A stretch of 64,000 nucleotides of DNA from Bdellovibrio bacteriovorus W (GTDB lineage: Bacteria > Bdellovibrionota > Bdellovibrionia > Bdellovibrionales > Bdellovibrionaceae): assembly GCA_000525675.1 (NCBI GenBank), contig CP002190.1:1612001-1676000 (forward strand), read 5' to 3'. The notes beneath the pieces are model-generated. The model made no database searches. It was not told where the DNA came from and saw only the letters and a program-made list of their open reading frames with translations. Within the stretch, counting starts at the first letter, position 1; each line of letters opens with the position of its first letter. Below are positions 1-64,000 of the stretch, one piece after another. The translations under genes were made by a program, and so were the position numbers.

Positions 1-1001
1 ACTATAAATTCCTTAAGCTGAACGACCTAGAAACCATCCAAACAAAACTTGAAGAAAAAGCCGTTGAACTTAAAATCAAAGGTTTAGTCATCTTAGGTAG
101 CGAAGGTTTCAATTCAACATGTGCTGCGACTTCTAAAGAATCCCTCAATGCATGGAAAGTCTTTATTGCTGAGTTCTTCGGTGCAACGGGCATTGCCTTT
201 AAGGACTCCGAAAGTCCAAAAGCTCCCTTCCGCCGATTTAAAGTTAAAATTCGCGAAGAGATCGTTACCACAGGTATTCCTGAAATGATGCCACCTGAAG
301 GAAAGAACTATCACCTTTCTCCTGCTGAATGGAATCAAGTCATGAAGGAAGAGGACGATTACGTAGTTATTGATACTCGCAATTGGTATGAGTATAAAAT
401 CGGGACCTTCAAGGGCGCACTGAATCCTAATATTGAAAAGTTCACTGACTTCCCTCAATACATCGAAGCTCAAGGCATTCAAAAAGATAAGAAAATGCTG
501 ATCTTTTGCACCGGCGGAATCCGCTGCGAAAAAGGTATTCTTGAGTTGCAAGATAAAGGCTACAACAATGTCTACCAACTTGATGGTGGTATTTTAAATT
601 ACCTTGCGGAATATCCAAACGATCAGTTTGAAGGTGAATGTTTTGTTTTTGATCACCGCGTAGCTGTTGATCAAAACTTAAAACCTAGCACTAAGTATGG
701 CCTTTGCCCACACTGTGGACAACCATCTGAAATTAAAATCGACTGTGTTCGCTGTGACTCCGAAGAGTTGATTTGCGTGGATTGCGCAGAGATTGAATTT
801 AAGAAAGACACTTGTTCTAAAAACTGTGCTCACCAAACGAAGATCCATCCTGGTAAAAAAGGACCAAAACAAATCGTCCCTTTTGAAGTGGAGCAGCTCG
901 CAGCTCAAGGTATTAATGATCTTCCAGAAATTCGCGTTACAAAGACCAAAGTTGTTCAGCTCAATGCTTTGGGCGAAGCCGAGACAATGACCAAGAAATA
1001 G
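1..1001 (+). CDS. trhO: tRNA uridine(34) hydroxylase TrhO (5'-truncated by window edge)
   Basis: The reading frame is open from base 3, so the start codon lies outside the window. The 332 visible residues fit a family of about 300-350 residues. TrhO (formerly YceA) hydroxylates uridine 34 of some tRNAs to 5-hydroxyuridine using oxygen. The sequence shows the N-terminal acylphosphatase-like part with a GSEGFNST stretch, then a rhodanese domain. The active-site loop is FCTGGIRCEK, with the key cysteine codon at 507-509. The C-terminal part has several CxxC pairs (for example CPHCG and CVRC) that may bind zinc. The gene ends before a bidirectional terminator. Family assignment is secure; the tRNA role is taken from the family. 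Confidence 0.93.
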   Translation, partial: YKFLKLNDLETIQTKLEEKAVELKIKGLVILGSEGFNSTCAATSKESLNAWKVFIAEFFGATGIAFKDSESPKAPFRRFKVKIREEIVTTGIPEMMPPEGKNYHLSPAEWNQVMKEEDDYVVIDTRNWYEYKIGTFKGALNPNIEKFTDFPQYIEAQGIQKDKKMLIFCTGGIRCEKGILELQDKGYNNVYQLDGGILNYLAEYPNDQFEGECFVFDHRVAVDQNLKPSTKYGLCPHCGQPSEIKIDCVRCDSEELICVDCAEIEFKKDTCSKNCAHQTKIHPGKKGPKQIVPFEVEQLAAQGINDLPEIRVTKTKVVQLNALGEAETMTKK

Positions 1002-1027
1002 TCTTTCTCGATTCATATGAAGGTCTT

Positions 1028-1058
1028 AAAAAACAGCTCTCTAGGGAGCTGTTTTTAA
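1028..1058. terminator. Bidirectional terminator between trhO and the LysR gene
   Basis: An 11-bp stem (AAAAACAGCTC at 1029-1039 with GAGCTGTTTTT at 1046-1056) carries A-runs on one side and T-runs on the other. It can therefore end transcription from both strands. The stop codon of the convergent LysR gene lies inside it. Confidence 0.85.
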
Positions 1059-1952
1059 TTTCTGACTCATAATCTCAGAAGCTACTTTTAAAAATGCACG
1101 TAAATTCGGAGAAGGATATCTGTGGGCTGGATACACGAAATGCAATGGGCGCGGGTTTGATCTCCAGCCTGGTAGCAATTGCACGAGTTTACCTTTTTTG
1201 GATTCGACGGTGCAAAAGAAAGTCGGTAATAAAGCAATTCCCAATCCTGCCAAAGCCAACGACTTCACCACCTCTAATTCATTCACCTTCACTCGGGTCA
1301 TCACCGGAACTTGAGCTTTGCCCTTAGCTCCCTCAAGAGTCCATGTATCCTTTCCAAGTGGAGTGAATTGAATGCATTGATGCTCTGAAAGATCTTTGGG
1401 AGTTTTTGGAGTCTTGTGCTTTTTCAAATATTGCGGTGATGCGAACGGAGCAAAGTAGGCAGTTCCAAGTTTCTTGGCAATTAAAGATGAGTCCTTAAGA
1501 TCTCCCGCGCGAATAGCGAGATCAACTCCTTCAGAGACTAAATTCAAAGTCTCATCCGAAAGAATCATCTCTAAATCTACTTCTGGATACTGCTTTCCAA
1601 ACTCTGCCAAAACATCAACCAAAAGATAATTTGCAAGAAAAACGGGTGCGGTAATCCTCAAAGTTCCGCGTGGGGTTTCCTGAGAACTTAAAACACTGCT
1701 CTCGGCCTGGGTGATTTCGTTTAAACCTTGAAGAGCTTTTTCGAAATAAACTTGTCCAATTTCGGTCACATGAAGCTGGCGTGTCGTACGTTTTAAAAGA
1801 CTCACACCCAATCGTTTTTCAAGACTAGAGACTCGCGCGCTCACCGTCGAGTTGGGCATGCCCAAAGCTTTTGCTGCTTTTGAGAAGCTTCCCATTTGAA
1901 CTACTTTTACAAAAACCATGATCTCATTGAGATCCAGAACTTGTGTATTCAT
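1041..1952 (-). CDS. LysR-family transcriptional regulator
   Basis: This 303-residue protein has a standard LysR layout. The N-terminal winged helix-turn-helix includes the run GSFSKAAKALGMPNSTVSAR, and a substrate-binding domain follows, with RITAPV and the usual GLGIALLP near the C terminus. LysR regulators usually control a neighbouring operon in response to a small metabolite. The pirin gene lies upstream on the same strand and is a possible target, but no divergent gene fixes the target. I chose the ATG at 1952 because an AAAGGGG ribosome site sits just upstream; an in-frame ATG farther upstream is less well placed. Its ligand is unknown. Confidence 0.88.
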   Translation of the reverse strand: MNTQVLDLNEIMVFVKVVQMGSFSKAAKALGMPNSTVSARVSSLEKRLGVSLLKRTTRQLHVTEIGQVYFEKALQGLNEITQAESSVLSSQETPRGTLRITAPVFLANYLLVDVLAEFGKQYPEVDLEMILSDETLNLVSEGVDLAIRAGDLKDSSLIAKKLGTAYFAPFASPQYLKKHKTPKTPKDLSEHQCIQFTPLGKDTWTLEGAKGKAQVPVMTRVKVNELEVVKSLALAGLGIALLPTFFCTVESKKGKLVQLLPGWRSNPRPLHFVYPAHRYPSPNLRAFLKVASEIMSQKLKTAP

Positions 1953-2020
1953 AGGCCCCTTTGTCGTGTGACTTTCTAACATAGTACGGATATTTACGGT
2001 GTTCTGCAAACAGGACTCCT

Positions 2021-2060
2021 AAAGAAAAAGGCAGTTTCCCCTATCTGAAGAAACTGCCTT
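2021..2060 (-). terminator. Terminator of the pirin gene
   Basis: Read on the minus strand, the stem AAGGCAGTTTC / GAAACTGCCTT (2029-2060) is followed by TTTTTCTTT (2021-2028). It lies between the pirin gene and the downstream LysR gene, so the two are probably separate transcripts. Confidence 0.8.
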
Positions 2061-2126
2061 AAGAAAACACGCGAAGGAAAGCTTTTCACACTCTCCTTTG
2101 CCGGAGGAATAAATTTAAGTTTCCCA

Positions 2127-2999
2127 TTAAGAAAGGCGGCCCATCTTACCACTTTCGAAATCCAGCATAGCATCGTAGATCTCAGACTTATTGTTCATCA
2201 CAAATGGTCCGTAGGCAAAAATCGGTTCATTCAGTGGCTCTCCACCCATCATCAAAATCTTAGCATCAGCATGCACTTTCAACGTTACTTCTGAAGTTCC
2301 GTCAGCAAGCACTGCATATTCCGCAGATTTTTGGCGAGTGCCATCCACATACTCAACCTCTCCTGAAAGCACAAAGAATGAATTCATGTGCGAACTCGGA
2401 AGCTTAAGAGTCACCTCAGTTCCTGCTTTAAGACGAAGATCCCAAAGGTTCACCGGAGTGTGAGTCATTGCAGGGCCTAGAGTGTTGTTATAGTCTCCGG
2501 CAATCACTCGCAGCGTTCCAGCAGAACCTAATTCCACCGTCGGGATTTGATCTTTTGTAATCCCTTGATAGCGGGGTTTATTCATTTTGTCTTTTTTAGG
2601 AAGATTCACCCAAAGTTGAATCATCTCAAAAAGGCCACCGTCTCGAGAGAAGTTCTCGCCGTGAAACTCTTCGTGCACTAATCCTGAAGCGGCCGTCATC
2701 CATTGAACGTCACCTTCAGAAATAACTCCACCACCACCTGCTGAATCCCGATGCTCGACCTCACCATGATAAACGATAGTCACAGTTTCAAAGCCGCGGT
2801 GAGGATGTTCACCCACTCCGCGACGACGTTTTGAAGTATTCGGAGCAAACTCTCTTGGGGCTGCGTAGTCCATCACTAAGAATGGTGAAATTTCTTGCGG
2901 AAACTCATGATAGTTAAAGATCGATTGCACCGCAAAGCCATCGCCCACCCAATGAGAAGGACTGTCTTTTTTAAAGCGTTTAATAATTTTTTGATCCAT
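2127..2999 (-). CDS. Pirin family protein (bicupin)
   Basis: This 290-residue protein has the pirin hallmark GVGEHPHRGFETVTIVYHG, followed by a second cluster around GLVHEEFHGE. The His, His, His and Glu side chains in these two stretches form the metal site of the N-terminal cupin in known pirins. A Pirin_C-like cupin fills residues from about 170 onward. Bacterial pirins include quercetin 2,3-dioxygenases and redox-sensing regulators, so the substrate cannot be assigned. The gene has its own terminator downstream and ATG at 2999. It lies next to a LysR gene, a common arrangement for pirins induced by aromatic compounds or redox stress, and that link is only inferred. Confidence 0.92.
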   Translation of the reverse strand: MDQKIIKRFKKDSPSHWVGDGFAVQSIFNYHEFPQEISPFLVMDYAAPREFAPNTSKRRRGVGEHPHRGFETVTIVYHGEVEHRDSAGGGGVISEGDVQWMTAASGLVHEEFHGENFSRDGGLFEMIQLWVNLPKKDKMNKPRYQGITKDQIPTVELGSAGTLRVIAGDYNNTLGPAMTHTPVNLWDLRLKAGTEVTLKLPSSHMNSFFVLSGEVEYVDGTRQKSAEYAVLADGTSEVTLKVHADAKILMMGGEPLNEPIFAYGPFVMNNKSEIYDAMLDFESGKMGRLS

Positions 3000-3109
3000 A
3001 ATGTATTTTCCTTATCTATCACCTGTTGAAGATAGGCTCATATTAGCGCAGTTCCGAGGGTCTGATAAGCCTGTATAATAAGAAAAGACTATTCATACTA
3101 ATGTATAAT

Positions 3110-3134
3110 TAAAAGGCCCTCTAGGGGCCTTTTA
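3110..3134 (-). terminator. Terminator of the chemoreceptor gene
   Basis: AAAAGGCCC and GGGGCCTTTT (3111-3133) form a compact GC stem with flanking A and T runs. The only gene ending nearby is the minus-strand chemoreceptor. Confidence 0.75.
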
Positions 3135-3177
3135 ATGCGACTCAAGGATAGTTTTTTTGTAATTTTACACAAATGCC

Positions 3178-5052
3178 TTAGGCGGCGTTTTTTTGAGACT
3201 CTGGAAAAGCGATCACTTGGCCAGAAGAAGTCGGGGCTTCTTTTTCACCCTCAACGACACTTCTCATCTCTTGCACCACGTCCTGAAGAGTTTTTGCTAG
3301 ATGAGCAATCTCTTGAGAAGTGCTAGCAATTTCCTCTGAAGAGGCGGCATTTGATTGAACAGATTGATCTAATTGATTCATCGCCTGATTGATCTGCTGA
3401 ATCCCCGCTGCTTGCTCGCCACTTGCCACAGAAATTTCACTGACGAGATCTGAAACTTTCTTCGCGGCATCGGCGATCTGAGTCAGCAAAAGTCCTGCTT
3501 GATGGGATTGCTGCGTCCCCTTTTGAACGATCTCTGTGGATTGATGAATCAATTGACCAATCTCTTTCGCCGATGCAGCGGATCTATGCGCTAAAGCGCG
3601 AACGGCTTCTGCAACCACAGCAAAACCTTTTCCATGCTCCCCCGCTCTTGCAGCCTCGACAGACGCATTGAGGGCTAAGAGATTTGTTTGAAAGGCGATA
3701 TCATCAATAACATCAATAATGTCTTCGATTTTTTGAGACGACGCTGAAATCGCGCTCATAGATTCTAGCAGCTCTTTCATCCCCGTCTCTCCATCCTGGG
3801 CCACCTTGGAAGAGTTTAAAGACAACTCGGCAGCTGTGCGCGCATGCTCAGAGTTGAGTCTGACCATGGAACTCAGTTCTTCAAGCGAAGCCACAGTCTC
3901 TTCTAAGGAAGCTGCTGATTCACTGGAAGATTCAGAAAGCATAAACCCAGCTTGAGACAGCTGTTCAATGGCTCCGGCGACTTGCTCCCCTGATGAATCC
4001 ACTTTTAAAGACAATCCAGAAAGAGATTTAGAAATTGATCTTGTAATCCATAGAACAGAAACGATTAAAACTAAAAGGCCTAAAAATGAGATACCCACTT
4101 GAGTAAGTATCAAAGTCTGCGCATCGGCCATCACAACTTTTTGTGGTGTACGAATGATCAAGGACCAAGGCTCTTCCGTCTTACCAATACGAATAGGCGT
4201 TACAGTGTATAAATACTCTTCGCCTAAGTCATAGCCGGATTGAACGTATTCCTGACCTGATTCCACTGCTTTTAGGAAAGCCTCTTGATTAAATGGAAAC
4301 TGCATTTTTTGAGTGAGTAGTTTTTCATCAGGATGGGCAACAATGATCCCATTTTTCGTTAAGATATAAGCCTCTGATTCAGGATAGGGTTTAATCTCTA
4401 AAGCACGCTCTTGAAAAGAGCTCAGAGGGATATCAACCCCCACCACTCCTAAAACCTTTCCTTCAAATACCACTGGCACAGAGGCTGTTGTCATTAAGAC
4501 TTCTTTGCCATCCACGGGGTAAAGAAACGGTTCCACCATGGTTTCATGTTTTAGATTTTTAGCTTTCAAATAAAAATCACCGTCCCCTGGAACATCGTAA
4601 AATTCTAAAAGGCTACGAATCACTTTTCCTTCGCTGCGACTGAAGTACGGAATAAATCTACCGCTCGGATCGTGCCACTGAGAATTGGCAAACTGGGAAT
4701 CTAAACGATCCCACTCTTGAGCTTCCCAACCGGTCCACGCACCGATAAGAAAGTCATTTTTTTGCATGATATCTTTAAAAATCGTCGCAATGGCTTCACG
4801 ATCTACCAAGCCGGATTGCTTTTGACTTAGAAGCGAGGTTGCTAAAGTACGCGCAATCAAAATCCCCTCTTCAATCGTGCCTTTCATTTCCCCGCCATAG
4901 GCTTGACTGATCGCTAGGGAGTTCTCTGTCGCTGAGACTTGCGCTGTCTTATGGACATTGCGGGCTGTGATGTATGTCATCACGGAAAAAATCAGAACGG
5001 CAAAAATAACAATTGGAATAACAAGCTTTAACTGTAACGAGAACTTACGCAT
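3178..5052 (-). CDS. Methyl-accepting chemotaxis protein with periplasmic dCache sensor
   Basis: This 624-residue transmembrane receptor has a membrane helix at about residues 8-30 and a periplasmic double-Cache domain, with PYFSR and [10 protein letters not shown] typical of dCache_1. A second helix follows at about 315-340, and the cytoplasmic signalling hairpin carries the canonical tip [16 protein letters not shown]. Glutamine- and glutamate-rich methylation helices flank the tip. It would pass ligand binding to CheA/CheW and so to the flagellum. dCache domains often bind amino acids or other small organic molecules; the ligand here is unknown. The start is the ATG at 5052, preceded by TAAGG. 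A flagellar-sigma-like promoter is possible upstream (see findings). Confidence 0.95.
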
Positions 5053-5140
5053 GAATATCAACCTTAAATTATAAAGTGTACCTTATTTTATTTTTCGGAA
5101 TTTATGTCACATACTTAATGCTTCTAAGTATCTAGTTTTT

Positions 5141-5170
5141 AGGGTCCTGTATCAGACAGAAACAGGACCC
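5141..5170. other. Stem-loop downstream of the small lipoprotein gene
   Basis: GGGTCCTGT and ACAGGACCC pair perfectly over 9 bp with an 11-base loop. Neither strand has a T-run after the stem, so it is at best a weak terminator or mRNA-end stabiliser for the gene at 5205-5579. Confidence 0.4.
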
Positions 5171-5204
5171 GTCACTTGAGTCCTGCAATAGAAAGTGATT
5201 CTGA

Positions 5205-5579
5205 CTATTGGTAATCACCGCAGTGGATACCTTTTTCACATAAAATCAAATAGGGTCCGGCTTGCTCATAAAGACCTTCAGTATTTAGAGATGCGCATCC
5301 TGGGTCCATCGGGGGAAGCCCTGTCCCGCTCACATAAGTGCTCGAAGAGATATCGTAGGTCCCTGTCACCTCATCTCCTTTGAGCTCCATGATAGTTGTG
5401 CACTCATGACCAAGGGGAAGCGTTACTTTACTTGAAAACGTACCAATAGAGCCGTCTGTAAGATCGATGGTGTGCCCATCTCTTTGCCATGACGAAAAAA
5501 GTGATTTCCCTTCAACAGAAACTTTATTGTTACATCCAAAAGTTAAGCCTATTAAAAGAAAAATTAGAACTCTCAACAC
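5205..5579 (-). CDS. Small putative lipoprotein, unknown function
   Basis: The 124-residue product begins with a short lipoprotein signal (MLRVLIFLLIGLTFGC), whose lipobox LTFGC would be cut before the cysteine. The mature part is a small beta-rich domain with five further cysteines. I do not recognise the family. The start is GTG at 5579 (or the next codon, TTG), fixed by a strong AGGAGGG ribosome site. It stands alone, separated by a terminator from the aminotransferase gene upstream. It is probably an outer-membrane-anchored periplasmic protein. Confidence 0.7.
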   Translation of the reverse strand: MLRVLIFLLIGLTFGCNNKVSVEGKSLFSSWQRDGHTIDLTDGSIGTFSSKVTLPLGHECTTIMELKGDEVTGTYDISSSTYVSGTGLPPMDPGCASLNTEGLYEQAGPYLILCEKGIHCGDYQ

Positions 5580-5671
5580 AGTCCCTCCTACGTTCTTATT
5601 AAACTTCGGAAGATTTAGTCATAAAGTTCATAAAATTTTGATGATGGAATTAGTTTCTAGACTTTCAAATT

Positions 5672-5706
5672 AAAAATCCCAAGGTGGTAATCCTTGGGAT
5701 TTTTTT
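5672..5706 (-). terminator. Terminator of the aminotransferase gene
   Basis: The stem ATCCCAAGG / CCTTGGGAT has a T-run on both strands. The minus-strand run (5672-5676) ends the aminotransferase transcript that arrives from 5730. Confidence 0.8.
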
Positions 5707-5729
5707 AAACTAACTTTTTAGAACAGAAA

Positions 5730-6896
5730 CTAAAGAGATTCTAAAACACTGAGATCCAAAGCCACACCAAAGTGGACATAGGACTTTCCAAGCGCTTCCA
5801 AAACGCGTTTTACGTTTTGCGGGCGACATTGCTCACCCATCTGACCGATGCGCACAATGTTCAACCCAAATGCTCCAGAAATTTCAACGTTATATGTTTG
5901 CTTCAAGTAAGCAATCAACTCTTTGGCATTTACAGATTCAGGATTGTTAATCGCAATCACTGAGTTAAGGCGACATTCGTCAGGCGCAAAAAGTGTTAAG
6001 CCCATTTTTTCAAGGCTGCGCTGTAAAAGCTTTGAAGACTGCTCGTGGCGTTCATGACGTTTTTCCAGAGTTTCTTCGCAGATCAAACGAAGAGCTTCAT
6101 AAAGGGCATTGACTCCATTCACAGGCGCTGTGTAGTGGTACTCATGCTTACACCAAAACTTAAAGGCACGGCGTGGGTCTAAACACCAATGTGGCATACG
6201 CACTTCACGCTTTTCAACAAACGCATAGGCATCTTCAGAGAAAGCAATCAGAGAAACTCCAGCAACAGAAGAAAGACCTTTTTGTCCACCTGTTACACAA
6301 ATATCAATTCCCCAATCATCCATCAACAAAGGCATTGTTGAAAGAGTACAAACTGTATCCACGATTGTGCGAACACCCATGGATTTTGCAAGCTTCACAA
6401 TTTGCTCAAGCTCAACGTTGCGAATACCGCAAGACGTTTCACCTTGCACAATTGTTAAGACATCAAACTTTTCTTTTTCAAGGGCTGCCTTCACATCAGA
6501 AGTGCGGAAAGGTGAAAGAGGTTGTGGATGTAACTCGACAACATCAGCACCCACTCCTCTTGCAAGCTCTGCAAAACGATTTGAGAACGTTCCCAGATTA
6601 AGAACTAGAACTTTACGGCCTGGGTATAACAAAGAAGTCACTGCCATTTCCATGCAGGCAGAAGACGGGCCAGAAACACCAAAAATCTTTGTGGTCGTTG
6701 TTTGAAATAAGTACTGAGACATGCTCTGTAAACCAGCGACGATCGTATTCATCGGCTCGCCGAGGTGAGAGATCACTAGTTTATTCGCTTCTGCCACTTC
6801 TTGAGGGATTGGAACCGGGCCAGCTCCCATCAATAAAGTCGGTTCATCGGGAAGGATAGCACTTAATTTTTTAACGCTAGGTACTTGTATTTTCAT
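5730..6896 (-). CDS. Class V aminotransferase (serine/alanine-glyoxylate or -pyruvate type)
   Basis: This 388-residue PLP enzyme belongs to the alanine-glyoxylate / serine-pyruvate aminotransferase group. It starts with the typical LLMGAGPVPIPQEV segment. The aspartate that pairs with the PLP ring nitrogen is D180 in IVDTVCT, and the Schiff-base lysine is K206 in TGGQKGLSS, where many relatives have SQK. Such enzymes move an amino group between glyoxylate or pyruvate and serine or alanine. The exact donor cannot be told from the sequence. It is monocistronic, with ATG at 6896 and its own terminator. About 280 bases without an identifiable gene separate it from the divergent copper operon. Confidence 0.88.
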   Translation of the reverse strand: MKIQVPSVKKLSAILPDEPTLLMGAGPVPIPQEVAEANKLVISHLGEPMNTIVAGLQSMSQYLFQTTTTKIFGVSGPSSACMEMAVTSLLYPGRKVLVLNLGTFSNRFAELARGVGADVVELHPQPLSPFRTSDVKAALEKEKFDVLTIVQGETSCGIRNVELEQIVKLAKSMGVRTIVDTVCTLSTMPLLMDDWGIDICVTGGQKGLSSVAGVSLIAFSEDAYAFVEKREVRMPHWCLDPRRAFKFWCKHEYHYTAPVNGVNALYEALRLICEETLEKRHERHEQSSKLLQRSLEKMGLTLFAPDECRLNSVIAINNPESVNAKELIAYLKQTYNVEISGAFGLNIVRIGQMGEQCRPQNVKRVLEALGKSYVHFGVALDLSVLESL

Positions 6897-7179
6897 GGCG
6901 CCAATTTAGCTGAAAAGATTTTAAAACTCTAGCAAGATTTAAAAATCGGCGAGGTTTGCGCTAAAAAGAAGCGGCCTTGAGCCTCTTCAAGTAGCTTTTA
7001 CGCGATATGAGACCTTCCCCCTAGGCCAGACCACTCTAAGGCACTTGCGCGGCCCCGTCATTCTCTGGTGGTTTATCGAATCCCCCTGAGAAATGAAAAC
7101 AGCGTATTTTTTATGCATCGAATTGTTGCGGAAAGACTTATTGCATGACTCTAGGCTTCTACGGAATTATGACCAAGAT

Positions 7180-7764
7180 ATGAATAAATCTAAGAGTTCT
7201 CGTATTGTAAAAAGCCTTTTGGCCTTATTTATTTTTTCGCTATTTTTAGTGTTTGGGCTTATTTGGTACACCTCCCGCACGCCAAGCTTTGGGGGTGACT
7301 TCACCCTTCAGTTCAAAGAAGAATCGTGGACCCTTTCTGAACATAGAAAACCACTGAGCCTGCTTTACTTTGGTTACGTCAAATGCCCCGATGTCTGCCC
7401 TATGACCCTGAGTGTGGCACGTCAGGCGTTTCTTGAACTCAACGAGAAGCAAAAAAGCCGCCTGCAACTTATCTTTGTCAGCGTGGATCGAGATCACGAG
7501 ACTGCCGATGACGTCGCTACCTATGCGGCTCAATTTCATCCTCAGTTTATTGGTCTGAGCGGAAGCCGTGAGCAGATCGATCATGCTGTGAAACTCTTTA
7601 AAGCAAGTTATATGCTTGAAGAAGACCCGAAATCTTACCTGGGATACTCTGTCGCGCACACAGATAAGATTTATCTTTTAAACTCTAAGGGCATGGTCAT
7701 TGACATGATCCAAAGCCCTCGCAACACTCATGAAGTTTTAGAACCCATTGAACGTCATCTTTAA
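7180..7764 (+). CDS. SCO1/SenC family copper chaperone
   Basis: This 194-residue, membrane-anchored thioredoxin-fold protein has a basic N terminus and a helix at about 12-30, with the domain facing the periplasm. The copper ligands of SCO proteins are all present: C69 and C73 in KCPDVCP and H159 in SVAHTDKIY. SCO proteins help load the CuA centre of cytochrome c oxidase. The ATG at 7180 gives a normal membrane anchor. An upstream in-frame ATG at 7093 would add 29 unlikely residues, and neither start has a strong ribosome site. It is first in an operon with PCu(A)C, its usual partner in CuA assembly. Confidence 0.92.
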   Translation: MNKSKSSRIVKSLLALFIFSLFLVFGLIWYTSRTPSFGGDFTLQFKEESWTLSEHRKPLSLLYFGYVKCPDVCPMTLSVARQAFLELNEKQKSRLQLIFVSVDRDHETADDVATYAAQFHPQFIGLSGSREQIDHAVKLFKASYMLEEDPKSYLGYSVAHTDKIYLLNSKGMVIDMIQSPRNTHEVLEPIERHL

Positions 7765-7782
7765 GAAACGGAGACTCTCGCC

Positions 7783-8238
7783 ATGAAAGCATTTATTTTT
7801 ACGGCTCTTGCAATCCTTCTTCCCCATTCTGGATTTGCACAAGAGATTTTAACAATCGAAAAGCCCTACATCTACACACCCCTCAAAGGCGCACCTGCGA
7901 CGGCGGGATATGGAGTGTTTAAAAATAATTCTAAAGAGTCTATCAAAGTCAGCATCGAAAAAGCGGATGGATTTAAAGCTGTGGAAATGCACGAGTCGTT
8001 CATGAAAGATGGACATATGGCCATGCAAAAAATCGACAGCATCACTATTGAAAAAAACAAAGAGTTTATTCTTAAACCCGGCGGCCACCACATCATGCTC
8101 TTTGATGCGACAAAAGAGTTTAAAGATGGCGATAAAACAAAAGTGAGCTTTAAAGTAAATGGCAAGCCTGTGTCTTACGAATTTACGGTTGAACCTCGCG
8201 TAAAGAACAGCGATAAAGAACACCATCATCGTCACTAA
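7783..8238 (+). CDS. Periplasmic copper chaperone PCu(A)C
   Basis: This 151-residue secreted protein has a signal peptide ending near residue 19 (SGFAQ). The copper(I) site of the family, H-x10-M-x21-H-x-M, is met exactly by H70, M81, H103 and M105. The C terminus ends in a histidine cluster (EHHHRH) that may bind extra metal. PCu(A)C delivers copper, together with SCO1, to the CuA site of cytochrome oxidase. The ATG at 7783 follows an ACGGAG site, 18 bases after the SCO1 stop, so the two are co-transcribed. Confidence 0.94.
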   Translation: MKAFIFTALAILLPHSGFAQEILTIEKPYIYTPLKGAPATAGYGVFKNNSKESIKVSIEKADGFKAVEMHESFMKDGHMAMQKIDSITIEKNKEFILKPGGHHIMLFDATKEFKDGDKTKVSFKVNGKPVSYEFTVEPRVKNSDKEHHHRH

Positions 8239-8260
8239 TTCCCCACTCTAGGAGAGCCCC

Positions 8261-9040
8261 GTGAGAAAGATTCTTTGCGTTTTTATAATCTTGTATTCAA
8301 GTACAGTATTAGCAAAGAGTCTTCCTCTTTCTACTCAGGGCAAATGGCTCTCTGAAGCTGTTGTCAGCGATGACGGCGCCTATGGAAAGTACTATCGCAG
8401 TTGGCTCTTCCTGAATGACGACTCTATTGATGAGATCTTTACCTTGGGCGATCACTACACAAAAACGAAGTTCGTGATTCGCTCTCTGTCTGATGACGGA
8501 AAAATGGAACTCGTCGATGTGGAAGAACCTTGGGTTTTGCTCTCTGCTAGTCTTTCTACTGATGGAAAAACCTTACGTTTTTGTCGCCGCTCTAGTTGTT
8601 TAAATTTTTCCAGAACCCACGAAGAACCTCGGACAGAAGACCCCATCCAAACAACACCAGTTATTGAAATTAAAACGGTTTGGTGTGTGGAAACTGATTG
8701 CGTCTCTCAGTCCTACCTTCCCCTTCAGAATGAGCAGCTTTTTAATCTCAACACCGGCGTGCAAGTTCAAGGTGGCTCTTTTGAGGGCCCCTCCGAGCTT
8801 GAGCAAAGGCATGGCTTGAAGCTTTCGCTCTCTTCTATCTCTTATCGCCTGACAGATAAAACCCATCTTCTTGAGGCTTATAGCTCCGTGTTTTACCTCA
8901 TGGGAAGTGCGCACAGTTCGTTCACCGAAAAGCTTGCGCAGTCATCGGTGCTACAACTTCAAGAGGGCCTCTTAAGCGAATTGCAGGCTACTCTGAAGGA
9001 TCAGAATATTTCTGTGAAACTCTTTATTAAGAAGCTCTAG
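8261..9040 (+). CDS. Secreted protein of unknown function, third gene of the copper operon
   Basis: The 259-residue product has a clear signal peptide (MRKILCVFIILYSSTVLAKS). The mature part has two cysteine pairs, FCRRSSC and WCVETDC, that could form disulfides or hold metal. I do not recognise a family. The start is GTG at 8261 with TAGGAGAG just upstream, 22 bases after the PCu(A)C stop, so it belongs to the same transcript. Its place suggests a role in copper handling or oxidase maturation, which is guilt by association only. Confidence 0.75.
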   Translation: MRKILCVFIILYSSTVLAKSLPLSTQGKWLSEAVVSDDGAYGKYYRSWLFLNDDSIDEIFTLGDHYTKTKFVIRSLSDDGKMELVDVEEPWVLLSASLSTDGKTLRFCRRSSCLNFSRTHEEPRTEDPIQTTPVIEIKTVWCVETDCVSQSYLPLQNEQLFNLNTGVQVQGGSFEGPSELEQRHGLKLSLSSISYRLTDKTHLLEAYSSVFYLMGSAHSSFTEKLAQSSVLQLQEGLLSELQATLKDQNISVKLFIKKL

Positions 9041-9044
9041 ATTT

Positions 9045-9323
9045 TTACTTATTTTGCGAGCGGATGATTTGTAGTCCACGACCAATGATCTCTTGGTTTT
9101 TTAGACTTTTTTGCTCCGCTTTATCTTGTAGACTGACAGTGTTGGAAGGCTTTCTATTGAGATTGCCACTCTTTCCGGTGCCTGAATAGTTTGCACTGCT
9201 TACGTTTGCTTGCGGAATGTGAAAATCTTTTTTGGGCGGGATCAGATAATGCAGAATAAGACCTGCAACGACCATAGTTGAAATTTGAAAAACAAAATTC
9301 TTATGCACACTACGTTCTTCCAA
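9045..9323 (-). CDS. Small single-pass membrane protein, unknown
   Basis: A 92-residue frame begins with TTG at 9323 behind a GAGGG ribosome site. It contains one membrane helix (about residues 12-28, FQISTMVVAGLILHYLIPP) followed by a polar Ser/Asn/Lys tail. It converges on the copper operon with only four bases between stops. No family is recognised. The good ribosome site and sensible membrane protein layout argue that it is real, but it is short and starts with TTG. Confidence 0.5.
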   Translation of the reverse strand: MEERSVHKNFVFQISTMVVAGLILHYLIPPKKDFHIPQANVSSANYSGTGKSGNLNRKPSNTVSLQDKAEQKSLKNQEIIGRGLQIIRSQNK

Positions 9324-9587
9324 AACGCCCTCACCTGTTAAAAAATCCTATCGGAGGGTCTAGTGAAAAACTAAAGAGCTTCATATTTGTTTTTCATTCT
9401 TTGAAGCCTCAAACCCTTGCAGCAGTAGTCTTTTGCGAACTCGCTGCCTCGTTTAAGAGCTTTGCCTAGAAAGGCTTTCTTGTATTGAGGCAAGCTCATC
9501 GTTTGTGAAAAACCATGGATACCGTTTTGAGATTTCCCGTTCTATGGGGTTATGCGTTGTCATCTCTCGTTTTTTTGAAATGATATA

Positions 9588-9616
9588 TTGACCCCATGGG
9601 GTTCAGGGCGTAGATT
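9588..9616 (+). promoter_or_regulatory. Sigma70-type promoter of tRNA-fMet
   Basis: TTGACC (9588-9593) and TAGATT (9611-9616) are separated by exactly 17 bases. Transcription would begin about 8 bases before the tRNA. The match and spacing are good for a housekeeping promoter. Confidence 0.7.
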
Positions 9617-9630
9617 CGAGCTTCATTTGT

Positions 9631-9707
<77 letters not shown>

Positions 9708-9737
9708 TTTTTCCTCAAATAGTTACAAGTGCTTACA

Positions 9738-9767
9738 AAAGCCAGCCATTAAGAGCTGGCTTTTTTG
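9738..9767 (+). terminator. Terminator of tRNA-fMet
   Basis: AAAAGCCAGC and GCTGGCTTTTTT form a strong stem with an 8-base loop and a run of six Ts. It lies 30 bases after the tRNA. Confidence 0.9.
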
Positions 9768-9863
9768 TTTTTAGAGGGTTTTTATTTCTACTGCCCTTTT
9801 CGAACTCCTTATCCACTACTTAAAACTCCACTATAGAACATATTTCCATTATTAGCGAAGGAG

Positions 9864-10040
9864 CTATAACACCACTCCCTCAATAAATGTCTCCGAATCT
9901 AAAAGACATTTCATCTTATGTGATACACCGTTTTCGATAAATGGAAGTATAACCGTGGTTCTTCCGTTGGAGTGCTCCATCGTTTCACTGCTAAAGAAGG
10001 AGATAGAAACAATTGCGGTTTGAGAAAGAAATACGTCAAA
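9864..10040 (-). pseudogene. Decayed gene fragment in the islet next to tRNA-fMet
   Basis: On the minus strand, 58 codons stay open from 10040 to a TAG at 9864. They read as plausible protein, for example around TTVILPFIENGVSHKMKCL. There is no credible start codon or ribosome site, because an in-frame stop precedes it at once. The only ATG, at about residue 21, lacks a ribosome site. I take it as the C-terminal remnant of a lost gene. No family is recognised. It could instead be a chance frame, but its amino-acid make-up argues against that. Confidence 0.4.
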
Positions 10041-10098
10041 TTAAACGTCACAAATCCCACTCGAAGTAGATTAATTTAAGCTCTAGATCAACTCCCCA

Positions 10099-10407
10099 CT
10101 ACCTAATATCAGTTGGATCTTCGCTTATTCGATACTCTCCCTGAGTCTTTTTGAAGAATTCATATAACTCAAGACATTCTTGATTATCAGTAAAAAAATG
10201 TAGCATTCTTCCATTCGAGCATAGATACTTGCCGATCACTACACTCTTCTGACAATTCATTGGAACAGCTATAGACATTGCAATCTCAGGAGAAAACTTC
10301 AAACACGAAGTAATAGGCTTATCGTCCTTACTCGTAGTCATGACCCAAATATTTTTAGTACACCCCGTAAAAATTAGGCTAACTATTAATAGATATCTCA
10401 GTTTCAT
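10099..10407 (-). CDS. Small putative lipoprotein
   Basis: The 102-residue product starts at ATG 10407, fixed by a GGAGG ribosome site. It opens with a lipoprotein signal peptide (MKLRYLLIVSLIFTGC). The mature part has four further cysteines and no recognised domain. It is AT-rich compared with flanking genes and is divergent from another small lipoprotein 80 bases away. The pair may have arrived together as part of an accessory islet. Confidence 0.65.
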   Translation of the reverse strand: MKLRYLLIVSLIFTGCTKNIWVMTTSKDDKPITSCLKFSPEIAMSIAVPMNCQKSVVIGKYLCSNGRMLHFFTDNQECLELYEFFKKTQGEYRISEDPTDIR

Positions 10408-10488
10408 GCTATCCTCCAAAATAACAACACTTAAATAGTTTACATGATACGATATAAACTATTTATAAGTTATACCGATACGAAACAA

Positions 10489-10746
10489 ATGACATTAAAT
10501 TCTTATTATAAAATCATGACCGGAGTATGCTTCTTTTTTGCAATAGGTTGCACCCAACAGTCCACATATACGTTATATAGAAACTCACCGATAGACTCTA
10601 ACTTAAGAGTTCACGTTGGAACATTTGACACAAAGGAGTCAGAGCTTTACAATCGTGAAAATTGCAACACTGCCGCCTCCTTATTCCAATCTCAGCCAAA
10701 TGTAATAACGAAGTATCATTGCGAAAAGGGTTCGTACAAAGAGTAA
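10489..10746 (+). CDS. Small putative lipoprotein with a conserved YTLYRNS / FDTKE domain
   Basis: This short lipoprotein has its lipobox FAIGC at residue 21 if ATG 10489 is used, giving 85 residues. An upstream ATG at 10444 would add 15, and neither has a strong ribosome site. The mature part (TLYRNSPIDSNLRVHVGTFD, then ENC and YHCEKG) resembles a short uncharacterised domain found in many proteobacterial hypothetical proteins. The function is unknown. It is divergent from the lipoprotein at 10099-10407. Confidence 0.6.
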   Translation: MTLNSYYKIMTGVCFFFAIGCTQQSTYTLYRNSPIDSNLRVHVGTFDTKESELYNRENCNTAASLFQSQPNVITKYHCEKGSYKE

Positions 10747-10809
10747 CAATGAGTCTTCACGTTGTTATTCTTCGTGTTAAATTTATTATAAATTTTGTAG
10801 GGAATTAAA

Positions 10810-11091
10810 GTGAAAAAAGTGACCGAAATGATATGTCGCTACTTACAACAGTGGGATCCCATCGGAGTTACAGAGTCGTTGATGAATGAAGGTTTAGAAT
10901 TAAATGAATATGACTCTTATGCAGGCCCGCTATACTCCCTACTCTCGCAAGGTGCTTCGATTGAGGAAGTATACCAATATCTAAAGGAAATATTAGACTA
11001 CATGGGTATGCCTCCCGTAGAGTCACGCGATCTCAAATTTGCTCAAAGCCTTCATACCTACTTCAACAAATCTTCAGGATTTAGAAAATAG
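10810..11091 (+). CDS. Small acidic cytoplasmic protein, DUF1871/immunity-like
   Basis: The 93-residue protein starts with GTG at 10810, seven bases after an AGGGA ribosome site. It is a compact helical domain with YLQQWDPIGV near the N terminus and EYDSY at about residues 33-37. This resembles small proteins of the DUF1871 type, some of which accompany toxins as immunity proteins. No toxin gene is visible beside it; a decayed fragment follows. The immunity role is speculative. Confidence 0.6.
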   Translation: MKKVTEMICRYLQQWDPIGVTESLMNEGLELNEYDSYAGPLYSLLSQGASIEEVYQYLKEILDYMGMPPVESRDLKFAQSLHTYFNKSSGFRK

Positions 11092-11146
11092 CGAACCTAA
11101 CATGACAATTGGATAAACAACTACACTGCAGAGACTGCCCTAGGTT

Positions 11147-11346
11147 TTAGAGGGAAAGATTTCCAATCAACATCATCGACGTGGACTCAGGTAAGAACGC
11201 AGTAAATAAATCTCCACTAGTCCAGACTATCTCTCCTTCTGCATAGATACGAGTAGTTGGGTACTTTAAATCATTATTCGTCGAGCATCTCCTCGATAAC
11301 GCCGATTTCACCCTTTAAAAATTTCATAGAATTCCGCAAACCTCAT
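11147..11346 (-). pseudogene. Frameshifted gene remnant (about 66 codons)
   Basis: Read on the minus strand, three overlapping frames give one continuous protein-like sequence if two single-base frameshifts are bridged. These are MRFAEFYEIFKG, then EIGVIEEMLDE, then NNDLKYPTTRIYAEGEIVWT and onward to a TAA at 11147. The last part (GDLFTAFLPESTSMMLIGN) is highly protein-like. I infer a recently broken small gene. It lies beside the immunity-like gene, and its family is not recognised. Confidence 0.42.
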
Positions 11347-11386
11347 ATCAATCAAATTTGATGGATCAGACTTAAAAAACTATTCA

Positions 11387-12481
11387 CTAGTTCTGAGCAC
11401 CCAAGAAGTTTGCAATCCTCGCCCCAACCTGCTCAATCGCAAAAAGGCCATCTAAGTGCCCCCCCTGCCCTTTAATCTCAAAATATTCTGCAGCAATCCC
11501 TTGGGCCTCACACTCTTGAACAGCTTGCTTTGAAAATTCAGGAAGCATCAAGAAGTCGGACTCCGCTGCGATCACCAGAGCTTTCGCACGGATGTCTTTT
11601 AATTTTTCACGCACCGAGAATGTTTGCACGGCGTGGACGATATATAGAAAATGATTCGGATCAATGAACTGCGCTCTTTGCGAAGCCAGTTGATGGAGCG
11701 CCTTAAAACCATAAACCTCTGTCCACTGGGGCGAAAGACAATTCCAAGTGAGCATCTCAAGGCTAGAAACCATTCCCGCCATGGGGAATGTTGCGCTTGT
11801 GTAGCGCCCTTCACTCCACATAGGGTCTAACTTCAACATGCGCGCCCAAAGTTCAACGGCTGCCGCGACAAAATTAGAAGTTTCAAATCCAGACCCAATG
11901 ACAGGGACAATTCGCTCTACCATTTCTGGATAATCTGCAGCCCATTGCCAAGCTTGCATAGAGCCTAACGAAGGCCCAAGAACGGCGTGAAGTTTTTCAA
12001 CGCCTAAAGAATCCAACACTAATTTTTGTGCGCGCACCATATCTGCAATTGTAATTTGTGGGAAATCCATTCCAAAGGCGCTGCCAGTAGAAGGATTCAG
12101 ACTTGATGGCCCCACCGTCTTCACCATCGGCAGTGCGGGGCAGACATTGCAGAGTATATCTACCGCCACCACAAAATATTTTTCTGTATCGACACTTTTA
12201 CCGGGGCCGATCAACGCGTCCCAATAGCCTGGCTCCATATCTGAGGCCGCGTATTTTCCCGCGGCGTTCGAACTCCCGCTGAAGTAGTGACAAACCAAAA
12301 TCACATTGTCTTTTTTCTCATTGAGATTGCCGTAAGTCTCATAGCCCAATTCAAAGTCAGGCAGAGCTTTCCCCTCAAGAGTCTTAAAACCAGAAATCGA
12401 AAAAGTTTTTTTCTCTTTGAGCCAAAAAGGACCTTGCGGCAAGGAGTGAGTTGGAAGTCGCAGTGTCGGTTGCAATTTCAT
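11387..12481 (-). CDS. Alpha/beta-hydrolase acyltransferase, divergent MetX (homoserine O-acetyltransferase) family
   Basis: This 364-residue protein has MetX architecture: the GYETYG and VCHYFSGSS start, GYWDALIGPG, and a nucleophile elbow GPSLGSMQ where true MetX has GxSMGGMQ. The acid is probably in AAESDFL and the histidine in GQGGHLDG. The normal MetX GGCxGSTGP loop is replaced by CNVCPALP, so the substrate may not be homoserine. The ATG at 12481 is preceded by AGAAGG; an ATG 15 bases upstream has no such site. A CATTTGAA / TTCAAATG dyad (12494-12522) overlaps the leader and could be an operator. No methionine genes are nearby. Confidence 0.8.
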   Translation of the reverse strand: MKLQPTLRLPTHSLPQGPFWLKEKKTFSISGFKTLEGKALPDFELGYETYGNLNEKKDNVILVCHYFSGSSNAAGKYAASDMEPGYWDALIGPGKSVDTEKYFVVAVDILCNVCPALPMVKTVGPSSLNPSTGSAFGMDFPQITIADMVRAQKLVLDSLGVEKLHAVLGPSLGSMQAWQWAADYPEMVERIVPVIGSGFETSNFVAAAVELWARMLKLDPMWSEGRYTSATFPMAGMVSSLEMLTWNCLSPQWTEVYGFKALHQLASQRAQFIDPNHFLYIVHAVQTFSVREKLKDIRAKALVIAAESDFLMLPEFSKQAVQECEAQGIAAEYFEIKGQGGHLDGLFAIEQVGARIANFLGAQN

Positions 12482-12605
12482 AAAGCCCTTCTTCATTTGA
12501 ATTTCAAAGTAAATTTCAAATGAATGTTTTATTCAAAATTCACGTCATTCAAATCTATCCAAAATAAATTTTAAATCCTGAATCAAGTTAAACAACTAAA
12601 ACCTT

Positions 12606-12634
12606 TTTACACCAAGCCTGTTTGTTTGTACAAT
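12606..12634 (+). promoter_or_regulatory. Sigma70-type promoter of the 3-hydroxybutyrate dehydrogenase gene
   Basis: TTTACA (12606-12611) and TACAAT (12629-12634) have an ideal 17-base spacer. The predicted start near 12641 leaves a 16-base leader containing AAAGGAG before the ATG. Confidence 0.7.
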
Positions 12635-12656
12635 CGCCAAGATTTCTAAAGGAGTC

Positions 12657-13454
12657 ATGATGTCACAACAAGATCTTAATGGAAAATGTGCCCTTATTAC
12701 TGGTTCTACCAGTGGAATCGGTTTAGGTATTGCCAAAGCTTTCGCGCAAGCTGGCAGCAATATTGTCTTAAATGGCTTTGGCCCTGAAGATGAAATTCAA
12801 AAAATCATTCAAGAAATTGAAAAAACTTATAAAGTAAAAGCCCACTACTCTAAAGCTGATATGAGCAAGCCTGCTGAAATCAAAGCCATGATCGAAGAGG
12901 CCAACGATATTTTTGGAGGCGTTGACATTCTGGTGAACAATGCAGGTATTCAGCACGTCTCTGAGGTGACTCAGTTTCCAGAAGAAAAATGGGATGCCAT
13001 CATGGCTATCAATCTTTCTTCTAACTTTCACACAATTAAACATGCCATCCCTCTTATGAAGAAGAAAAATTGGGGCCGCATCATCAACGTCGCCAGCGTG
13101 CATGGAATGGTGGCTTCTCCCTTCAAGTCTGCCTATGTGGCTGCAAAACACGGAGTCTTAGGTCTTACTAAGACCGTAGCCCTTGAGCTAGCCAATGAAA
13201 ACATCACCTGCAACGCGATCTGCCCAGGGTATGTTCTCACCCCCCTTGTAGAGGGGCAAATCGCCGATCAAGCAAAAGTTCATAATCTTTCGAAAGAAAA
13301 AGTAATTTCTGAGGTCATCTTAGCATCTCAGCCGAAAAAGGAATTCATCCAGGTTGAGCAAGTCGCTGCCTTGGCAGTATTCTTGGCCTCCGACAATGCT
13401 CGCGCGATGACGGGCGCTTGTCTTCCTATGGATGGAGCTTGGACATCTAGATAG
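12657..13454 (+). CDS. bdhA: 3-hydroxybutyrate dehydrogenase (short-chain dehydrogenase)
   Basis: This 265-residue short-chain dehydrogenase has the NAD-binding motif TGSTSGIG (residues 15-22), NNAG at 94-97, and the catalytic S147, Y160 and K164. The segments INVASVHGMVASPFKSAYVA and NAICPGYVLTPLVE, and the end GACLPMDGAWTSR, match D-3-hydroxybutyrate dehydrogenase more closely than general reductases. It would oxidise 3-hydroxybutyrate to acetoacetate, feeding carbon from storage polyester or prey polyhydroxybutyrate into acetyl-CoA. It has its own promoter, an AAAGGAG ribosome site and a terminator. Confidence 0.93.
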   Translation: MMSQQDLNGKCALITGSTSGIGLGIAKAFAQAGSNIVLNGFGPEDEIQKIIQEIEKTYKVKAHYSKADMSKPAEIKAMIEEANDIFGGVDILVNNAGIQHVSEVTQFPEEKWDAIMAINLSSNFHTIKHAIPLMKKKNWGRIINVASVHGMVASPFKSAYVAAKHGVLGLTKTVALELANENITCNAICPGYVLTPLVEGQIADQAKVHNLSKEKVISEVILASQPKKEFIQVEQVAALAVFLASDNARAMTGACLPMDGAWTSR

Positions 13455-13462
13455 ATAAATAA

Positions 13463-13490
13463 AAAAAAGGGAGCTTATGCTCCCTTTTTT
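13463..13490. terminator. Bidirectional terminator between bdhA and an alpha/beta hydrolase
   Basis: AAAAAAGGGAGC and GCTCCCTTTTTT make a 12-bp stem around a TTAT loop. T-runs on both strands serve the two convergent genes. Confidence 0.9.
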
Positions 13491-13527
13491 ATTATTACAT
13501 TTTTTATTGCAGTCTCTATTGCATTCT

Positions 13528-14304
13528 TTATTGCCCAATAAAATCTTTTACTTTATTTGCAAACCACTCCGGATTTTCGACATTACAACAATGCCCTTGC
13601 CCAGGGATAACTTCAAAACTTGCTGATGAGATCATATTTGCCAACTCTTCAGAATCCTTCATCGGTAGAAGGCTGTCATGCTCGCCATGAAGAACTAAAA
13701 CCGGTTTTTCAATTTTCTTTACTAACGCCGTAAAATCCACTCCGTCTAAAGCTTGTAAAATCCAACTTCCCACATTTTTCACTGCGGAAAATGCATCCTC
13801 TACGACGACATTTTTAAAAAAATCAGCTTCAGCATCGTTATTATAAATTGTAGAACCAATGATTGTTCCCGTCAGTGCCTTATCCACTTTCATAGCTTCA
13901 AATGCTGGCAACATGACATCATTAAAGGCAACGCCTTTAGCGCCAACTGGGTCCAATAAAACCGTTCTCTTAAAAAGATCTGGTCGTTTTGCAAGCATAA
14001 CAGCTGCAATCAATCCGCCCGCTGAGTGTCCCACTAAATGACAAGGACCGAAGCCATTATCATCGATCACTTGAAGAAAGCGCTCCGCTAGAAGCTCAAT
14101 TTGAATTTCACTTTGCGTTTCTGGGGGAGCACTCTTTCCACAGCCTGGGTAATCCACGGCCATCAAACTCCCCGGGCCTTTTTCAGGATATCGGGACTGC
14201 AAAGCTTCAAAGGTAGGTTCCCAGAATCGTGCCGAGCAAAGATTCCCATGCACAAAGAAAATATTTTCTGGAACTACAGCTTCTTGAATCTGAAAATGAA
14301 TCAT
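13528..14304 (-). CDS. Alpha/beta-fold hydrolase (cytoplasmic)
   Basis: The 258-residue protein is a classic alpha/beta hydrolase: oxyanion region FFVHGNLCSARFW, nucleophile serine in GHSAGG, acid in HGEHDSLLP, and histidine in GQGHCC. It lacks a signal peptide. The substrate is unknown; relatives cleave esters or C-C bonds. Its ATG overlaps the stop of the upstream hydrolase (ATGA at 14301-14304), so the two are translationally coupled. The pair, one exported and one cytoplasmic, could act in sequence on one compound, which is inference. Confidence 0.85.
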   Translation of the reverse strand: MIHFQIQEAVVPENIFFVHGNLCSARFWEPTFEALQSRYPEKGPGSLMAVDYPGCGKSAPPETQSEIQIELLAERFLQVIDDNGFGPCHLVGHSAGGLIAAVMLAKRPDLFKRTVLLDPVGAKGVAFNDVMLPAFEAMKVDKALTGTIIGSTIYNNDAEADFFKNVVVEDAFSAVKNVGSWILQALDGVDFTALVKKIEKPVLVLHGEHDSLLPMKDSEELANMISSASFEVIPGQGHCCNVENPEWFANKVKDFIGQ

Positions 14305-15302
14305 GGAAGATCGTCCCCTTTTAAGAAGCTGTCCCCATTATAAATAATTCTATTTAAAAAAGGATACCCTTCAAAATCAATATTCTTATAAAGTTGTTCT
14401 TCCCCTTTTAGAACTCTATAGACCCATGAAGCCATAAAGCGCGGAATCGCCTCTACAACCTTGTGCTCAGAGCCCGTCACATAGAGACGGCTGGCTTTGA
14501 CACTCTCAGGAACTGCGGCCCAGAAACCATCTAAAACCTCTACCGGAATGTACTGATCCTGGCGAGCCACGACTAAGTGTAAAGAATTCTTTGGAACTAG
14601 ATGCGCAATGCTCTTAGCATCGAAGTAGCGACCGCCTAAAGCCATGTTCATCACAGACTCAAGCTTGAACGGATTTTCTAAAACAATCGGCTCAGAAAGC
14701 GGATAGGTAGAGTAAACAACGTTACGGAAGAAATGAATATATAACTCTTCTTCACTCATCTGATTAAATGGCCAAACGAAACGAAAAGCTGCGATATAAT
14801 CCTTCACCATTTTATCCTGCCCCTCAAGAGGCTGAGTAAATGGAGCCATCATAACAACGTTTTTCACCATCTCAGGATACTGAGATGCAAAAGCAATCCC
14901 CAGACCACCACCATAAGAAAGACCTGCGAAATTTTGCGGTCCTTCAAACTTCAAGGTCGCCAAAAGAAGCTTGATATCTCGAACTTGATCCATGAAGGGA
15001 ATCACCGCTTGCACTGGAGCATAACGCAAAAGTGTGCGCCCCATGCCCATAGGGTCAAACAACAAGACCCCTACGCCTTGTTTCTTCAACGGCGCCACAA
15101 AGGCTTCGTTATTCCATGTCGAATACGTCAGACCATTTAAAACAATCACCGTCGGCTGCCCATCACGTGGAGCTGTGTAATCAACGTAAAGCGAACGTCC
15201 CGTTTCAATTTCAACGAAGCCTTTAAACGAAGATTTTGGCTGAGCCATTGCCGAGATATTCCAAAGGAACACAAAGCTCAAAAGAGATAAAAAGATTCTC
15301 AT
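14301..15302 (-). CDS. Exported alpha/beta-fold hydrolase
   Basis: This 333-residue protein has a signal peptide (MRIFLSLLSFVFLWNISAMA) cleaved near residue 20. The fold motifs are VIVLNGLTYSTW, the nucleophile elbow GLSYGGG, an acid in VARQDQYIP and a histidine in GSEHKV. It is probably a periplasmic or secreted esterase, lipase or peptidase-like enzyme, substrate unknown. The ATG at 15302 is chosen for its GAGGGG ribosome site; an in-frame ATG 21 bases upstream is possible but would bury the signal. It is first in a two-gene operon with another hydrolase. Confidence 0.83.
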   Translation of the reverse strand: MRIFLSLLSFVFLWNISAMAQPKSSFKGFVEIETGRSLYVDYTAPRDGQPTVIVLNGLTYSTWNNEAFVAPLKKQGVGVLLFDPMGMGRTLLRYAPVQAVIPFMDQVRDIKLLLATLKFEGPQNFAGLSYGGGLGIAFASQYPEMVKNVVMMAPFTQPLEGQDKMVKDYIAAFRFVWPFNQMSEEELYIHFFRNVVYSTYPLSEPIVLENPFKLESVMNMALGGRYFDAKSIAHLVPKNSLHLVVARQDQYIPVEVLDGFWAAVPESVKASRLYVTGSEHKVVEAIPRFMASWVYRVLKGEEQLYKNIDFEGYPFLNRIIYNGDSFLKGDDLP

Positions 15303-15639
15303 AAATTTCCCCTCATTACACATTTTTTGTATCGAGACTCTCTCTCCTTGGCAAGAACGGTCCCTCTGGGAATAGCTTTTAACACCCTAGCTAAATAGAA
15401 GATCGTCTATCCACTAGCCGACTGCCAACCAAGGGAGCCTAGGATCTTCGTAATTCCTTTGCACCTCTATCACGGCTCTTGGCGTCAAGGACGCCCCCTT
15501 AGCTCTCTGGCTTCCAATAGGCCAAAGCTGGGGAAGGCTCATGAAAGCTTGCTAGAGTGCCTTCTCCAAAAGAGGGTGAAACTTTCTCCAAACTCTAGAT
15601 TTTACTTCATTTTTATATGGATATAGGTACATTGCCCTC
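15303..15639. other. Intergenic region with pairing potential upstream of the DEAD-box helicase gene
   Basis: No protein frame is convincing here. Several short perfect pairings stand out: GAAGATC with GATCTTC (about 15398-15450), and the hairpin GGCGTC-AAG-GACGCC at 15481-15495. These could be a structured 5' leader or a small RNA. A promoter closer to the gene cannot be ruled out, so a leader role is unproven. Confidence 0.3.
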
Positions 15640-16935
15640 ATGAATACATTTTCTGATTTCGGCCTCTTACCTTCAATTCTTAAAACCCTCAAAACGCAGA
15701 AGATTCAGACTCCTACTGAAATTCAAAAGATTGCAATTCCGCTCTTAATGTCGGGCCAATCTGTTGTGGGCGTTTCCGAAACTGGAAGTGGAAAGACTCT
15801 AGCCTATGCTCTGCCCATCTTGCACCTATTGAAGGAACTTGAAAACGAAGACAATCCCGTCTCTGACTTTGCACGCCCAAGAGCTATCGTGCTTGTCCCT
15901 TCAAGAGATTTAGGCGAGCAGGTTTCAAAAGTTTTTAAGAACTACACTCATGACACTCGTCTGCGCGTGCGCCCTGTGCTGGGTGGAACTACTTTCGAAC
16001 AAAGTCGCCGCAGTATTCAAGGTGAATTTGAAGTACTTCTTGCAACACCAGGAAGACTTGTTCAGTTGATTGAAAAAGATCTGATCGATTTTTCAGATGT
16101 GCGTATCCTTGTTTTTGATGAAGCTGACCAGATGCTTGATGATGGCTTTATTAACGAATCAAAGTTGATTGCAAATAGCTGCCCAGATGGCACACCAATG
16201 GCTCTCTTTTCAGCGACAGTATCCCAGCAAGTTGAAAAACTTATGAATACTTTGTTTAAAGACGCAGAAGTTGTTCAGTCGGCTGGCGCTGGCAAAGTCA
16301 CCAAAACACTGAAAACAAAAAACGAAACTGTGATTGACGGCATTCGTTGGCCGATTTTTGAAAAGCTTCTTAAGCAAAAATCCCCAGGGGGCACGATCGT
16401 ATTTACGAACACTCGTGAACAATGCGATAAACTTGCAAGCGAGATGGAAGAAAAAGGCTTTGCCTGCGTGGTGTATCGCGGAGAAATGGACAAGGGCCAT
16501 CGCCGTACAAATTTAAATAAGTTCCGCAAAGGCGAAGTTGATGTGCTTATCTCTACAGACCTTGCAGCGCGCGGCTTAGATATTGATCACGTAGGTCGAG
16601 TCATTAACTACCATCTTCCCAAAGAAATGGCGAACTACCTTCACCGTGCGGGACGTACTGCTCGTGGTGGTAAAGAAGGGCTTGTTGTTAACCTTGTGAC
16701 CGAGCGAGATCTTCTTTTGATTGCTCGCCTTGAAGGCAAAGGTCAAAGTGCCAAAGATTTAAAATCCCGCTTTAAAGATAAAGATGGTAAACGTTTGCAC
16801 GCTCCGGAAGAGCTACGTAAACCAAAACCTACCAAGGTAAAAGCCAGTGCCCCAAAATCAGGTGTTGCTAAGAAAAAGGCCAAGGCCAAGTTTAAACCGA
16901 AGTTTAAGCCAAAACCTTACAACCCAAAAAAGTAA
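15640..16935 (+). CDS. DEAD-box RNA helicase (RhlE-like)
   Basis: This 431-residue helicase carries all the core motifs: the Q motif around TPTEIQ, Walker A SETGSGKT, TPGR, DEAD, SAT, ARGLDI and HRAGRTAR. The C-terminal 60 residues are a strongly basic Lys/Pro/Ala tail typical of RNA-binding extensions. Such enzymes remodel rRNA during ribosome assembly or unwind mRNA in the cold. It is followed after 30 bases by a DUF1653 gene in the same direction. The start ATG has only a weak ribosome site. Confidence 0.95.
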   Translation: MNTFSDFGLLPSILKTLKTQKIQTPTEIQKIAIPLLMSGQSVVGVSETGSGKTLAYALPILHLLKELENEDNPVSDFARPRAIVLVPSRDLGEQVSKVFKNYTHDTRLRVRPVLGGTTFEQSRRSIQGEFEVLLATPGRLVQLIEKDLIDFSDVRILVFDEADQMLDDGFINESKLIANSCPDGTPMALFSATVSQQVEKLMNTLFKDAEVVQSAGAGKVTKTLKTKNETVIDGIRWPIFEKLLKQKSPGGTIVFTNTREQCDKLASEMEEKGFACVVYRGEMDKGHRRTNLNKFRKGEVDVLISTDLAARGLDIDHVGRVINYHLPKEMANYLHRAGRTARGGKEGLVVNLVTERDLLLIARLEGKGQSAKDLKSRFKDKDGKRLHAPEELRKPKPTKVKASAPKSGVAKKKAKAKFKPKFKPKPYNPKK

Positions 16936-16965
16936 TTCGTTTTTTTAATTTTAAAGGAATATTCG

Positions 16966-17211
16966 ATGTCTCAGAAAACAGATCCAGAACTTGTCATCGG
17001 TGGTTTATACGAACACTATAAAGGTATGCCCTATAAGGTGCATGGCGTGGTTCTTCACAGTGAAACTTTGGAAGAGCTTGTATATTACGAAACTCTCTAT
17101 GAGAATCCATCTGGAAAGATGTGGGTTCGCCCTAAGAAGATGTTTCTTGAGAACGTCACTATCAATGGCGTTGAGCAACCGCGCTTTCGCTACACAGGGA
17201 AAATGGCTTAG
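16966..17211 (+). CDS. DUF1653 family protein
   Basis: The 81-residue protein shows the DUF1653 signature: GGLYEHYKG, HSETLEELVYYETLYE and WVRPKKMFLE. The family is a small, widespread beta-rich domain without a settled function. The ATG follows AAAGGAA and lies 30 bases after the helicase stop, so it is probably co-transcribed with it. Confidence 0.9.
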   Translation: MSQKTDPELVIGGLYEHYKGMPYKVHGVVLHSETLEELVYYETLYENPSGKMWVRPKKMFLENVTINGVEQPRFRYTGKMA

Positions 17212-17241
17212 TCTCTAACAAAAGACCTCAAGGAGTTTTCT

Positions 17242-17586
17242 ATGAAGCTTTTAATCGCATTACTTTTTACGGTTCTTTCTCAAACTGCATTCGCCGCAAA
17301 CTCTCTGGTTTTACCTATTCACCCTGCTCCAATGGGTTCTACTCACTGTCAGCAAATTGGAAACGGCATCTCTTGCTCTAACGGCGTACAATGCCAAATT
17401 CAAAACGCAGGGAGCTTAAAGCACGTTCAATGCTCGAATCATTTAAGCTGCACACAGAACCCTACAGGCGCTGTTTCCTGCAATGATGGAAGCTTTTGCC
17501 AACTTCAGGGGACAAGACTTCAATGTCACATTGCTAAAGTTTCCTGCACGGTAGTTTCGCCAACAAGTTTCTTTTGCCATCTCTAA
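17242..17586 (+). CDS. Secreted cysteine-rich repeat protein
   Basis: The 114-residue precursor has a clean signal peptide (MKLLIALLFTVLSQTAFAA). The mature part holds eleven cysteines in about four degenerate repeats of 15-19 residues, each with two cysteines (SNGVQC, then SNHLSC, NDGSFC and HIAKVSC as unit starts). This suggests a disulfide-laced rod or small solenoid in the periplasm or outside the cell. No family is recognised. AAGGAG precedes the ATG. The last four bases overlap the convergent kinase gene. Confidence 0.8.
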   Translation: MKLLIALLFTVLSQTAFAANSLVLPIHPAPMGSTHCQQIGNGISCSNGVQCQIQNAGSLKHVQCSNHLSCTQNPTGAVSCNDGSFCQLQGTRLQCHIAKVSCTVVSPTSFFCHL

Positions 17587-18518
17587 AGACGCGTAACTTG
17601 CGTCTTTTTACGAAGGGACCTAATCAAAGAGGCACTCCCTAAGTGTGTGCCTTGATGACTCAGAGTTGCCGCAGATGCGGCAAGCCCCCAACGCAAAACC
17701 TCTTCGGGGGATTCTTCTCCATTAAAGATTGCTGCTGCCATGGCCCCAACCATAGAGTCCCCAGCCCCCACCGTCGAACGAATTTTAACTTTGGGAATTT
17801 TTCCGAAGTAGCTCCCTTCACGGGTCACTAAGACGGTTCCTCCTTCTACGGAAGAAACACAAAAGAATCGCACAGTTCCTAAATAGGTTGAGGCCTTTTT
17901 TACTACGGACTTCAGAGAGTGAATACGACTCCCCGTCAGTTGATGAAACTCTTCCAAGTTAGGTTTTACTAAAAGAGGTTTTTCTTTAATGAGAGTCTTT
18001 AAAATATCCGCTGGACTATCAACGATAGTGGCAATTCCTCTTTTTTTTGCTTCCCTCATCAACCCCACTAACTCATTCTGACTAAACCCAGAGGGTAAAG
18101 AGCCTCCGAGAAGAAGCATTTGAATACCGTGGCTTTTTCTAAAGTATTGAAGCAGATCCTCTTTTTCTTTCCTAGAAACTCTTGGTCCTGGAAAACTCAA
18201 ACGTGTCTGCCGATGGTCTTTCATATTCCAAACAGTGACATTCACGCGAGTGGGACTTTTTATCTTAATGAAGTGAGCCTTCAACCCTTCTTCTAAAATC
18301 AAGTTCTTTACCTCTTCCCCAGTACTTCCCCCTAAAAAACCTGACACAGTCACTGCTGAACCCAGTCGATGAATAATTCGCGCGGCGTTCAGAGCATTCC
18401 CCCCTGGGTCTCGCCTCTCATCAAAAACGTAGGTTTTTTCATTGGGAATGATTTCTTGAGCGCGACCACTGAGGTCCAGCGCAGGATTTGGAGTGATGGA
18501 GAGAATTCGTTTTTTCAT
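17583..18518 (-). CDS. PfkB-family sugar (phosphate) kinase, 6-phosphofructokinase-2 / LacC type
   Basis: The 311-residue kinase begins ILSITPNPALDLSG, as in Pfk-2, FruK and LacC enzymes. It has the first PfkB signature at GGNALNAARIIHRLG, an anion-hole and base motif in STVGAGDSMVGA (catalytic Asp in GAGD), and LLVKPNLEEF. Such enzymes phosphorylate fructose-6-phosphate, fructose-1-phosphate or tagatose-6-phosphate. Its ATG overlaps the stop of the MgtA-type ATPase gene (ATGA), so translation is coupled. A PfkB kinase tied to a P-type ATPase is unusual and hints at a shared stress regulon. Confidence 0.88.
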   Translation of the reverse strand: MKKRILSITPNPALDLSGRAQEIIPNEKTYVFDERRDPGGNALNAARIIHRLGSAVTVSGFLGGSTGEEVKNLILEEGLKAHFIKIKSPTRVNVTVWNMKDHRQTRLSFPGPRVSRKEKEDLLQYFRKSHGIQMLLLGGSLPSGFSQNELVGLMREAKKRGIATIVDSPADILKTLIKEKPLLVKPNLEEFHQLTGSRIHSLKSVVKKASTYLGTVRFFCVSSVEGGTVLVTREGSYFGKIPKVKIRSTVGAGDSMVGAMAAAIFNGEESPEEVLRWGLAASAATLSHQGTHLGSASLIRSLRKKTQVTRL

Positions 18519-21070
18519 AGACTCTTCTCCGACACCTGCAACCGCTCCACTGAAGGCGTAGATATTTTTAGGAACTTATTAAAAATTTGACGCTTTAAAA
18601 ACTCGACAGAACTTAAATAGACCACCGTCACCAAGACTAAGAAAATGAAATATGTTAACGGCAAACTCACAAAACCCAAATCGGCTGACAAAGGAGTGAA
18701 AGGTAATGACATACCAATTGCTAAGACAATCAAAGCCGTTGCCACTAAGGACTTGCTCGGTAAGTGTCTAAATGGGTTGCCGAAGGTACGAATTATAAAA
18801 AGAACTAAAACTTGAGTGAGTAGAGATTCTAAGAACCAACCCGTATGAAACTGAGACTCGTTAAATTTAAAAACTTTTAGTAAGAAATAGAAAGTCAGGA
18901 AATCAAAAAGAGAACTTACCGGACCAACCGCCAACATAAAGTTACGAATCAATCCTATATCCCATTTATGAGGGGCACTGATATAAACTTCATCCACATT
19001 GTCTGAAGGGATAGATATTTGCGAAAAATCATAGAGTAAATTATTTAACAATATCTGCGTAGGCAGCATAGGAAGAAATGGAAGAAAAACGGCAGCACCG
19101 GCCATACTAAACATATTTCCAAAGTTCGAACTAGTTCCCATCAGGATATATTTTAAGACATTTCCAAAGGCTCTTCGCCCGGATAAAATCCCCTGATGAA
19201 GCACCTCGAGATTACGTTCCATAAGTACAATATCTGCCGCTTCTCGAGCCACATCCACGGCACTAGCTACGGCAATCCCTATATCAGCGTCATGCAGCGA
19301 GGGCGCATCGTTAATACCATCACCTAAAAACCCCACGACGTGTCCCGCACTCTTTAAAGCGCGAATCACTCGCTGTTTTTGCGCCGGAGCAAGTCTAGCA
19401 AAAACATCGCACTCTTTCACCGCCTGCACTAAGGCTATGCCGTTCATTTTTTCAATCTCAGCCCCTAAAATTAAACGCTCGGTCTGAATCCCGACCTCAG
19501 AGCAAACTCTTCGCGTGACCCACTCATTGTCCCCCGTAAGAATCTTCACTCTCACGCCGTCTTTTTGCAGAGCGATTAAAGATTCTTTTGCGGTCGGAGA
19601 AAGAGGATCTGCGAAGGTGACAAAACCAAGAAAAACCAAATCCTTTTCGGCATCCGTTTTAAAAGCTTTCTCTGCCTGAACTCTTTTATAGGCAACTGCG
19701 ATGACTCGATATCCTTGCTCACTCAAATTTTGAAAAGTCTTGAGCGTGATCTTCTTCACCTCTTCGGTGTATTCTATCTGTTGGCCACTTTGATCTTCAT
19801 AAAAAGTAGAGCACTCAAGAATACTTTCAGGTGCGCCTTTTGTGACGAGGGTGATGATTTGATTTCTATCTTGAACAACGATAGATAGACGTCGCCTTTC
19901 AAAATCAAACGGCAATTCATCCACTTTTACGAAATCAGTATTCTGCTCACAAGATTTTTCTAAAAGAGCTTTATCAATGGGACTTTTAAATCCACTTTCA
20001 AAAAAACTATTCACACAAGCCCATGAGAGAACTTTCTTAGATTCCTGACCGTGGAGATCCAAAGAACTCTGAACCTCCATCTCTCCTAAGGTTAAAGTTC
20101 CGGTTTTATCACTGCACAGAATATCCATACTGCCCAAGTTCTGGATCGATGATAGATGCTTTACGATGACTTTTTCTCGAGCCATTCGCAGAGCACTCTT
20201 AGCAAAAGTCACAGTGGTTATCATCGGCAGAAGCTCTGGCGTAAGCCCGACAGCCAACGCTAACGAAAACAAAAGAGACTCTAAGGCATTTCGTACTTGT
20301 GAGAAATTAACCACTAAAATAAAAAAAGAAAGAAAGATCACCGTTTTAAGAATCAACTCACCGAACTTGCGCGTTCCTCGCTCAAACTCTGTCTCTTCGG
20401 GACGGGCGGCAATACGCTCTACAACGTCGCCAAAGGCTGTTCCTTTACCGACTGCTAGAACCAACGCTGTACCCGTACCAGAAACCACGGAGGTCCCTAA
20501 ATAAACCATCCCTTGCGACTCTAAGCCTGAGTGCTGCAAGGGCCCCGAGACCACTTCTTTTTCGATGGGGAACGACTCGCCTGTCAGGGCTGCTTGTTGA
20601 ACATGGAGATCTTTTACTTTCAACAACCGCGAATCCGCCGGAACAAGATCGCCTGCTGAAAGCGAAATAATATCCCCTAAAACGATTTCTTTACGTGGGA
20701 CTTCCAATAGCTTCCCGTCACGAAGGACCGTTGCGGTTTGAGTGACCTTTGCTTGAAGACTGGCGACAGCTTTTTTAGAACGAAAGGTCTGCCAGAGATT
20801 GAGGATAGAGCTAAGGATAACAATGAAAATTATGATCCCAGCACTCACCCCTTCACCAAGGCTTGCGGATACAACTCCTGCAAAAAGCAGAATGCCAATT
20901 AAGGGATTTGCGACTGAACGAAAGATCTCTTTTAAGTTTTCTTGCCACCGGACGTGAGCAAACTCTGATGACGCTCCTTCGGCTGCACGCCTCTTGGCTT
21001 CTTCGCTCGATAAGCCCTGATTCGCATCTGCGCCCAATCGAGATAGAGATTCCTCAATGCTTTCGCTCAC
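18515..21070 (-). CDS. mgtA: Magnesium-transporting P-type ATPase, MgtA/MgtB family
   Basis: This is a P3B-type ATPase of 851 residues from the GTG at 21070. It has the phosphorylation motif DKTGTLT, TGES in the actuator domain, TGDN and GDGINDAP in the nucleotide domain, and the membrane motif GLTPELLPM typical of MgtA/MgtB, plus LLNNLLYDFSQ. It imports magnesium with its gradient. I prefer the GTG at 21070 because AAGGAG lies eight bases upstream; an ATG at 21109 lacks a ribosome site. It overlaps the downstream kinase by four bases. A promoter with an internal dyad is proposed upstream. Confidence 0.93.
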   Translation of the reverse strand: MSESIEESLSRLGADANQGLSSEEAKRRAAEGASSEFAHVRWQENLKEIFRSVANPLIGILLFAGVVSASLGEGVSAGIIIFIVILSSILNLWQTFRSKKAVASLQAKVTQTATVLRDGKLLEVPRKEIVLGDIISLSAGDLVPADSRLLKVKDLHVQQAALTGESFPIEKEVVSGPLQHSGLESQGMVYLGTSVVSGTGTALVLAVGKGTAFGDVVERIAARPEETEFERGTRKFGELILKTVIFLSFFILVVNFSQVRNALESLLFSLALAVGLTPELLPMITTVTFAKSALRMAREKVIVKHLSSIQNLGSMDILCSDKTGTLTLGEMEVQSSLDLHGQESKKVLSWACVNSFFESGFKSPIDKALLEKSCEQNTDFVKVDELPFDFERRRLSIVVQDRNQIITLVTKGAPESILECSTFYEDQSGQQIEYTEEVKKITLKTFQNLSEQGYRVIAVAYKRVQAEKAFKTDAEKDLVFLGFVTFADPLSPTAKESLIALQKDGVRVKILTGDNEWVTRRVCSEVGIQTERLILGAEIEKMNGIALVQAVKECDVFARLAPAQKQRVIRALKSAGHVVGFLGDGINDAPSLHDADIGIAVASAVDVAREAADIVLMERNLEVLHQGILSGRRAFGNVLKYILMGTSSNFGNMFSMAGAAVFLPFLPMLPTQILLNNLLYDFSQISIPSDNVDEVYISAPHKWDIGLIRNFMLAVGPVSSLFDFLTFYFLLKVFKFNESQFHTGWFLESLLTQVLVLFIIRTFGNPFRHLPSKSLVATALIVLAIGMSLPFTPLSADLGFVSLPLTYFIFLVLVTVVYLSSVEFLKRQIFNKFLKISTPSVERLQVSEKSL

Positions 21071-21136
21071 GGCCACGGCTCCTTGCTGACTTTCGCAAAA
21101 GAGTAGCATGCGCGTTTTATCGGAGCTATTTGACAG

Positions 21137-21165
21137 AATACAGAATTGATTCTGTTTGATTGCAA
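21137..21165 (-). promoter_or_regulatory. Candidate promoter of mgtA with an operator dyad in the spacer
   Basis: On the minus strand, TTGCAA (21165-21160) and TGTATT (21042 side, at 21142-21137) are 17 bases apart. Between them lies the dyad ACAGAA-TTGA-TTCTGT (21140-21155), with a further ACAGAAT beside it. A repressor bound there would block the promoter. The -10 match is only four of six. Confidence 0.4.
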
Positions 21166-21198
21166 GAGATCGCGTATTTAAAAAAAAATGCGATCTCT
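21165..21198. other. Stem-loop between the PAS receptor and mgtA genes
   Basis: AGAGATCGC (21165-21173) pairs with GCGATCTCT (21190-21198) around an A-rich 16-base loop. It follows the PAS-receptor stop on the minus strand and may help end that transcript, but no T-run follows the stem. Confidence 0.45.
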
Positions 21199-21217
21199 CT
21201 TAAGAAGTTCTTAGAAG

Positions 21218-22603
21218 TTAAATTTGTTCTATCTGGGGCGCAAGATCCGCAGCTAGCACAAAAATTTGCTCTACACTTGCAGAGAGAGTCTCAGAGGAAT
21301 CAGAAATAACACTCACATGTTTTGAGAGCTGATCTACTTGAGATGTAATATCAAGCGCTGATTTTCTCAAAAGAGCAATGAAGCGATCCATCTCTTCCAA
21401 GTAATGTACAAAAGTCGTTTTAACTTCATCCACCCGCGCAGACTCTACAGCTCCGATTTGTTTTATCACCTCTAAACCCGTGATAAACTTTCGGACTTCG
21501 TCAAACTTCGACTGAATTTCTTTAAGATTTTGATTTAAAGAACTGATTTCTTTTTGCAGCTCAAGTGAGTACTCCTTAAAGAGTTTTGAGAAATCAGCTT
21601 GGGTCTCATGCAATTGCGCAAAGGCATTATCCGAAGATCTCAGTTTTGCGATCGACTCTTTGACAAAAAAGTCCACTAGAAGCATCTGCACGTGTAACGC
21701 AGAAATTCTAAAAGCACATTGCTGAATGACAGACGATAGTTTTTGAATAAAGTCGTTAAGCCCCTTAAAGTGCTCTTCGATCTGACCCGAAAGCTCAGAG
21801 AACTCTTTAGAGACAACCCCTAAACTCGCAGCCACAGTGCCAAACTTAGCAGCGGAAATCGTCATATTAAAGGAAATATATTTTAAGTGATTAAATCCCT
21901 CACTGAGGTCTTCAATCGTTTTTTCGAAAATCTGTCTAGAGTTTTGAAAGTCTTGAATTCTTTGGAAAGCATCAGCGAGATTTTCAAGAGCCGCCTCTGA
22001 AACATCAGAGATTGCCTCGACCTTTTGTCTTTCTTTATAGTCGCCTTGCGAGCCCGTTCTGGCTTGCCCCAGCTCTTTCACTTTTTGCCCTCGTGATTCA
22101 AGCTCTGTGAGAGCCGCTTGAACCATGAACTCATCATAACTTGAAAATCCTTTTTCTTGAATCTTCTGTAATAAAAGCTCCACGGACTTATCAAGATCAT
22201 CGTTTTCTTTTTCGAAATCTAGAATTTCTCTATAGAGATCTTCAACCACATTGAAAATTTCAGAAGAAGGTTTAAAGCGAATCGACAGATAGCCCTCGTC
22301 GATAGGAAAAACAAAAGCGTACACCCAGTAGTAGCTTCCATTAGACGCCATGTTTTTTACATAGGCTCCAATAGACTTCCCTGACTGAATAAAATCCCAA
22401 AGAACTTTAAACACAGCTCGCGGCATGTCGGGATGACGAATGATACTATGAGGAGCTCCTAGAATTTGTTCTCGTGGATAAGCACTCACACGCACAAAGA
22501 CATCGTTCCCAGAGGCGATCACCCCACGCTTATTCGTTGTCGAAAAAAAGAATTCATCAAATCCAAAAGGGCTCTCGGTCATTGTAGGAACAGGTCTTTT
22601 CAT
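21218..22603 (-). CDS. Soluble PAS-domain, chemoreceptor-like coiled-coil protein
   Basis: This 461-residue protein without a membrane helix has an N-terminal PAS domain of the aerotaxis-receptor type (VSAYPREQILGAPHSIIRHP and NGSYYWVYAFV), then long coiled coils. In place of the usual methyl-accepting tip it has a degenerate one around NMTISAAKFG and SLGVVSKEFSELS. It may sense oxygen or redox state through a bound cofactor, but coupling to CheA/CheW is uncertain because the tip is not conserved. The ATG at 22603 has a poor ribosome site; an ATG 36 bases upstream is an alternative. Confidence 0.82.
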   Translation of the reverse strand: MKRPVPTMTESPFGFDEFFFSTTNKRGVIASGNDVFVRVSAYPREQILGAPHSIIRHPDMPRAVFKVLWDFIQSGKSIGAYVKNMASNGSYYWVYAFVFPIDEGYLSIRFKPSSEIFNVVEDLYREILDFEKENDDLDKSVELLLQKIQEKGFSSYDEFMVQAALTELESRGQKVKELGQARTGSQGDYKERQKVEAISDVSEAALENLADAFQRIQDFQNSRQIFEKTIEDLSEGFNHLKYISFNMTISAAKFGTVAASLGVVSKEFSELSGQIEEHFKGLNDFIQKLSSVIQQCAFRISALHVQMLLVDFFVKESIAKLRSSDNAFAQLHETQADFSKLFKEYSLELQKEISSLNQNLKEIQSKFDEVRKFITGLEVIKQIGAVESARVDEVKTTFVHYLEEMDRFIALLRKSALDITSQVDQLSKHVSVISDSSETLSASVEQIFVLAADLAPQIEQI

Positions 22604-22868
22604 ATCATTACCATATCTTAATCTACCCCCTGTAATCATGGTGATTCTGAGAGTTCTAACTCTGCCTTCGAGATTCCAGACTTTAATCCTTAAGGGAATC
22701 CACGCCTAAAAACCCTGCTCCACACGAGAAATATTATGTCACGGGCGCATCTTCGCAAAATAGAGCTTTTGTCAAATTTTTATACACTGCTTGTGGGTCA
22801 TCTCGAAGGGGTTTTAGAAGACTCTGGTACGGGCCTCGCATCTCTACTCAATGAAAGAGGGCCCTCTC

Positions 22869-23522
22869 ATGCAGAAGACAATCAGATCTTTATTTCTCCT
22901 CAGCAGTTCAATCATCTTTTTCACGATTCCATCTTGGGGAAATTCGTGGAAAGTTGTTTCTGCCTGTGACTATAACAAGTCAGAACTTACTTTGAAATTT
23001 GAAGAACTTATTCGACCTAATCATGCAATCGAGCTTGGGCAAACATTAAACCAATGCCCTGAATTGAAAGACTTAAAAATTCTTTTAAACTCTCCAGGGG
23101 GTTCTCTTTCAGAAACTCGCAAGATCAAAGACATTCTGGATTCTGCAAAAAGTCGCGGCGTCGTTGTCACCACTCAAGTCAACAATGGTGATGAGTGCGA
23201 TTCCAATTGTGTCCCTCTCTTTGCACAAGGAAACATTCGTAAAGCCGGCGCTGTCGCTGCCTTTATGCTTCACGGTGTAAGCACACCGATCATTTCAAAT
23301 ATTCCAGAAAAAGCGAGCACAGAAGAAATGCTTGCAATGATTCGCGATGGAGCCAGCGAGGCTTGGCTTCAAAAACTGATTGAGATGCAAGTCTTCTCTA
23401 TTCCCGCAATGTTCTGGATGAGTGGCGCAGAACTCTATAAAGACAATAGTGGTCTTGTGACAGAACTCCTCCCGCGATTTGAGAAGTTCGCCCCTTATGA
23501 TAAAACTTACAGGGCCCTCTAA
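22869..23522 (+). CDS. Secreted ClpP/crotonase-fold protein (COG3904-like)
   Basis: The 217-residue product has a signal peptide (FLLSSSIIFFTIPSWG). The mature domain resembles periplasmic ClpP-like proteins, with LKILLNSPGGSLSETRKI and CDSNCVPLFAQGNIRKAGA, where relatives carry the catalytic region CxSAC, and MLHG. Here SNC replaces SAC. Such proteins are predicted serine hydrolases of unknown substrate, so whether this one is active is open. I chose the ATG at 22869, which follows GAGGG; the ATG at 22851 is less likely. Confidence 0.75.
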   Translation: MQKTIRSLFLLSSSIIFFTIPSWGNSWKVVSACDYNKSELTLKFEELIRPNHAIELGQTLNQCPELKDLKILLNSPGGSLSETRKIKDILDSAKSRGVVVTTQVNNGDECDSNCVPLFAQGNIRKAGAVAAFMLHGVSTPIISNIPEKASTEEMLAMIRDGASEAWLQKLIEMQVFSIPAMFWMSGAELYKDNSGLVTELLPRFEKFAPYDKTYRAL

Positions 23523-23672
23523 GGACAATAACATTTTGCGCCCCTAAAAGGCTGATTCTTTGCAATAGAGAGTGCTCTTAAAAGACACCGCTTTTGCCAT
23601 AAACAATAACATGACTTTTCCTCCTCTCCTTCCTATAAATTCCGTTCCAAGGTGACGAGGGAGGTTATTTCT

Positions 23673-24101
23673 ATGAAGCAGCTTTTTGTTTTATCAATAA
23701 TTTTTTTAGGCCTTAATAGCCAATCATTTGCCTATTCCTATGACTACTTTCCTGAAAACACAGTCATGGCCTTTAAGGGACAAGCGTTGGGTACTGATTT
23801 GGACTGCTACCTTTATGTTACAGAAGTAGAGCTGAATTCTCCGAACAAAACGGACTTACGTTATGTGAAAATTCACACCAACTATTCCTATAATCAAGAA
23901 GAGACCTCTGAAACAATCGTGACTCCGGTGCGAGAGAATCTTTTAGCTGGGATTAGCATGAACAACACCGATCAAATCGTGATTTCTTATGACTCTAAAA
24001 AAGGTATCGAGAGTGTGCGCTCTTTTGCTTTAAAATGGATGAAGAACAACGAAGAGACCCTGAGCTATTGCCTTGATCTACAATACCTTCCAAGACAATA
24101 A
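23673..24101 (+). CDS. Secreted protein of unknown function
   Basis: The 142-residue product begins with a signal peptide (MKQLFVLSIIFLGLNSQSFA). The start is fixed by GGGAGG eight bases upstream. The mature part is acidic, with two cysteines (DLDCYLYV and LSYCLDL) likely to form a disulfide. It has no recognised domain. It is monocistronic. Confidence 0.72.
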   Translation: MKQLFVLSIIFLGLNSQSFAYSYDYFPENTVMAFKGQALGTDLDCYLYVTEVELNSPNKTDLRYVKIHTNYSYNQEETSETIVTPVRENLLAGISMNNTDQIVISYDSKKGIESVRSFALKWMKNNEETLSYCLDLQYLPRQ

Positions 24102-24174
24102 GCCACTGCCTAGAGGTCATTTCACAAAATGGCCGTCTGTCTTAAATCTGTTTCAGATACAATACTGACTGATC

Positions 24175-24204
24175 CAAAAAAGAAAGGGCTTCCGTTGAAG
24201 CCCT
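24175..24204 (-). terminator. Terminator of the RlmI-like gene
   Basis: On the minus strand, AGGGCTTC-AACG-GAAGCCCT is followed by TTCTTTTTT. It lies 60 bases after the stop of the methyltransferase gene. Confidence 0.75.
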
Positions 24205-24264
24205 AAAAATCTTTTAGAAAACTTGCAGAACATTTTCTACGCTCTGCAATTGTATTTTACTCAA

Positions 24265-25431
24265 TCAATCAAGAACTAGGTGAACGAACTTAAGGTAGCG
24301 CAACTCATACGTTGCTTGAGGGAATGGGTGATCCAGCCCTTGACCAGAGATGCGCAGGGTCTGCCCCTTGCGACGAGCGGCAGAGAGGGCCTCATTGGCA
24401 ATCTCAAAAAAATCATTAAAGCTGATATGACTTGAGCATGAGCTTAGAATCAGATATCCCTCTTTGTTCACGCGTCTTGCAGCCGCCGCAAATAGATCCG
24501 TATACTTTTTTACGGCAATGGCTTTACCCTTCTCATCATGACTCATAGAAGGAGGGTCTACGATGATGCAATCCCAGAATTCTTTCTGCCCTTGAAGATA
24601 ATCAAAAGCGTCCATACAAATGGATTGATGGCGATCCTCGGGAAGTCCGTTAAGTAACCAGTTCTCCATAGCCAAATCCGTAGCACCTTTGGCAATATCC
24701 AAACTTGCAACTTTGCTTGCTTTACCAAGACCAGCGTAAACAGAAAAACCACCTGTATAGCTGAACATATTTAAAACGCTTAAGCCTTCGCTGATCTGAC
24801 GAACATATTGCCTGTTATCTCTTTGATCTAGGAAGAAGCCCGTTTTCTGTCCCTTGATAAGATCCATTTTAAAAAGAACACCGTTTTCTTTTAAAACAAG
24901 CTCGTCAGTGACAGGTTTCCCCGCCAACAACTCAATGCCTCTGTCTGAATCGCTACGGCGCAATTTATCCACAACAGACTTTAGCGGCGTGTTTTTTAAA
25001 ATCCACTGCGCTACAAAGGAAGCATCCCAAAATTCTCGTGGTCCTTTACCGTCGAACTGCAAAACGGCCACGTCTCCATAGACGTCACACACAAGCCCTG
25101 GGAGCCCGTCGCCTTCACCATTAATAAAGCGATAAGCAGTGGTCTGTTCAGAGCGAACGGCCTTACGTAAAAGCCAAGCTTTAGCTAACTTCTTTTCAAT
25201 GAAGCTTTCTTGAGGTGGCGCTTTGTCCGTGCTCAAGATTCGCAATGCTAATGGAGAATGCGGATCGTAAATAGCCCAAGCAAGGTCTTCGCCTTTTTGA
25301 TCGAGCACTCTTGCTAGAGTGGCTCTTTCAGAATGTGGCGGGCGATCCAATGCTTCTTTATAGACCCATGGATGACCACGCAGAATGGTACGGCGAAGAT
25401 TTCTATCGAGTTTTACTTTTAACTTGGACAT
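24265..25431 (-). CDS. rlmI: 23S rRNA m5C methyltransferase RlmI-like (PUA + SAM methyltransferase)
   Basis: The 388-residue protein fits the RlmI/RlmK family layout. An N-terminal PUA domain has GHPWVYKEAL, a central domain has ERRYRF-like TTAYRFINGEGDGLPGL, and the Rossmann methyltransferase has GFFLDQRDNR, VLNMFSYTGGFSVYA, the acidic SAM loop SLDIAKGA, and IVDPPSM. The SCSS stretch near the end matches the region of the catalytic cysteine. Its likely target is a cytosine of 23S rRNA. The ATG at 25431 follows AGAGGG. The exact target base is inferred from family only. Confidence 0.9.
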   Translation of the reverse strand: MSKLKVKLDRNLRRTILRGHPWVYKEALDRPPHSERATLARVLDQKGEDLAWAIYDPHSPLALRILSTDKAPPQESFIEKKLAKAWLLRKAVRSEQTTAYRFINGEGDGLPGLVCDVYGDVAVLQFDGKGPREFWDASFVAQWILKNTPLKSVVDKLRRSDSDRGIELLAGKPVTDELVLKENGVLFKMDLIKGQKTGFFLDQRDNRQYVRQISEGLSVLNMFSYTGGFSVYAGLGKASKVASLDIAKGATDLAMENWLLNGLPEDRHQSICMDAFDYLQGQKEFWDCIIVDPPSMSHDEKGKAIAVKKYTDLFAAAARRVNKEGYLILSSCSSHISFNDFFEIANEALSAARRKGQTLRISGQGLDHPFPQATYELRYLKFVHLVLD

Positions 25432-25609
25432 GTCCCTCTTCTATACCGGGATGCTCTGAACCGCAATAAGGAACTCTTGAGCTTGAAAAAATAAGAGTGA
25501 CGAATCTCCGTCCAAATCCCGTAGCTGTCTAAACTTTCGACAATGTCTGCTGATCAAATTCTCCAGAGCCCAGTCCTACTTGGTCATAAATTTGAATAAG
25601 TCGTCTCTT

Positions 25610-26671
25610 ATGAGAATAAAAAAGACGCTACTTCTGACCATTTTAAGCTTTTCGATAGGACCTATTGCCCATGCCTTTGATATTGCCCCCGAGGTAAAGG
25701 CCCTTAATCAGGAGTTTAATAACTATCAATATCCTATACTCATTATCGACAAAGCGGATTCTGAGAGTTTTTTAAGCTCGCAAAACTTTGAGAAGCTCCC
25801 TGAAAACAAACAAGTGGATGTCCTTAAGAATTACTTCCTGCGCACTTTTAGAATGCCCTTAGAAACTAATCACGCCATCAATCTTATCCCCTATTTTACA
25901 GTTCTTAAAAGTTCTGCCGTGGCCATGCCTTTTGCTGATAATGGAAAAAACAAACTCTGCGTCGTTCTTCCTAGCGATAATAAAGGCGATCACCTTTCTG
26001 AAGTACAACGCCTTTTAGGTTATGATCCTTCGTTGGATCTCTATAAAAAAATAGACTTTCAAAAACTCACGAAACTTTTAAGCCTTGAAGACCTGCGTTT
26101 GATTTCACTTTATCATGAGCTATCTCACTGCCTGGATCCCTATTACGTCGTTAAATTTCATAATCAAGATCCAGATCCTCACTCAATTCACCAAAGCGAA
26201 AGCTTTGCTGAGGTCAACGCTCTCTTAATGCTGTCGCAAAGAAAGGGAAAGCGAAATCTTGGCACTTCTCGCGCGCTATTTCGCGGTCTCTATGCCCGAC
26301 ATCTTGGGCCGTTCTTGGCAAAACAACCACCGTCCATGGCCGGAGAGGCTTACAATAAAGGTGGAGCTATCTATTTTCTGAGTTTTCCAATTTTGGAAGC
26401 TCAAAGCCAGATCGAAAACTTCTCTCGCCGTGTTCGTGATATGAACCTGCAAGAAACTTTGGCGCTGAGTAAAGAGATTGTTGAGTTTCGAGCTATAAAA
26501 AGCCGCAGCTTCCAGGCCCTCTATATGGCCTTCCATGAAGGAGAAGAAAAAGCACATACCTACTATCTAGGTCTTGCGCAGAGAGATCCAGATTATTTTA
26601 TGATCGCTTATAACGATCTTCTTCATTCACTGACATTTTTAAAAAATCTTGACCGCTTATTGCCTCAATAG
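25610..26671 (+). CDS. Secreted putative zinc metalloprotease (HExxH)
   Basis: The 353-residue product has a signal peptide cleaved after about residue 22 (IGPIAHAF). The central segment LISLYHELSHCLDP contains a full HExxH zinc motif. ESFAEVNALL lies some 30 residues later, and its glutamate may be the third ligand, as in gluzincins. I know no exact family. It is likely periplasmic or secreted and could digest prey or envelope protein, which is inference. The ATG at 25610 is preferred over an upstream TTG because it gives a normal signal peptide. Confidence 0.72.
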   Translation: MRIKKTLLLTILSFSIGPIAHAFDIAPEVKALNQEFNNYQYPILIIDKADSESFLSSQNFEKLPENKQVDVLKNYFLRTFRMPLETNHAINLIPYFTVLKSSAVAMPFADNGKNKLCVVLPSDNKGDHLSEVQRLLGYDPSLDLYKKIDFQKLTKLLSLEDLRLISLYHELSHCLDPYYVVKFHNQDPDPHSIHQSESFAEVNALLMLSQRKGKRNLGTSRALFRGLYARHLGPFLAKQPPSMAGEAYNKGGAIYFLSFPILEAQSQIENFSRRVRDMNLQETLALSKEIVEFRAIKSRSFQALYMAFHEGEEKAHTYYLGLAQRDPDYFMIAYNDLLHSLTFLKNLDRLLPQ

Positions 26672-26680
26672 GGCAGAAAT

Positions 26681-26716
26681 AAAAAAGGCTTTGAGTTTCC
26701 TCAAAGCCTTTTTTTT
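26681..26716. terminator. Bidirectional terminator
   Basis: AAAAAAGGCTTTGAG and CTCAAAGCCTTTTTT pair over about 15 bp with a short loop. It serves the convergent metalloprotease and barrel genes; the barrel stop is inside it. Confidence 0.9.
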
Positions 26717-27722
26717 AGAACAGATTCAAGTTGGCTGATAGTGCCACATTCGTTCGATCAGAGCGAACGTCTCTTGGTGTGAACTGCACGTTCGGATATA
26801 GGTAAATATCGCGTGTGATAGAAATACCGAGCCCCACTGATTGGTATGGCTCTAGCTGAATATTATCATCATCACCTTCGTAACGCGTGAACTGGAAGTA
26901 GCCAAACACGGTTCTGAACGAATATTTATCCGTAAAGCTATACTGCATAAATGGGAAAAGTCCCCATGTAAAATCAGAACGCTTATAGGTTCCTGCCGCC
27001 ATACGTGCCATTAACTTCTCGTCTGTGATATCTCCAGAATAAATATTCTTACCCAGCGTGATAGACGTTCCGCCTGTCCACTTAGACTTTCCGAAGTTTG
27101 CTAAAATCGTCTGACTCAAGCTTACAGATCCAAAGACCTTCGTTTTATTCACAGAGTCGGAATCCGTTGCATGACTGTATGTCACACTGGAAATCATCTG
27201 TGTATCTAAAGCCCTATAGCCGCGGCTCCAGCTAAGGTATGGCGTTGAAATTTGATAACGGTCCATGGAGCCCCCTGCTCCATCACGAGGATCATCCGCC
27301 GACTTCGTCAGATCTCCATGCAGAGGATCAATAACAGTGATCCCTGTACCAAAACTCAAATTATCTTTATCAGTAATACGGTAATTAAAACCAATATCCC
27401 CAGACAACGAAGTCATGGCTTCAATGGTGGCTGAGGCTCTATAGTTAGGTCTCACTGGAGAAAGTGGGTCGTTGATAGAACCACCAGAATAGGACAGTGA
27501 GGATTTAAACGAAAATTTAGACTTAGAGCCCAAGGTCGCTCTCATTCGAGCATCTGTGATCTCGTTATCAATATCTTTTAACTTCTCTTGAGGCTTCTTC
27601 AAGCTCTCAATGTTTACCTTATTACTTCCAGATGCCGCTTGATTCGACTTTAGTTTCGTCGTCTGCGCCATTAATACAGAAGGGGCCAATAACAAACTCA
27701 AAGCAAATAATTGAATTTTCAT
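26715..27722 (-). CDS. Predicted outer-membrane beta-barrel protein
   Basis: This 335-residue precursor has a signal peptide ending VLMA-QT. A charged linker (residues 25-65) leads into about ten alternating amphipathic strands (for example FSFKSSLSYSG, WTGGTSITLG and YSFRTVFGYF). The protein ends NVALSANLNLF, with the C-terminal aromatic residue that BAM recognises. No porin family is obvious. GAGG precedes the ATG. Confidence 0.83.
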   Translation of the reverse strand: MKIQLFALSLLLAPSVLMAQTTKLKSNQAASGSNKVNIESLKKPQEKLKDIDNEITDARMRATLGSKSKFSFKSSLSYSGGSINDPLSPVRPNYRASATIEAMTSLSGDIGFNYRITDKDNLSFGTGITVIDPLHGDLTKSADDPRDGAGGSMDRYQISTPYLSWSRGYRALDTQMISSVTYSHATDSDSVNKTKVFGSVSLSQTILANFGKSKWTGGTSITLGKNIYSGDITDEKLMARMAAGTYKRSDFTWGLFPFMQYSFTDKYSFRTVFGYFQFTRYEGDDDNIQLEPYQSVGLGISITRDIYLYPNVQFTPRDVRSDRTNVALSANLNLF

Positions 27723-27818
27723 AAAACCTCACTGGTCGCTAAATTAGGCGATTACATTAAAATAATCCACCAAGCATTACCGAACCGATAAAAACTCCTT
27801 CCTTGTCCATTTAATAGT

Positions 27819-27876
27819 CATTCTCGTATTCAAGAAGGACTGTCCGTAAACGAGAATGGCTTTGAGGAAAGCCATT
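27819..27876 (+). promoter_or_regulatory. Overlapping inverted repeats in the leader of the XRE gene
   Basis: CATTCTCGT (27819-27827) pairs with ACGAGAATG (27850-27858). The overlapping AATGGCTTT (27855-27863) pairs with AAAGCCATT (27868-27876). The two stems share AATG, so they cannot form in full at once. They could be a dual operator or a switching leader. Confidence 0.45.
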
Positions 27877-27915
27877 CATGGGCGACAATATAGAGAGATC
27901 TTGAAGGGAGGAGAA

Positions 27916-28284
27916 ATGTATCGCCTCAAAAAAACAGCACCTTTTATGAAGGTTGCTGAGAATTCAGAAAAAAAATATCAACCGTCGCTAACACTCGTAA
28001 GTAAAGACAGTGCACCCCGTCCCTATGCCACATTAGGAGAAGCCTTAAAGAAAGCACGGCAAGATAAGGGTCTTTCTCAAGGAGAGGTCGCAAAAATGAC
28101 GGAGTTTAAGAATGCGCAGTTTATCTCTAATATTGAACGAGGACTGGCTCTGCCGCCTAGCCATTTGATGCGCCTGTTTTTAAAAATTTACGAAGTCGAC
28201 TTAGAAGAGCTTCTTAAAGCCCTCTCTCTGGATCTCGTGGATAAGTATCGCAGAAAGTTCATGGACGAAAACGATCTGGAATAA
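27916..28284 (+). CDS. XRE-family helix-turn-helix regulator
   Basis: This 122-residue protein has a classic Cro/C1 HTH in its second half (GEALKKARQDKGLSQGEVAK, then FKNAQFISNIERGLALPP). The N-terminal 45 residues are basic and unstructured, and an acidic C-terminal helix follows. The ATG at 27916 has a very strong GGGAGGAG site. It is monocistronic behind a leader full of inverted repeats, so it may regulate itself. Its targets are unknown. Confidence 0.88.
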   Translation: MYRLKKTAPFMKVAENSEKKYQPSLTLVSKDSAPRPYATLGEALKKARQDKGLSQGEVAKMTEFKNAQFISNIERGLALPPSHLMRLFLKIYEVDLEELLKALSLDLVDKYRRKFMDENDLE

Positions 28285-28315
28285 AAAAAGACCGCTCTTT
28301 GGATGCGGTCTTTTT
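28284..28315. terminator. Bidirectional terminator
   Basis: AAAAAGACCGC and GCGGTCTTTTT form the stem around a 9-base loop, with T-runs on both strands. It separates the XRE gene from a convergent secreted-protein gene. Confidence 0.88.
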
Positions 28316-28338
28316 GCTGAATCGAAAACTATATCTTA

Positions 28339-28770
28339 TTAGTAGTCGTAACCTTCAAAACCACGGTCACGGCTATAGTCACCCTCTACATATAGAGCCA
28401 CTCCGGCCTTATCAGAATCAGGGTGAGTCACTTCAAGTACACAAGAACTCCAATCAGCTCCCGGATACCAAATCACACTAATATCATAAGCTTCTGAATA
28501 AACTTTGGTCTTTCCATTGAGTGCACTTAAAACCGTGCTTACTTTGCTCACTTCGCAGACCATACCATCGTATTCTTTAACTTGCACTGTCGGTAGAACA
28601 CCCGGAGTTTGAGTTTTTAATTGTAATCGAAGTGTAACAACGCCCTCTTCGTTGGAAGCAGCCACCGCTGGTAAAGACTTCATCTGACCAGGAACCAATC
28701 TTACGGCTTCTGCCTTAGCCACTGTTGCTACAGAAAATGAAGCTAATAAACCTAAAACGATCTTTTTCAT
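28339..28770 (-). CDS. Small secreted protein of unknown function
   Basis: The 143-residue precursor has a signal peptide (MKKIVLGLLASFSVATVAKA). The mature part is beta-rich, with two cysteines (GMVCEVSK and WSSCVLEV) and an aromatic, acidic tail ending GFEGYDY. No family is recognised. AAGGAG precedes the ATG by seven bases. It lies downstream of ligD but about 100 bases away. Confidence 0.75.
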   Translation of the reverse strand: MKKIVLGLLASFSVATVAKAEAVRLVPGQMKSLPAVAASNEEGVVTLRLQLKTQTPGVLPTVQVKEYDGMVCEVSKVSTVLSALNGKTKVYSEAYDISVIWYPGADWSSCVLEVTHPDSDKAGVALYVEGDYSRDRGFEGYDY

Positions 28771-28875
28771 ATATGAACTCCTTTTAATTCAAACCCCTTC
28801 CACTTAACACATGAGCTTTACAGAGCATATCAGGTTCTATAGCTCATTCCTTTTTTCAAAAACACTGTCTAAACT

Positions 28876-31269
28876 TCAGACACTTGAATCTATATTCTCT
28901 CGAAACATTTCAATATCCTGACTTTCCAAAATCCGAATTCTCTGCGGTTGACTATGTCCTTCCCAAACATCCTTCTCTTGAATCCTTTCTAGGGCCTCCG
29001 AAAATAAGAAAACTTTTTTTCGCGACATCTTTTCAATCTCCTTCCACGCAAGAGGCAAAGCCACTGTGGGCTTTTGGCCGGCCCTTAAAGAATATGGAGC
29101 AATCGCGGTCGCACCAAATCCATTGCGAAGATAGTCTAAAAAGATTTTCCCTTCCCTGCGAGCCTTGGACATATTCACTGTGTAGCGCCGTGGGCTTTCT
29201 TTCTCTAAAAGAAGGCAAACACTGCGCGCAAATTCTTTAATAACCTCAAAGCTATATCCCGACTTTAAGAAAACATGAACGTGAAGCCCTTTACCACCGG
29301 TCGATTTGACTTGGGAGTATAGGCCGAGTTCTAAAAGCAAATCTCTCAGGGACAAAACTCCAAATTGCAGTTTTCTCCAAGACAGAGACTCGTCTGGGTC
29401 TAGATCGAAAACTATTTCGCTCGGAGAATTTGGTTCATCCAATGTACTTTGCCAAGCATGGAACTCAATGGCCCCTGATTGAACAAGTTGTAAAAGCCCT
29501 TGGGGACTTTCAATATACATAAATTTCTGATCTCGCACTTGGGATTCAAAAACTTCGTCCGCTTTTGTATTTTCTAGATGCTTTTGAAAAAAGCAGCGAG
29601 CTTGAGCGGTTTGCTGGCATCTTAATATCGCAAGAGGCCGTTTAGCTGAGTACTTTAAAAAACGCTCTGCGGCCTTTTCATAATAAGAAAAAACATCCTT
29701 CTTAAAAACTTTAGGAAATTCATAAAGAACCCTCTCTGGACTGGAGAGAGTCACAGAGTTCGCCTCTTCCAATTTTATAGTTTCAGGATCTAATGATTTT
29801 TCTCGAGAAATTTCTTTCGCTTTTTTATCCTCTCTTAAACCTATAAAAGAGGGATGCCTTAAAGACGTGCCCTCGCGCCATTCCCTGTACTCCACCTCGC
29901 AAACAAGCTTTGGTTCCACCCAATGGACATCTCGCAGTCGCGGTAGGTTCTTAAGAGGCGTCTTTTCTATCTCTAAAGATTTTAACTTCTTTTTTAGACT
30001 CTGAAGGTCCTTAAAGTTAAACCCCGTCCCCACTTTCCCCGCGAAACGAAGCTCTTTCCCCTCATAGTAGCCTAATAGCAAAGCGCCAAACCCCACGCGA
30101 CTGCCCTGAGGATCAGTGTATCCAATAATGATGAATTCTTGTCGCTGATCGCACTTTATTTTAAGCCAAGATCGGGTTCTTTTCATTTCGTAGGTGTGCT
30201 CTGGATCTTTCGCGATCAATCCCTCAAGCCCCAAGGCACAAGTTTGCGCAAAGAGTGTTTTTCCGTTGCCGACCTGATGTTCGCTATAGGTAATGTTCTT
30301 GAAATTGTTTTCTTTTAAAAATCCTTCAAGTAGAGATTTTCTTTCAGACAGTGGAAGATGAATAAGACTTCTTCCATTGAGATATAAAATATCAAAAAGG
30401 CAATACTCCATCGCTGCTTGGTCATTTCTTGAAAGGGCTTCCTTTAAAAGAGAGAAGTCACTTCTTCCTTGTGAATCCCGAACAATGATTTCACCATCCA
30501 CGATAAAGTTTTTCTGAACACTATTATCTAATTCATCCGCAAAAGTTTGATACTTCTCTGTCCAATCAAGACCTCCACGAGTTTGCAAAACCGTTGAGCG
30601 ATTCTTAAGTGCGAGCGTTCGATACCCATCGAGCTTTATTTCGTAGTACCATGCTTCTCCGATTGGCAACGCTTTCACAAGACTTGCTAATTGAGGACTG
30701 ACTTCTTTTAGAAAACCTTGTTGCCGTCCTAACTCTTTCGCCTTCTTTACTGTAGATTTCTTCGCTTGACTTGGGACCGCGTCTTCTTTCCCCTTCATCA
30801 AAAGCCATTGGGCTTTGTTACCACTTTGTCGATCGGTGCGAATGAGATGATACTTGCCTTTAAGTTTTTTCCCATGCAACTCAAACTCGAGGTGCCCCTT
30901 TGTAAAGGCTTTCGTCAAATCTTTGGGTGGTGTCCATGTTCCCCGATCCCATGTCTTCACAATTCCGGCCCCGTACTGCCCTTTAGGTATTCTCCCCTGA
31001 AAATCAGCATAGCTTACGGGATGGTCTTCCACTTCCACGGCAAGTCTTTTTTCACCAATAACGGTCGATGGTCCCTTTGGCACTGCCCAACTCTTCAAAG
31101 TCCCATAAGCCTCGAGTCGAAAGTCCCAATGAAGATGGCTGGCGTGATGCTCCTGCACAACAAAGATTCGATCCTTCGAGGTTTTCTTGATGGTTTTCCT
31201 TGAGCGACCTCCGCTGGGTTCTGGTGTCACTTTAAAATTTCTTTTTTTAAGATACTCGGGTCGCGACAT
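28876..31269 (-). CDS. ligD: Multifunctional DNA ligase LigD (phosphoesterase-ligase-polymerase)
   Basis: The 797-residue NHEJ ligase has three domains in the Pseudomonas order. The 3'-phosphoesterase (about 1-160) has HHASHLHWDFRLE at 41-53 and EDHPVSY. The ATP-dependent ligase (about 195-490) has the AMP-accepting lysine K212 in YEIKLDGYR. The primase/polymerase (about 505-780) has the metal aspartates D622 and D624 in FDLDPDE and the STGGKGLHVHV loop. It trims, fills and seals double-strand breaks held by Ku. The gene follows ku by 18 bases and is surely co-transcribed. All key residues are intact. Confidence 0.97.
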   Translation of the reverse strand: MSRPEYLKKRNFKVTPEPSGGRSRKTIKKTSKDRIFVVQEHHASHLHWDFRLEAYGTLKSWAVPKGPSTVIGEKRLAVEVEDHPVSYADFQGRIPKGQYGAGIVKTWDRGTWTPPKDLTKAFTKGHLEFELHGKKLKGKYHLIRTDRQSGNKAQWLLMKGKEDAVPSQAKKSTVKKAKELGRQQGFLKEVSPQLASLVKALPIGEAWYYEIKLDGYRTLALKNRSTVLQTRGGLDWTEKYQTFADELDNSVQKNFIVDGEIIVRDSQGRSDFSLLKEALSRNDQAAMEYCLFDILYLNGRSLIHLPLSERKSLLEGFLKENNFKNITYSEHQVGNGKTLFAQTCALGLEGLIAKDPEHTYEMKRTRSWLKIKCDQRQEFIIIGYTDPQGSRVGFGALLLGYYEGKELRFAGKVGTGFNFKDLQSLKKKLKSLEIEKTPLKNLPRLRDVHWVEPKLVCEVEYREWREGTSLRHPSFIGLREDKKAKEISREKSLDPETIKLEEANSVTLSSPERVLYEFPKVFKKDVFSYYEKAAERFLKYSAKRPLAILRCQQTAQARCFFQKHLENTKADEVFESQVRDQKFMYIESPQGLLQLVQSGAIEFHAWQSTLDEPNSPSEIVFDLDPDESLSWRKLQFGVLSLRDLLLELGLYSQVKSTGGKGLHVHVFLKSGYSFEVIKEFARSVCLLLEKESPRRYTVNMSKARREGKIFLDYLRNGFGATAIAPYSLRAGQKPTVALPLAWKEIEKMSRKKVFLFSEALERIQEKDVWEGHSQPQRIRILESQDIEMFRENIDSSV

Positions 31270-31287
31270 TACTCACCTCGCCGTCAT

Positions 31288-32256
31288 CTAATGTATGTTT
31301 TTACGCGAAACTTTTTTTCTCGAACTTGCCAAACTCTTTTGCAATAGAGGAAGTAGGTCGGATTCTTTGATCTCGCCTGTAGAAACTTTTGGAAGGTCCT
31401 TCGTGATCTCTGTGGCCTTGCCAGCGCGAACCTTGGCGTGGACTTGCTTCATGATATCTTCTCGATAGGTGTCTTTATATTTCCGAGGATTCCACTGTGA
31501 GCTCATCCCCTCCATCAGGCGCATGGCCATCTCCTCTTCTTCTGGTAAGATGCGGGTAGATTTTCGAGACATCTCGGAAAGTTCCTCAAGGTCCTTCACA
31601 TCCTCAGCAAAATGAAGGAGCTCTAAGATTAAATATTCTCCCCGAGGGATCAGGGCCGCAAGATGCTGTTTTGTATGTAAAACAATTTTAGCAATAGCGA
31701 CTTTTCCAGAGCTTGTGAGCGATTGACTTAAGAGAGAGTAGGCTTTATCCCCTCCTCGATTCGGTAAAATATAATAGGCACGCATAAAATAGACCGGATC
31801 AATTTCTTCGAGTTCTACAAAGGTCTGAATATCAATGGTTTGCGTCGCCTCAGGATTTGCTTTTTTAAAGTCAGCATCCGATAAAATAACAAACTCACCT
31901 TTTTTAAATTCAAAGGCCTTCACCGTGTCGGATCTAGAAATTTCTTTCCCACTTAGTTTGTTATAATACTTATATCCCACCGGAGAAAGATTGCGCGGAT
32001 CTAACATGGTAAAGTGCAAATCAGGCTGCTCTTTACTGGTGATTAAGCGCACAGGAATATTGATGAGTCCAAAGCTAATGTTCCCGCTCCAAATACCGCG
32101 GGACATAGAGGGCTCTTTTTTTTCTGCAGTTTTATTTTCAGACGTTGCTGTTTTTTTTGCGGTCTTGCGTGTGGCCTTCGCCTTTTTTTTTGATTTCGAT
32201 GAAAGCACCGGAGCTTTCTTGCGTTGTGAAGTTCGAGATTCTTTTGCCAAAGCCAT
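31288..32256 (-). CDS. ku: NHEJ end-binding protein Ku
   Basis: This 322-residue Ku core protein has SRGIWSGNISFGLINIPVRL at the start of the Ku fold and RGEYLILELLHFAEDV in the middle. Basic stretches flank both ends. The N-terminal 50 residues are an unusual Lys/Ser/Ala-rich extension ahead of the fold, and the C terminus is also basic, as in Ku proteins that recruit LigD. Ku rings bind broken DNA ends. The start is the ATG at 32256, behind GGGAGG. That ribosome site lies inside a 13-bp hairpin (32257-32292), which suggests translational control. Confidence 0.96.
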   Translation of the reverse strand: MALAKESRTSQRKKAPVLSSKSKKKAKATRKTAKKTATSENKTAEKKEPSMSRGIWSGNISFGLINIPVRLITSKEQPDLHFTMLDPRNLSPVGYKYYNKLSGKEISRSDTVKAFEFKKGEFVILSDADFKKANPEATQTIDIQTFVELEEIDPVYFMRAYYILPNRGGDKAYSLLSQSLTSSGKVAIAKIVLHTKQHLAALIPRGEYLILELLHFAEDVKDLEELSEMSRKSTRILPEEEEMAMRLMEGMSSQWNPRKYKDTYREDIMKQVHAKVRAGKATEITKDLPKVSTGEIKESDLLPLLQKSLASSRKKVSRKNIH

Positions 32257-32292
32257 AAAGCCTCCCATCCTTTGATTATGATGGGAGGCTTT
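32257..32292 (-). promoter_or_regulatory. Hairpin that sequesters the ku ribosome-binding site
   Basis: AAAGCCTCCCATC (32257-32269) and GATGGGAGGCTTT (32280-32292) are perfect complements over 13 bp with a 10-base loop. In the ku mRNA the second strand of the stem holds GGGAGG and ends directly before the ATG. On the plus strand the hairpin is followed by ACTTTTTA, so a terminator role there is an alternative, though no plus-strand gene lies upstream. Confidence 0.6.
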
Positions 32293-32354
32293 ACTTTTTA
32301 AGAGTCGAGGAAGTGTTTTCTTTGATAAAGATCAGTGAATCTTAGATGAAATCC

Positions 32355-33281
32355 TTACTGACACTGAACTTGCACAAAGCGATGCGGGCCTGTGATGTCG
32401 TAAAAATCTGTTACATCGCGAACCTGACCGCACTGACCACTTCCCTCGTAATAAACATTTCCATTTTCTTGCATTCCGCTCACTTGAAGTAAAAGCTCAT
32501 TGGAGATATCACCATCTACCACCGTGTACTGACAAACTTTGCCAGGTGTCGGTTGAGGCTGATTCACGTGAGGATTTAAACGACTTTGCTCAAGGCAAGT
32601 TCTTAGATCGGAACGATACCCTTGGGCTGCCACAAAGGCCTGTGGAAGCTTATAGTAGGCTCCTGAGTACAAAGAGTCATAATACTCTTTAGGATACACT
32701 CCATGGGAGCCTAAGCCTGCTTGACCACGACAGAATATATCGCGCGCCTCTTTAATCTCTAGCCCAAAATAAGTTTCAAAGTCTGTGGAAGCAGCATTGT
32801 AGTATAACTTCCCAAAGGCAAGTTCCTGAGCTGCTGGATTTGAAAGAAGAGCGGCTACGGTTTGTGCCTGCGAGCCTGAAAGAGCAGTCGTTGGATATGC
32901 CGATTCAGAACACTGAATCACGCGCGCAAGAATTTCATTCTTTGAAGGGGCACGATACCCAGCAGGATCACTTTTATTAGGGACCGCACAGCCAGCGGCC
33001 ATGATCTCCACAAGGGCCTGAGCTTTTTGTGACATAACGGGAGCCGCTGGTTTTGCAGCCTCCGAAGCACAAGAAAGGCAACTCGTCAGACTTGTGCCGG
33101 TTTGAGCGCATATTCCACTGCGCTTGGTGTATTCACCTTTGGGTACTTGCGGAAGCTCAACACTTGGAATCGAAAGCTGCGCTTCATCCATTTGAATTCC
33201 ACTAAAAGCCAATTTATCTGTGCAACCCATCAACGCTGTCGTCATCAAAGATGTTAGTAGCGCTATTGATTTTGAACTCAT
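32355..33281 (-). CDS. Putative lipoprotein of unknown function
   Basis: The 308-residue product starts at ATG 33281 behind GGAGG and has a lipoprotein signal with lipobox ALMGC (cysteine at residue 20). The mature protein has about ten cysteines, including SCLSCAS, and a central helical part followed by a small C-terminal beta domain. I do not recognise it. It lies upstream of ku on the same strand with about 100 bases between, so read-through into ku is possible. Confidence 0.75.
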   Translation of the reverse strand: MSSKSIALLTSLMTTALMGCTDKLAFSGIQMDEAQLSIPSVELPQVPKGEYTKRSGICAQTGTSLTSCLSCASEAAKPAAPVMSQKAQALVEIMAAGCAVPNKSDPAGYRAPSKNEILARVIQCSESAYPTTALSGSQAQTVAALLSNPAAQELAFGKLYYNAASTDFETYFGLEIKEARDIFCRGQAGLGSHGVYPKEYYDSLYSGAYYKLPQAFVAAQGYRSDLRTCLEQSRLNPHVNQPQPTPGKVCQYTVVDGDISNELLLQVSGMQENGNVYYEGSGQCGQVRDVTDFYDITGPHRFVQVQCQ

Positions 33282-33579
33282 TGCTGTTCCTCCAGTGGTG
33301 GTCTATCTACCCCTGTACAATCCACGTGCCGAATGAGGTGGACTCATAAAGCCTCGTAAGTTCTTGAGAGGACTGATCATTCTCACTGTGAAACGAGGGG
33401 AAAATGTGGGGTAAAACTGTCGAAGCAAAATAAACGCCTAAGCTTTTACCAGTTTAAAGAAGTTTCATTAGGTCTTATTTTTGATTTCGTGATGATTCGG
33501 TGTGATTAGGATTGATCAAATCAAGCACTTAGGATTAATTAATCTAGAAAAGTTTCTATTTACTGTCGAGGAAGTGAAC

Positions 33580-34473
33580 ATGAATTTTAGATGGCTTGGC
33601 AAATCAGACGATGGCAACACAGTGACTCTACAGCGCCTCAACGAATGTCCTTTGAAGTCTCCAGATTACTACACTCAGGATTGGATCCAAAAGAATTCAG
33701 ACGTCATCCGTCGCGGTGTTGCCCTTGACGTGGAAACCACAGGTCTTCAACACCAGTCTTGCCATATTATTGAAATTGCGTTGCGAGAGTTCTTCTTTAA
33801 TAAATCCAACGGAGATGTTTTATCTTTGGGGCGAAGCTATGAGAGCTTCCAAGAACCGCCCACACAAATTCCGGATGAAATTATTCAGCTCACTGGGATC
33901 ACACCAGAAATGGTTGCTGGAAAAAACATTGATTGGAACACAGTTGATACAATCATTGGCGATGCTCACCTAGTCATAGCTCACAACGCATCGTTTGATA
34001 GACCTTTTATTGATCGTCACAGCAAACCTTCGGTCGAGAAAGTATGGGCCTGCTCTCATCGCCAAGTGGATTGGAAACGCCATGGCTTTTCAAGTACCAA
34101 GCTTGAACTTCTTAATATCTACCATGGTTTCTTTACCGACTCTCATCGCGCAATGAACGATGTGGATGCCCTGTTATATCTTCTCAGCCTCTCAGGACCC
34201 TTTGACGGAAAGTCTTATCTCAGCGAATTGATAGAAAATGCGCGTCGTCCTTCTTCGCAAGTTGTCGCTTCAGGAGCGCCCTTTGATTCCAAAGACTTTC
34301 TCAAGCAACGAGGTTATTCTTGGGACAATACCAATCGCTTCTGGTCAAAAGTAATTTTCAAAGATCAGGTCTCCGAAGAAATTTCTTGGTTAGAATCGTC
34401 AGTGTATTTTGGAAGCTTCCGTGGTTTCACACGTGACTTTGCTTTAACAGACTCATTTAAAGCTCAGAATTAA
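33580..34473 (+). CDS. DEDDh 3'-5' exonuclease (DnaQ-like) with extra C-terminal domain
   Basis: This 297-residue protein has a DnaQ-type exonuclease with every catalytic residue: D50 and E52 in LDVETTG, D140 in HNASFDRPF, and H189 and D194 in SHRAMNDVD. After the exonuclease, residues 225-297 form a small domain with FLKQRGYSWDNTNRFWSK, resembling a short Trp-rich module seen in some DNA-processing proteins. It may act in repair or RNA trimming rather than as the polymerase III proofreading subunit, since it lacks a clamp-binding motif that I can see. The ATG at 33580 follows GAGGAAG. Confidence 0.88.
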   Translation: MNFRWLGKSDDGNTVTLQRLNECPLKSPDYYTQDWIQKNSDVIRRGVALDVETTGLQHQSCHIIEIALREFFFNKSNGDVLSLGRSYESFQEPPTQIPDEIIQLTGITPEMVAGKNIDWNTVDTIIGDAHLVIAHNASFDRPFIDRHSKPSVEKVWACSHRQVDWKRHGFSSTKLELLNIYHGFFTDSHRAMNDVDALLYLLSLSGPFDGKSYLSELIENARRPSSQVVASGAPFDSKDFLKQRGYSWDNTNRFWSKVIFKDQVSEEISWLESSVYFGSFRGFTRDFALTDSFKAQN

Positions 34474-34653
34474 AATTCATTTTGTTATCTCTCTAGAAGC
34501 AGCGCCAAGAAGGTGCTGCTTCTAGACAGCAGCTCTACTCGTCGCCTCTACCCTTCACTAAAGGCGAACTCAGCACTGTCTCCTAGCACACTGTTGAATG
34601 CTTTCTATTTTAATCTTCACCACTACGCTAATCTTAAGAACGAACACTAGCGC

Positions 34654-34783
34654 CCAGAGGACTTCTAAAGAGCCTTCAGGGATACAAGACCCGAGTTCCA
34701 CAGCAGTCTCTCCCGAAGGGAGGACGTCGGCGAGGACTGTCCGAGAGGATTGTAGCCCTGAAGGCTCTTTAGAAGTCCTCTGG
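34654..34783. repeat. 130-base element with 28-bp perfect terminal inverted repeats
   Basis: The arms at 34654-34681 and 34756-34783 are exact complements over 28 bp, and five more base pairs follow after one mismatch. The core holds a second hairpin, CTCCC-GAA-GGGAG (34710-34722), nested in CAGTC / GACTG. It lies between the exonuclease and lon genes. It could be a miniature mobile element, a strong structural barrier or a small RNA. No T-run or open frame is present. Confidence 0.85.
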
Positions 34784-34797
34784 ACACTCAGTTAAAG

Positions 34798-34821
34798 CGA
34801 TGAAGACTTGGATCTTCATCG
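34798..34821. promoter_or_regulatory. Dyad upstream of lon
   Basis: CGATGAAGA and TCTTCATCG are perfect 9-bp inverted repeats with a six-base spacer. They sit just before TTGACG (34824-34829), which may be the -35 box of lon, so a repressor or activator could bind there. No known heat-shock operator (CIRCE) is present. Confidence 0.4.
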
Positions 34822-34895
34822 ACTTGACGTCGACGTTTCCATGCACATTGTTATCCATATATCTCTCCACTGATGCGAGAGAAAGTGAGGTCATT

Positions 34896-37274
34896 ATGTC
34901 ATACGTCTCAACTTACGTACCAGTGATTCCTCTGAAGAACTCAGTTCTTTTTCCTGATATTAGTATGCCCCTTCGCGTAGGTCGTGAGCGCAGCATTGCC
35001 GCCCTTCATCGTGCTATTGGTGACAACCGTTGGTTGGTCTTACTGACTCAGAGAAACCCTCAAGTTCAAGTCGAATCCATGAACGATCTCTACACCGTGG
35101 GAACCATGGCAAAAGTAGAGTCCTTCCGCATTGAAGATGACGGAAGCTATAGCATTTTTGTAAAAGCTCATCAGAGAGTCAAAGTCATACAGAGTCGCGA
35201 AGCAGGCGGCGTATTTGAAGCTATGACCGAGAGCTATGATGATGTCGGAACTTTAGATAAAAAAACCGAAGAAGCGCTTCTCTTAAGTCTTCGCCAATTA
35301 AGTGATGAACTCTTAGAGCTCACTCCCGGCAGTCCCCGTCAGATCAAAGATATGATTGATATCGTTGAAGACTTAGGAACGCTCACCAATATGTGTGCAG
35401 CCTTCGCCGATTTTCCATTGGAAGAAAAACAAGAAATCTTAGAAATTCGTGTTCTCAAGGATCGCACTTTGAAACTGCTAGATCGACTTCAAACACTGCG
35501 TGAGCGTCTTAAAATTCAAAGGGGCATTCACGACAAGCTCAACGAAAGTTTTCAGCAGACACAGAAAGAAGCTATCTTGCGAGAACAAATCCGCGTGATT
35601 CGCGATGAGCTTGGTGATAATGCCAACACGGACTTCTTTGAAAAGATGCGTGATCAGATTCGCCAAACAAAAATGTTGCCGGAAGCACAAGAATTGGCAG
35701 AATCCCAACTCAAACGCCTTGAGAGCATCAACTCTGCAAGTCCTGAGTATCAAATGATTCGCTCGCATTTAGAGTTCATGGTGGATCTGCCATGGAGTGT
35801 TTCTTCAGCTCATAAAGAAATTAATCTCGACGAAGCAGAAAGAATACTTAATGAAGACCACTATGGTTTAGACAAAATCAAAAAGAGAATCCTGCAACAC
35901 TTAGCAGTGATGAAACTGCGCAAGTCTCATCAAGGATCAATTTTACTTTTCGTCGGCCCTCCAGGCGTTGGAAAAACGTCTTTGGGCAAGAGTATAGCTA
36001 AAGCACTGGGCAAGAAATACACTCGTGTTAGCCTTGGCGGCGTGCGAGATGATGCGGAAATCCGCGGGCATCGCCGCACCTACATAGGTGCACTCCCTGG
36101 TCGTATTATCAGCGCGCTTAAAAAGTCCGGCGAAAATGATCCTGTTTTTATTTTGGATGAAATTGATAAGCTCACGCGCGGTTATGGTGGTGATCCAGCC
36201 TCTGCGATGCTAGAAGTTTTAGATCCAGAACAAAACAGCACCTTTCATGATCACTACTTAGATACACCGTTTGATCTTTCAAAGGTATTCTTCATTGCAA
36301 CGGCAAACTCATTAGACACGATTCCTGCGCCGCTTTTAGATCGCATGGAAGTTGTTGAGCTTCATGGCTATACGCTTGAAGAAAAGCGCCAAATTGCTTT
36401 GAAATACCTATGGCCGAAACAGCTGAAAGAACATGGTATCCCAGAAGAAAAACTCAAAATCACTGACAAGGCACTTGCAAGTCTTATGTCACACTACACT
36501 CGCGAGGCCGGCGTTCGCGATCTGCAAAGAAAGATCGCCTCTATCTGTAAGTATATGAGTGTGAAACTTGTGCGCTCTGAAACGGATCATCTCACTGTGA
36601 CCGAAAGAGATCTTGAAGAGATCTTAGGTCCTGAGAAGTTCACTTCTGAATTGGTAGAAAAATCGCTTCCTCCTGGGGTTGCCACAGGGCTTGCGTGGAC
36701 ACAAGCAGGTGGTGATATTCTCTTTGTTGAAGCCGCACAGATGAAGGGAAATGGAAAACTCGTCCTGACCGGTCAATTGGGAGACGTGATGCAAGAGTCT
36801 GCGAAGATTGCTCTGAGCTTACTGAAATCTCGCTTACCCATCATTGACCCTATGCTCGACTTTAGCAAAAAGGATATCCATATTCACGTGCCTGCTGGCG
36901 CAATTCCTAAGGACGGGCCTTCGGCGGGAGTTACTATGCTAGTTGCTATCGCCTCCCTTGTATTAGGGCGTGTGGTGGACCCGAGATTGGCAATGACTGG
37001 TGAAATCTCTTTAAGAGGCAGCGTACTCCCTGTGGGCGGCATCAAAGAGAAAGTTATTGCCGCTCATAGAGCTGGCGTGCGCACCGTTCTGCTATGCCGG
37101 AAGAATAAAAAAGATCTTGCTGAGATTCCTCGTGAAATCACAGAAGATATTAACTTCCTCTTTGTGGATGATGTGAATGAAGTCCTTAAGGTGGTCCTGG
37201 GCGTGGATCTTCCGCGCTGGACACCGATGGACTTTAAAACTCCTCCGAATCAACCCCTATTACCTGCAAGCTAA
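34896..37274 (+). CDS. lon: ATP-dependent protease Lon
   Basis: This is a full-length Lon of 792 residues. The N-terminal substrate domain starts [13 protein letters not shown]. The AAA+ module has Walker [10 protein letters not shown] and Walker [10 protein letters not shown]. The C-terminal serine protease has the catalytic serine in KDGPSAGV and the lysine in the [14 protein letters not shown] region. Lon degrades misfolded and short-lived regulatory proteins in the cytoplasm. The ATG at 34896 has a GTGAGG site; longer upstream starts have none. The gene is monocistronic, with a terminator, and is preceded by a large palindromic element. Confidence 0.97.
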
Positions 37275-37333
37275 ACTCTTCTAAACTGATCCCTCAGCAT
37301 GGCGAAGACATTAATGGCCCTATTCCGATTATC

Positions 37334-37372
37334 GGCGCAAAGATCTCTTTAGACTTTGCGCCTTTATACTTT
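37334..37372 (+). terminator. Terminator of lon
   Basis: GGCGCAAAG (37334-37342) and CTTTGCGCC (37354-37362) pair over 9 bp. TTTATACTTTT follows. Confidence 0.75.
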
Positions 37373-37408
37373 TAAGCCAGTAAGATTCTTGCTTCGGTAT
37401 AGGCTTGT

Positions 37409-38281
37409 ATGTCTCAGCTATCCATTAAGCACTTCAGATGCCCCCATTGTGGAGAAAAAAACTTCTCCAAGCGAGGTTACTTCTATAAAAAGAGCACTAC
37501 AACTTACATCCCAAGATATCAGTGTTTGGCCTGCAAGAAGTCCTTTTCTACTAGAACTTTATCCCCTACATTTGGACAAAAAAGAGTCGATCTTAATGTA
37601 CAGATTTTTAAACTTGCAACCTCAGGAATCGCTCTAAGAGAAATCGCAAGACTATTAAACTGTAACTATAAAACCGTGTACTATAAATTTAAATGGCTCG
37701 GCCCTAGAGCAAAAGAGTTTCACAAGAATCAACATTTCAATTCCAAAGAAGTGTTTTTTGATGAAATGGAATCTATTGAACATACAAAACTCAAACCCCT
37801 TACTATTGCACTAGCAGTTAATGAACATTACCAATTATTAGGTGTTCAGGTAGGAAGTATTCCCGCCAAGGGACATCTTGCGAATATAGCTTATAGAAAA
37901 TACGGGTATAGAGCTAACGAGTCCTCTGATAAAATCAATGAGCTTCTTTTAAGCATCAGATCCAAAGTGGAATCCATTCAAGAAATCAAATCAGATGCAA
38001 AACCACTTTATAAGAATCTCGTAAAAAATATCTTCCCGAATGTTCCCTATAAACAGTTCACTAGCAGAGATAATAAAGAAAAAAGAAGAGAACAAAAGTA
38101 TCTAAGCTCTGAAAAAAGAATCCATGATCCACTTTTCCCACTCAACCATACCTGCGCTGTATTAAGAGATCACATCAAAAGACTTGCTAGAAAAAGTTGG
38201 TGTACATCCAAAATCAAAGAACATCTCGAACTGAATATCTATTTGTACATAGCTAAGCTGAATCAATACAGATTCATGTAG
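37409..38281 (+). CDS. IS1/IS1595-like transposase, apparently solitary
   Basis: The 290-residue protein begins with a zinc ribbon (FRCPHCGEKNF, then YQCLACKKSF) as in InsA-type proteins. An HTH follows (SGIALREIARLLNCNYKTVY), and then a DDE-type nuclease-like region starting VFFDEMESIEH. I see no terminal inverted repeats or target duplication around it, so it may be immobile or domesticated. The zinc ribbon, HTH and catalytic-like region are in one frame, with no frameshift. ATG at 37409 follows TATAGG. It directly precedes a large palindromic element. Confidence 0.72.
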   Translation: MSQLSIKHFRCPHCGEKNFSKRGYFYKKSTTTYIPRYQCLACKKSFSTRTLSPTFGQKRVDLNVQIFKLATSGIALREIARLLNCNYKTVYYKFKWLGPRAKEFHKNQHFNSKEVFFDEMESIEHTKLKPLTIALAVNEHYQLLGVQVGSIPAKGHLANIAYRKYGYRANESSDKINELLLSIRSKVESIQEIKSDAKPLYKNLVKNIFPNVPYKQFTSRDNKEKRREQKYLSSEKRIHDPLFPLNHTCAVLRDHIKRLARKSWCTSKIKEHLELNIYLYIAKLNQYRFM

Positions 38282-38322
38282 TTCAAAAATAAGAAAATAT
38301 TCCAATAATTGTTGAAAGCAAA

Positions 38323-38472
38323 ATTTGCGGAGAAAGCTAAGAAAGTCTCTGGCCGAAAGCGGCCTTTGCGGGGGCCTGGACGGCCCGAACCGATGCCAAA
38401 GGCAGCGGCCGCAATTGAGCTAGGAGGCGTGCCGCTGAAGTGCTAGAGACTTGCTTAGATTGCTCCGCAAAT
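38323..38472. repeat. 150-base structured palindromic element
   Basis: The ends ATTTGCGGAG (38323-38332) and CTCCGCAAAT (38463-38472) pair. They continue through an internal loop into CTAAG/CTTAG and AAGTCTCT/AGAGACTT, a rod of some 23 base pairs. The GC-rich core holds GGCC-GAAAGC-GGCC (38351-38364) and other short stems. No protein frame and no T-run is present. It may be a structured RNA or a dispersed palindromic repeat. Confidence 0.75.
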
Positions 38473-38522
38473 CCTTCGCTTTAAAACCAGCCTAATGGAC
38501 CAGTTCAAAAATCTTCTAGGGG

Positions 38523-38560
38523 CTCTAACAGTGTTAAGATTTTCTTAACACCTGTTAGAG
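38523..38560. promoter_or_regulatory. Bipartite dyad upstream of the PilZ gene
   Basis: CTCTAACA and TGTTAGAG flank GTGTTAAG and CTTAACAC. Together these make a 16-bp interrupted palindrome with one bulged base. A further CTAACAG half-site follows at 38562. This may be an operator for the gene at 38645. Confidence 0.45.
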
Positions 38561-38644
38561 TCCTAACAGTTCATTCAGCATTATATTCGATCTGAGCTGG
38601 CTCCCCATTTGCTTTTATGAATCTTCAACAAGGGGGAGTTACTC

Positions 38645-39304
38645 ATGCATCAAATCTATTTCGTAGGAACTGTGGAAATTCCAAAGCACTTTAAATCAAA
38701 TAAAACTATGCAATGTCATCTCATGGAAAATCCCTATGAGCTGCGAACAAAACTTGGGGAATCTCAAGGTGAAAAAATTCTGGTTGTCCATCTTCCATTT
38801 ATTGAAAGCCGCCACTTAGATATGTATGGCTTTCTGCAAAAGACGATCCCGCAACTAAAAACCTTTTTTATTGCAGAAGAACTCTCGCACAATATTAAGA
38901 ACCGCCTTAAGAACAGTGAAGACTTCATTGTCTTATGGAAAACTGAAGAGAAAAATCTAATGGCAGACGTGGAAGCCTACCTTGAAGGCCGCGCTGTTCA
39001 CCTTCGCGAAAACAAACGTGAAGAACATGATAAGCGCCCTATGATCAGCCCCTCGATGCTTCCTCTGGGAGCTTTGAATAAGGACTTCCAACCGATCCTA
39101 GGGGGAGAGTTTGATAATATTTCCTCTGAGGGCTCTTGCATTCAAATTCAGGCGCCATTTTACCAAAAGAAAGACTTCATCAATCTGAGCTACCAAAGCA
39201 AAGAGGGGGATTATATCCAAGTTGAAGGACAGGTTCGTTGGACTCGATGGGATGATAAAGAACAAAAACAACATCTCGGAATCCAATTTCTAACAAGACC
39301 GTAA
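38645..39304 (+). CDS. PilZ-domain protein (putative cyclic-di-GMP receptor)
   Basis: This 219-residue cytoplasmic protein has about 115 N-terminal residues that look like a degenerate receiver-type alpha/beta domain without a phospho-aspartate. A C-terminal PilZ domain follows, with the arginine-rich lead (RENKREEHDKR), the NISSEG motif ([D/N]xSxxG) and GQVRWTRW. PilZ domains bind cyclic di-GMP and alter motility or surface behaviour. The ATG follows GGGGGAG. It stands alone behind a striking dyad. Confidence 0.82.
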   Translation: MHQIYFVGTVEIPKHFKSNKTMQCHLMENPYELRTKLGESQGEKILVVHLPFIESRHLDMYGFLQKTIPQLKTFFIAEELSHNIKNRLKNSEDFIVLWKTEEKNLMADVEAYLEGRAVHLRENKREEHDKRPMISPSMLPLGALNKDFQPILGGEFDNISSEGSCIQIQAPFYQKKDFINLSYQSKEGDYIQVEGQVRWTRWDDKEQKQHLGIQFLTRP

Positions 39305-39382
39305 TTAACGCGTTCTAGCGTCGTTCGCACTTCGTTGCCACCTTTTGTTTTCTATGCGTTCATATATAAACAAGAGGTGGCT

Positions 39383-40432
39383 ATGGAGATTTCTCAAGAG
39401 ACTCGTTCGAAAATATTTAAGTACTTTCTGCTTCTACTTCTTTGCGCCTCGTTTATATTTATCAACTGGCCTTTTAAGTTTGCGATTGTGATCGCTGCGA
39501 TATTTGCTCTCGGCCTGAATGACTTTGTATACAAGATTTCTTTGAAGCTTAAAATCAAGAAATGGATCAGCGTGGTCTTTATTCTCTCGCTCGGGTTTGC
39601 CCTCTTCTGGGTACCTGTGGGAATTGCCATCAGCCGCATCATCATGCACGTGAGCAAACCAGAGTTGATTAAAACAGATGACCTCATCAATCAGGTTCAT
39701 CACCTTAAAGATTTCTTCATCGAATGGTTGCAAAAGTTCTCTTCTTGGACTGGAACCGACCTCGCTAATCCAGCGCGCACGGCTCTTGAAAATATGGTCT
39801 CAAAAACAGGACAATTCCTTTTTGATTTCTCTTCCCAATTTCTTGCGCAAATGCCAAATATATTTTTGCAGAGCTTCGTATTTCTTCTGATCCTGATTGT
39901 GCTTTTACTAAAATCAGAAACTATCTTTGCGACCATTCGTAAATACACTCCTCTTTCAGATGAAACATTCGTGCGCCTCGTGGCTGTCTCCAAGAACAGC
40001 TGTTATGTTACGCTATTCTCAACTTTAGTGATTGGGTTTATTCAAGCTCTGATTGTAGGTATTGGAAGTTTGATTTTTAAAGAAGGTGATTTTTGGCTCG
40101 TGCTTGCCATCACATTTTTCGTCTCATTTATCCCAGTAATTGGCGCTGCTCCCGTGAGTTTTCTATTGGCGATTTTAGCTTTTATCGGTGGACGTACAGG
40201 TTCGGGAATCGGGATGACTGTGATCGGTCTAGTTGCGGGCTCTATCGATAACGTGATTAAACCCTTCATGGTAGGGAAAGAACACAAAATCAATCCTGTG
40301 GTGGGCTTTACATGCGTAGTTGGAGCTATCTTAATGATGGGCCTACCAGGATTGCTGATAGGCCCCGTTGTGATGAATCTCTTTGTGGGAGTCACCCCAC
40401 TCTTACTTAAAGGTTCCGCAAAAACGACTTAA
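39383..40432 (+). CDS. AI-2E family transporter (PerM-like permease)
   Basis: The 349-residue integral membrane protein has about eight helices. The family C-terminal core is clear: [20 protein letters not shown], then [24 protein letters not shown] and [11 protein letters not shown]. Members export small molecules or act as sodium-proton antiporters; the substrate cannot be told. The ATG at 39383 follows GAGGTG. Its 3' end overlaps the convergent fumarase gene by 26 bases. Confidence 0.9.
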
Positions 40433-42023
40433 AGAAATCATTGCCTTTATCATCAACGATGATGAAGGCAGGGAAATCTTTAACTTCGATTTTCCAAACG
40501 GCTTCCATTCCAAGTTCAGGGAAATCAAGAACTTCTACTTTTGTGATACATTCTTTTCCAAGTCTTGCAGCGGGTCCACCAATAGAACCAAGATAGAATC
40601 CACCGTGAGTTTTACAAGCCTCGGTCACCTGCTCACTGCGATTGCCTTTACCTAGCATGATCATCGAACCACCAAGAGATTGGAATGTTCCCACATAAGG
40701 GTCCATGCGCTCACTGGTTGTCGGTCCAAAAGATCCCGAAGCATAACCCTTCGGAGTTTTAGCTGGGCCTGCATAATAAACCGCAAACTGCTTGAAGTAC
40801 TCAGGCACACCTTTTCCCTGATCAACCATCTCTTTGAGTTTCGCGTGCGCAATATCACGAGCCACAATCATAGGACCATTGAGCATCACTCTGGTTGCAA
40901 CTTTTTGTTGAGAGAGAACTTTTAAAGTTTCTTGAATAGGTTGGTTCAAATCAATAGAGATAGCCTCTGCAGAAGAATCCTTCAGATGATTCGGCAGATA
41001 TTGCTCTGGATGAGCCTCAAGCTTCTCTAAAAAGATTCCGTCTTTAGTAATTTTACCGCGAATATTTCTATCCGCAGAGCAACTCACTCCCACACCAATA
41101 GGGCAACTTGCCCCGTGACGAGGAAGACGAATCACGCGCACGTCGTGCACAAAGTACTTACCACCAAATTGCGCACCGATCCCCGTCTCTCGAGCCCATG
41201 CTTCAATCTGTTTTTCCATCTCTGTATCACGATAAGCTCTGCCGCCCGCACTTCCTGATGTCGGAAGATTGTCGAGGTATCCTGCAGAGGCATATTTTAC
41301 GATTTTCAATGTCTCTTCAGCGGAAGTTCCACCTACACAAAATGCCAAGTGATACGGAGGACACGCGGCTGTGCCTAAAGACTTCAAAGTGTCTTTTACG
41401 AAGCTTTCAAAGCCTTCAGGGTTTAGAACTGCTTTGGTCTTTTGATAAAGATAGGACTTATTCGCACTGCCACCACCTTTAGCTAAAAACAAAAAGTGAT
41501 ACTCATTGCCTGCCTCTGCATAGATATCAATCTGCGCCGGAAGATTTGTGCCAGTGTTTTTTTCTTCAAAAAATGAAATCGGAGCCATTTGCGAGAAACG
41601 TAAATTTCTTTTTTGGTAGGTATTAAAAATACCCTTCGAAAGAAATTCTTTATCGTCAGCACCTGTGAAAACGCCTTCGCCCTTTTTTCCCACGACAATG
41701 GCTGTGCCCGTGTCTTGACAAGATGGGAACTCCATCTGTGCCGCGATAATAGCGTTCTTTAAAAGATCCACTGCCACGAAGCGATCATTCGCTGAAGCTT
41801 CTGGGTCTTGGAGAATGTGTTCAAGTTTTTGTAAATGAGCTGATCTCAATAAATGCGAAACATCACTTAGAGCTTCTTGGGCCATTAACTCTAGAGCTTC
41901 AGGCTCAACAATCAAAACCTCGCGGCCATTGAAAGTCTCTGTGCGCACATGCTCAGAGGTAATGAGTTTGTATTCAGTGTTATCAGTCTGCTTTTCGTAA
42001 AGTGGATAGTATGTAAATGACAT
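40407..42023 (-). CDS. fumA: Fumarate hydratase class I (iron-sulfur)
   Basis: This is a single-chain class I fumarase of 538 residues. The three cysteines that hold the [4Fe-4S] cluster are C102 (SCQDTG), C221 (AACPPYH) and C315 (VSCSADRN). Their spacing is identical to FumA of Escherichia coli. It interconverts fumarate and malate in the citric-acid cycle. The gene is alone on its strand, and its 3' end overlaps the permease gene by 26 bases. A structured region (42062-42188) lies just upstream of its start and would be in its leader if transcription begins far upstream. Confidence 0.96.
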
Positions 42024-42061
42024 AGAATCGAAAATAGCACTGCGTCATCCACGCGCGCAAG

Positions 42062-42188
42062 CCTCGGTGCGGCTTATAAGGTGGGATTTTGATGGGATTT
42101 TAGAAGCCGCGACTACGGCACATTGCTTTTTAAGATCGGCGGCTCTTGCAGCGAACTGACTGAGCTGATCTTAGGGGACCTACCGAGG
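42062..42188. ncRNA. Candidate structured RNA (three-helix junction)
   Basis: Three long-range pairings nest together. CCTCGGT (42062-42068) pairs with ACCGAGG (42182-42188) as the closing helix. GCGGCTT (42069-42075) pairs with AAGCCGC (42104-42110). TAAGATC (42131-42137) pairs with GATCTTA (42167-42173) and is extended by GCTC/GAGC. The region lies in a 523-base gap between divergent fumarase and GlpT-like genes. The strand is not settled, and no known riboswitch consensus is recognised. Confidence 0.4.
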
Positions 42189-42546
42189 GGAAGGAAACAA
42201 TTCAAATGTCTCCTTCTGATACAAACTTATCGCCCTCGACCTATAAGCACAAACAGATAAAAATTAGGATTATCATAAGAAAATCTTATGGGAAGAATCC
42301 CCTTCTAAACGATTTTAACCACTCTACAGATGATCTTGCTTACTAAAAGCACTTCCTTCCCCCTCCGAAGCACTGAAGTTTTTCCACTTTCCACTCTCAT
42401 TTTCAGAGCGATGCTCATGGTATAGCCTAAGATTAAGGCATCTTGACGAAATCTTGTCGTTGAGACCGAAAAAAGAGTCCACCATAGATTGCAATCTTAT
42501 AATTTATCGCTTAGGTTCTCCAAAAAAATCATATATGGAGGCTCCC

Positions 42547-44082
42547 ATGGCGTTACTACTCGTCAGCCTGTGCTTAGCAGCTGTGATTACGCTTTACTTC
42601 AAGAACAATCCTTTAGGTCACTCTAAAAAGTTTATGTTCAGAAGGTTCGTAAATTGGTTTCCCCTGGGAATGACTTATGCCTTCCTATATATGGGCCGCT
42701 ACAATCTTGCGGTTTCTAAAAATGCTCTTGGCGACATGATGACTAAAGAGCAGTTCGGTTTGATCTTTGCCGCCGGCACCATTACCTACGGCCTCTCCTT
42801 TCTTCTCAATGGTCCTATCGTTGATAAAATCGGCGGTAAGCGCGGAATTATTATCGCAGCACTCGGATCTGCAGTGATGAATATCCTAATGGGTGGAGTG
42901 ACTTATCTCTACCTCATGGGGCGCCTTAAAACGAACATGGTCGTAGCCCTTTCAATTCTATTTGCTTTGAATATGTTCTTCCAGAGTTATGGAGCTGTTT
43001 CCATTATCAAAGTAAAAGCTTATTGGTTCCACGTTCGTGAGCGCGGAGTCTTTGGAGCGATCTTTGGAACGCTGATTTCTTTCGGAGTTTACTTTGCCTT
43101 CGACTGGGGTCAAGCCATCATTGAAGCTTCTAAGCGCAATGTCGATCACCCTCGTTCTGCTTTTGAAAACTTCATCCAGCACATCTTTGCTATCGACACA
43201 GGTATGACAGACGCCACTTGGTTGGTGTTCTTAATCCCAGCATTCCTATTGGTTATCTGGGCGCTTATCGACATGGTTCTATTAAAAGACTCTCCAGCTG
43301 AGGCAAACTTTGGAGACTTCGATACGGCAGACGGCTCTTCTGATGACGACACTGGAGACCAAAAAGTTTCTATCGTCTACATGCTTAAGAAAATGTTTAC
43401 TCACCCGGTGATGCTAACTATTGCATTTATCGACTTTACATCGGGCGTCCTGAGAAACGGTATTATGCAATGGTACCTTGTCTATGCCCATGAAATGGAA
43501 GCTGTTAATAAAGCTTTTTATGAAGGTTCTCAGTTCTTTATCAAAAACTGGGGTCTACTACTTTGCCTAACGGGAATCGTCGGCGGCTTTGCTTCAGGTT
43601 TTATTTCTGACAGACTTTTCAGCTCTCGTCGTGGACCTCCAGCAGCAATCAATAACTTCCTGATGGTCTTGCTTTTAATTGTGATGGTTTTCTCGATCAT
43701 GAAGTATCCAACAGTTCTAGGTATATCAGCTATCTTGATCACTCTGACTGTTATTGGTGTCCATTCTCTAATGTCTGGAACGGCGGCAGCGGACTTCGGT
43801 GGTAAGAAGATGACAGCGACAGCTTCTGGGATCGTTGATGGGTTCGTCTACTTGGGTAGCGGTATTCAGTCGATTGCCATTGGTTACCTTTCTCATAAGA
43901 GCTGGGTTTACTGGCCAATGTTCCTGATCCCATTTGCAGTTCTAGGCTTGATCCTTTCTTTAAAAATGTGGAATGCTCTTCCAGCGGCTACTAAGAAGTA
44001 TCTTAAAGACGTGGAACAAAAAAATGTAGGCAACGCAGCAGCAGCTTCTGCAATTAAACCTGATCCAGCTGGTGCAAAATAG
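42547..44082 (+). CDS. MFS transporter, organophosphate:phosphate antiporter (GlpT/UhpT) type
   Basis: The 511-residue protein has twelve membrane helices in MFS order. MGRYNLAVSKNALGDM in helix 1 and AAGTITYGLSFLLNGPIVDK match the OPA family (GlpT, UhpT), including the helix-1 arginine (YMGRYNL) that binds phosphate. The product ends in a soluble Ala/Lys-rich tail, and a loop near residues 245-260 is very acidic (DGSSDDDTGD). It likely exchanges an organic phosphate such as glycerol-3-phosphate or a hexose phosphate for phosphate. The ATG at 42547 follows GGAGG. The region upstream (42190-42546) holds a TATAAT box at 42498 and no other gene. Confidence 0.88.
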   Translation: MALLLVSLCLAAVITLYFKNNPLGHSKKFMFRRFVNWFPLGMTYAFLYMGRYNLAVSKNALGDMMTKEQFGLIFAAGTITYGLSFLLNGPIVDKIGGKRGIIIAALGSAVMNILMGGVTYLYLMGRLKTNMVVALSILFALNMFFQSYGAVSIIKVKAYWFHVRERGVFGAIFGTLISFGVYFAFDWGQAIIEASKRNVDHPRSAFENFIQHIFAIDTGMTDATWLVFLIPAFLLVIWALIDMVLLKDSPAEANFGDFDTADGSSDDDTGDQKVSIVYMLKKMFTHPVMLTIAFIDFTSGVLRNGIMQWYLVYAHEMEAVNKAFYEGSQFFIKNWGLLLCLTGIVGGFASGFISDRLFSSRRGPPAAINNFLMVLLLIVMVFSIMKYPTVLGISAILITLTVIGVHSLMSGTAAADFGGKKMTATASGIVDGFVYLGSGIQSIAIGYLSHKSWVYWPMFLIPFAVLGLILSLKMWNALPAATKKYLKDVEQKNVGNAAAASAIKPDPAGAK

Positions 44083-44132
44083 TCTTTTCTTTCGAGAGAA
44101 AGTTTAGAGAACAGTATTTACTACTTTCTTCC

Positions 44133-44158
44133 AAAGGGGACCTCCAAGTCCCCTTTTT
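44133..44158 (+). terminator. Terminator of the GlpT-like gene
   Basis: AAAGGGGAC and GTCCCCTTTTT form the stem with a six-base loop and five Ts. It sits 14 bases before the next ATG, so the sulfatase gene may depend on read-through or on a promoter inside the preceding gene. Confidence 0.75.
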
Positions 44159-44172
44159 AGGTTTTCAGAACT

Positions 44173-46020
44173 ATGAACTTCCTTAGCTCAACCTTTCGAT
44201 ATTTCATCCGCATGCTTCTTCTCGGTTTCATTTTCCGTGCTGGCGTAGCCTTTTACACAGGACTTTGGAGCTTCTCTGATTTTTCAACGATTCAGAGTTC
44301 TTTTTCCCAATACCTCTATGGTTGGCATTTTGATTTAGCCGTCGCAGCGTTTGGCTACTTTATTCTCTTCGGCCTTTCGGTTCTTTTAAATTTGCGCCAA
44401 GGCTCACATAGCTTCGTAAGCTTCTTACTAATGTTTGCTTATTCGGCCTTCATCATTACCGATGCTCTTTACTCACAAGAATCTGGTCGCCATATCTCCT
44501 ATGAAGTGCATAATTTAATGTCGATCTCTGGAACAGTTCCCCAACTTTTAGCGCAGCACTGGAAGGCCTGCGCTCTGGGGCTGGTCTTTGCTCTTTTTGC
44601 TCAATCCTTTGTTCGCTCTCGTTTTAAATATAATCGCAGCTTTATCGTGCGCGGTATTCAACTTCTGTTCATTGCTATTTTAAGTGTTTCATTTGCTCGC
44701 GGCTTTGAAGGAATTCCGCAAGATCCTTCGTGGGCATATCGTGCCGGAGGCGGAGCCAATGGTGCTTTTATCGCGCTGAATGGAGCTTATGGAATTATCT
44801 GGGCCGCCATTGGAGAAAAAAAATCTAATAAGCTGGATGTGTTCTCCCCTTCTGATTTAGACACGGAGAAAGTGTTTAAAGAATGGAAAGAACAAAGAAC
44901 TCTTAAAAATGCCATTGGTAACTTTGATGGAAATATCATTTTAGTTTTTCTTGAGGGCTGGCCCGGTCTGTATGTTGACCACCAAGAGAACTATAAAGAG
45001 GTCACTCCTTTTTTCAATAAGTTGAAAAAAGAATCTCTCTCTACAGAGCTTTTTCTTGCTCAAGGAAAACGCACCACTGAAGGTATCTTTGCGACTGTCT
45101 GTGGGGTCCCGAACCCTCTCGGGCAAAGTATTATGTTCACCGAAATTGAGAACAAAAGCTTTCCATGCCTGCCGCAGTTCCTCACGCAAAAAGGATACTC
45201 ATCGGCTTTCTTTCAAGGCTCTGATCAATACACCAGTGGCGTAGGTCTTTTGGTTCTTAAATCAGGCTTTCAGAACTCTTATGGGAAGAATGAAATTCCT
45301 GGATTTCATGAAAAACCTCAGAATGGCTGGGGCGTTTATGATGAAACACTCTATGAGTTTAGCATTGATAAAATGAAGGCCCTACAAGAGCCCGTACTGA
45401 TAGGAATTAATACCAACACCACCCATGACTCTCTGTTGCCAGACGGAGTTAAACCCTTCCACGAAGGCTCTGCTTACTTCAGCACACTTCATCACGCAGA
45501 TCAGGAACTAGAGGCTTACTACAATAAACTCTTAGCTTACCCTTGGAAAAAGGACTGGCTCTTCGTTTTGGTTGCCGATCACACAAGCTTTGCAGTGCCG
45601 GGAATTTTAAGCCAATACTCGCTGCCATTTCTTATGAAGTATCACAAAGTCACAAGCACCCCTGCTCCGATGGAAAAATTCTTTGCTCCGAAGGTTCTTA
45701 AAGGAGCGTATTCACAGAATGACATCGCAAGTACTTTGGCCGACTTAACGGGCTTTGCTATACCGGAGTTTTCGGGACGTTCTCTTTTGCGCCCTGACGA
45801 ATTTGCTGCAGGTGCCGGTGTCTATCACGTGGGTCAAGGAGCCTGGTTTGAAAACGACAGGGTCGTCACTTTCAATGCTCATAATGATCATGGCTTTGCT
45901 TGTTATGATTGGAAAAAAGACCCCCAATTTTCCCAATCGCAGTGCACACCCGAAGATCGCAAACTCTACGAGAGAGGCAATAGCTTCATCAGAGAGTCGC
46001 AAAATCTTTTATTTAAATAG
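44173..46020 (+). CDS. LTA-synthase-like sulfatase / phosphoglycerol transferase
   Basis: The 615-residue protein has five membrane helices in the first 215 residues, then an extracytoplasmic sulfatase-fold domain. Motifs include VFLEGWPG with metal ligand E261, the likely nucleophile T301 or T302 in GKRTTEG, and VADHTSF, where relatives have GDHTP. Enzymes of this type move phosphoglycerol or phosphoethanolamine onto glycans or lipid A. In a Gram-negative it is likelier to modify envelope glycans or LPS than to make teichoic acid. It lies just behind the GlpT-like transporter. Confidence 0.85.
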   Translation: MNFLSSTFRYFIRMLLLGFIFRAGVAFYTGLWSFSDFSTIQSSFSQYLYGWHFDLAVAAFGYFILFGLSVLLNLRQGSHSFVSFLLMFAYSAFIITDALYSQESGRHISYEVHNLMSISGTVPQLLAQHWKACALGLVFALFAQSFVRSRFKYNRSFIVRGIQLLFIAILSVSFARGFEGIPQDPSWAYRAGGGANGAFIALNGAYGIIWAAIGEKKSNKLDVFSPSDLDTEKVFKEWKEQRTLKNAIGNFDGNIILVFLEGWPGLYVDHQENYKEVTPFFNKLKKESLSTELFLAQGKRTTEGIFATVCGVPNPLGQSIMFTEIENKSFPCLPQFLTQKGYSSAFFQGSDQYTSGVGLLVLKSGFQNSYGKNEIPGFHEKPQNGWGVYDETLYEFSIDKMKALQEPVLIGINTNTTHDSLLPDGVKPFHEGSAYFSTLHHADQELEAYYNKLLAYPWKKDWLFVLVADHTSFAVPGILSQYSLPFLMKYHKVTSTPAPMEKFFAPKVLKGAYSQNDIASTLADLTGFAIPEFSGRSLLRPDEFAAGAGVYHVGQGAWFENDRVVTFNAHNDHGFACYDWKKDPQFSQSQCTPEDRKLYERGNSFIRESQNLLFK

Positions 46021-46036
46021 TCTATTATGAGATTAC

Positions 46037-46093
46037 GAAACTCTAGATTTTAAATCAGCTTCTACTCGATGTTCACAATCTAGAGTTTCTTCT
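46037..46093 (+). terminator. Stem-loop after the sulfatase gene (weak terminator)
   Basis: GAAACTCTAGATT (46037-46049) and AATCTAGAGTTTC (46077-46089) pair perfectly over 13 bp with a 27-base loop. Only TTCT follows, so termination would be inefficient or Rho-aided. Confidence 0.5.
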
Positions 46094-46238
46094 ACATCGC
46101 CCCTTCATTCTCACTTGCCCCGAGTTTTGTCAGAACTCATACCCTCTCTGAGAGTTTTGATTCATCACAAATTGCAAAATGGAAACTCCTCAAGATTTTA
46201 TCCTTCGTGGACAATTTCATTTGTAGGAGGGGATTTCC

Positions 46239-47210
46239 ATGAGAATTATCTTGGCCATTGATGCTTTCGAAGACCAGCAGGATTTAACTCTTAAAATGGC
46301 GCAGTTCATTGCGCGCATTCACGAACACACTGAAGCCGAGGTAGAGCCTGTCTATCTTTTAAGAGAAAATGAAATTATTCTTCCTACCTATGAAGTGCCC
46401 ACGTGGGTGATGGACCATTCCAAAACCGCAGAGTCTATGTTTCAAGAAATTCTAAAAGATCTCGAGATGCCCTTCTTACTTTCCCCGAAGGTCATTCCTC
46501 ACTCTGCGCAATCGCACTCTGGAAGTGCGGATATTCTTTCAAACTATGCCACGCGCACAAATGCAGACCTCATTGTTGTTGGCAGTCATGCCCGCGAAGG
46601 GATGCAAAGATTTTTACTTGGAAGTTTTGCGGAGAGCTTGCTCCTGCAAGCCGCCACTCCGGTCTGTGTCATCACAGCAGACTCTTCTTTTCAAAACAAA
46701 TCCCAGCAAATTCTTTTCCCGACAGAATTTGGTGAACACTCTAAGGACAACTTTCACCATACTGTAAATTTGGCGCGCCAACTCCAAGCAGAGGTCACAC
46801 TTTTACACGTGATCACTCGCCCTGCAGAGTCTGTTTTTGACGTGGAAACTCGCAATCAAGTTTATAACTACAGAGGCCGCATGTTGAGCCTTGAACAAAT
46901 TCTTGAAGAGCAGGTTGAACTGCAGTCACAACGAGCTCATCAGTGGGCTCAGTGGGCCACTGAGCAAGGCGTTCCCACGAAAGTTCAGATTGATCAGAGC
47001 TATCGCCCTGTTGATGAGGTCATTTTACACTCAGCCCGCCAACAAGAGGTGAATTTGGTGATCATGGAGGCGCAGAGTGGCCCCATGAGTGCGGCCCTCC
47101 TAGGGAGCTTTACGCGCAATGTGATCCGAAAATCAAATTGCCCCGTCTACGTCATCACTCGCCACTTTTACGACCAAAAAGAGGATCGTTTTATGGAGCG
47201 AGCTCCTTAA
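46239..47210 (+). CDS. Tandem-domain universal stress protein
   Basis: This 323-residue protein has two UspA domains. The first ends VVGSHAREGMQRFLLGSFAE, which keeps the G-x2-G-x9-G-S pattern of ATP-binding USPs. The second (from about residue 157, ILFPTEFGEHSK) ends in SGPMSAALLGSFTRNVIRKS, where the first glycine is less clear and ATP binding is uncertain. Universal stress proteins accumulate on starvation or oxygen limitation. A strong AGGAGGGG site precedes the ATG. A 437-base gap with operator-like palindromes follows. Confidence 0.92.
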   Translation: MRIILAIDAFEDQQDLTLKMAQFIARIHEHTEAEVEPVYLLRENEIILPTYEVPTWVMDHSKTAESMFQEILKDLEMPFLLSPKVIPHSAQSHSGSADILSNYATRTNADLIVVGSHAREGMQRFLLGSFAESLLLQAATPVCVITADSSFQNKSQQILFPTEFGEHSKDNFHHTVNLARQLQAEVTLLHVITRPAESVFDVETRNQVYNYRGRMLSLEQILEEQVELQSQRAHQWAQWATEQGVPTKVQIDQSYRPVDEVILHSARQQEVNLVIMEAQSGPMSAALLGSFTRNVIRKSNCPVYVITRHFYDQKEDRFMERAP

Positions 47211-47419
47211 TTGAAATGTGAGGTAGAGCTCGGCACCAGGCTCGACTATGCCGTTAATGAAAACCAAATGATAATGTATTTTTAAATATAAACTTTTTAT
47301 TGGTTATTCTTTGGCAGGTTTTATCAGCTAAATAGCGAAAACCAGTCAAAAAATCGTAAAATTTGAAAGCATTATATTATTCATATTATTTCTAAACAAG
47401 CCACTCAAATCTTATATAT

Positions 47420-47458
47420 TGTATTTGATATCAAATACATTGCGGATATGCAATGTAT
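47420..47458 (+). promoter_or_regulatory. Tandem palindromic operators upstream of the TetR gene
   Basis: A perfect 20-bp palindrome, TGTATTTGATATCAAATACA (47420-47439), overlaps a second inverted repeat, ATACATTGC with GCAATGTAT (47435-47458). These lie some 190 bases before the TetR ATG in an AT-rich gap. Their size suits TetR dimers, so autoregulation is likely. A third small palindrome, CATGAATTCATG, is at 47501-47512. Confidence 0.6.
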
Positions 47459-47647
47459 CTAAGTTTTTCGTAATATTTGAACCTGAATCCAATACAAATT
47501 CATGAATTCATGTTAAGATCCAGTTAAGAAGTATTCACGATGCTTTGATGGCCAATGAACCGCGGTATTTTTCGGTAAGTGCTTGAGTGATTCCTAAAGG
47601 CAAATGTGAATGCGAGCAAAATTTTACCTCATCATAAGGAGGACTTT

Positions 47648-48277
47648 ATGAGCGTAGCTATGAACACATATTCAAATAATAATGAAAAGCCTTACATGTT
47701 AAAGATCCCAGTACAGAAGCGTTCGCGCGAAACTGTCGCAAGTATTGTAGAGTCTTGCGCACGACTCTTAGTGCAAGAACCCTATAACGCGATCACGACT
47801 GACAAGATTGCTGAAATGGCCGGCGTCAGCATTGGCTCTCTTTACCAATTCTTCGCCAACAAAGAAGCTATTGTCGCTGCGGTGATTGATGATCTTTTAC
47901 AAAAAGATCTTGTTTACATCGAAGAAAATTTAGCAAAACTACACACCACTGATTTAGATTCTAAAGTTCACGCGTTTATTGATATCGGATTTGCCCGCTT
48001 TCAAGACAACCGTCCTCTTAGATCTGCATTGCAAGGTGTTCAGGGAATGCTGGATTATTGGGATACTCGCAGAGTGTTTTTCGAACACTATAAAAAAGCC
48101 GTTCTTGCACACATGCCACCTGTACCAGGTCGCGACGCAGATATGATGGCTCTTTTTATTGTAAGCTGTTTTAACAACATTCTTCAGCTTGCACTCTCTG
48201 GCCCACAAACGCATGAGCACGAAGAAGCTATAAAGAAAGAAGTCTTTGTTCTTATTCGCCGTTACTTAAATCCATAA
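47648..48277 (+). CDS. TetR-family transcriptional regulator
   Basis: The 209-residue protein has a typical TetR N-terminal HTH (ITTDKIAEMAGVSIGSLYQF, then FANKEAIVAAV) and a helical ligand domain of the AcrR type. The ATG at 47648 is set by AAGGAGG. The gene sits between tandem palindromes and a CLC channel gene transcribed the same way, so it probably controls itself and perhaps the channel and flavoenzyme downstream. The ligand is unknown. Confidence 0.92.
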   Translation: MSVAMNTYSNNNEKPYMLKIPVQKRSRETVASIVESCARLLVQEPYNAITTDKIAEMAGVSIGSLYQFFANKEAIVAAVIDDLLQKDLVYIEENLAKLHTTDLDSKVHAFIDIGFARFQDNRPLRSALQGVQGMLDYWDTRRVFFEHYKKAVLAHMPPVPGRDADMMALFIVSCFNNILQLALSGPQTHEHEEAIKKEVFVLIRRYLNP

Positions 48278-48293
48278 TTACCTTGCCTCCTAG

Positions 48294-48334
48294 GAGCCTC
48301 CTCGTATGCTTAAGTATCGAGGAGGCTTTTTTTT
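48294..48334 (+). terminator. Terminator after tetR, overlapping the clc ribosome site
   Basis: GAGCCTCCTCG and CGAGGAGGC with eight Ts make a strong intrinsic terminator. The 3' strand of its stem (AGGAGG) is also the only ribosome site for the TTG start of the next gene, so termination and translation may be linked. Confidence 0.8.
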
Positions 48335-49526
48335 GTTCAAAGATCACCAAGTTCTCATTCTCAACTTCTTCAAACTCACTTTTGCCAGTGTTGTGATCGG
48401 ATTTATTGGCAGTCTCTTTCTCCAAGCCCTAGAGTTCAGCACACTATTTCGCGAAGGAACTCCAGAGCTTATATACGGGCTTCCCTTCGCAGGTCTGCTC
48501 ATTGTTTTTCTCTACTCACTCCCCTCTGAAAACCTTAACAACGGCAGCCTTCTTATTGCGGAGAGATTTGCTAACCTGCGCACAAACCTTTCTTGGCTTT
48601 TAGCTCCGTTAATTTTCACAACCACTCTTATTACCCATCTCTTCGGTGGATCTGCAGGGCGCGAAGGCACTGCCATGCAAGTCGGTGGCGCCCTAGGCGA
48701 GGCCTTTGCCTCAAAAGACTCCGCTGGGTTGAAAAAACTTTTCCTAACTTCTGGCATTGCTGCGGGCTTTGCCGCTGTTTTCGGAACCCCTTGGGCCGCC
48801 TTTGTTTTTTCTCTAGAGATTCAAAAGAATAAAACAAAGATTCATTACGTCGCACCACTTTACTGCGCGTTCTTAGCTCATTTTGTCTGCCTTTTAAGCG
48901 GAGGAACTCATACAAAGTATTCTCAGTTCCAACTTCGCGCGATGGAATTTTCTCACTGGCTCATCCTGAAACTACTCATAGGTGCACTGGCCTTCGCCCT
49001 ACTGGGGCTCCTCTTTTTATGGCTCTCGAAAAAAGCTGCACAGGGATTTCAATATATTCGCTCTCCGTATCGTCGAGTCTTCTTCGGAGGAGCGCTTCTC
49101 GTCTGTTTGATTTTAATTATTCCAGATTCTTATCGCTATTTAGGTTTAGGAGTTTCAGAGATCGAAAAAAGTCTGACTAGTTTTAGCCATCCCGTGGACT
49201 TTGCCTTAAAGATGCTCTTCACCATTCTCACTCTCGCCCCCGGCTTTAAAGGCGGAGAGGTCACTCCTTTGTTTTTCATAGGCAGCTCGGCCGGAAGCGC
49301 TCTCGATAACCTTCTCCCTTCCACCGGCCCAGAACTGTTATTAGCCAAACTTGGCTTTGTCGCTGTCTTTGCCTCTGTCGGAAAAGTCCCTTTGACATCA
49401 GCACTATTAGCGGCAGAATTATTTGGATACGAGATTCTAATTATTGCTCTACCCGTTTGTTTTTTAACGTCTTACTGCACTCAGCATCACGGCATCTACA
49501 AATCCCAAGGTGGAACGCCCCAATAA
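48333..49526 (+). CDS. CLC-family anion channel/transporter
   Basis: The 397-residue protein has about ten helices with the CLC motifs GGSAGREGTAMQVGGA and GFKGGEVTPLFFIG. The Cl-binding GSGIP motif is replaced by NNGSLLIAE, which recalls the GNN-type filter of fluoride-exporting CLC proteins, so fluoride or another halide is possible. I place the start at TTG 48333, eight bases after AGGAGG. An ATG at 48306 lies inside the terminator stem and has no ribosome site. The flavoenzyme gene follows after 17 bases in the same operon. Confidence 0.85.
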   Translation: MFKDHQVLILNFFKLTFASVVIGFIGSLFLQALEFSTLFREGTPELIYGLPFAGLLIVFLYSLPSENLNNGSLLIAERFANLRTNLSWLLAPLIFTTTLITHLFGGSAGREGTAMQVGGALGEAFASKDSAGLKKLFLTSGIAAGFAAVFGTPWAAFVFSLEIQKNKTKIHYVAPLYCAFLAHFVCLLSGGTHTKYSQFQLRAMEFSHWLILKLLIGALAFALLGLLFLWLSKKAAQGFQYIRSPYRRVFFGGALLVCLILIIPDSYRYLGLGVSEIEKSLTSFSHPVDFALKMLFTILTLAPGFKGGEVTPLFFIGSSAGSALDNLLPSTGPELLLAKLGFVAVFASVGKVPLTSALLAAELFGYEILIIALPVCFLTSYCTQHHGIYKSQGGTPQ

Positions 49527-49543
49527 AGAGGAGGAACGAACCC

Positions 49544-50524
49544 ATGAATAAGATCCAGACTTCTTTTACCCAACTGATGAATATCGACAATCCCATTATC
49601 GCCGCCCCTATGTTTTTAGTGAGTAACGAAGAGATCGTCGTCGCCGCTACCGAAGCCGGAGGTCTTGGAACTTTTCCTGCTCTGAACTATCGCCCTCTTG
49701 AAGAGTACGAAAAAGCCCTAAAAAAAATTCGCTCTCTCACACAGAAACCTATCGGCGTTAATATCATCGTTAACAAAAGCAATACTCGCCAAAACGATGA
49801 TTTAAAAATCGCCCTCGACCACGGCGTGGACCTCTTCATCACTTCGTTAGGAAATCCTAAAAAGGTGATCGAAGAAGCTCACAAAAATGGCGCAAAGGTA
49901 CTTTGTGATGTTACAAATCTAGAGCACGCTAAAAAGGTCGAGGACCTTGGCGCAGATGGAGTTATTGCCGTAAGTTCAGGAGCTGGCGGTCATGCGGGCC
50001 CTATCTCTCCGATGGTTTTAATTCCGTGGCTAAAATCCGAAGTTAAAATTCCGATTATTGCTGCTGGCGGAATTGCTCATGGCCAAGCCATCGCTGCGGC
50101 TCTTGCCTTGGGTGCGGCTGGAGTCAGCGTTGGTACAAGATTTATTGCGAGCAAAGAAGCTAAAGTAGATTCTAGCTATAAAGAGGCGGTAGTTAAAGCT
50201 TCACCTGAAGACATCGTAATGACGACAAGAGTTTCTGGCACCCCGGCTGCTGTGATAAACACCCCTTATATTCAGAAGTTAGGCACAGATCTTCCATTGG
50301 CACTTAAGATTTTAAAAGACAATAAGGCGACAAAAAAGTACGTCGTGCCGTTGATTCACTTAATGGGAATGAAGTCTTTAGAAAAATCCGCGCACAAGGC
50401 TTCGTGGAAGTCCGTATGGAGTGCGGGTCAATCCGTAGGAATGATTGATGACGTATTAAGTGTGCAAGAAATTTATGAGAAAATGATCAAAGAATACTTC
50501 GAGAGCAAGAACAACTTACCTTAG
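49544..50524 (+). CDS. Nitronate monooxygenase / 2-nitropropane dioxygenase family flavoprotein
   Basis: This 326-residue TIM-barrel FMN enzyme starts with NPIIAAPMFLVSNEEIVVAA. It has the FMN phosphate-binding run IIAAGGIAHG and ALGAAGVSVGTRF, and the catalytic-histidine motif GAGGHAG. Family members oxidise nitronates or act as NADPH-quinone or enoyl reductases, so the substrate is open. The ATG at 49544 follows GAGGAGG, 17 bases after the CLC gene. A TetR regulator two genes upstream suggests induction by a toxic small molecule. Confidence 0.9.
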   Translation: MNKIQTSFTQLMNIDNPIIAAPMFLVSNEEIVVAATEAGGLGTFPALNYRPLEEYEKALKKIRSLTQKPIGVNIIVNKSNTRQNDDLKIALDHGVDLFITSLGNPKKVIEEAHKNGAKVLCDVTNLEHAKKVEDLGADGVIAVSSGAGGHAGPISPMVLIPWLKSEVKIPIIAAGGIAHGQAIAAALALGAAGVSVGTRFIASKEAKVDSSYKEAVVKASPEDIVMTTRVSGTPAAVINTPYIQKLGTDLPLALKILKDNKATKKYVVPLIHLMGMKSLEKSAHKASWKSVWSAGQSVGMIDDVLSVQEIYEKMIKEYFESKNNLP

Positions 50525-50534
50525 TTCTTTACTG

Positions 50535-50570
50535 AAAGTCCTTAAAGCTTGAATACACTTTAAGGACTTT
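50535..50570. terminator. Perfect 13-bp stem-loop between convergent genes
   Basis: AAAGTCCTTAAAG and CTTTAAGGACTTT are exact complements with a 10-base loop. It lies between the convergent flavoenzyme and hot-dog genes, but neither strand has a T-run after the stem. Confidence 0.6.
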
Positions 50571-50579
50571 AAATACGGT

Positions 50580-51068
50580 TTAGGATTTTTTAGAACGATT
50601 CTTTACAGAGAGAGTTAACTCATAGGTCATGATCGGCTCTGAGCTCTTTGTTGGCACATAGGCATACCCCTTCATCTTTTTTTCCAAACGCTCTTCAGAT
50701 GACAAGGAATCTTGAATCAACTGGACCACCGTCTCCACATCTTCAAAGACAAAGAAAACATCGCCTTCGCCGCGCTTTAAAAAATCTGCTTTAAAATCTT
50801 TAAAGACGAAATCAATTTTTTGCTTACTCTCAGTGATTGCCACCACAGCAGCAGCAGCGATAGATAACTCTGCACCAATGGCTAAAGCTCCAAAGTACAT
50901 GGAGTTTAAATGATTTTTCACGCGCCTTGAAAGAGGCACTTTAAGAATAAACTTCTGAGCCGTGGACTCAACAACTCTTGGTCCGATAAATAAAACCAAG
51001 GGAATCTTCACAAGCCCATACATATTAATAAAGAATGTCAGTTTTAACTTTTCACTAAAAATCTTCAT
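50580..51068 (-). CDS. DUF4442 / hot-dog-fold thioesterase-like protein
   Basis: The 162-residue protein resembles DUF4442 hot-dog proteins. It starts with a hydrophobic FINMYGLVKIPLVLFIGPRV, then has the signature RRVKNHLNSMYFGALAIGAE, equivalent to the active-site helix of PaaI-like thioesterases. It may hydrolyse or bind acyl-CoA; this is unproven. The start is taken at ATG 51068, eight bases behind AGAGG; ATG 51104 is an alternative adding 12 residues. Confidence 0.78.
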   Translation of the reverse strand: MKIFSEKLKLTFFINMYGLVKIPLVLFIGPRVVESTAQKFILKVPLSRRVKNHLNSMYFGALAIGAELSIAAAAVVAITESKQKIDFVFKDFKADFLKRGEGDVFFVFEDVETVVQLIQDSLSSEERLEKKMKGYAYVPTKSSEPIMTYELTLSVKNRSKKS

Positions 51069-51319
51069 ACTCACCACCTCTACAGGAACCTCGGATAATT
51101 TCATGTTCTCGCAGCCCTCAAAAAAGCACAACCAACACTCTCACCAACCTAGCCCCTTGTTTTATGGCTTTGCGTTATGCCAAATTCACCGCCAAGCCCC
51201 AATCTTACCCTGCCCATATTCTCTACCTGCGTTTAAGAGCGCCGAGAAGTATCATCATTACAAATATTTACCCTTTCCCTTGACCATTTGGAGGTATCAT
51301 CCTTAAAAGAATGGTCTTT

Positions 51320-51547
51320 ATGGAAAACGAAATGCTAGAGCAAACTCCAGGAAAAATTAAATTCCGCGACCGCTACCTTCCGCGCCTTTTCCGCGAAGCC
51401 AAACAGGTTTTTCGCGAAGGCGGTATTAAGGGCGTGATTAAGCGCTATGGTTGGAAATTTTTTGCAGTATTTTTCGTATACTACTTAGTTCGCGACGTGA
51501 CGATATACATCCTGATTCCCATGTATATCGCAAAGAATCTTCTATAG
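51320..51547 (+). CDS. Small membrane protein, unknown
   Basis: The 75-residue protein has an amphipathic basic N-terminal half (FRDRYLPRLFREAKQVFREG) and a membrane segment WKFFAVFFVYYLVRDVTIYI that continues into a second hydrophobic run. The start is uncertain: ATG 51320 or ATG 51311, neither with a clear ribosome site. Its composition is convincing as an inner-membrane protein; the function is unknown. Confidence 0.6.
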   Translation: MENEMLEQTPGKIKFRDRYLPRLFREAKQVFREGGIKGVIKRYGWKFFAVFFVYYLVRDVTIYILIPMYIAKNLL

Positions 51548-51570
51548 ATCCGATGTATTGAGGTTTTAAC

Positions 51571-51945
51571 TTAAACCTCAATACCCAAGACAAAACTTGC
51601 CAAAAGAACAATTAAAACACCAAAAGCAACAAGCCCCATGGCTTTGTCTTTCTGCCTTAAGAAGAGATATCCTGTCAGAAAAACCCTTAATAGCGGCAGC
51701 GATATTAGTATCACCAAACCGCCATAGGCCACCAACAAGGGCAAGTCACGAGTCAAATAAGCCCATTCGATTTCTTCAAAAACCCCTTGGGTCTTATAAG
51801 TTCCATAATCCAAAAGAGTGTGCTGGTCCTGCAAAACCATTCCTAGCCAGCCAAAGATCAGAACAACACCTGCTGACAGAACTCCCTTGCGCAGCAACTT
51901 CCCAATTTTTAATTCTAATGATTGAAGCTCTTCATTTTTACTCAT
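51571..51945 (-). CDS. DUF1634 family membrane protein
   Basis: The 124-residue protein has three membrane helices and fits DUF1634, a family that usually neighbours TauE/SafE transporters, as here. The ATG overlaps the TauE/SafE stop (ATGA at 51942-51945), so translation is coupled. It may be a partner subunit of that transporter. The last helix has the typical LLRVFLTGYLFLRQKDKAMG stretch. Confidence 0.85.
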   Translation of the reverse strand: MSKNEELQSLELKIGKLLRKGVLSAGVVLIFGWLGMVLQDQHTLLDYGTYKTQGVFEEIEWAYLTRDLPLLVAYGGLVILISLPLLRVFLTGYLFLRQKDKAMGLVAFGVLIVLLASFVLGIEV

Positions 51946-52757
51946 GTGAAGGCCTTCCAAAACATCTGAATCGAAACAATCGTTAAAACAACAACAAAGA
52001 CGTAGCGGATATATTTTGCGGGCATCCTGACCATGACCTTTGCTCCGGTCATGGAACCAATAATAATTCCCACAGCCACCGGAGCCGCAATCAATGGTTT
52101 AATGTCGCCTCGAAGAAAATACGCACCAGCACTTGCCGCTGCTGTCACACCAATCATAAAGTTAGATGTCGCTGAAGATACCTTGATTGGCAACTTCATG
52201 GCTCCATCCATCGCAAGAACCTTAAAAATCCCAGATCCAATTCCGAGTAGTGCTGATAAAACACCAGCCCCGAACATCGCGAACAGTCCCAATGGAACAT
52301 TTTGCACTTTGTATTCAATCTCTTTTCCTGAAGGCCCTGGGTAGCTTCCATTCAAATTCAAACGATCTGCCCACGGATGCGCTGTCGTTGCTAAGTGCTC
52401 TTCACGAGTCCTCAACATGGAAATTGTAGAGAATAATAAAAAACCACCAAACAATAAGAATAGAAAGCGCGCGTTCACGAGTCCCGATAAGAGAAAACCA
52501 ACGATGGCGCCACTGACTGTTCCTACTTCGAGAAAAACTGCCAAACGCAAATTCGTCAGATGATCTTTGAGATAACTTGCTGCTGCTCCAGAGGAGGTCG
52601 CCACTATAGAAATCAGACTGGCAGCTATGGCATAGCGAATATCTACGCCATAAAAAAGAGTCAGTACAGGCACGATAATAATACCGCCACCTAAACCGAG
52701 AAGAGCTCCTAAAAAACCTGCTCCGATCGCTGTCAGAAGCAGGATCAATTCCATCAT
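51942..52757 (-). CDS. TauE/SafE family (sulfite/organic-anion) permease
   Basis: This 271-residue transporter has two inverted halves with the family repeats GFLGALLGLGGGIIIVPVL and GVLSALLGIGSGIFKVLAM, and eight or so helices. TauE/SafE proteins move sulfite, sulfoacetate or similar organic anions out of the cell. The start may be either of two adjacent ATG codons (52757 or 52754) that touch the stop of the upstream gene. It is the middle gene of a coupled three-gene operon. Confidence 0.92.
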   Translation of the reverse strand: MMELILLLTAIGAGFLGALLGLGGGIIIVPVLTLFYGVDIRYAIAASLISIVATSSGAAASYLKDHLTNLRLAVFLEVGTVSGAIVGFLLSGLVNARFLFLLFGGFLLFSTISMLRTREEHLATTAHPWADRLNLNGSYPGPSGKEIEYKVQNVPLGLFAMFGAGVLSALLGIGSGIFKVLAMDGAMKLPIKVSSATSNFMIGVTAAASAGAYFLRGDIKPLIAAPVAVGIIIGSMTGAKVMVRMPAKYIRYVFVVVLTIVSIQMFWKAFT

Positions 52758-53221
52758 TACTCAGTCACCGGAGTTTCAATAGCGCCCTCAGACGGAGCTT
52801 CTTGTACAGGTGCTGCTGGAGTTGGATTTACCATGGGACGATCTGCACACTCATAGAGTTTTACCAATCGGGCTCCGAAGTATGTGTCTTTTTTGCGCAA
52901 CTCCCAAGGAGGATTAGGCAAGAAAACAGCCTCGGCGCATTGCCCGCGATTCACCACCGCCCATTGACGATCTTCTGATGAAGCTGTGAATATTTCTCCG
53001 GTTTCAGTCTTAATACCGATAGCGAAGGAATAAACCTTTCCCATGTCGGCATCTGTACGAGTCATTAATGCGACTGGAATTTCAATTCGTTCCACTCCCA
53101 CTATTTCCCCTTTAACTGTCTTAGAAAATATGACACTGTAGTTTGCCATAATAATCCAAAGAAGAGCGCCAATTATCAATAAGGTCATCAATGATTTTGT
53201 AAACTTCCAAATTGTTGTCAT
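52757..53221 (-). CDS. Membrane-anchored periplasmic protein of unknown function
   Basis: The 154-residue protein has one N-terminal membrane helix (about residues 8-27, LMTLLIIGALLWIIM). A small beta domain follows (KGEIVGVERIEIPVAL, then EDRQWAVVNRGQCAEA), and the tail is rich in Pro/Ala/Glu. No family is recognised. It is first in the operon with the TauE/SafE permease and DUF1634 gene, and its stop overlaps the next start. A role in that transport unit is inferred. Confidence 0.72.
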   Translation of the reverse strand: MTTIWKFTKSLMTLLIIGALLWIIMANYSVIFSKTVKGEIVGVERIEIPVALMTRTDADMGKVYSFAIGIKTETGEIFTASSEDRQWAVVNRGQCAEAVFLPNPPWELRKKDTYFGARLVKLYECADRPMVNPTPAAPVQEAPSEGAIETPVTE

Positions 53222-53273
53222 TCCTTTGAATTATAGGTTAGTTTAAGGGCCGTCAACAAAAAGGACTTCTGCC

Positions 53274-54518
53274 GTGTTCTCAAAGCAAGAAAAAATCCTA
53301 TTAGGTATCCTAGCCACAATCCAGTTTAGTTCCATCGTCGATTTCATGATTATGATGCCGCTAGGCCCCCAACTTATGCGGATGTTTGAAATCAATCCCC
53401 ATCAGTTCGGACTCCTGGTTTCGTCTTATACTTTTTGTGCAGCGATTAGTGGCTTCTTAGCTTCCTTCTTTATCGATCGCTACGATCGCAAGATGTGCCT
53501 GCTGTTCTTCTACGTAGGATTCTCTTTGGGAACTTTAGCCTGCGCAATGGCGCCTACCTATGAAACACTTCTGTTTGCCAGAGGCCTCACAGGTGTCTTC
53601 GGTGGTGTCCTTAGCTCGCTTGTTTTATCAATTGTCAGCGACGCCATTTCTTATGAGCGTCGCGGAAGCGCCATGGGAGTTATTATGACTTCCTTCTCTA
53701 TGGCGAGTATCTTAGGTGTTCCTTTTAGTCTGTTCTTAGCCAATGCATTTTCATGGCATGCTCCGTTTGTTTTCTTAGGAGCGATCTCTTTACTAATCTG
53801 TGGCGTGATTTGGTTCTATGTCCCGAATATGCGCGTCCACCTGATGCAATCCAGAGAAAAAGAACCCATCCACCGTGCCGTGACTCGCATCCTTCACAAC
53901 TCTAACCAAAGACGCGCATTGCTGTTTATGGCTTCTGTGATGTTTGGGCACTTTGCGATCATTCCCTTTCTTTCCCCTTCACTTGTCGCCAACGCTGGTA
54001 TGACCGAATCTCAACTGCCTTTTATGTACATGGCTGGCGGAATTTGCACGATCTTCTCATCTCCAATGTTAGGTCGCCTCTCTGACCGCTTCGGTAAACA
54101 AACCATTTTCCTCTGGGGAGCTTTAATTACTCTGATCCCCTATGTGGTGATAACGAACATGGGTCAAACTCCTCTTTGGGCGATCCTCGCAATCTGTGCG
54201 TTCTTCTTTGTATCTTCAGGTGGTCGTATGATTCCAGCGACAGCCTTGGTTTCTGGAACTTCACTACCGCAACACCGCGGAAGTTTTATGAGCATCGTGA
54301 GCTGCGTGCAGCAGATGGCCTCGGCACTTTCTAGCTATCTTGCGGGGCTTATTATCACCACCGACAGTCAAGGTCATTTGGTGAACTACAACTGGGTCGG
54401 CTACGTTGCTGTGGGTTTTACATTTATAGCGATATATCTTTCTCGCCGTATCGAAACTGTCGATGCGGGGCCTAAAACTTCGGATGAGCTTACTCCGATC
54501 ACTGAACCTGTGATGTAA
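53274..54518 (+). CDS. MFS transporter, probable drug/metabolite exporter
   Basis: The 414-residue MFS protein has twelve helices. DFMIMMPLGPQLMRMF in helix 1 and RYDRKMCL in the 2-3 loop match DHA1-type exporters, and GLTGVFGGVLSSLVLSI is the helix-4 motif. It resembles arabinose-polymer or drug exporters (AraJ/Bcr-like). The start is GTG at 53274 with AAGGA nine bases upstream. It is divergent from the TauE/SafE operon with 52 bases between, so the two share a promoter region. Confidence 0.9.
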   Translation: MFSKQEKILLGILATIQFSSIVDFMIMMPLGPQLMRMFEINPHQFGLLVSSYTFCAAISGFLASFFIDRYDRKMCLLFFYVGFSLGTLACAMAPTYETLLFARGLTGVFGGVLSSLVLSIVSDAISYERRGSAMGVIMTSFSMASILGVPFSLFLANAFSWHAPFVFLGAISLLICGVIWFYVPNMRVHLMQSREKEPIHRAVTRILHNSNQRRALLFMASVMFGHFAIIPFLSPSLVANAGMTESQLPFMYMAGGICTIFSSPMLGRLSDRFGKQTIFLWGALITLIPYVVITNMGQTPLWAILAICAFFFVSSGGRMIPATALVSGTSLPQHRGSFMSIVSCVQQMASALSSYLAGLIITTDSQGHLVNYNWVGYVAVGFTFIAIYLSRRIETVDAGPKTSDELTPITEPVM

Positions 54519-54521
54519 GGG

Positions 54522-54929
54522 CTAGTAGTCCACTTTCTTACGTAAAGTTTTGATTTCGCTGTGGGACCTTTTGGTCTCCACACGCTTTCGCTGAGAGCTG
54601 CGAGTCGGCTTGGTGGCGATTCTTTTTTTCGGCACAAAGAGGGCTTTCTCTACGATCTCGCCAAGGCGACGAATACACTCAGAGCGATTGCGATCCTGAT
54701 CACGAAACTCATCACTGCGAATCACAAGGTCGCCTTCTTTAGTCAGGCGATGCTCAAGTTTTTGAAAAATGCGCTCTTTTTGTTCGGGAGTAAAGGCTTC
54801 AGAGGCTAGAAGATTCCAGCGTAAAACCGCTGCTGAGTTCGTTTTGTTGACGTTTTGGCCCCCAGGCCCGCGAGAGCGTGCATAGCTAAAATCAAGCTCA
54901 TGAAATGGTATTTTAGCTCTTATTTGCAC
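54522..54929 (-). CDS. arfB: Alternative ribosome-rescue factor ArfB
   Basis: The 135-residue protein is a codon-independent peptidyl-tRNA hydrolase. It has the catalytic GGQ at residues 23-25 within SRGPGGQNVNKTNS, and a basic C-terminal tail (RSSQRKRVETKR) that would enter the empty mRNA channel of stalled ribosomes. Its length and lack of codon-recognition domains separate it from full release factors. The start is GTG at 54929 behind AGGGCGA. Confidence 0.93.
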   Translation of the reverse strand: MQIRAKIPFHELDFSYARSRGPGGQNVNKTNSAAVLRWNLLASEAFTPEQKERIFQKLEHRLTKEGDLVIRSDEFRDQDRNRSECIRRLGEIVEKALFVPKKRIATKPTRSSQRKRVETKRSHSEIKTLRKKVDY

Positions 54930-55080
54930 AATATCGCCCTACGCTTTTAAGAAAAACCCTAGACCCAAGAAGTCATTCTAGAATAATCCCCATAACGCCA
55001 GAAGTAAAGACCCTCTCACATAGAGGAATATTTGCGTTGCGGATTCTAGAGGAGTACACTCGGAGACTTAGGAGTACTGT

Positions 55081-56664
55081 ATGTTTGCAATGATTGCATT
55101 GGCCATCGCCGGCATTATTTTGGGCGGAGTTCTTGGTTGGAGTTTCCACAAGTATCTCAACGCTCGCACGCTTCGTCACGCTAAAGACGAAGCTCAGCAC
55201 ATCGTAGGCGAAGCTAAAGAATTGATCGAATTAAAAAGCTTAGAAGAAAAAGAACGCATTCAAGAAATTGAAATCGAAATGTGGACAAAGGTTGAACCTG
55301 ACCTTTTGAAATTTGAAAGCCGCATCGAAGAACTTCAAGAACTTGCTGCCGAGAAAAAAAGTAAAGCCGATAATACGCTTCAAGAGGAAAAGAAAAAACT
55401 TTCTGACTATGAAGCGGAAATTAAAAGTCACGAACAAGTTCTTAAGGCAAAAGAAGCCGACTCTTCAAAAACCAAAGAAGTTAAAAAATCTTTGAACCAA
55501 GAGTTTGTTGAAAAGCTGACTTCAAAACTTGAAACGACAGCGGATGCCTTCAAAACTGAGCTGAAGACAAAAATGGAAGAAGAGGCGCATCGCCATGCTG
55601 CTCAGTTTATCGAGCGCTCTGATGAGGACGCCAAAGAAGGTGCAGAGAATCGCGCTAAAAGAGTTTTAAGCTTAGTGATCGACCGCTTTGCTCGCCCCTA
55701 CTGCGCAGAACGCGGTATCGGCGCCGTGAATTTCCCAGACGCCCATGTGCGCAAACTGTTTTGCGACCCAGAGGGGAAAAACATCAAAGCTGTTCAAGAG
55801 TCTTGCGGTTGCGACATTATCGTTGAAGAAAATATGGACATGGTAGGCGTTGCTGGATTTGACCCTGTTCGTAGGGAACTCACTCGTAGAACTTTGGAAA
55901 GAGTTTTTAAAGAGAAGAAAAACATCAATGCTGATTTCATTCGCAAGATTGCGGAGAATCAGAAAAAAGAACTCTTTAAAAATATCAAACACGATGGCGA
56001 CAACTTAGCAAAAGAGCTGAAGCTCGAAGGCCTTAATCCTGAAATCCGTCAGATGATGGGATCTTTGCGCTATCGTTACTCTTTCACTCAGAATCAATAC
56101 TTCCATTGCGGAGAAGTGGGCTGGCTAGCTGGCTTACTGGCTGCTGAGGTTGGTGTCGACATTAAAAAAGCACGCCGTGTGGGCATGCTTCATGACATTG
56201 GCAAATCCATGGACCACTCTCAAGAAGGCGGCCATGCGGTGATCGGAGCAGACTTTATTGAGGCACGCGGAGAAGCTCCTGACGTAGTCCACGCCGTTAA
56301 AGCCCATCACTTTGATGAACAACCTTCAACGGACCACGCGTTTATTGTGATTGCTGCCGATGCGGTTTCTGGGGCTCGCCCTGGAGCACGTCGCTCAACA
56401 ATTGAGTCCTATAACCAAAAGGTCTCTGAGTTGCAGGATATTGCCCGCAGCTTCCAAGGTGTGACTGATTGCTTTGTACTGAGCGGAGGCCGCGAATGCC
56501 GAGTCTTGGTGAACGGCAAAAAGGTCGATGATCTTCAGGCTCTGGAGCTTTCTAAAAAGATTGCTCACAAAATTGAAGAAGAGTGCAACTACCCTGGTTC
56601 TATTAAAGTCGTTGTCGTACGCGAAGTGGTCGTGAGCGAACAAACTCGCAAAGAGATGGCTTAA
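55081..56664 (+). CDS. rny: Ribonuclease Y
   Basis: This 527-residue RNase Y has every part: an N-terminal membrane helix (residues 3-20), a long charged coiled coil (to about 190), a KH domain (VIVEENMDMVGVAGFDPVRR region), and an HD domain with HDIGK and the family signature SGARPGARR. It starts decay of mRNA at the membrane. AGGAG is seven bases before the ATG. It is monocistronic with a strong terminator. Compared with Firmicute RNase Y, the segment with CxC (ESCGCDIIVEE) is unusual but does not affect the catalytic residues. Confidence 0.96.
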   Translation: MFAMIALAIAGIILGGVLGWSFHKYLNARTLRHAKDEAQHIVGEAKELIELKSLEEKERIQEIEIEMWTKVEPDLLKFESRIEELQELAAEKKSKADNTLQEEKKKLSDYEAEIKSHEQVLKAKEADSSKTKEVKKSLNQEFVEKLTSKLETTADAFKTELKTKMEEEAHRHAAQFIERSDEDAKEGAENRAKRVLSLVIDRFARPYCAERGIGAVNFPDAHVRKLFCDPEGKNIKAVQESCGCDIIVEENMDMVGVAGFDPVRRELTRRTLERVFKEKKNINADFIRKIAENQKKELFKNIKHDGDNLAKELKLEGLNPEIRQMMGSLRYRYSFTQNQYFHCGEVGWLAGLLAAEVGVDIKKARRVGMLHDIGKSMDHSQEGGHAVIGADFIEARGEAPDVVHAVKAHHFDEQPSTDHAFIVIAADAVSGARPGARRSTIESYNQKVSELQDIARSFQGVTDCFVLSGGRECRVLVNGKKVDDLQALELSKKIAHKIEEECNYPGSIKVVVVREVVVSEQTRKEMA

Positions 56665-56689
56665 TAAATTCTCTCAAAAAAAATGATAA

Positions 56690-56724
56690 AAAAAAGCTCA
56701 GTGCTCACCGCCTGAGCTTTTTTT
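56690..56724 (+). terminator. Terminator of rny
   Basis: AAAAAGCTCAG and CTGAGCTTTTTTT form the stem with a 10-base loop and seven Ts, 27 bases after the stop. Confidence 0.92.
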
Positions 56725-56831
56725 GTACTTTGTCAGTTCAAATATTAAAATCCCACCATACTCCGTGTTTTTGCAGCATCTAGGAACGAGATATCCTTTA
56801 ATAGAGATGGACTTCAAACAGGAGAATTTTC

Positions 56832-57263
56832 ATGGTGGTTGAAACGACTTCATCCTTAGAAAAACAGCATTCAGCAAGAGTGCTCGTCATTGATGACAAT
56901 CTTGATTCTGTTAAACTCATGTCTCATATTTTGGATCACTATAAGTGCGATGTAACAATGGCCTTTGACGGCCAAGATGCAATTCCACTACTTATCAACC
57001 GACAATTTGATTTAGTGATCTTAGATTGGCAAATGCCTCAAATGGGCGGCCGCGATACTCTTTTGCTCATGGACCGCCTCTTAAACGAAAAAGGCGTAAA
57101 GGTACGCAAACCTATTCCCGTCGTTATCTACACGGGTCACAGCGAAGAAGAACTCGATTTACCTCTAATCAAACACTTCGCCTACACAGGGTTCATCAAC
57201 AAAAAACAATCTTTTAGCTCGATGATGCGCTCCTTCAACTTCATCCTGCGCTCCCTCACATAA
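56832..57263 (+). CDS. CheY-like response regulator (single receiver domain)
   Basis: The 143-residue protein is a lone receiver domain. The acidic pocket is D21 and D22, the phospho-acceptor D65 in LVILDWQMP, T101 in IYTG, and K124 in INKK. No output domain is present, so it must act by protein contact, as CheY or Spo0F do. The start follows GGAG. No kinase gene is adjacent. Confidence 0.92.
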   Translation: MVVETTSSLEKQHSARVLVIDDNLDSVKLMSHILDHYKCDVTMAFDGQDAIPLLINRQFDLVILDWQMPQMGGRDTLLLMDRLLNEKGVKVRKPIPVVIYTGHSEEELDLPLIKHFAYTGFINKKQSFSSMMRSFNFILRSLT

Positions 57264-57283
57264 AAAAATCTTCGCTTCAAAAA

Positions 57284-57323
57284 AACAAAAAAAAATCCCC
57301 ATCTAAAAAAAATAGATGGGGAT
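57284..57323 (-). terminator. Terminator downstream of fadE and the palindromic repeats
   Basis: On the minus strand, GATCCCCATCTA pairs with TAGATGGGGAT, and a run of nine Ts follows. Reading from fadE, it comes after both repeat copies, so they would be part of the fadE 3' untranslated region. Confidence 0.7.
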
Positions 57324-57367
57324 CACAAAAATATTCACTTTCCTCTCCCACCCCACCCAAAAACCAA

Positions 57368-57489
57368 GGTTGGTCAAATGGGTTCAGATGCGAGGCGGAG
57401 GGCACTACCCGCAACGCAGGCGTACTCTAAGTACGCCGGAGAGAGGACAGGGCCCGACAACGAAGTCAGATGGGCCCATTTCACCAACC
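57368..57489. repeat. Palindromic repeat, copy 1 (122 bases)
   Basis: The ends GGTTGGTCAAATGGG and CCCATTTCACCAACC pair over 14 of 15 bases. The centre holds GGCGTACT-CTA-AGTACGCC. GATGCGAGGCGGAGG and CGACAACGAAGT are shared with copy 2. There is no convincing protein frame. Confidence 0.85.
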
Positions 57490-57503
57490 GCTATAAATCA
57501 CAA

Positions 57504-57624
57504 GGTTGGTCAAAAAGGTTTGGATGCGAGGCGGAGGTAGGCTCTCGCAGCGTAGGCGTGCTCAATGCACGTCGAAGCGAGAAAGCCTGCCGACAACGAA
57601 GTAGACAGGCCTTTTTCACCAACC
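57504..57624. repeat. Palindromic repeat, copy 2 (121 bases)
   Basis: The ends GGTTGGTCAAAAAGG and CCTTTTTCACCAACC pair as in copy 1, with paired (compensating) base changes. The centre is GGCGTGCT-CAA-TGCACGTC. A further stem joins TCTCGC (57543-57548) with GCGAGA (57577-57582). It starts 15 bases after copy 1 and ends at the fadE stop codon. Confidence 0.85.
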
Positions 57625-57626
57625 GA

Positions 57627-60083
57627 CTAAGGGATTACTTTGTTGGCGTGGTATTGTTCTTCGTTAAAATCATCAACCAAGATCGCATCATAACGAACAG
57701 CATTTGATTCTTGAATCAACTTGCCTTCTTCCGCTGTGATTACGTTCTTTGCAACAGCTTCATCAACTAAAGTTGCAGGTTTTTGCTTAGGAAGAACTTT
57801 AGTATGAATCGCTTTTCTGATTTTCTTCTCAGCAGCGTCTGCTTTTAAAGAGACAGAGAATGCATACTCAAGACGACCTAATTGTTCGTCACGATTTTTC
57901 GGCATGTAGATGCCTTCCGTCAGACGATCACGGATTCCGCCTTCTTCCATCATTGCTGACGCAATAGCGTGTGACCAACCGTCAGAAGCCTGTGAGCCAA
58001 TAGAGTTGATACGTGACCAAGCACCTAACCAACCTTTGAAGAACCAACGAACTCCTGGGATCTTTAAGTTATCAAAGATACCATCGAAACCTTTTTGGAT
58101 TTCTGCCATACAGTTTTTAAGGCTGTAGTGAACAAAAGCTAGATCTTCTTTACGACGACCTTCAGCTTCAAAACGGCGAAGAACAGAAGTTGCGATATAC
58201 ATATTAGCTAAGATATCAGCAAAACGACCTGTGATTTTCTCACGCATTTTTAACTGACCGCCAAGAACACCCATTGCCACGTCAGCTAATAATGCAAACG
58301 TCGCTGAAGTCCAAGATAGACGACGGAAGTAAACGCGCATTTGCGGGTGACAATCCGGAGTCGCAGCTAAATAACCTCTTGAGCAAGATAACAAGATCGC
58401 ACGGCAAGTATTTCTTACGATGTGACCGATATGACCGAAGAACGCTCTATCGAAACCACGAACGTCGTTCGCTTCGTAGGCTCTAACTTCTTCATAAGCA
58501 AATGGATGCGCACGAAGAGCACCTTGACCAAAGATGATCAATGTACGAGTCATAATGTTAGCACCTTCAACCGTGATACCGATTGGAGTTGCAATATAAA
58601 TTTCAGCTAACAAGTTGCGGGGACCTAAAGAGATACCAGCTCCGCCCATGATGTCCATAGCGTCGTTAATAACTTTACGACCCATTTCAGTCGTATAGTA
58701 TTTCTGCATCGCTGTGATAACGCCTGGCTTGATACCTTTATCAAGAGCACCTAAGCAGTACAATCTCATCGCTTCCATTGTATAAGTTGAAGCACCGATG
58801 CGAGCTAGAGGCTCTTCAACACCTTCGAACTTACCAATTGGCATACCGAACTGTTTACGAATAACAGAGTGAGCAGAAGTCACGCGTGTCGCAAGCTTAG
58901 CTCCACCGGCTGCTTGTGCAGGAAGAGAAATACCACGGCCTGCCGCTAGACACTCCATAAGCATCATCCAACCGCCACCAGCTCCGCTTAAACCACCTAC
59001 GATAGCTTCTTCAGCATCGACAACCACGTCTTTACCGTGTGTTGGGCAGTTATAGAAAGCAGTATTCAATGGATCATGACGACGACCAAGAACAACTCCT
59101 GGAGTCGATGAAGGAATCAAAGCACAAGTGATACCTACGTCTTCACCTTTACCCAAAAGATTCTCTGGGTCACGAAGACGGAACGCAAGACCGATCACAG
59201 AAGAGATCGCCGCTAGAGTGATCCAACGCTTATTCCAGTTCAAACGGATTTTGATACGCCCGTCTTCACCTTTAAATAAAACACCTTGAGAAGTGATTGA
59301 ACCTGCATCAGAACCCGCCGTCGGCTCTGTTAAACCAAAGCATGGGATTTCGGTTCCGTCAGCAAGACGTGGCAACCAATGTTTTTTCTGAGCATCTGTT
59401 CCGTAGTGTGCCAGTAACTCAGCAGGACCCAAAGAGTTTGGAACCATCACTTGAATCGCAACAGCCAATGATCGAGAAGAAAGTTTCATGATCACTTCAG
59501 AGTGACAAAGAGCTGAGAAACCCAGTCCGCCGTATTCTTTAGGAACGATCATACCTAGGAAGCGCTCTTTACGAATAAAGTTCCAGATCTCTTCTGGAAT
59601 TTCTTTAGTTTTATAAATATCCCAGTGATCGATCATTGCACAAAGCTTTTCAACGGGACCTTCCATGAAGGCTTTTTCTTCCGCTGTTAGGCTTGGATAC
59701 GGCTCTTGCATTAAGTTCGAGAAGTTTGGTTTACCAGAGAAAAGATCTTTCTCTACCCACACAACCCCTGCATCCAATGCTGCCTTTTCAGTTGCAGAGA
59801 TGCTTGGCAAGAATTCAAACTTTTTGAAAATGGCGAAAACACCCTTTGTTACCAGCACCGTACGGATTGCTGGAATATTGAAAATCGCTGCAATCACTGC
59901 AAAAGCAATCATCAACCAGATAGGTGCACCAAATCCCCAAAGCATAACTGCTAGGGCAATTGTCCAAACGATCAAAGGACTGCTAAAGAATCCAATGAAC
60001 AATAATAATACCAATGAGCCCAAGACCCAAAGGACCGGCATTTCTGAACAGAAATATCCGTGTAAAGAGTTGAGTAGTTCCAC
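57627..60083 (-). CDS. fadE: Acyl-CoA dehydrogenase FadE
   Basis: The 818-residue protein matches the large gamma-proteobacterial FadE type. Hydrophobic N-terminal helices (residues 14-70) precede an acyl-CoA dehydrogenase core with FGLTEPTAGSDAGS, LNWNKRWITLA and AGRGISLPA, and a long C-terminal extension with DUF1974-like content follows. It catalyses the first step of fatty-acid beta-oxidation at the membrane. GTG start at 60083 lies eight to nine bases behind AAGGAG. It has its own promoter and probably lies alone. Confidence 0.95.
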   Translation of the reverse strand: MELLNSLHGYFCSEMPVLWVLGSLVLLLFIGFFSSPLIVWTIALAVMLWGFGAPIWLMIAFAVIAAIFNIPAIRTVLVTKGVFAIFKKFEFLPSISATEKAALDAGVVWVEKDLFSGKPNFSNLMQEPYPSLTAEEKAFMEGPVEKLCAMIDHWDIYKTKEIPEEIWNFIRKERFLGMIVPKEYGGLGFSALCHSEVIMKLSSRSLAVAIQVMVPNSLGPAELLAHYGTDAQKKHWLPRLADGTEIPCFGLTEPTAGSDAGSITSQGVLFKGEDGRIKIRLNWNKRWITLAAISSVIGLAFRLRDPENLLGKGEDVGITCALIPSSTPGVVLGRRHDPLNTAFYNCPTHGKDVVVDAEEAIVGGLSGAGGGWMMLMECLAAGRGISLPAQAAGGAKLATRVTSAHSVIRKQFGMPIGKFEGVEEPLARIGASTYTMEAMRLYCLGALDKGIKPGVITAMQKYYTTEMGRKVINDAMDIMGGAGISLGPRNLLAEIYIATPIGITVEGANIMTRTLIIFGQGALRAHPFAYEEVRAYEANDVRGFDRAFFGHIGHIVRNTCRAILLSCSRGYLAATPDCHPQMRVYFRRLSWTSATFALLADVAMGVLGGQLKMREKITGRFADILANMYIATSVLRRFEAEGRRKEDLAFVHYSLKNCMAEIQKGFDGIFDNLKIPGVRWFFKGWLGAWSRINSIGSQASDGWSHAIASAMMEEGGIRDRLTEGIYMPKNRDEQLGRLEYAFSVSLKADAAEKKIRKAIHTKVLPKQKPATLVDEAVAKNVITAEEGKLIQESNAVRYDAILVDDFNEEQYHANKVIP

Positions 60084-60112
60084 GCTGTATCTCCTTTATT
60101 GAATACACATTA

Positions 60113-60141
60113 ATTAGACTCCTTTCGTTTGACTTGTGCAA
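60113..60141 (-). promoter_or_regulatory. Sigma70-type promoter of fadE
   Basis: On the minus strand, TTGCAC (60141-60136) and TCTAAT (60118-60113) have a 17-base spacer. Transcription would begin near 60106, giving a leader of about 23 bases. Confidence 0.55.
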
Positions 60142-60470
60142 GAGCTCCAGACCTACAAGCGAGCAATATTATTGATGTTTACGTGGAGCTTTTACTCTAA
60201 AGATATTCGGTCACCGTATTGCTCACAGCCACACCACCATGGACTGAATTTTCTGCAGTAGAAGCTCTAGATAAACAATCTTATGCTACTTAAAATGAAA
60301 CAGTTTTATGAGAGTGTGTGAGATCTCAAAGTCCCTCACTACGATTGAAAGAGATTGCTCTAAGCCTATGTCTTAAAAAAGAGAGTCTGATAGGTTGGAA
60401 ATAGCAGAGATAAAAGTCTAGGAATTTTAAAAAAGGATTCTGAATCTGAGAAAGTCGGGGGCAGAAAATA
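60142..60470. other. Intergenic region without a recognisable gene
   Basis: I see no convincing coding frame in this roughly 330-base stretch. It is bounded by the fadE promoter and the terminator of the small lipoprotein gene. The only local structure I noticed is an AGCTCC / GGAGCT inverted repeat near 60143-60197. Confidence 0.4.
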
Positions 60471-60498
60471 AAAAAGCCCTCTAAAGAGGGCTTTTTTA
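60471..60498 (-). terminator. Terminator of the small lipoprotein gene
   Basis: AAAAAAGCCCTC and GAGGGCTTTTTT pair over 12 bp around TAAA, with T-runs on both strands. The minus-strand gene at 60524 ends just upstream. Confidence 0.9.
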
Positions 60499-60523
60499 TT
60501 TAATCAACTGATCAACTATTGAA

Positions 60524-60715
60524 TTAGTTCGCTGGAGCTTCTTCAGTAGCAGGAGCAGCTTCTTCAGTAGTAGTGTCAGCTGGCTGACCTTCTGCTGGAG
60601 TAGCTTCTTCAGTTGTAGTAACTTCTGGTTGTGGCTCAGTTGGTTGGTTTTTAGAGCATGTGAAACCAGTTGTGAATGATAGTGCTAACAAAGCAGCAAT
60701 TACGATTGCTTTCAT
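60524..60715 (-). CDS. Small Thr/Glu/Ala/Pro-rich exported (lipo)protein
   Basis: The 63-residue product has a signal-like start (MKAIVIAALLALSFTTGFTC). The following cysteine may be lipidated, although TGFTC is not an ideal lipobox. The rest is a low-complexity tail of repeated TTTEEA and AAPATEEAP units. Such short acidic tails are often surface linkers or spacers. AAGGG precedes the ATG at 60715. It is monocistronic with a strong terminator, so it may be highly expressed. No function is known. Confidence 0.72.
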   Translation of the reverse strand: MKAIVIAALLALSFTTGFTCSKNQPTEPQPEVTTTEEATPAEGQPADTTTEEAAPATEEAPAN

Positions 60716-60872
60716 GTTGTATTCCCTTCTTAAATTAAAATGCTTCAAAACTCTTGCAGCCAATTCTTCAACAACGTTCCCTTGGCGGACAAAGTCTTTG
60801 ACACTTCTGTTCTTAACTCGACTAGCGCCAAATTAACCAAATTACACTTGATTGACAATTGAAATCTTGAAT

Positions 60873-61685
60873 TTATTTTTGGCAACGCGGGCACCAGAAG
60901 GTGTTTCGTCCACCCATCACTGCCGCCTTGATCGTACCTTTACAGGTCGGACACAACTCCCCTTCGCGACCATAAACCTTAAACTCATTCTGAAAATATC
61001 CCGAATCCCCAGAGGCTTGTGCAAAGTCACTGATGGAAGATCCTCCCCGACGAATGGATAACTTCAAAATACGTTTTATTTCTGCAACAACCTGATGAGC
61101 CCGTTCTTTGGATAGCTTTTCCGCGGCAAGCTGCGGTTTTACCCCTGCTGCATAAAGAGCTTCGCTGGCGTAAATGTTCCCGACTCCGACAACAACCTTT
61201 TGGTCCATCAAAGCGACCTTCAATGCGACTTTTTTACCACGCAGACTTTCCCATAAACTCGATCCATTAAAGACACGATCCAATGGCTCGGGCCCCAAGT
61301 GATCCAACTTAGGGTGAGAATCCAACCTTTCAATATAGTCAAAATAGCCAAATCTTCGCGGGTCCCGATACGCAAGCCTCATCCCATTTTCAAAATGAAG
61401 ATAGATGTGATCATGAAGTCGCTCATCCCCTACTGGTGCAACGCGCCATGTTCCCGTCATGCCCAAATGCGAAAGCATCCCTCCTTTGGGAGTCCACAAG
61501 ATCAAATACTTTGCGCGCCGCTCAACCCCTGTGATGGGTAACCCCTCTAAGGTACGAATCTGCTTTATGGGAATTGGCTCCCGCAAATCAGGCCGCTTCA
61601 GCTCCACCTTTTTCAGGACGGGTTTGGATTCGAGGATTTTTTCAAGCCCCTGACGGACCACTTCAACTTCGGGAAGTTCAGGCAT
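60873..61685 (-). CDS. mutM: Formamidopyrimidine-DNA glycosylase (Fpg/MutM)
   Basis: The 270-residue enzyme has the invariant N terminus PELPEVE, whose Pro2 and Glu3 are the catalytic pair. K59 is in RRAKYL, the H2TH region is VGNIYASEALY, and the C-terminal zinc finger has CPTC and CPRC. It removes 8-oxoguanine and other oxidised purines and cuts the strand by beta/delta elimination. The gene is alone on its strand and complete. Confidence 0.97.
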   Translation of the reverse strand: MPELPEVEVVRQGLEKILESKPVLKKVELKRPDLREPIPIKQIRTLEGLPITGVERRAKYLILWTPKGGMLSHLGMTGTWRVAPVGDERLHDHIYLHFENGMRLAYRDPRRFGYFDYIERLDSHPKLDHLGPEPLDRVFNGSSLWESLRGKKVALKVALMDQKVVVGVGNIYASEALYAAGVKPQLAAEKLSKERAHQVVAEIKRILKLSIRRGGSSISDFAQASGDSGYFQNEFKVYGREGELCPTCKGTIKAAVMGGRNTFWCPRCQK

Positions 61686-61912
61686 TGGTAGTTCACTCCA
61701 TAAAGATTTGAGGCGACAAACCTCTCTTCAACCATGCCCCAAAACGCGAAAACTCTCTACTCTTTCCTAAATCTTGTTTCAGAGAAATTCACTTCTACAA
61801 AGAGAACTCACGATTCACATCTCAAAGAGCACTACTGCCCAGACATTTAACCGCTTGCATCGCATCCATGGAAAACTTGCCAAGCTCTCGGTTCTTGATC
61901 AGGATAACCTCT

Positions 61913-62641
61913 ATGACGAACGAAGCAGCCACACCTCAGGTACCTAAACAAGAAAACGCTCTTTTGAATATTGCTTTCAATATTCTGATTCCAGTTCTTA
62001 TTTTAAATAAGTTGGGGAAACACATCGGGCCGCTTCCAGCCTTAGGGTTAGCTCTTATATTCCCAGTGGGTTACGGAGTTTACGACCTCGTTCAACGAAA
62101 GAAAATCAATGCGTTTTCCATCTTGGGTCTTTTAAATGTTCTCTTAACAGGAGGACTTGCGGTTATTGGCCTCAAAGGTTTTTGGTTCGCGGTTAAAGAA
62201 GCCGCTTTTCCAGCCCTCATTGGTCTTTTTGTCTTAGGTTCTGCATTTACTAAAAAACCCTTTATTCAGGCGCTTTTCTTAAATCCTAGCCTGATGAAAA
62301 CCGAAGTTTTACAAGAGCGCCTTGAGTCCAATAACAGCGTGCAGGCCTTCCATGAACACATGAAAAAAGCCACGATCTGGCTCTCCCTGTCCTTTGCCTT
62401 AAGTGCTATTCTGAATTTCATCTTAGCTCGTCGAATTTTTATTAATATAGATGAAACGCTTTCTGCAGAACAACAGTCATTGCTCTTGAATGATCAAATC
62501 GCTGACATGACAAGCTGGTCATTTCTTGTCATCATGGTTCCATCAGTGATCTTTTTGATGGCTATTTTTTGGTACATGATGAAGGGAGTGAAAACTTTCT
62601 CTGGAATGAATACCGAAGATCTTATGAGAGAGAATAACTAA
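61913..62641 (+). CDS. VC0807-like integral membrane protein
   Basis: This 242-residue protein has about six membrane helices. The pattern of GPLPALGLALIFPVGYGVYD, KINAFSILGLLNVLLTGGLA and AFTKKPFI resembles the VC0807 family, related to septation protein A. The function is not known. The ATG at 61913 follows AGGATAA; an upstream ATG at 61868 would add 15 residues ahead of the first helix. Confidence 0.75.
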   Translation: MTNEAATPQVPKQENALLNIAFNILIPVLILNKLGKHIGPLPALGLALIFPVGYGVYDLVQRKKINAFSILGLLNVLLTGGLAVIGLKGFWFAVKEAAFPALIGLFVLGSAFTKKPFIQALFLNPSLMKTEVLQERLESNNSVQAFHEHMKKATIWLSLSFALSAILNFILARRIFINIDETLSAEQQSLLLNDQIADMTSWSFLVIMVPSVIFLMAIFWYMMKGVKTFSGMNTEDLMRENN

Positions 62642-62667
62642 GAAGTTACTCTCTCAATCCAAACTTT

Positions 62668-63234
62668 CTATCTTTTAGAAAAACAAACTTTTTCAGGAAA
62701 AAACAATTCATAGGGACCAGCGCCTAACTCGATCTCTCTTTGCTCTTCCCCGATTTTAAGTTTCATCTTTTTACCGCGAACACTTTCTTTACTCGCAAAT
62801 CCAATGCGCACATAACCTTGCGCATCTGATTGAGCCTCTCCGGTGAGGTTCTTACTCCCCTTCGCGCCCTGGCTCTGAAGGATCTCCCACTGAGCTGTGC
62901 GATAACGCATATACTGTGGGAATGGAGATTCCTCTAAATCACAGGAAAACCTAAGTACTAAAAGTACATCCGTGGCGGCAGATTTAAAAGTCACCGTTCC
63001 CCCTTCCGGCTTATCACTCACCGGAGGCACGTCGCTCTTTTCTATTAAACCGAGGGACTGAGACTTTGCCAGGGCTTCGCCAAAAGCCTTCTCATTTTCA
63101 TGAAAACGATCACCGCTTTTAATATTATATTGGAAGTTGCTTTCGTCCTGCCTCTCGCGGATTTCGCTGCGAGTTTCTGCAAAACCACGAGACGTCACCA
63201 ACACTGCCGCTAAAAGAATCCATTCTTTTCTCAT
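62668..63234 (-). CDS. Secreted protein of unknown function
   Basis: The 188-residue precursor has a signal peptide (MRKEWILLAAVLVTSRGFAE). The mature part starts charged (RSEIRERQDESN) and has a C-terminal beta domain that may be an Ig-like or carbohydrate-binding fold (QGYVRIGFASKES, GPYELFFPEKVCF). No family is recognised. The ATG at 63234 follows AGGGTG. It lies downstream of the proline-rich protein gene on the same strand, but a terminator separates them. Confidence 0.72.
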   Translation of the reverse strand: MRKEWILLAAVLVTSRGFAETRSEIRERQDESNFQYNIKSGDRFHENEKAFGEALAKSQSLGLIEKSDVPPVSDKPEGGTVTFKSAATDVLLVLRFSCDLEESPFPQYMRYRTAQWEILQSQGAKGSKNLTGEAQSDAQGYVRIGFASKESVRGKKMKLKIGEEQREIELGAGPYELFFPEKVCFSKR

Positions 63235-63320
63235 AAACACCCTGATGCGATACAAAATAATATTTAAGACCTTAAGGTCTTCTAAAAGCCTGCCCCGAGT
63301 ACCATCTTCAGACAAGAAAT

Positions 63321-63351
63321 AAAAAAAGCGCCGTCATCTCTGAGGGCGCTT
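63321..63351 (-). terminator. Terminator of the proline-rich protein gene
   Basis: On the minus strand, AAGCGCC and GGCGCTT form the stem (63326-63351) and seven Ts follow (63321-63327). It sits just after the stop at 63361. Confidence 0.8.
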
Positions 63352-63360
63352 AGTTCTTTT

Positions 63361-64000
63361 TTAATAATCATCTCCGAAAGGAGGCGGCGGTGGTGGTGGC
63401 GGTGGGAAGTCAGGATTAAAACCTCCCCCTCCAAAATCATCACCAAAAGGCGGTGGCGGTGGTGGCGGAGGAACATCCCCATAGTCTTCCATGTTTGGAG
63501 CTGGGATATAACCGCCCTCGTCTCCCCCGAAGTCATCAAATGTCGGAGGTGGTGGAAATCCAGAATCGCCACCAAAAGTAGGACCTGGATCGTACGTTGG
63601 AGGTGGCACATAGCCTCCCCCATAAGAAGGTGAACTTGGTCGCGAAGAACCACTTCCCACAGACGGAGAAGATACCCCTAACTTAACGGGAGCCCCAAAG
63701 CTTGCTCTCTTTTTATAATCATAACGAGGACGCTCAACGTTCAGGCCGTACTCTTGCTCCTCAGTCGGCAACCCCGCCCCTCTACGCACTCGTTCTAAGT
63801 GGGCTTTCTTGGCTTCGTAAGCAACGCGAGATTTTTCATATTCTTGCTCGTATTTTTTCTTTTCTGCCATATCAGCCCGCGCTTCGGGGCCGTCTTCTGA
63901 CATATCGCCTTGGGATTTACGACTTTGATAGCTCATTCGCGCACGTTCGCGCTGAACTTCCCACTGCTCTTCTTTTTCGAAATAGGCTCTTTCACCCTGC
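63361..64000 (-). CDS. Glu/Arg-rich, proline-rich protein (5' end beyond the window)
   Basis: The frame remains open to the right edge, reading GERAYFEKEEQWEV before the first ATG at 63936, so the true start is outside. The visible N-terminal half is a charged helix or coiled coil. The C-terminal 90 residues are low-complexity, with runs of seven to nine prolines ending in FGDDF or FGDDY and Gly/Ser-rich linkers between. No family is recognised. Polyproline runs of this kind may require EF-P for translation and can bind SH3-like or profilin-like partners. Its location in the cell is unknown. Confidence 0.8.
   Translation of the reverse strand, partial: QGERAYFEKEEQWEVQRERARMSYQSRKSQGDMSEDGPEARADMAEKKKYEQEYEKSRVAYEAKKAHLERVRRGAGLPTEEQEYGLNVERPRYDYKKRASFGAPVKLGVSSPSVGSGSSRPSSPSYGGGYVPPPTYDPGPTFGGDSGFPPPPTFDDFGGDEGGYIPAPNMEDYGDVPPPPPPPPFGDDFGGGGFNPDFPPPPPPPPPFGDDY

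Follow-up and report, generated by a model that had tools for sequence, protein, structure and literature searches.

Two tandem hairpin repeats beside fadE in Bdellovibrio bacteriovorus W as members of a dispersed element with replication-linked orientation

Between the convergent genes for a response regulator and a fadE-type acyl-CoA dehydrogenase, the genome of Bdellovibrio bacteriovorus W carries two tandem palindromic repeats of about 120 nt, which raises the question of whether they serve the fadE transcript—in whose 3' untranslated region an initial annotation had placed them—or belong to something more widely distributed. We examined them in the window (the whole stretch of 64,000 nt analysed here), in the genome of the strain and in its relatives. 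Both copies lie where that annotation had located them; they share the motifs GATGCGAGGCGGAGG and CGACAACGAAGT, are spaced 136 nt apart and have 74% identity over 102 nt (Table 1). The matched differences described for their arms are real, with AAATGGG/CCCATTT in unit A against AAAAAGG/CCTTTTT in unit B, and GGCGTACT/AGTACGCC against GCGTGC/GCACGT. The ends of the repeats, however, had been given wrongly: in both copies alike, the outermost arms are in fact GGTTGGT/ACCAACC, which enclose a conserved C.C mismatch. Likewise, the central pairing annotated as GTGCT/TGCAC amounts to four pairs and a T.T mismatch.

Table 1. The two units, their parts and the neighbouring features, in window coordinates
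Feature	Position	Strand	Remarks
Unit A	57368..57489	+	Subtype with GGGNNNNNCCCGCAACG in the 5' arm; covariance-model match C1:1669367-1669491, 133.8 bits
Unit B	57504..57624	+	Subtype with GGTAGGCTCTCGCAGCG in the 5' arm; covariance-model match C1:1669503-1669626, 136.9 bits
Unit A outer 5' arm GGTTGGT	57368..57374	+	Partner 57483-57489 ACCAACC; fold; alignment columns 7-13 with 123-129
Unit A outer 3' arm ACCAACC	57483..57489	+	C57375.C57482 is the conserved C.C mismatch
Unit A conserved 5' internal-loop motif GATGCGAGGCGGAGG	57387..57401	+	A form of the same motif occurs in other phyla
Unit A apical stem GGCGTACT-cta-AGTACGCC	57419..57437	+	Sequence, fold, covariation
Unit A conserved 3' internal-loop motif CGACAACGAAGT	57455..57466	+	Sequence, alignment
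Unit B 5' internal-loop motif GATGCGAGGCGGAGG	57523..57537	+	Sequence, alignment
Unit B 3' internal-loop motif CGACAACGAAGT	57591..57602	+	Sequence, alignment
Unit B outer 3' arm ACCAACC	57618..57624	+	Ends 2 nt short of the fadE stop codon
fadE-type acyl-CoA dehydrogenase gene	57627..60083	-	Stop codon 57627-57629 adjoins unit B; leading strand (GC skew)
Response-regulator gene	56832..57263	+	Convergent with fadE; ends ~104 nt from unit A
Terminator-like hairpin ATCCCCATCTA/TAGATGGGGAT with A and T runs at its flanks	57295..57323	.	Read by eye, unscored; between the response regulator and unit A

In RNA folding, the + strands of the two units had z-scores of -5.2 and -7.7 against 200 dinucleotide shuffles and the - strands -6.1 and -5.0, and DNA folding, applied to the + strand only, gave -4.3 and -4.1; no shuffle was as good in any of these comparisons. 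That this design recurs at 50 genomic places puts the fold pattern in the window far outside what chance would produce. An RNase Y-like protein (RNase_Y_N plus HD domain) is encoded at positions 55081-56664 of the window, two genes upstream of the repeats.

A dispersed family and its fold

The repeats belong to an element that forms an imperfect hairpin of ~122 nt and occupies at least 50 distinct places, grouped in 37 clusters, in the genome of the strain (3,006,992 bp on one contig, C1). This count derives from a covariance-model search at E ≤ 0.1, in which 16 of 66 matches were echoes of the palindrome on the opposite strand; with 150 of 706 first-look candidates scored, it is a lower bound. 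A DNA search of the same genome gave 36 matches. The model was built from alignment A1, which holds 40 full units out of 46 and omits one truncated unit and five short partial copies. Two internal-loop motifs of the element are fixed, GCNNGGCGGAG on the 5' side and CGACAACNNAG on the 3' side, and its stems are variable yet complementary; the C.C mismatch and the internal loops are kept in nearly all copies. A shorter variant of ~102 nt with the same polarity also occurs (C1:2255845, 2352871, 2398874 and 2659578 on the + strand, 865228 on the - strand), and in loci L361 and L369 as well as at C1:556954-557042 another small hairpin, CAAAATGCC..GGCATTTTG, takes the place of the element's centre as a nested repeat. 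Rfam held no match to the element above gathering score: at lax thresholds the best E-value was 0.016, with all 11 matches under their cut-offs, and Poribacteria-1, considered as an identity, matched weakly over its full length (E 1.9) and was treated as chance. The parts of the literature open to searches by sequence string and by topic contained no description of the element in Bdellovibrio.

The covariation test that the annotation had proposed on further copies was strongly positive, and changes that break pairing are not as frequent as changes that keep it. Across the 40 copies of A1, 97.2% of 1600 cells are paired and 29 of 40 pairs have changed on both sides (258 cells), with none of 500 shuffles matching any of five measures; sliding the partner column by 1-3 positions lowers pairing to 34-44%. 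Compensatory change had been taken as direct evidence of selection on the fold, for which it is insufficient by itself, because in quasi-palindromes template switching can copy one arm onto the other. Selection is argued for instead by the kept mismatches and by two further observations. In the inner helices, G-T cells outnumber A-C cells by 133 to 9 (p 2e-29; 11 to 8 in the outer arm), and the fold is therefore constrained on one strand. Moreover, two loop positions outside Watson-Crick pairing covary, with AA/GC in 79 units, GA/GA in 30, AA/GA in 15, GC/AA in 11 and other combinations in 3 (138 units parsed among 146, 8 being unparsed), and may form sheared-type pairs. By RNA folding the element strand has the greater stability in 38 of 40 own copies, and by DNA folding in all 40.

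In 106 units from relatives (14 of 120 without clean anchors being omitted), six positions of the outer arms are 89-97% Watson-Crick paired with 0-9% wobble, after which pairing stops. At three of these positions the bases of different copies agree at a near-random level (identity 0.32-0.37), against 0.51-0.75 at the others. A basal stem of fixed length is thus kept with a largely free sequence.

Orientation by replication and placement at gene ends

With dnaA at position 415 and a sampled GC skew that changes sign between 1.51 and 1.56 Mb, the orientation of the element in the genome follows a simple rule: all 50 listed places carry it on the - strand before the skew turn and on the + strand after it. 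The better-folding strand accordingly sits on the leading-strand template, and nearly all copies are oriented by replication direction. Leading ORFs make up ~57% of those sampled (103/182), so gene strand bias alone would produce such polarity with a probability of ~2e-8 at 31 sites treated as independent. Of the 190 units listed for ten complete relatives, 178 show the same polarity, the units of G002 and G023 being among the matches listed in one search and those of the other eight genomes among the matches listed in another. The polarity is also kept between divergent genes (12/13). Nine of the 12 exceptions fit the GC skew of their own 2.5-kb locus, a noisier measure with which 10 of 108 consistent units disagree. 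Five of the 12 fall in one genome, G007, where 10-kb skew samples beside them fit 4/5 and the 2.5-kb loci 5/5. The GC skew of G007 is broken into several segments, which suggests large inversions or an assembly problem, and element orientation there mostly tracks the local skew. With such near-perfect replichore polarity, each copy marks the direction of replication; it was this that flagged the rearranged G007 chromosome.

To place the element relative to genes, ORFs were taken by a simple longest-ORF rule, no gene finder being used, and the flanking ORFs of own sites were placed outside the units. At 24 of 31 own sites the 3' end of the element lies ≤10 nt from the stop codon of an antisense gene, and in 17 convergent own gaps, each between one leading and one lagging gene, the adjacent stop is that of the leading gene in 15 cases and that of the lagging gene in none. 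Contexts were also determined for 120 of the 190 listed units of relatives. Forty of these were hand-picked, starting with the 12 polarity exceptions; the 150 units not so chosen contributed 80, made up of every G017 unit still left and part of a random sample. Here 72 of 120 units adjoin a stop codon: in 49 the gap is 0-10 nt, in the other 23 the unit runs into the ORF end by ≤14 nt, and the commonest gap is 0 nt. No fixed target motif was found in these surroundings, nor any clear target-site signature. Stop codon usage at element sites is close to background, so TAG, considered as a target, is not a strict one (p 0.35 at own sites; modestly enriched in relatives, odds ratio 1.8, p 0.045); in relatives TGA is depleted (odds ratio 0.46, p 0.044). 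Two single cases may be added: a filled site (site 2 below) has a possible TAAGGA repeat, and in locus L029 (1502-1626; C1:1059532) an antisense ORF overlaps the element end and apparently stops at a TGA that the element supplies.

For the repeats in the window, these regularities answer part of the opening question. Unit B does adjoin the fadE stop codon, as its assignment to the fadE 3' untranslated region implies, but its best-folding strand is antisense to fadE. Because of this antisense fold, the location of the units between convergent genes and the abutment of the element on stop codons at 24 of 31 own sites, nothing about the arrangement is specific to fadE.

Turnover, candidate transposases and spread

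The element model has matches in 20 of 23 genus relatives, and individual sites are frequently empty. Among 24 fadE loci in the genus, that of strain W is filled, that of G014 holds a remnant and 22 are without the element in the 227 nt after the stop codon. In L325 and L326, from other members of the genus, a short palindrome, AAGGTACGCCGTACCTT, directly follows the fadE stop codon and is perhaps another type of REP. We followed ten sites through a trio of related species: six (sites 2, 3, 5, 6, 7 and 8) have an empty counterpart, with gene-end identities of 86-98% and two of the three species empty at site 6, and the other four (sites 0, 1, 4 and 9) are filled, or hold shortened or rearranged copies, wherever seen; insertion and loss are not separable at every one of these sites. 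The free sequence of the outer arms had prompted the idea that they are copied from the target, which the empty sites 5 and 6 do not support. Copies with internal deletions occur at L372 and L364. At three pairs of orthologous sites (L176/L101, L180/L161 and L349/L367), flanks and outer arms are alike and the bodies differ, as if by conversion or re-insertion.

A REP-type transposase, which the annotation had advised looking for in the genome, did not turn up there: Y1 transposase (PF01797) has no match in strain W. It is present, however, in 21 of 23 genus relatives, and sometimes beside the element. The ten complete relatives have 50 Y1 matches, and of the 40 loci fetched for these, seven have an element downstream on the same strand (five full elements and two of the ~102-nt variant, L381:1961-2061 and L407:1262-1364), by our own arithmetic ~40-290 nt from the Y1 stop codon, against a rough chance expectation of ~0.1-0.3 such pairs. 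The other 33 loci examined have none, and in none of the 40 does an element lie upstream or on both sides. No Y1 gene was found near element copies in own loci, in the 80 listed loci of named genomes with the loop-motif pattern or in one viral contig. Two relatives without a Y1 match, G016 and G008, still carry 19 and 7 model matches among those listed, and G017 has one weak Y1 match yet 60-70 model matches.

The 40 Y1 proteins fall into two clusters, one with 26 members and one with 14. Every one of the seven linked genes belongs to the larger, a restriction that is not significant (Fisher two-sided p 0.07). Twelve aligned proteins of the 26-member cluster share invariant H89-x-H91 and Y152, corresponding to the HUH motif and the predicted single catalytic tyrosine of an IS200/IS605-type Y1 transposase. 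PF01797 scored over its cut-off in both Y1 proteins scanned, and a profile of the 12 matches the ISHp608 transposase structures 2a6m (E 8e-6) and 2vhg (9e-6). The NCBIfam models IS200 and REP_Tyr_transpos match 12/12 at E ≤ 0.01, with the member scored in full under both curated cut-offs. For the RAYT model NF047646, which all 12 match within that E-value limit, the cut-off is 80 bits and the two proteins scored in full reach 28 and 18; in place of the Y---NP signature of RAYTs, Y---NE, Y---NF or Y---DL is present.

Beyond the genus, 73 of 290 genomes of the phylum (genus included) match the model at E ≤ 1e-6, and the pattern of two loop motifs occurs in at least 80 loci of named genomes, among which those listed include Nitrospirae, Deltaproteobacteria, Streptomyces, Nocardioides, Ruminococcus, Planctomycetota and Chloroflexi. 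With matches near contig ends left out, 78 matches from 38 hand-labelled sources were compared. Apart from Alphaproteobacteria 338R and Synergistaceae, every source has motif flanks that pair better with each other than with the flanks of other organisms; the gain is modest in Pseudomonas, Desulfobacteraceae, some Planctomycetota and the abundant Dive96 bin. Some single matches, for example those in Pseudomonas and Mesorhizobium, may be due to chance. In Streptomyces himastatinicus (10.9-Mb contig), the five longest matches lie on the - strand at 6.3-10.0 Mb and on the + strand at 0.36 Mb, which fits the same polarity if a central origin is assumed; 18 of 25 shorter matches agree and 7 disagree. 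Plasmids yielded one partial Bdellovibrio match (AP029178.1:32528-32616), and phages none. One viral contig, L378, carries the core pattern.

Origin of the element and relation to known systems

Taking these observations together, we lean towards the view that both repeats represent a dispersed, non-autonomous REP-like element that is, or once was, mobilised as a single strand by a Y1/HUH enzyme. A transposase of the IS200/IS605-RAYT kind would insert, or would once have inserted, the element through single-stranded DNA at the replication fork, recognising the loop motifs together with the basal stem of fixed length; such insertion would give rise to replichore polarity, and strain W would have lost the transposase and kept relic copies. 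An orientation biased by replication direction, as found here, is a feature of single-strand, replication-coupled transposons. The strand sense is another matter: IS608 and ISDra2 are described, in the available portions of PMC6006769, as transposing as single strands into and out of the lagging-strand template, whereas the better-folding strand of the element is on the leading-strand template. If that strand is compared with the active strand of IS608, either the complement would be the active strand or copies in the other orientation would have been lost. This opposite strand sense is one of the weak points of the REP-like reading, along with the transposase missing from strain W, the rarity of Y1 linkage, and the absence of any tag or target motif. 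The element may also have a secondary influence on how the 3' UTR folds and on translation of the upstream gene.

More tentatively, and as a possibility to which we give less credence, the element may exemplify a class of long single-strand hairpins spread over many phyla, with a fixed non-Watson-Crick internal loop (GCAAGGCGGAG / CGACAACGCAG and covarying forms) and otherwise arbitrary stems, which would be moved by a distinct Y1 branch, be inserted in one orientation defined by replication and be aimed at gene ends without a target sequence. If so, a single mobile class, recognised by a common loop, would take in hundreds of intergenic hairpins of predatory bacteria together with look-alikes from Nitrospirae, Actinobacteria, Firmicutes and Planctomycetota. 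The polarity would then offer a test of how single-strand transposition couples to the fork, and the question would arise of how insertion reaches a few bases past a stop codon with no sequence target.

Polarity could also be the product of loss, copies of any origin being deleted or cleaved (by slippage or an SbcCD-type nuclease) wherever the better-folding strand comes to lie on the lagging-strand template. We hold this to be unlikely, even though the more stable strand of nearly every own copy is on the leading-strand template, the internal deletions at L372 and L364 fit it, and the RNA strand asymmetry is larger in polarity-consistent units of relatives than in exceptional ones (-10.5 vs -5.8 kcal/mol; 94 vs 12 units, p 0.008): with DNA parameters, which are the relevant ones, the two groups do not differ (p 0.19), and most G007 copies keep the orientation of their local skew, as would follow from an orientation fixed at insertion under slow selection. 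An improbable alternative is that the hairpins serve the host as RNA, stalling terminating ribosomes in the 3' UTR, protecting mRNA or terminating transcription, and are retained near stop codons by selection. Adjacency to stop codons, with gaps peaking at 0 nt, speaks for it, as do some sites that are occupied in distant species as well, both flanks being ~70-80% identical (u786329/L134 and u681917/L120, for example), and REPs of Escherichia coli less than 16 nt from a stop codon are reported to down-regulate translation in the text available from PMC12306157. Yet it is the strand antisense to the adjacent mRNA whose fold is constrained, polarity in divergent contexts is left unexplained, and empty counterparts are common (6/10 followed sites, 22/24 fadE loci).

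Template switching between the arms, which would maintain pairing mechanically and not through selection on the fold, agrees well with outer arms that are highly complementary, poor in wobble and at three of six positions near random in identity. It is nevertheless a very improbable account of the whole, given that mismatches stay uncorrected, the C.C mismatch and the internal loops persist in nearly all copies, the inner helices favour G-T over A-C by 133:9, and non-Watson-Crick positions covary. Equally hard to credit is an ordinary GTAG/CGTC-tagged REP or REPIN with its RAYT. Y1 genes do occur in relatives, some of them linked, and the element is intergenic and downstream of genes, much as GTAG REPs also abut ORFs in the consulted parts of PMC3733652; against this stand a length of ~122 nt rather than 20-40 bp, feet without a tag, the lack of an inverted pair of identical REPs and the RAYT model score of 28 against a cut-off of 80. 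The element is a variant and not a canonical REP, because the GTAG/CGTC tags are missing. The REP-like element, with its probable movement by single-strand Y1/HUH activity, can be set beside several known systems.

Integron attC sites are long imperfect hairpins just after a stop codon, with a strand-specific fold that includes mismatches, and stand in cassette arrays. The Bdellovibrio element resembles them in all but the last respect, being dispersed, and its outer arms do not appear to fit the attC core. With the IS200/IS605 family (IS608, ISDra2) it is connected through the family of HUH and single-tyrosine proteins, but it is without a gene or a fixed target tetranucleotide and has its better-folding strand on the leading-strand template. 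The terminal inverted repeats associated with TIRYTs, Y1 transposases unlinked to GTAG REPs according to the accessible sections of PMC3733652 and PMC6006769, share with the present system this independence of GTAG REPs; in contrast to them, and as far as this element is concerned, none of the 40 Y1 genes had copies flanking it at both ends.

The closest comparison is with the dispersed extragenic palindromes described, in the portions at hand of PMC3733652, PMC2817692 and PMC6006769, as GTAG/CGTC-tagged REPs and REPINs with RAYT transposases. Like them, the element is dispersed, extragenic and mostly downstream of genes, and related genomes have Y1/HUH genes, some with a copy alongside. Unlike the 20-40 bp palindromes of the available text of PMC3733652, it is a single imperfect hairpin of ~122 nt at 50 places, and in 140 units neither foot bears a GTAG/CGTC or other tag, positions outside the arms holding at most ~0.6 bit. 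It is not a REPIN, that is, two inverted copies of one REP, in that GCNNGGCGGAG and CGACAACNNAG differ and only the stems are inverted. In contrast to RAYT systems, a cognate Y1/HUH gene is missing from its own genome, linked copies lie downstream only and never on both sides, with no element upstream of the 40 Y1 genes examined, and the transposase scores under the RAYT cut-off. What belongs to the Bdellovibrio element, finally, is a strict replichore polarity—not reported for REPs in the parts of PMC3733652, PMC2817692 and PMC6006769 available to us—and a pair of fixed internal-loop motifs common to several phyla.
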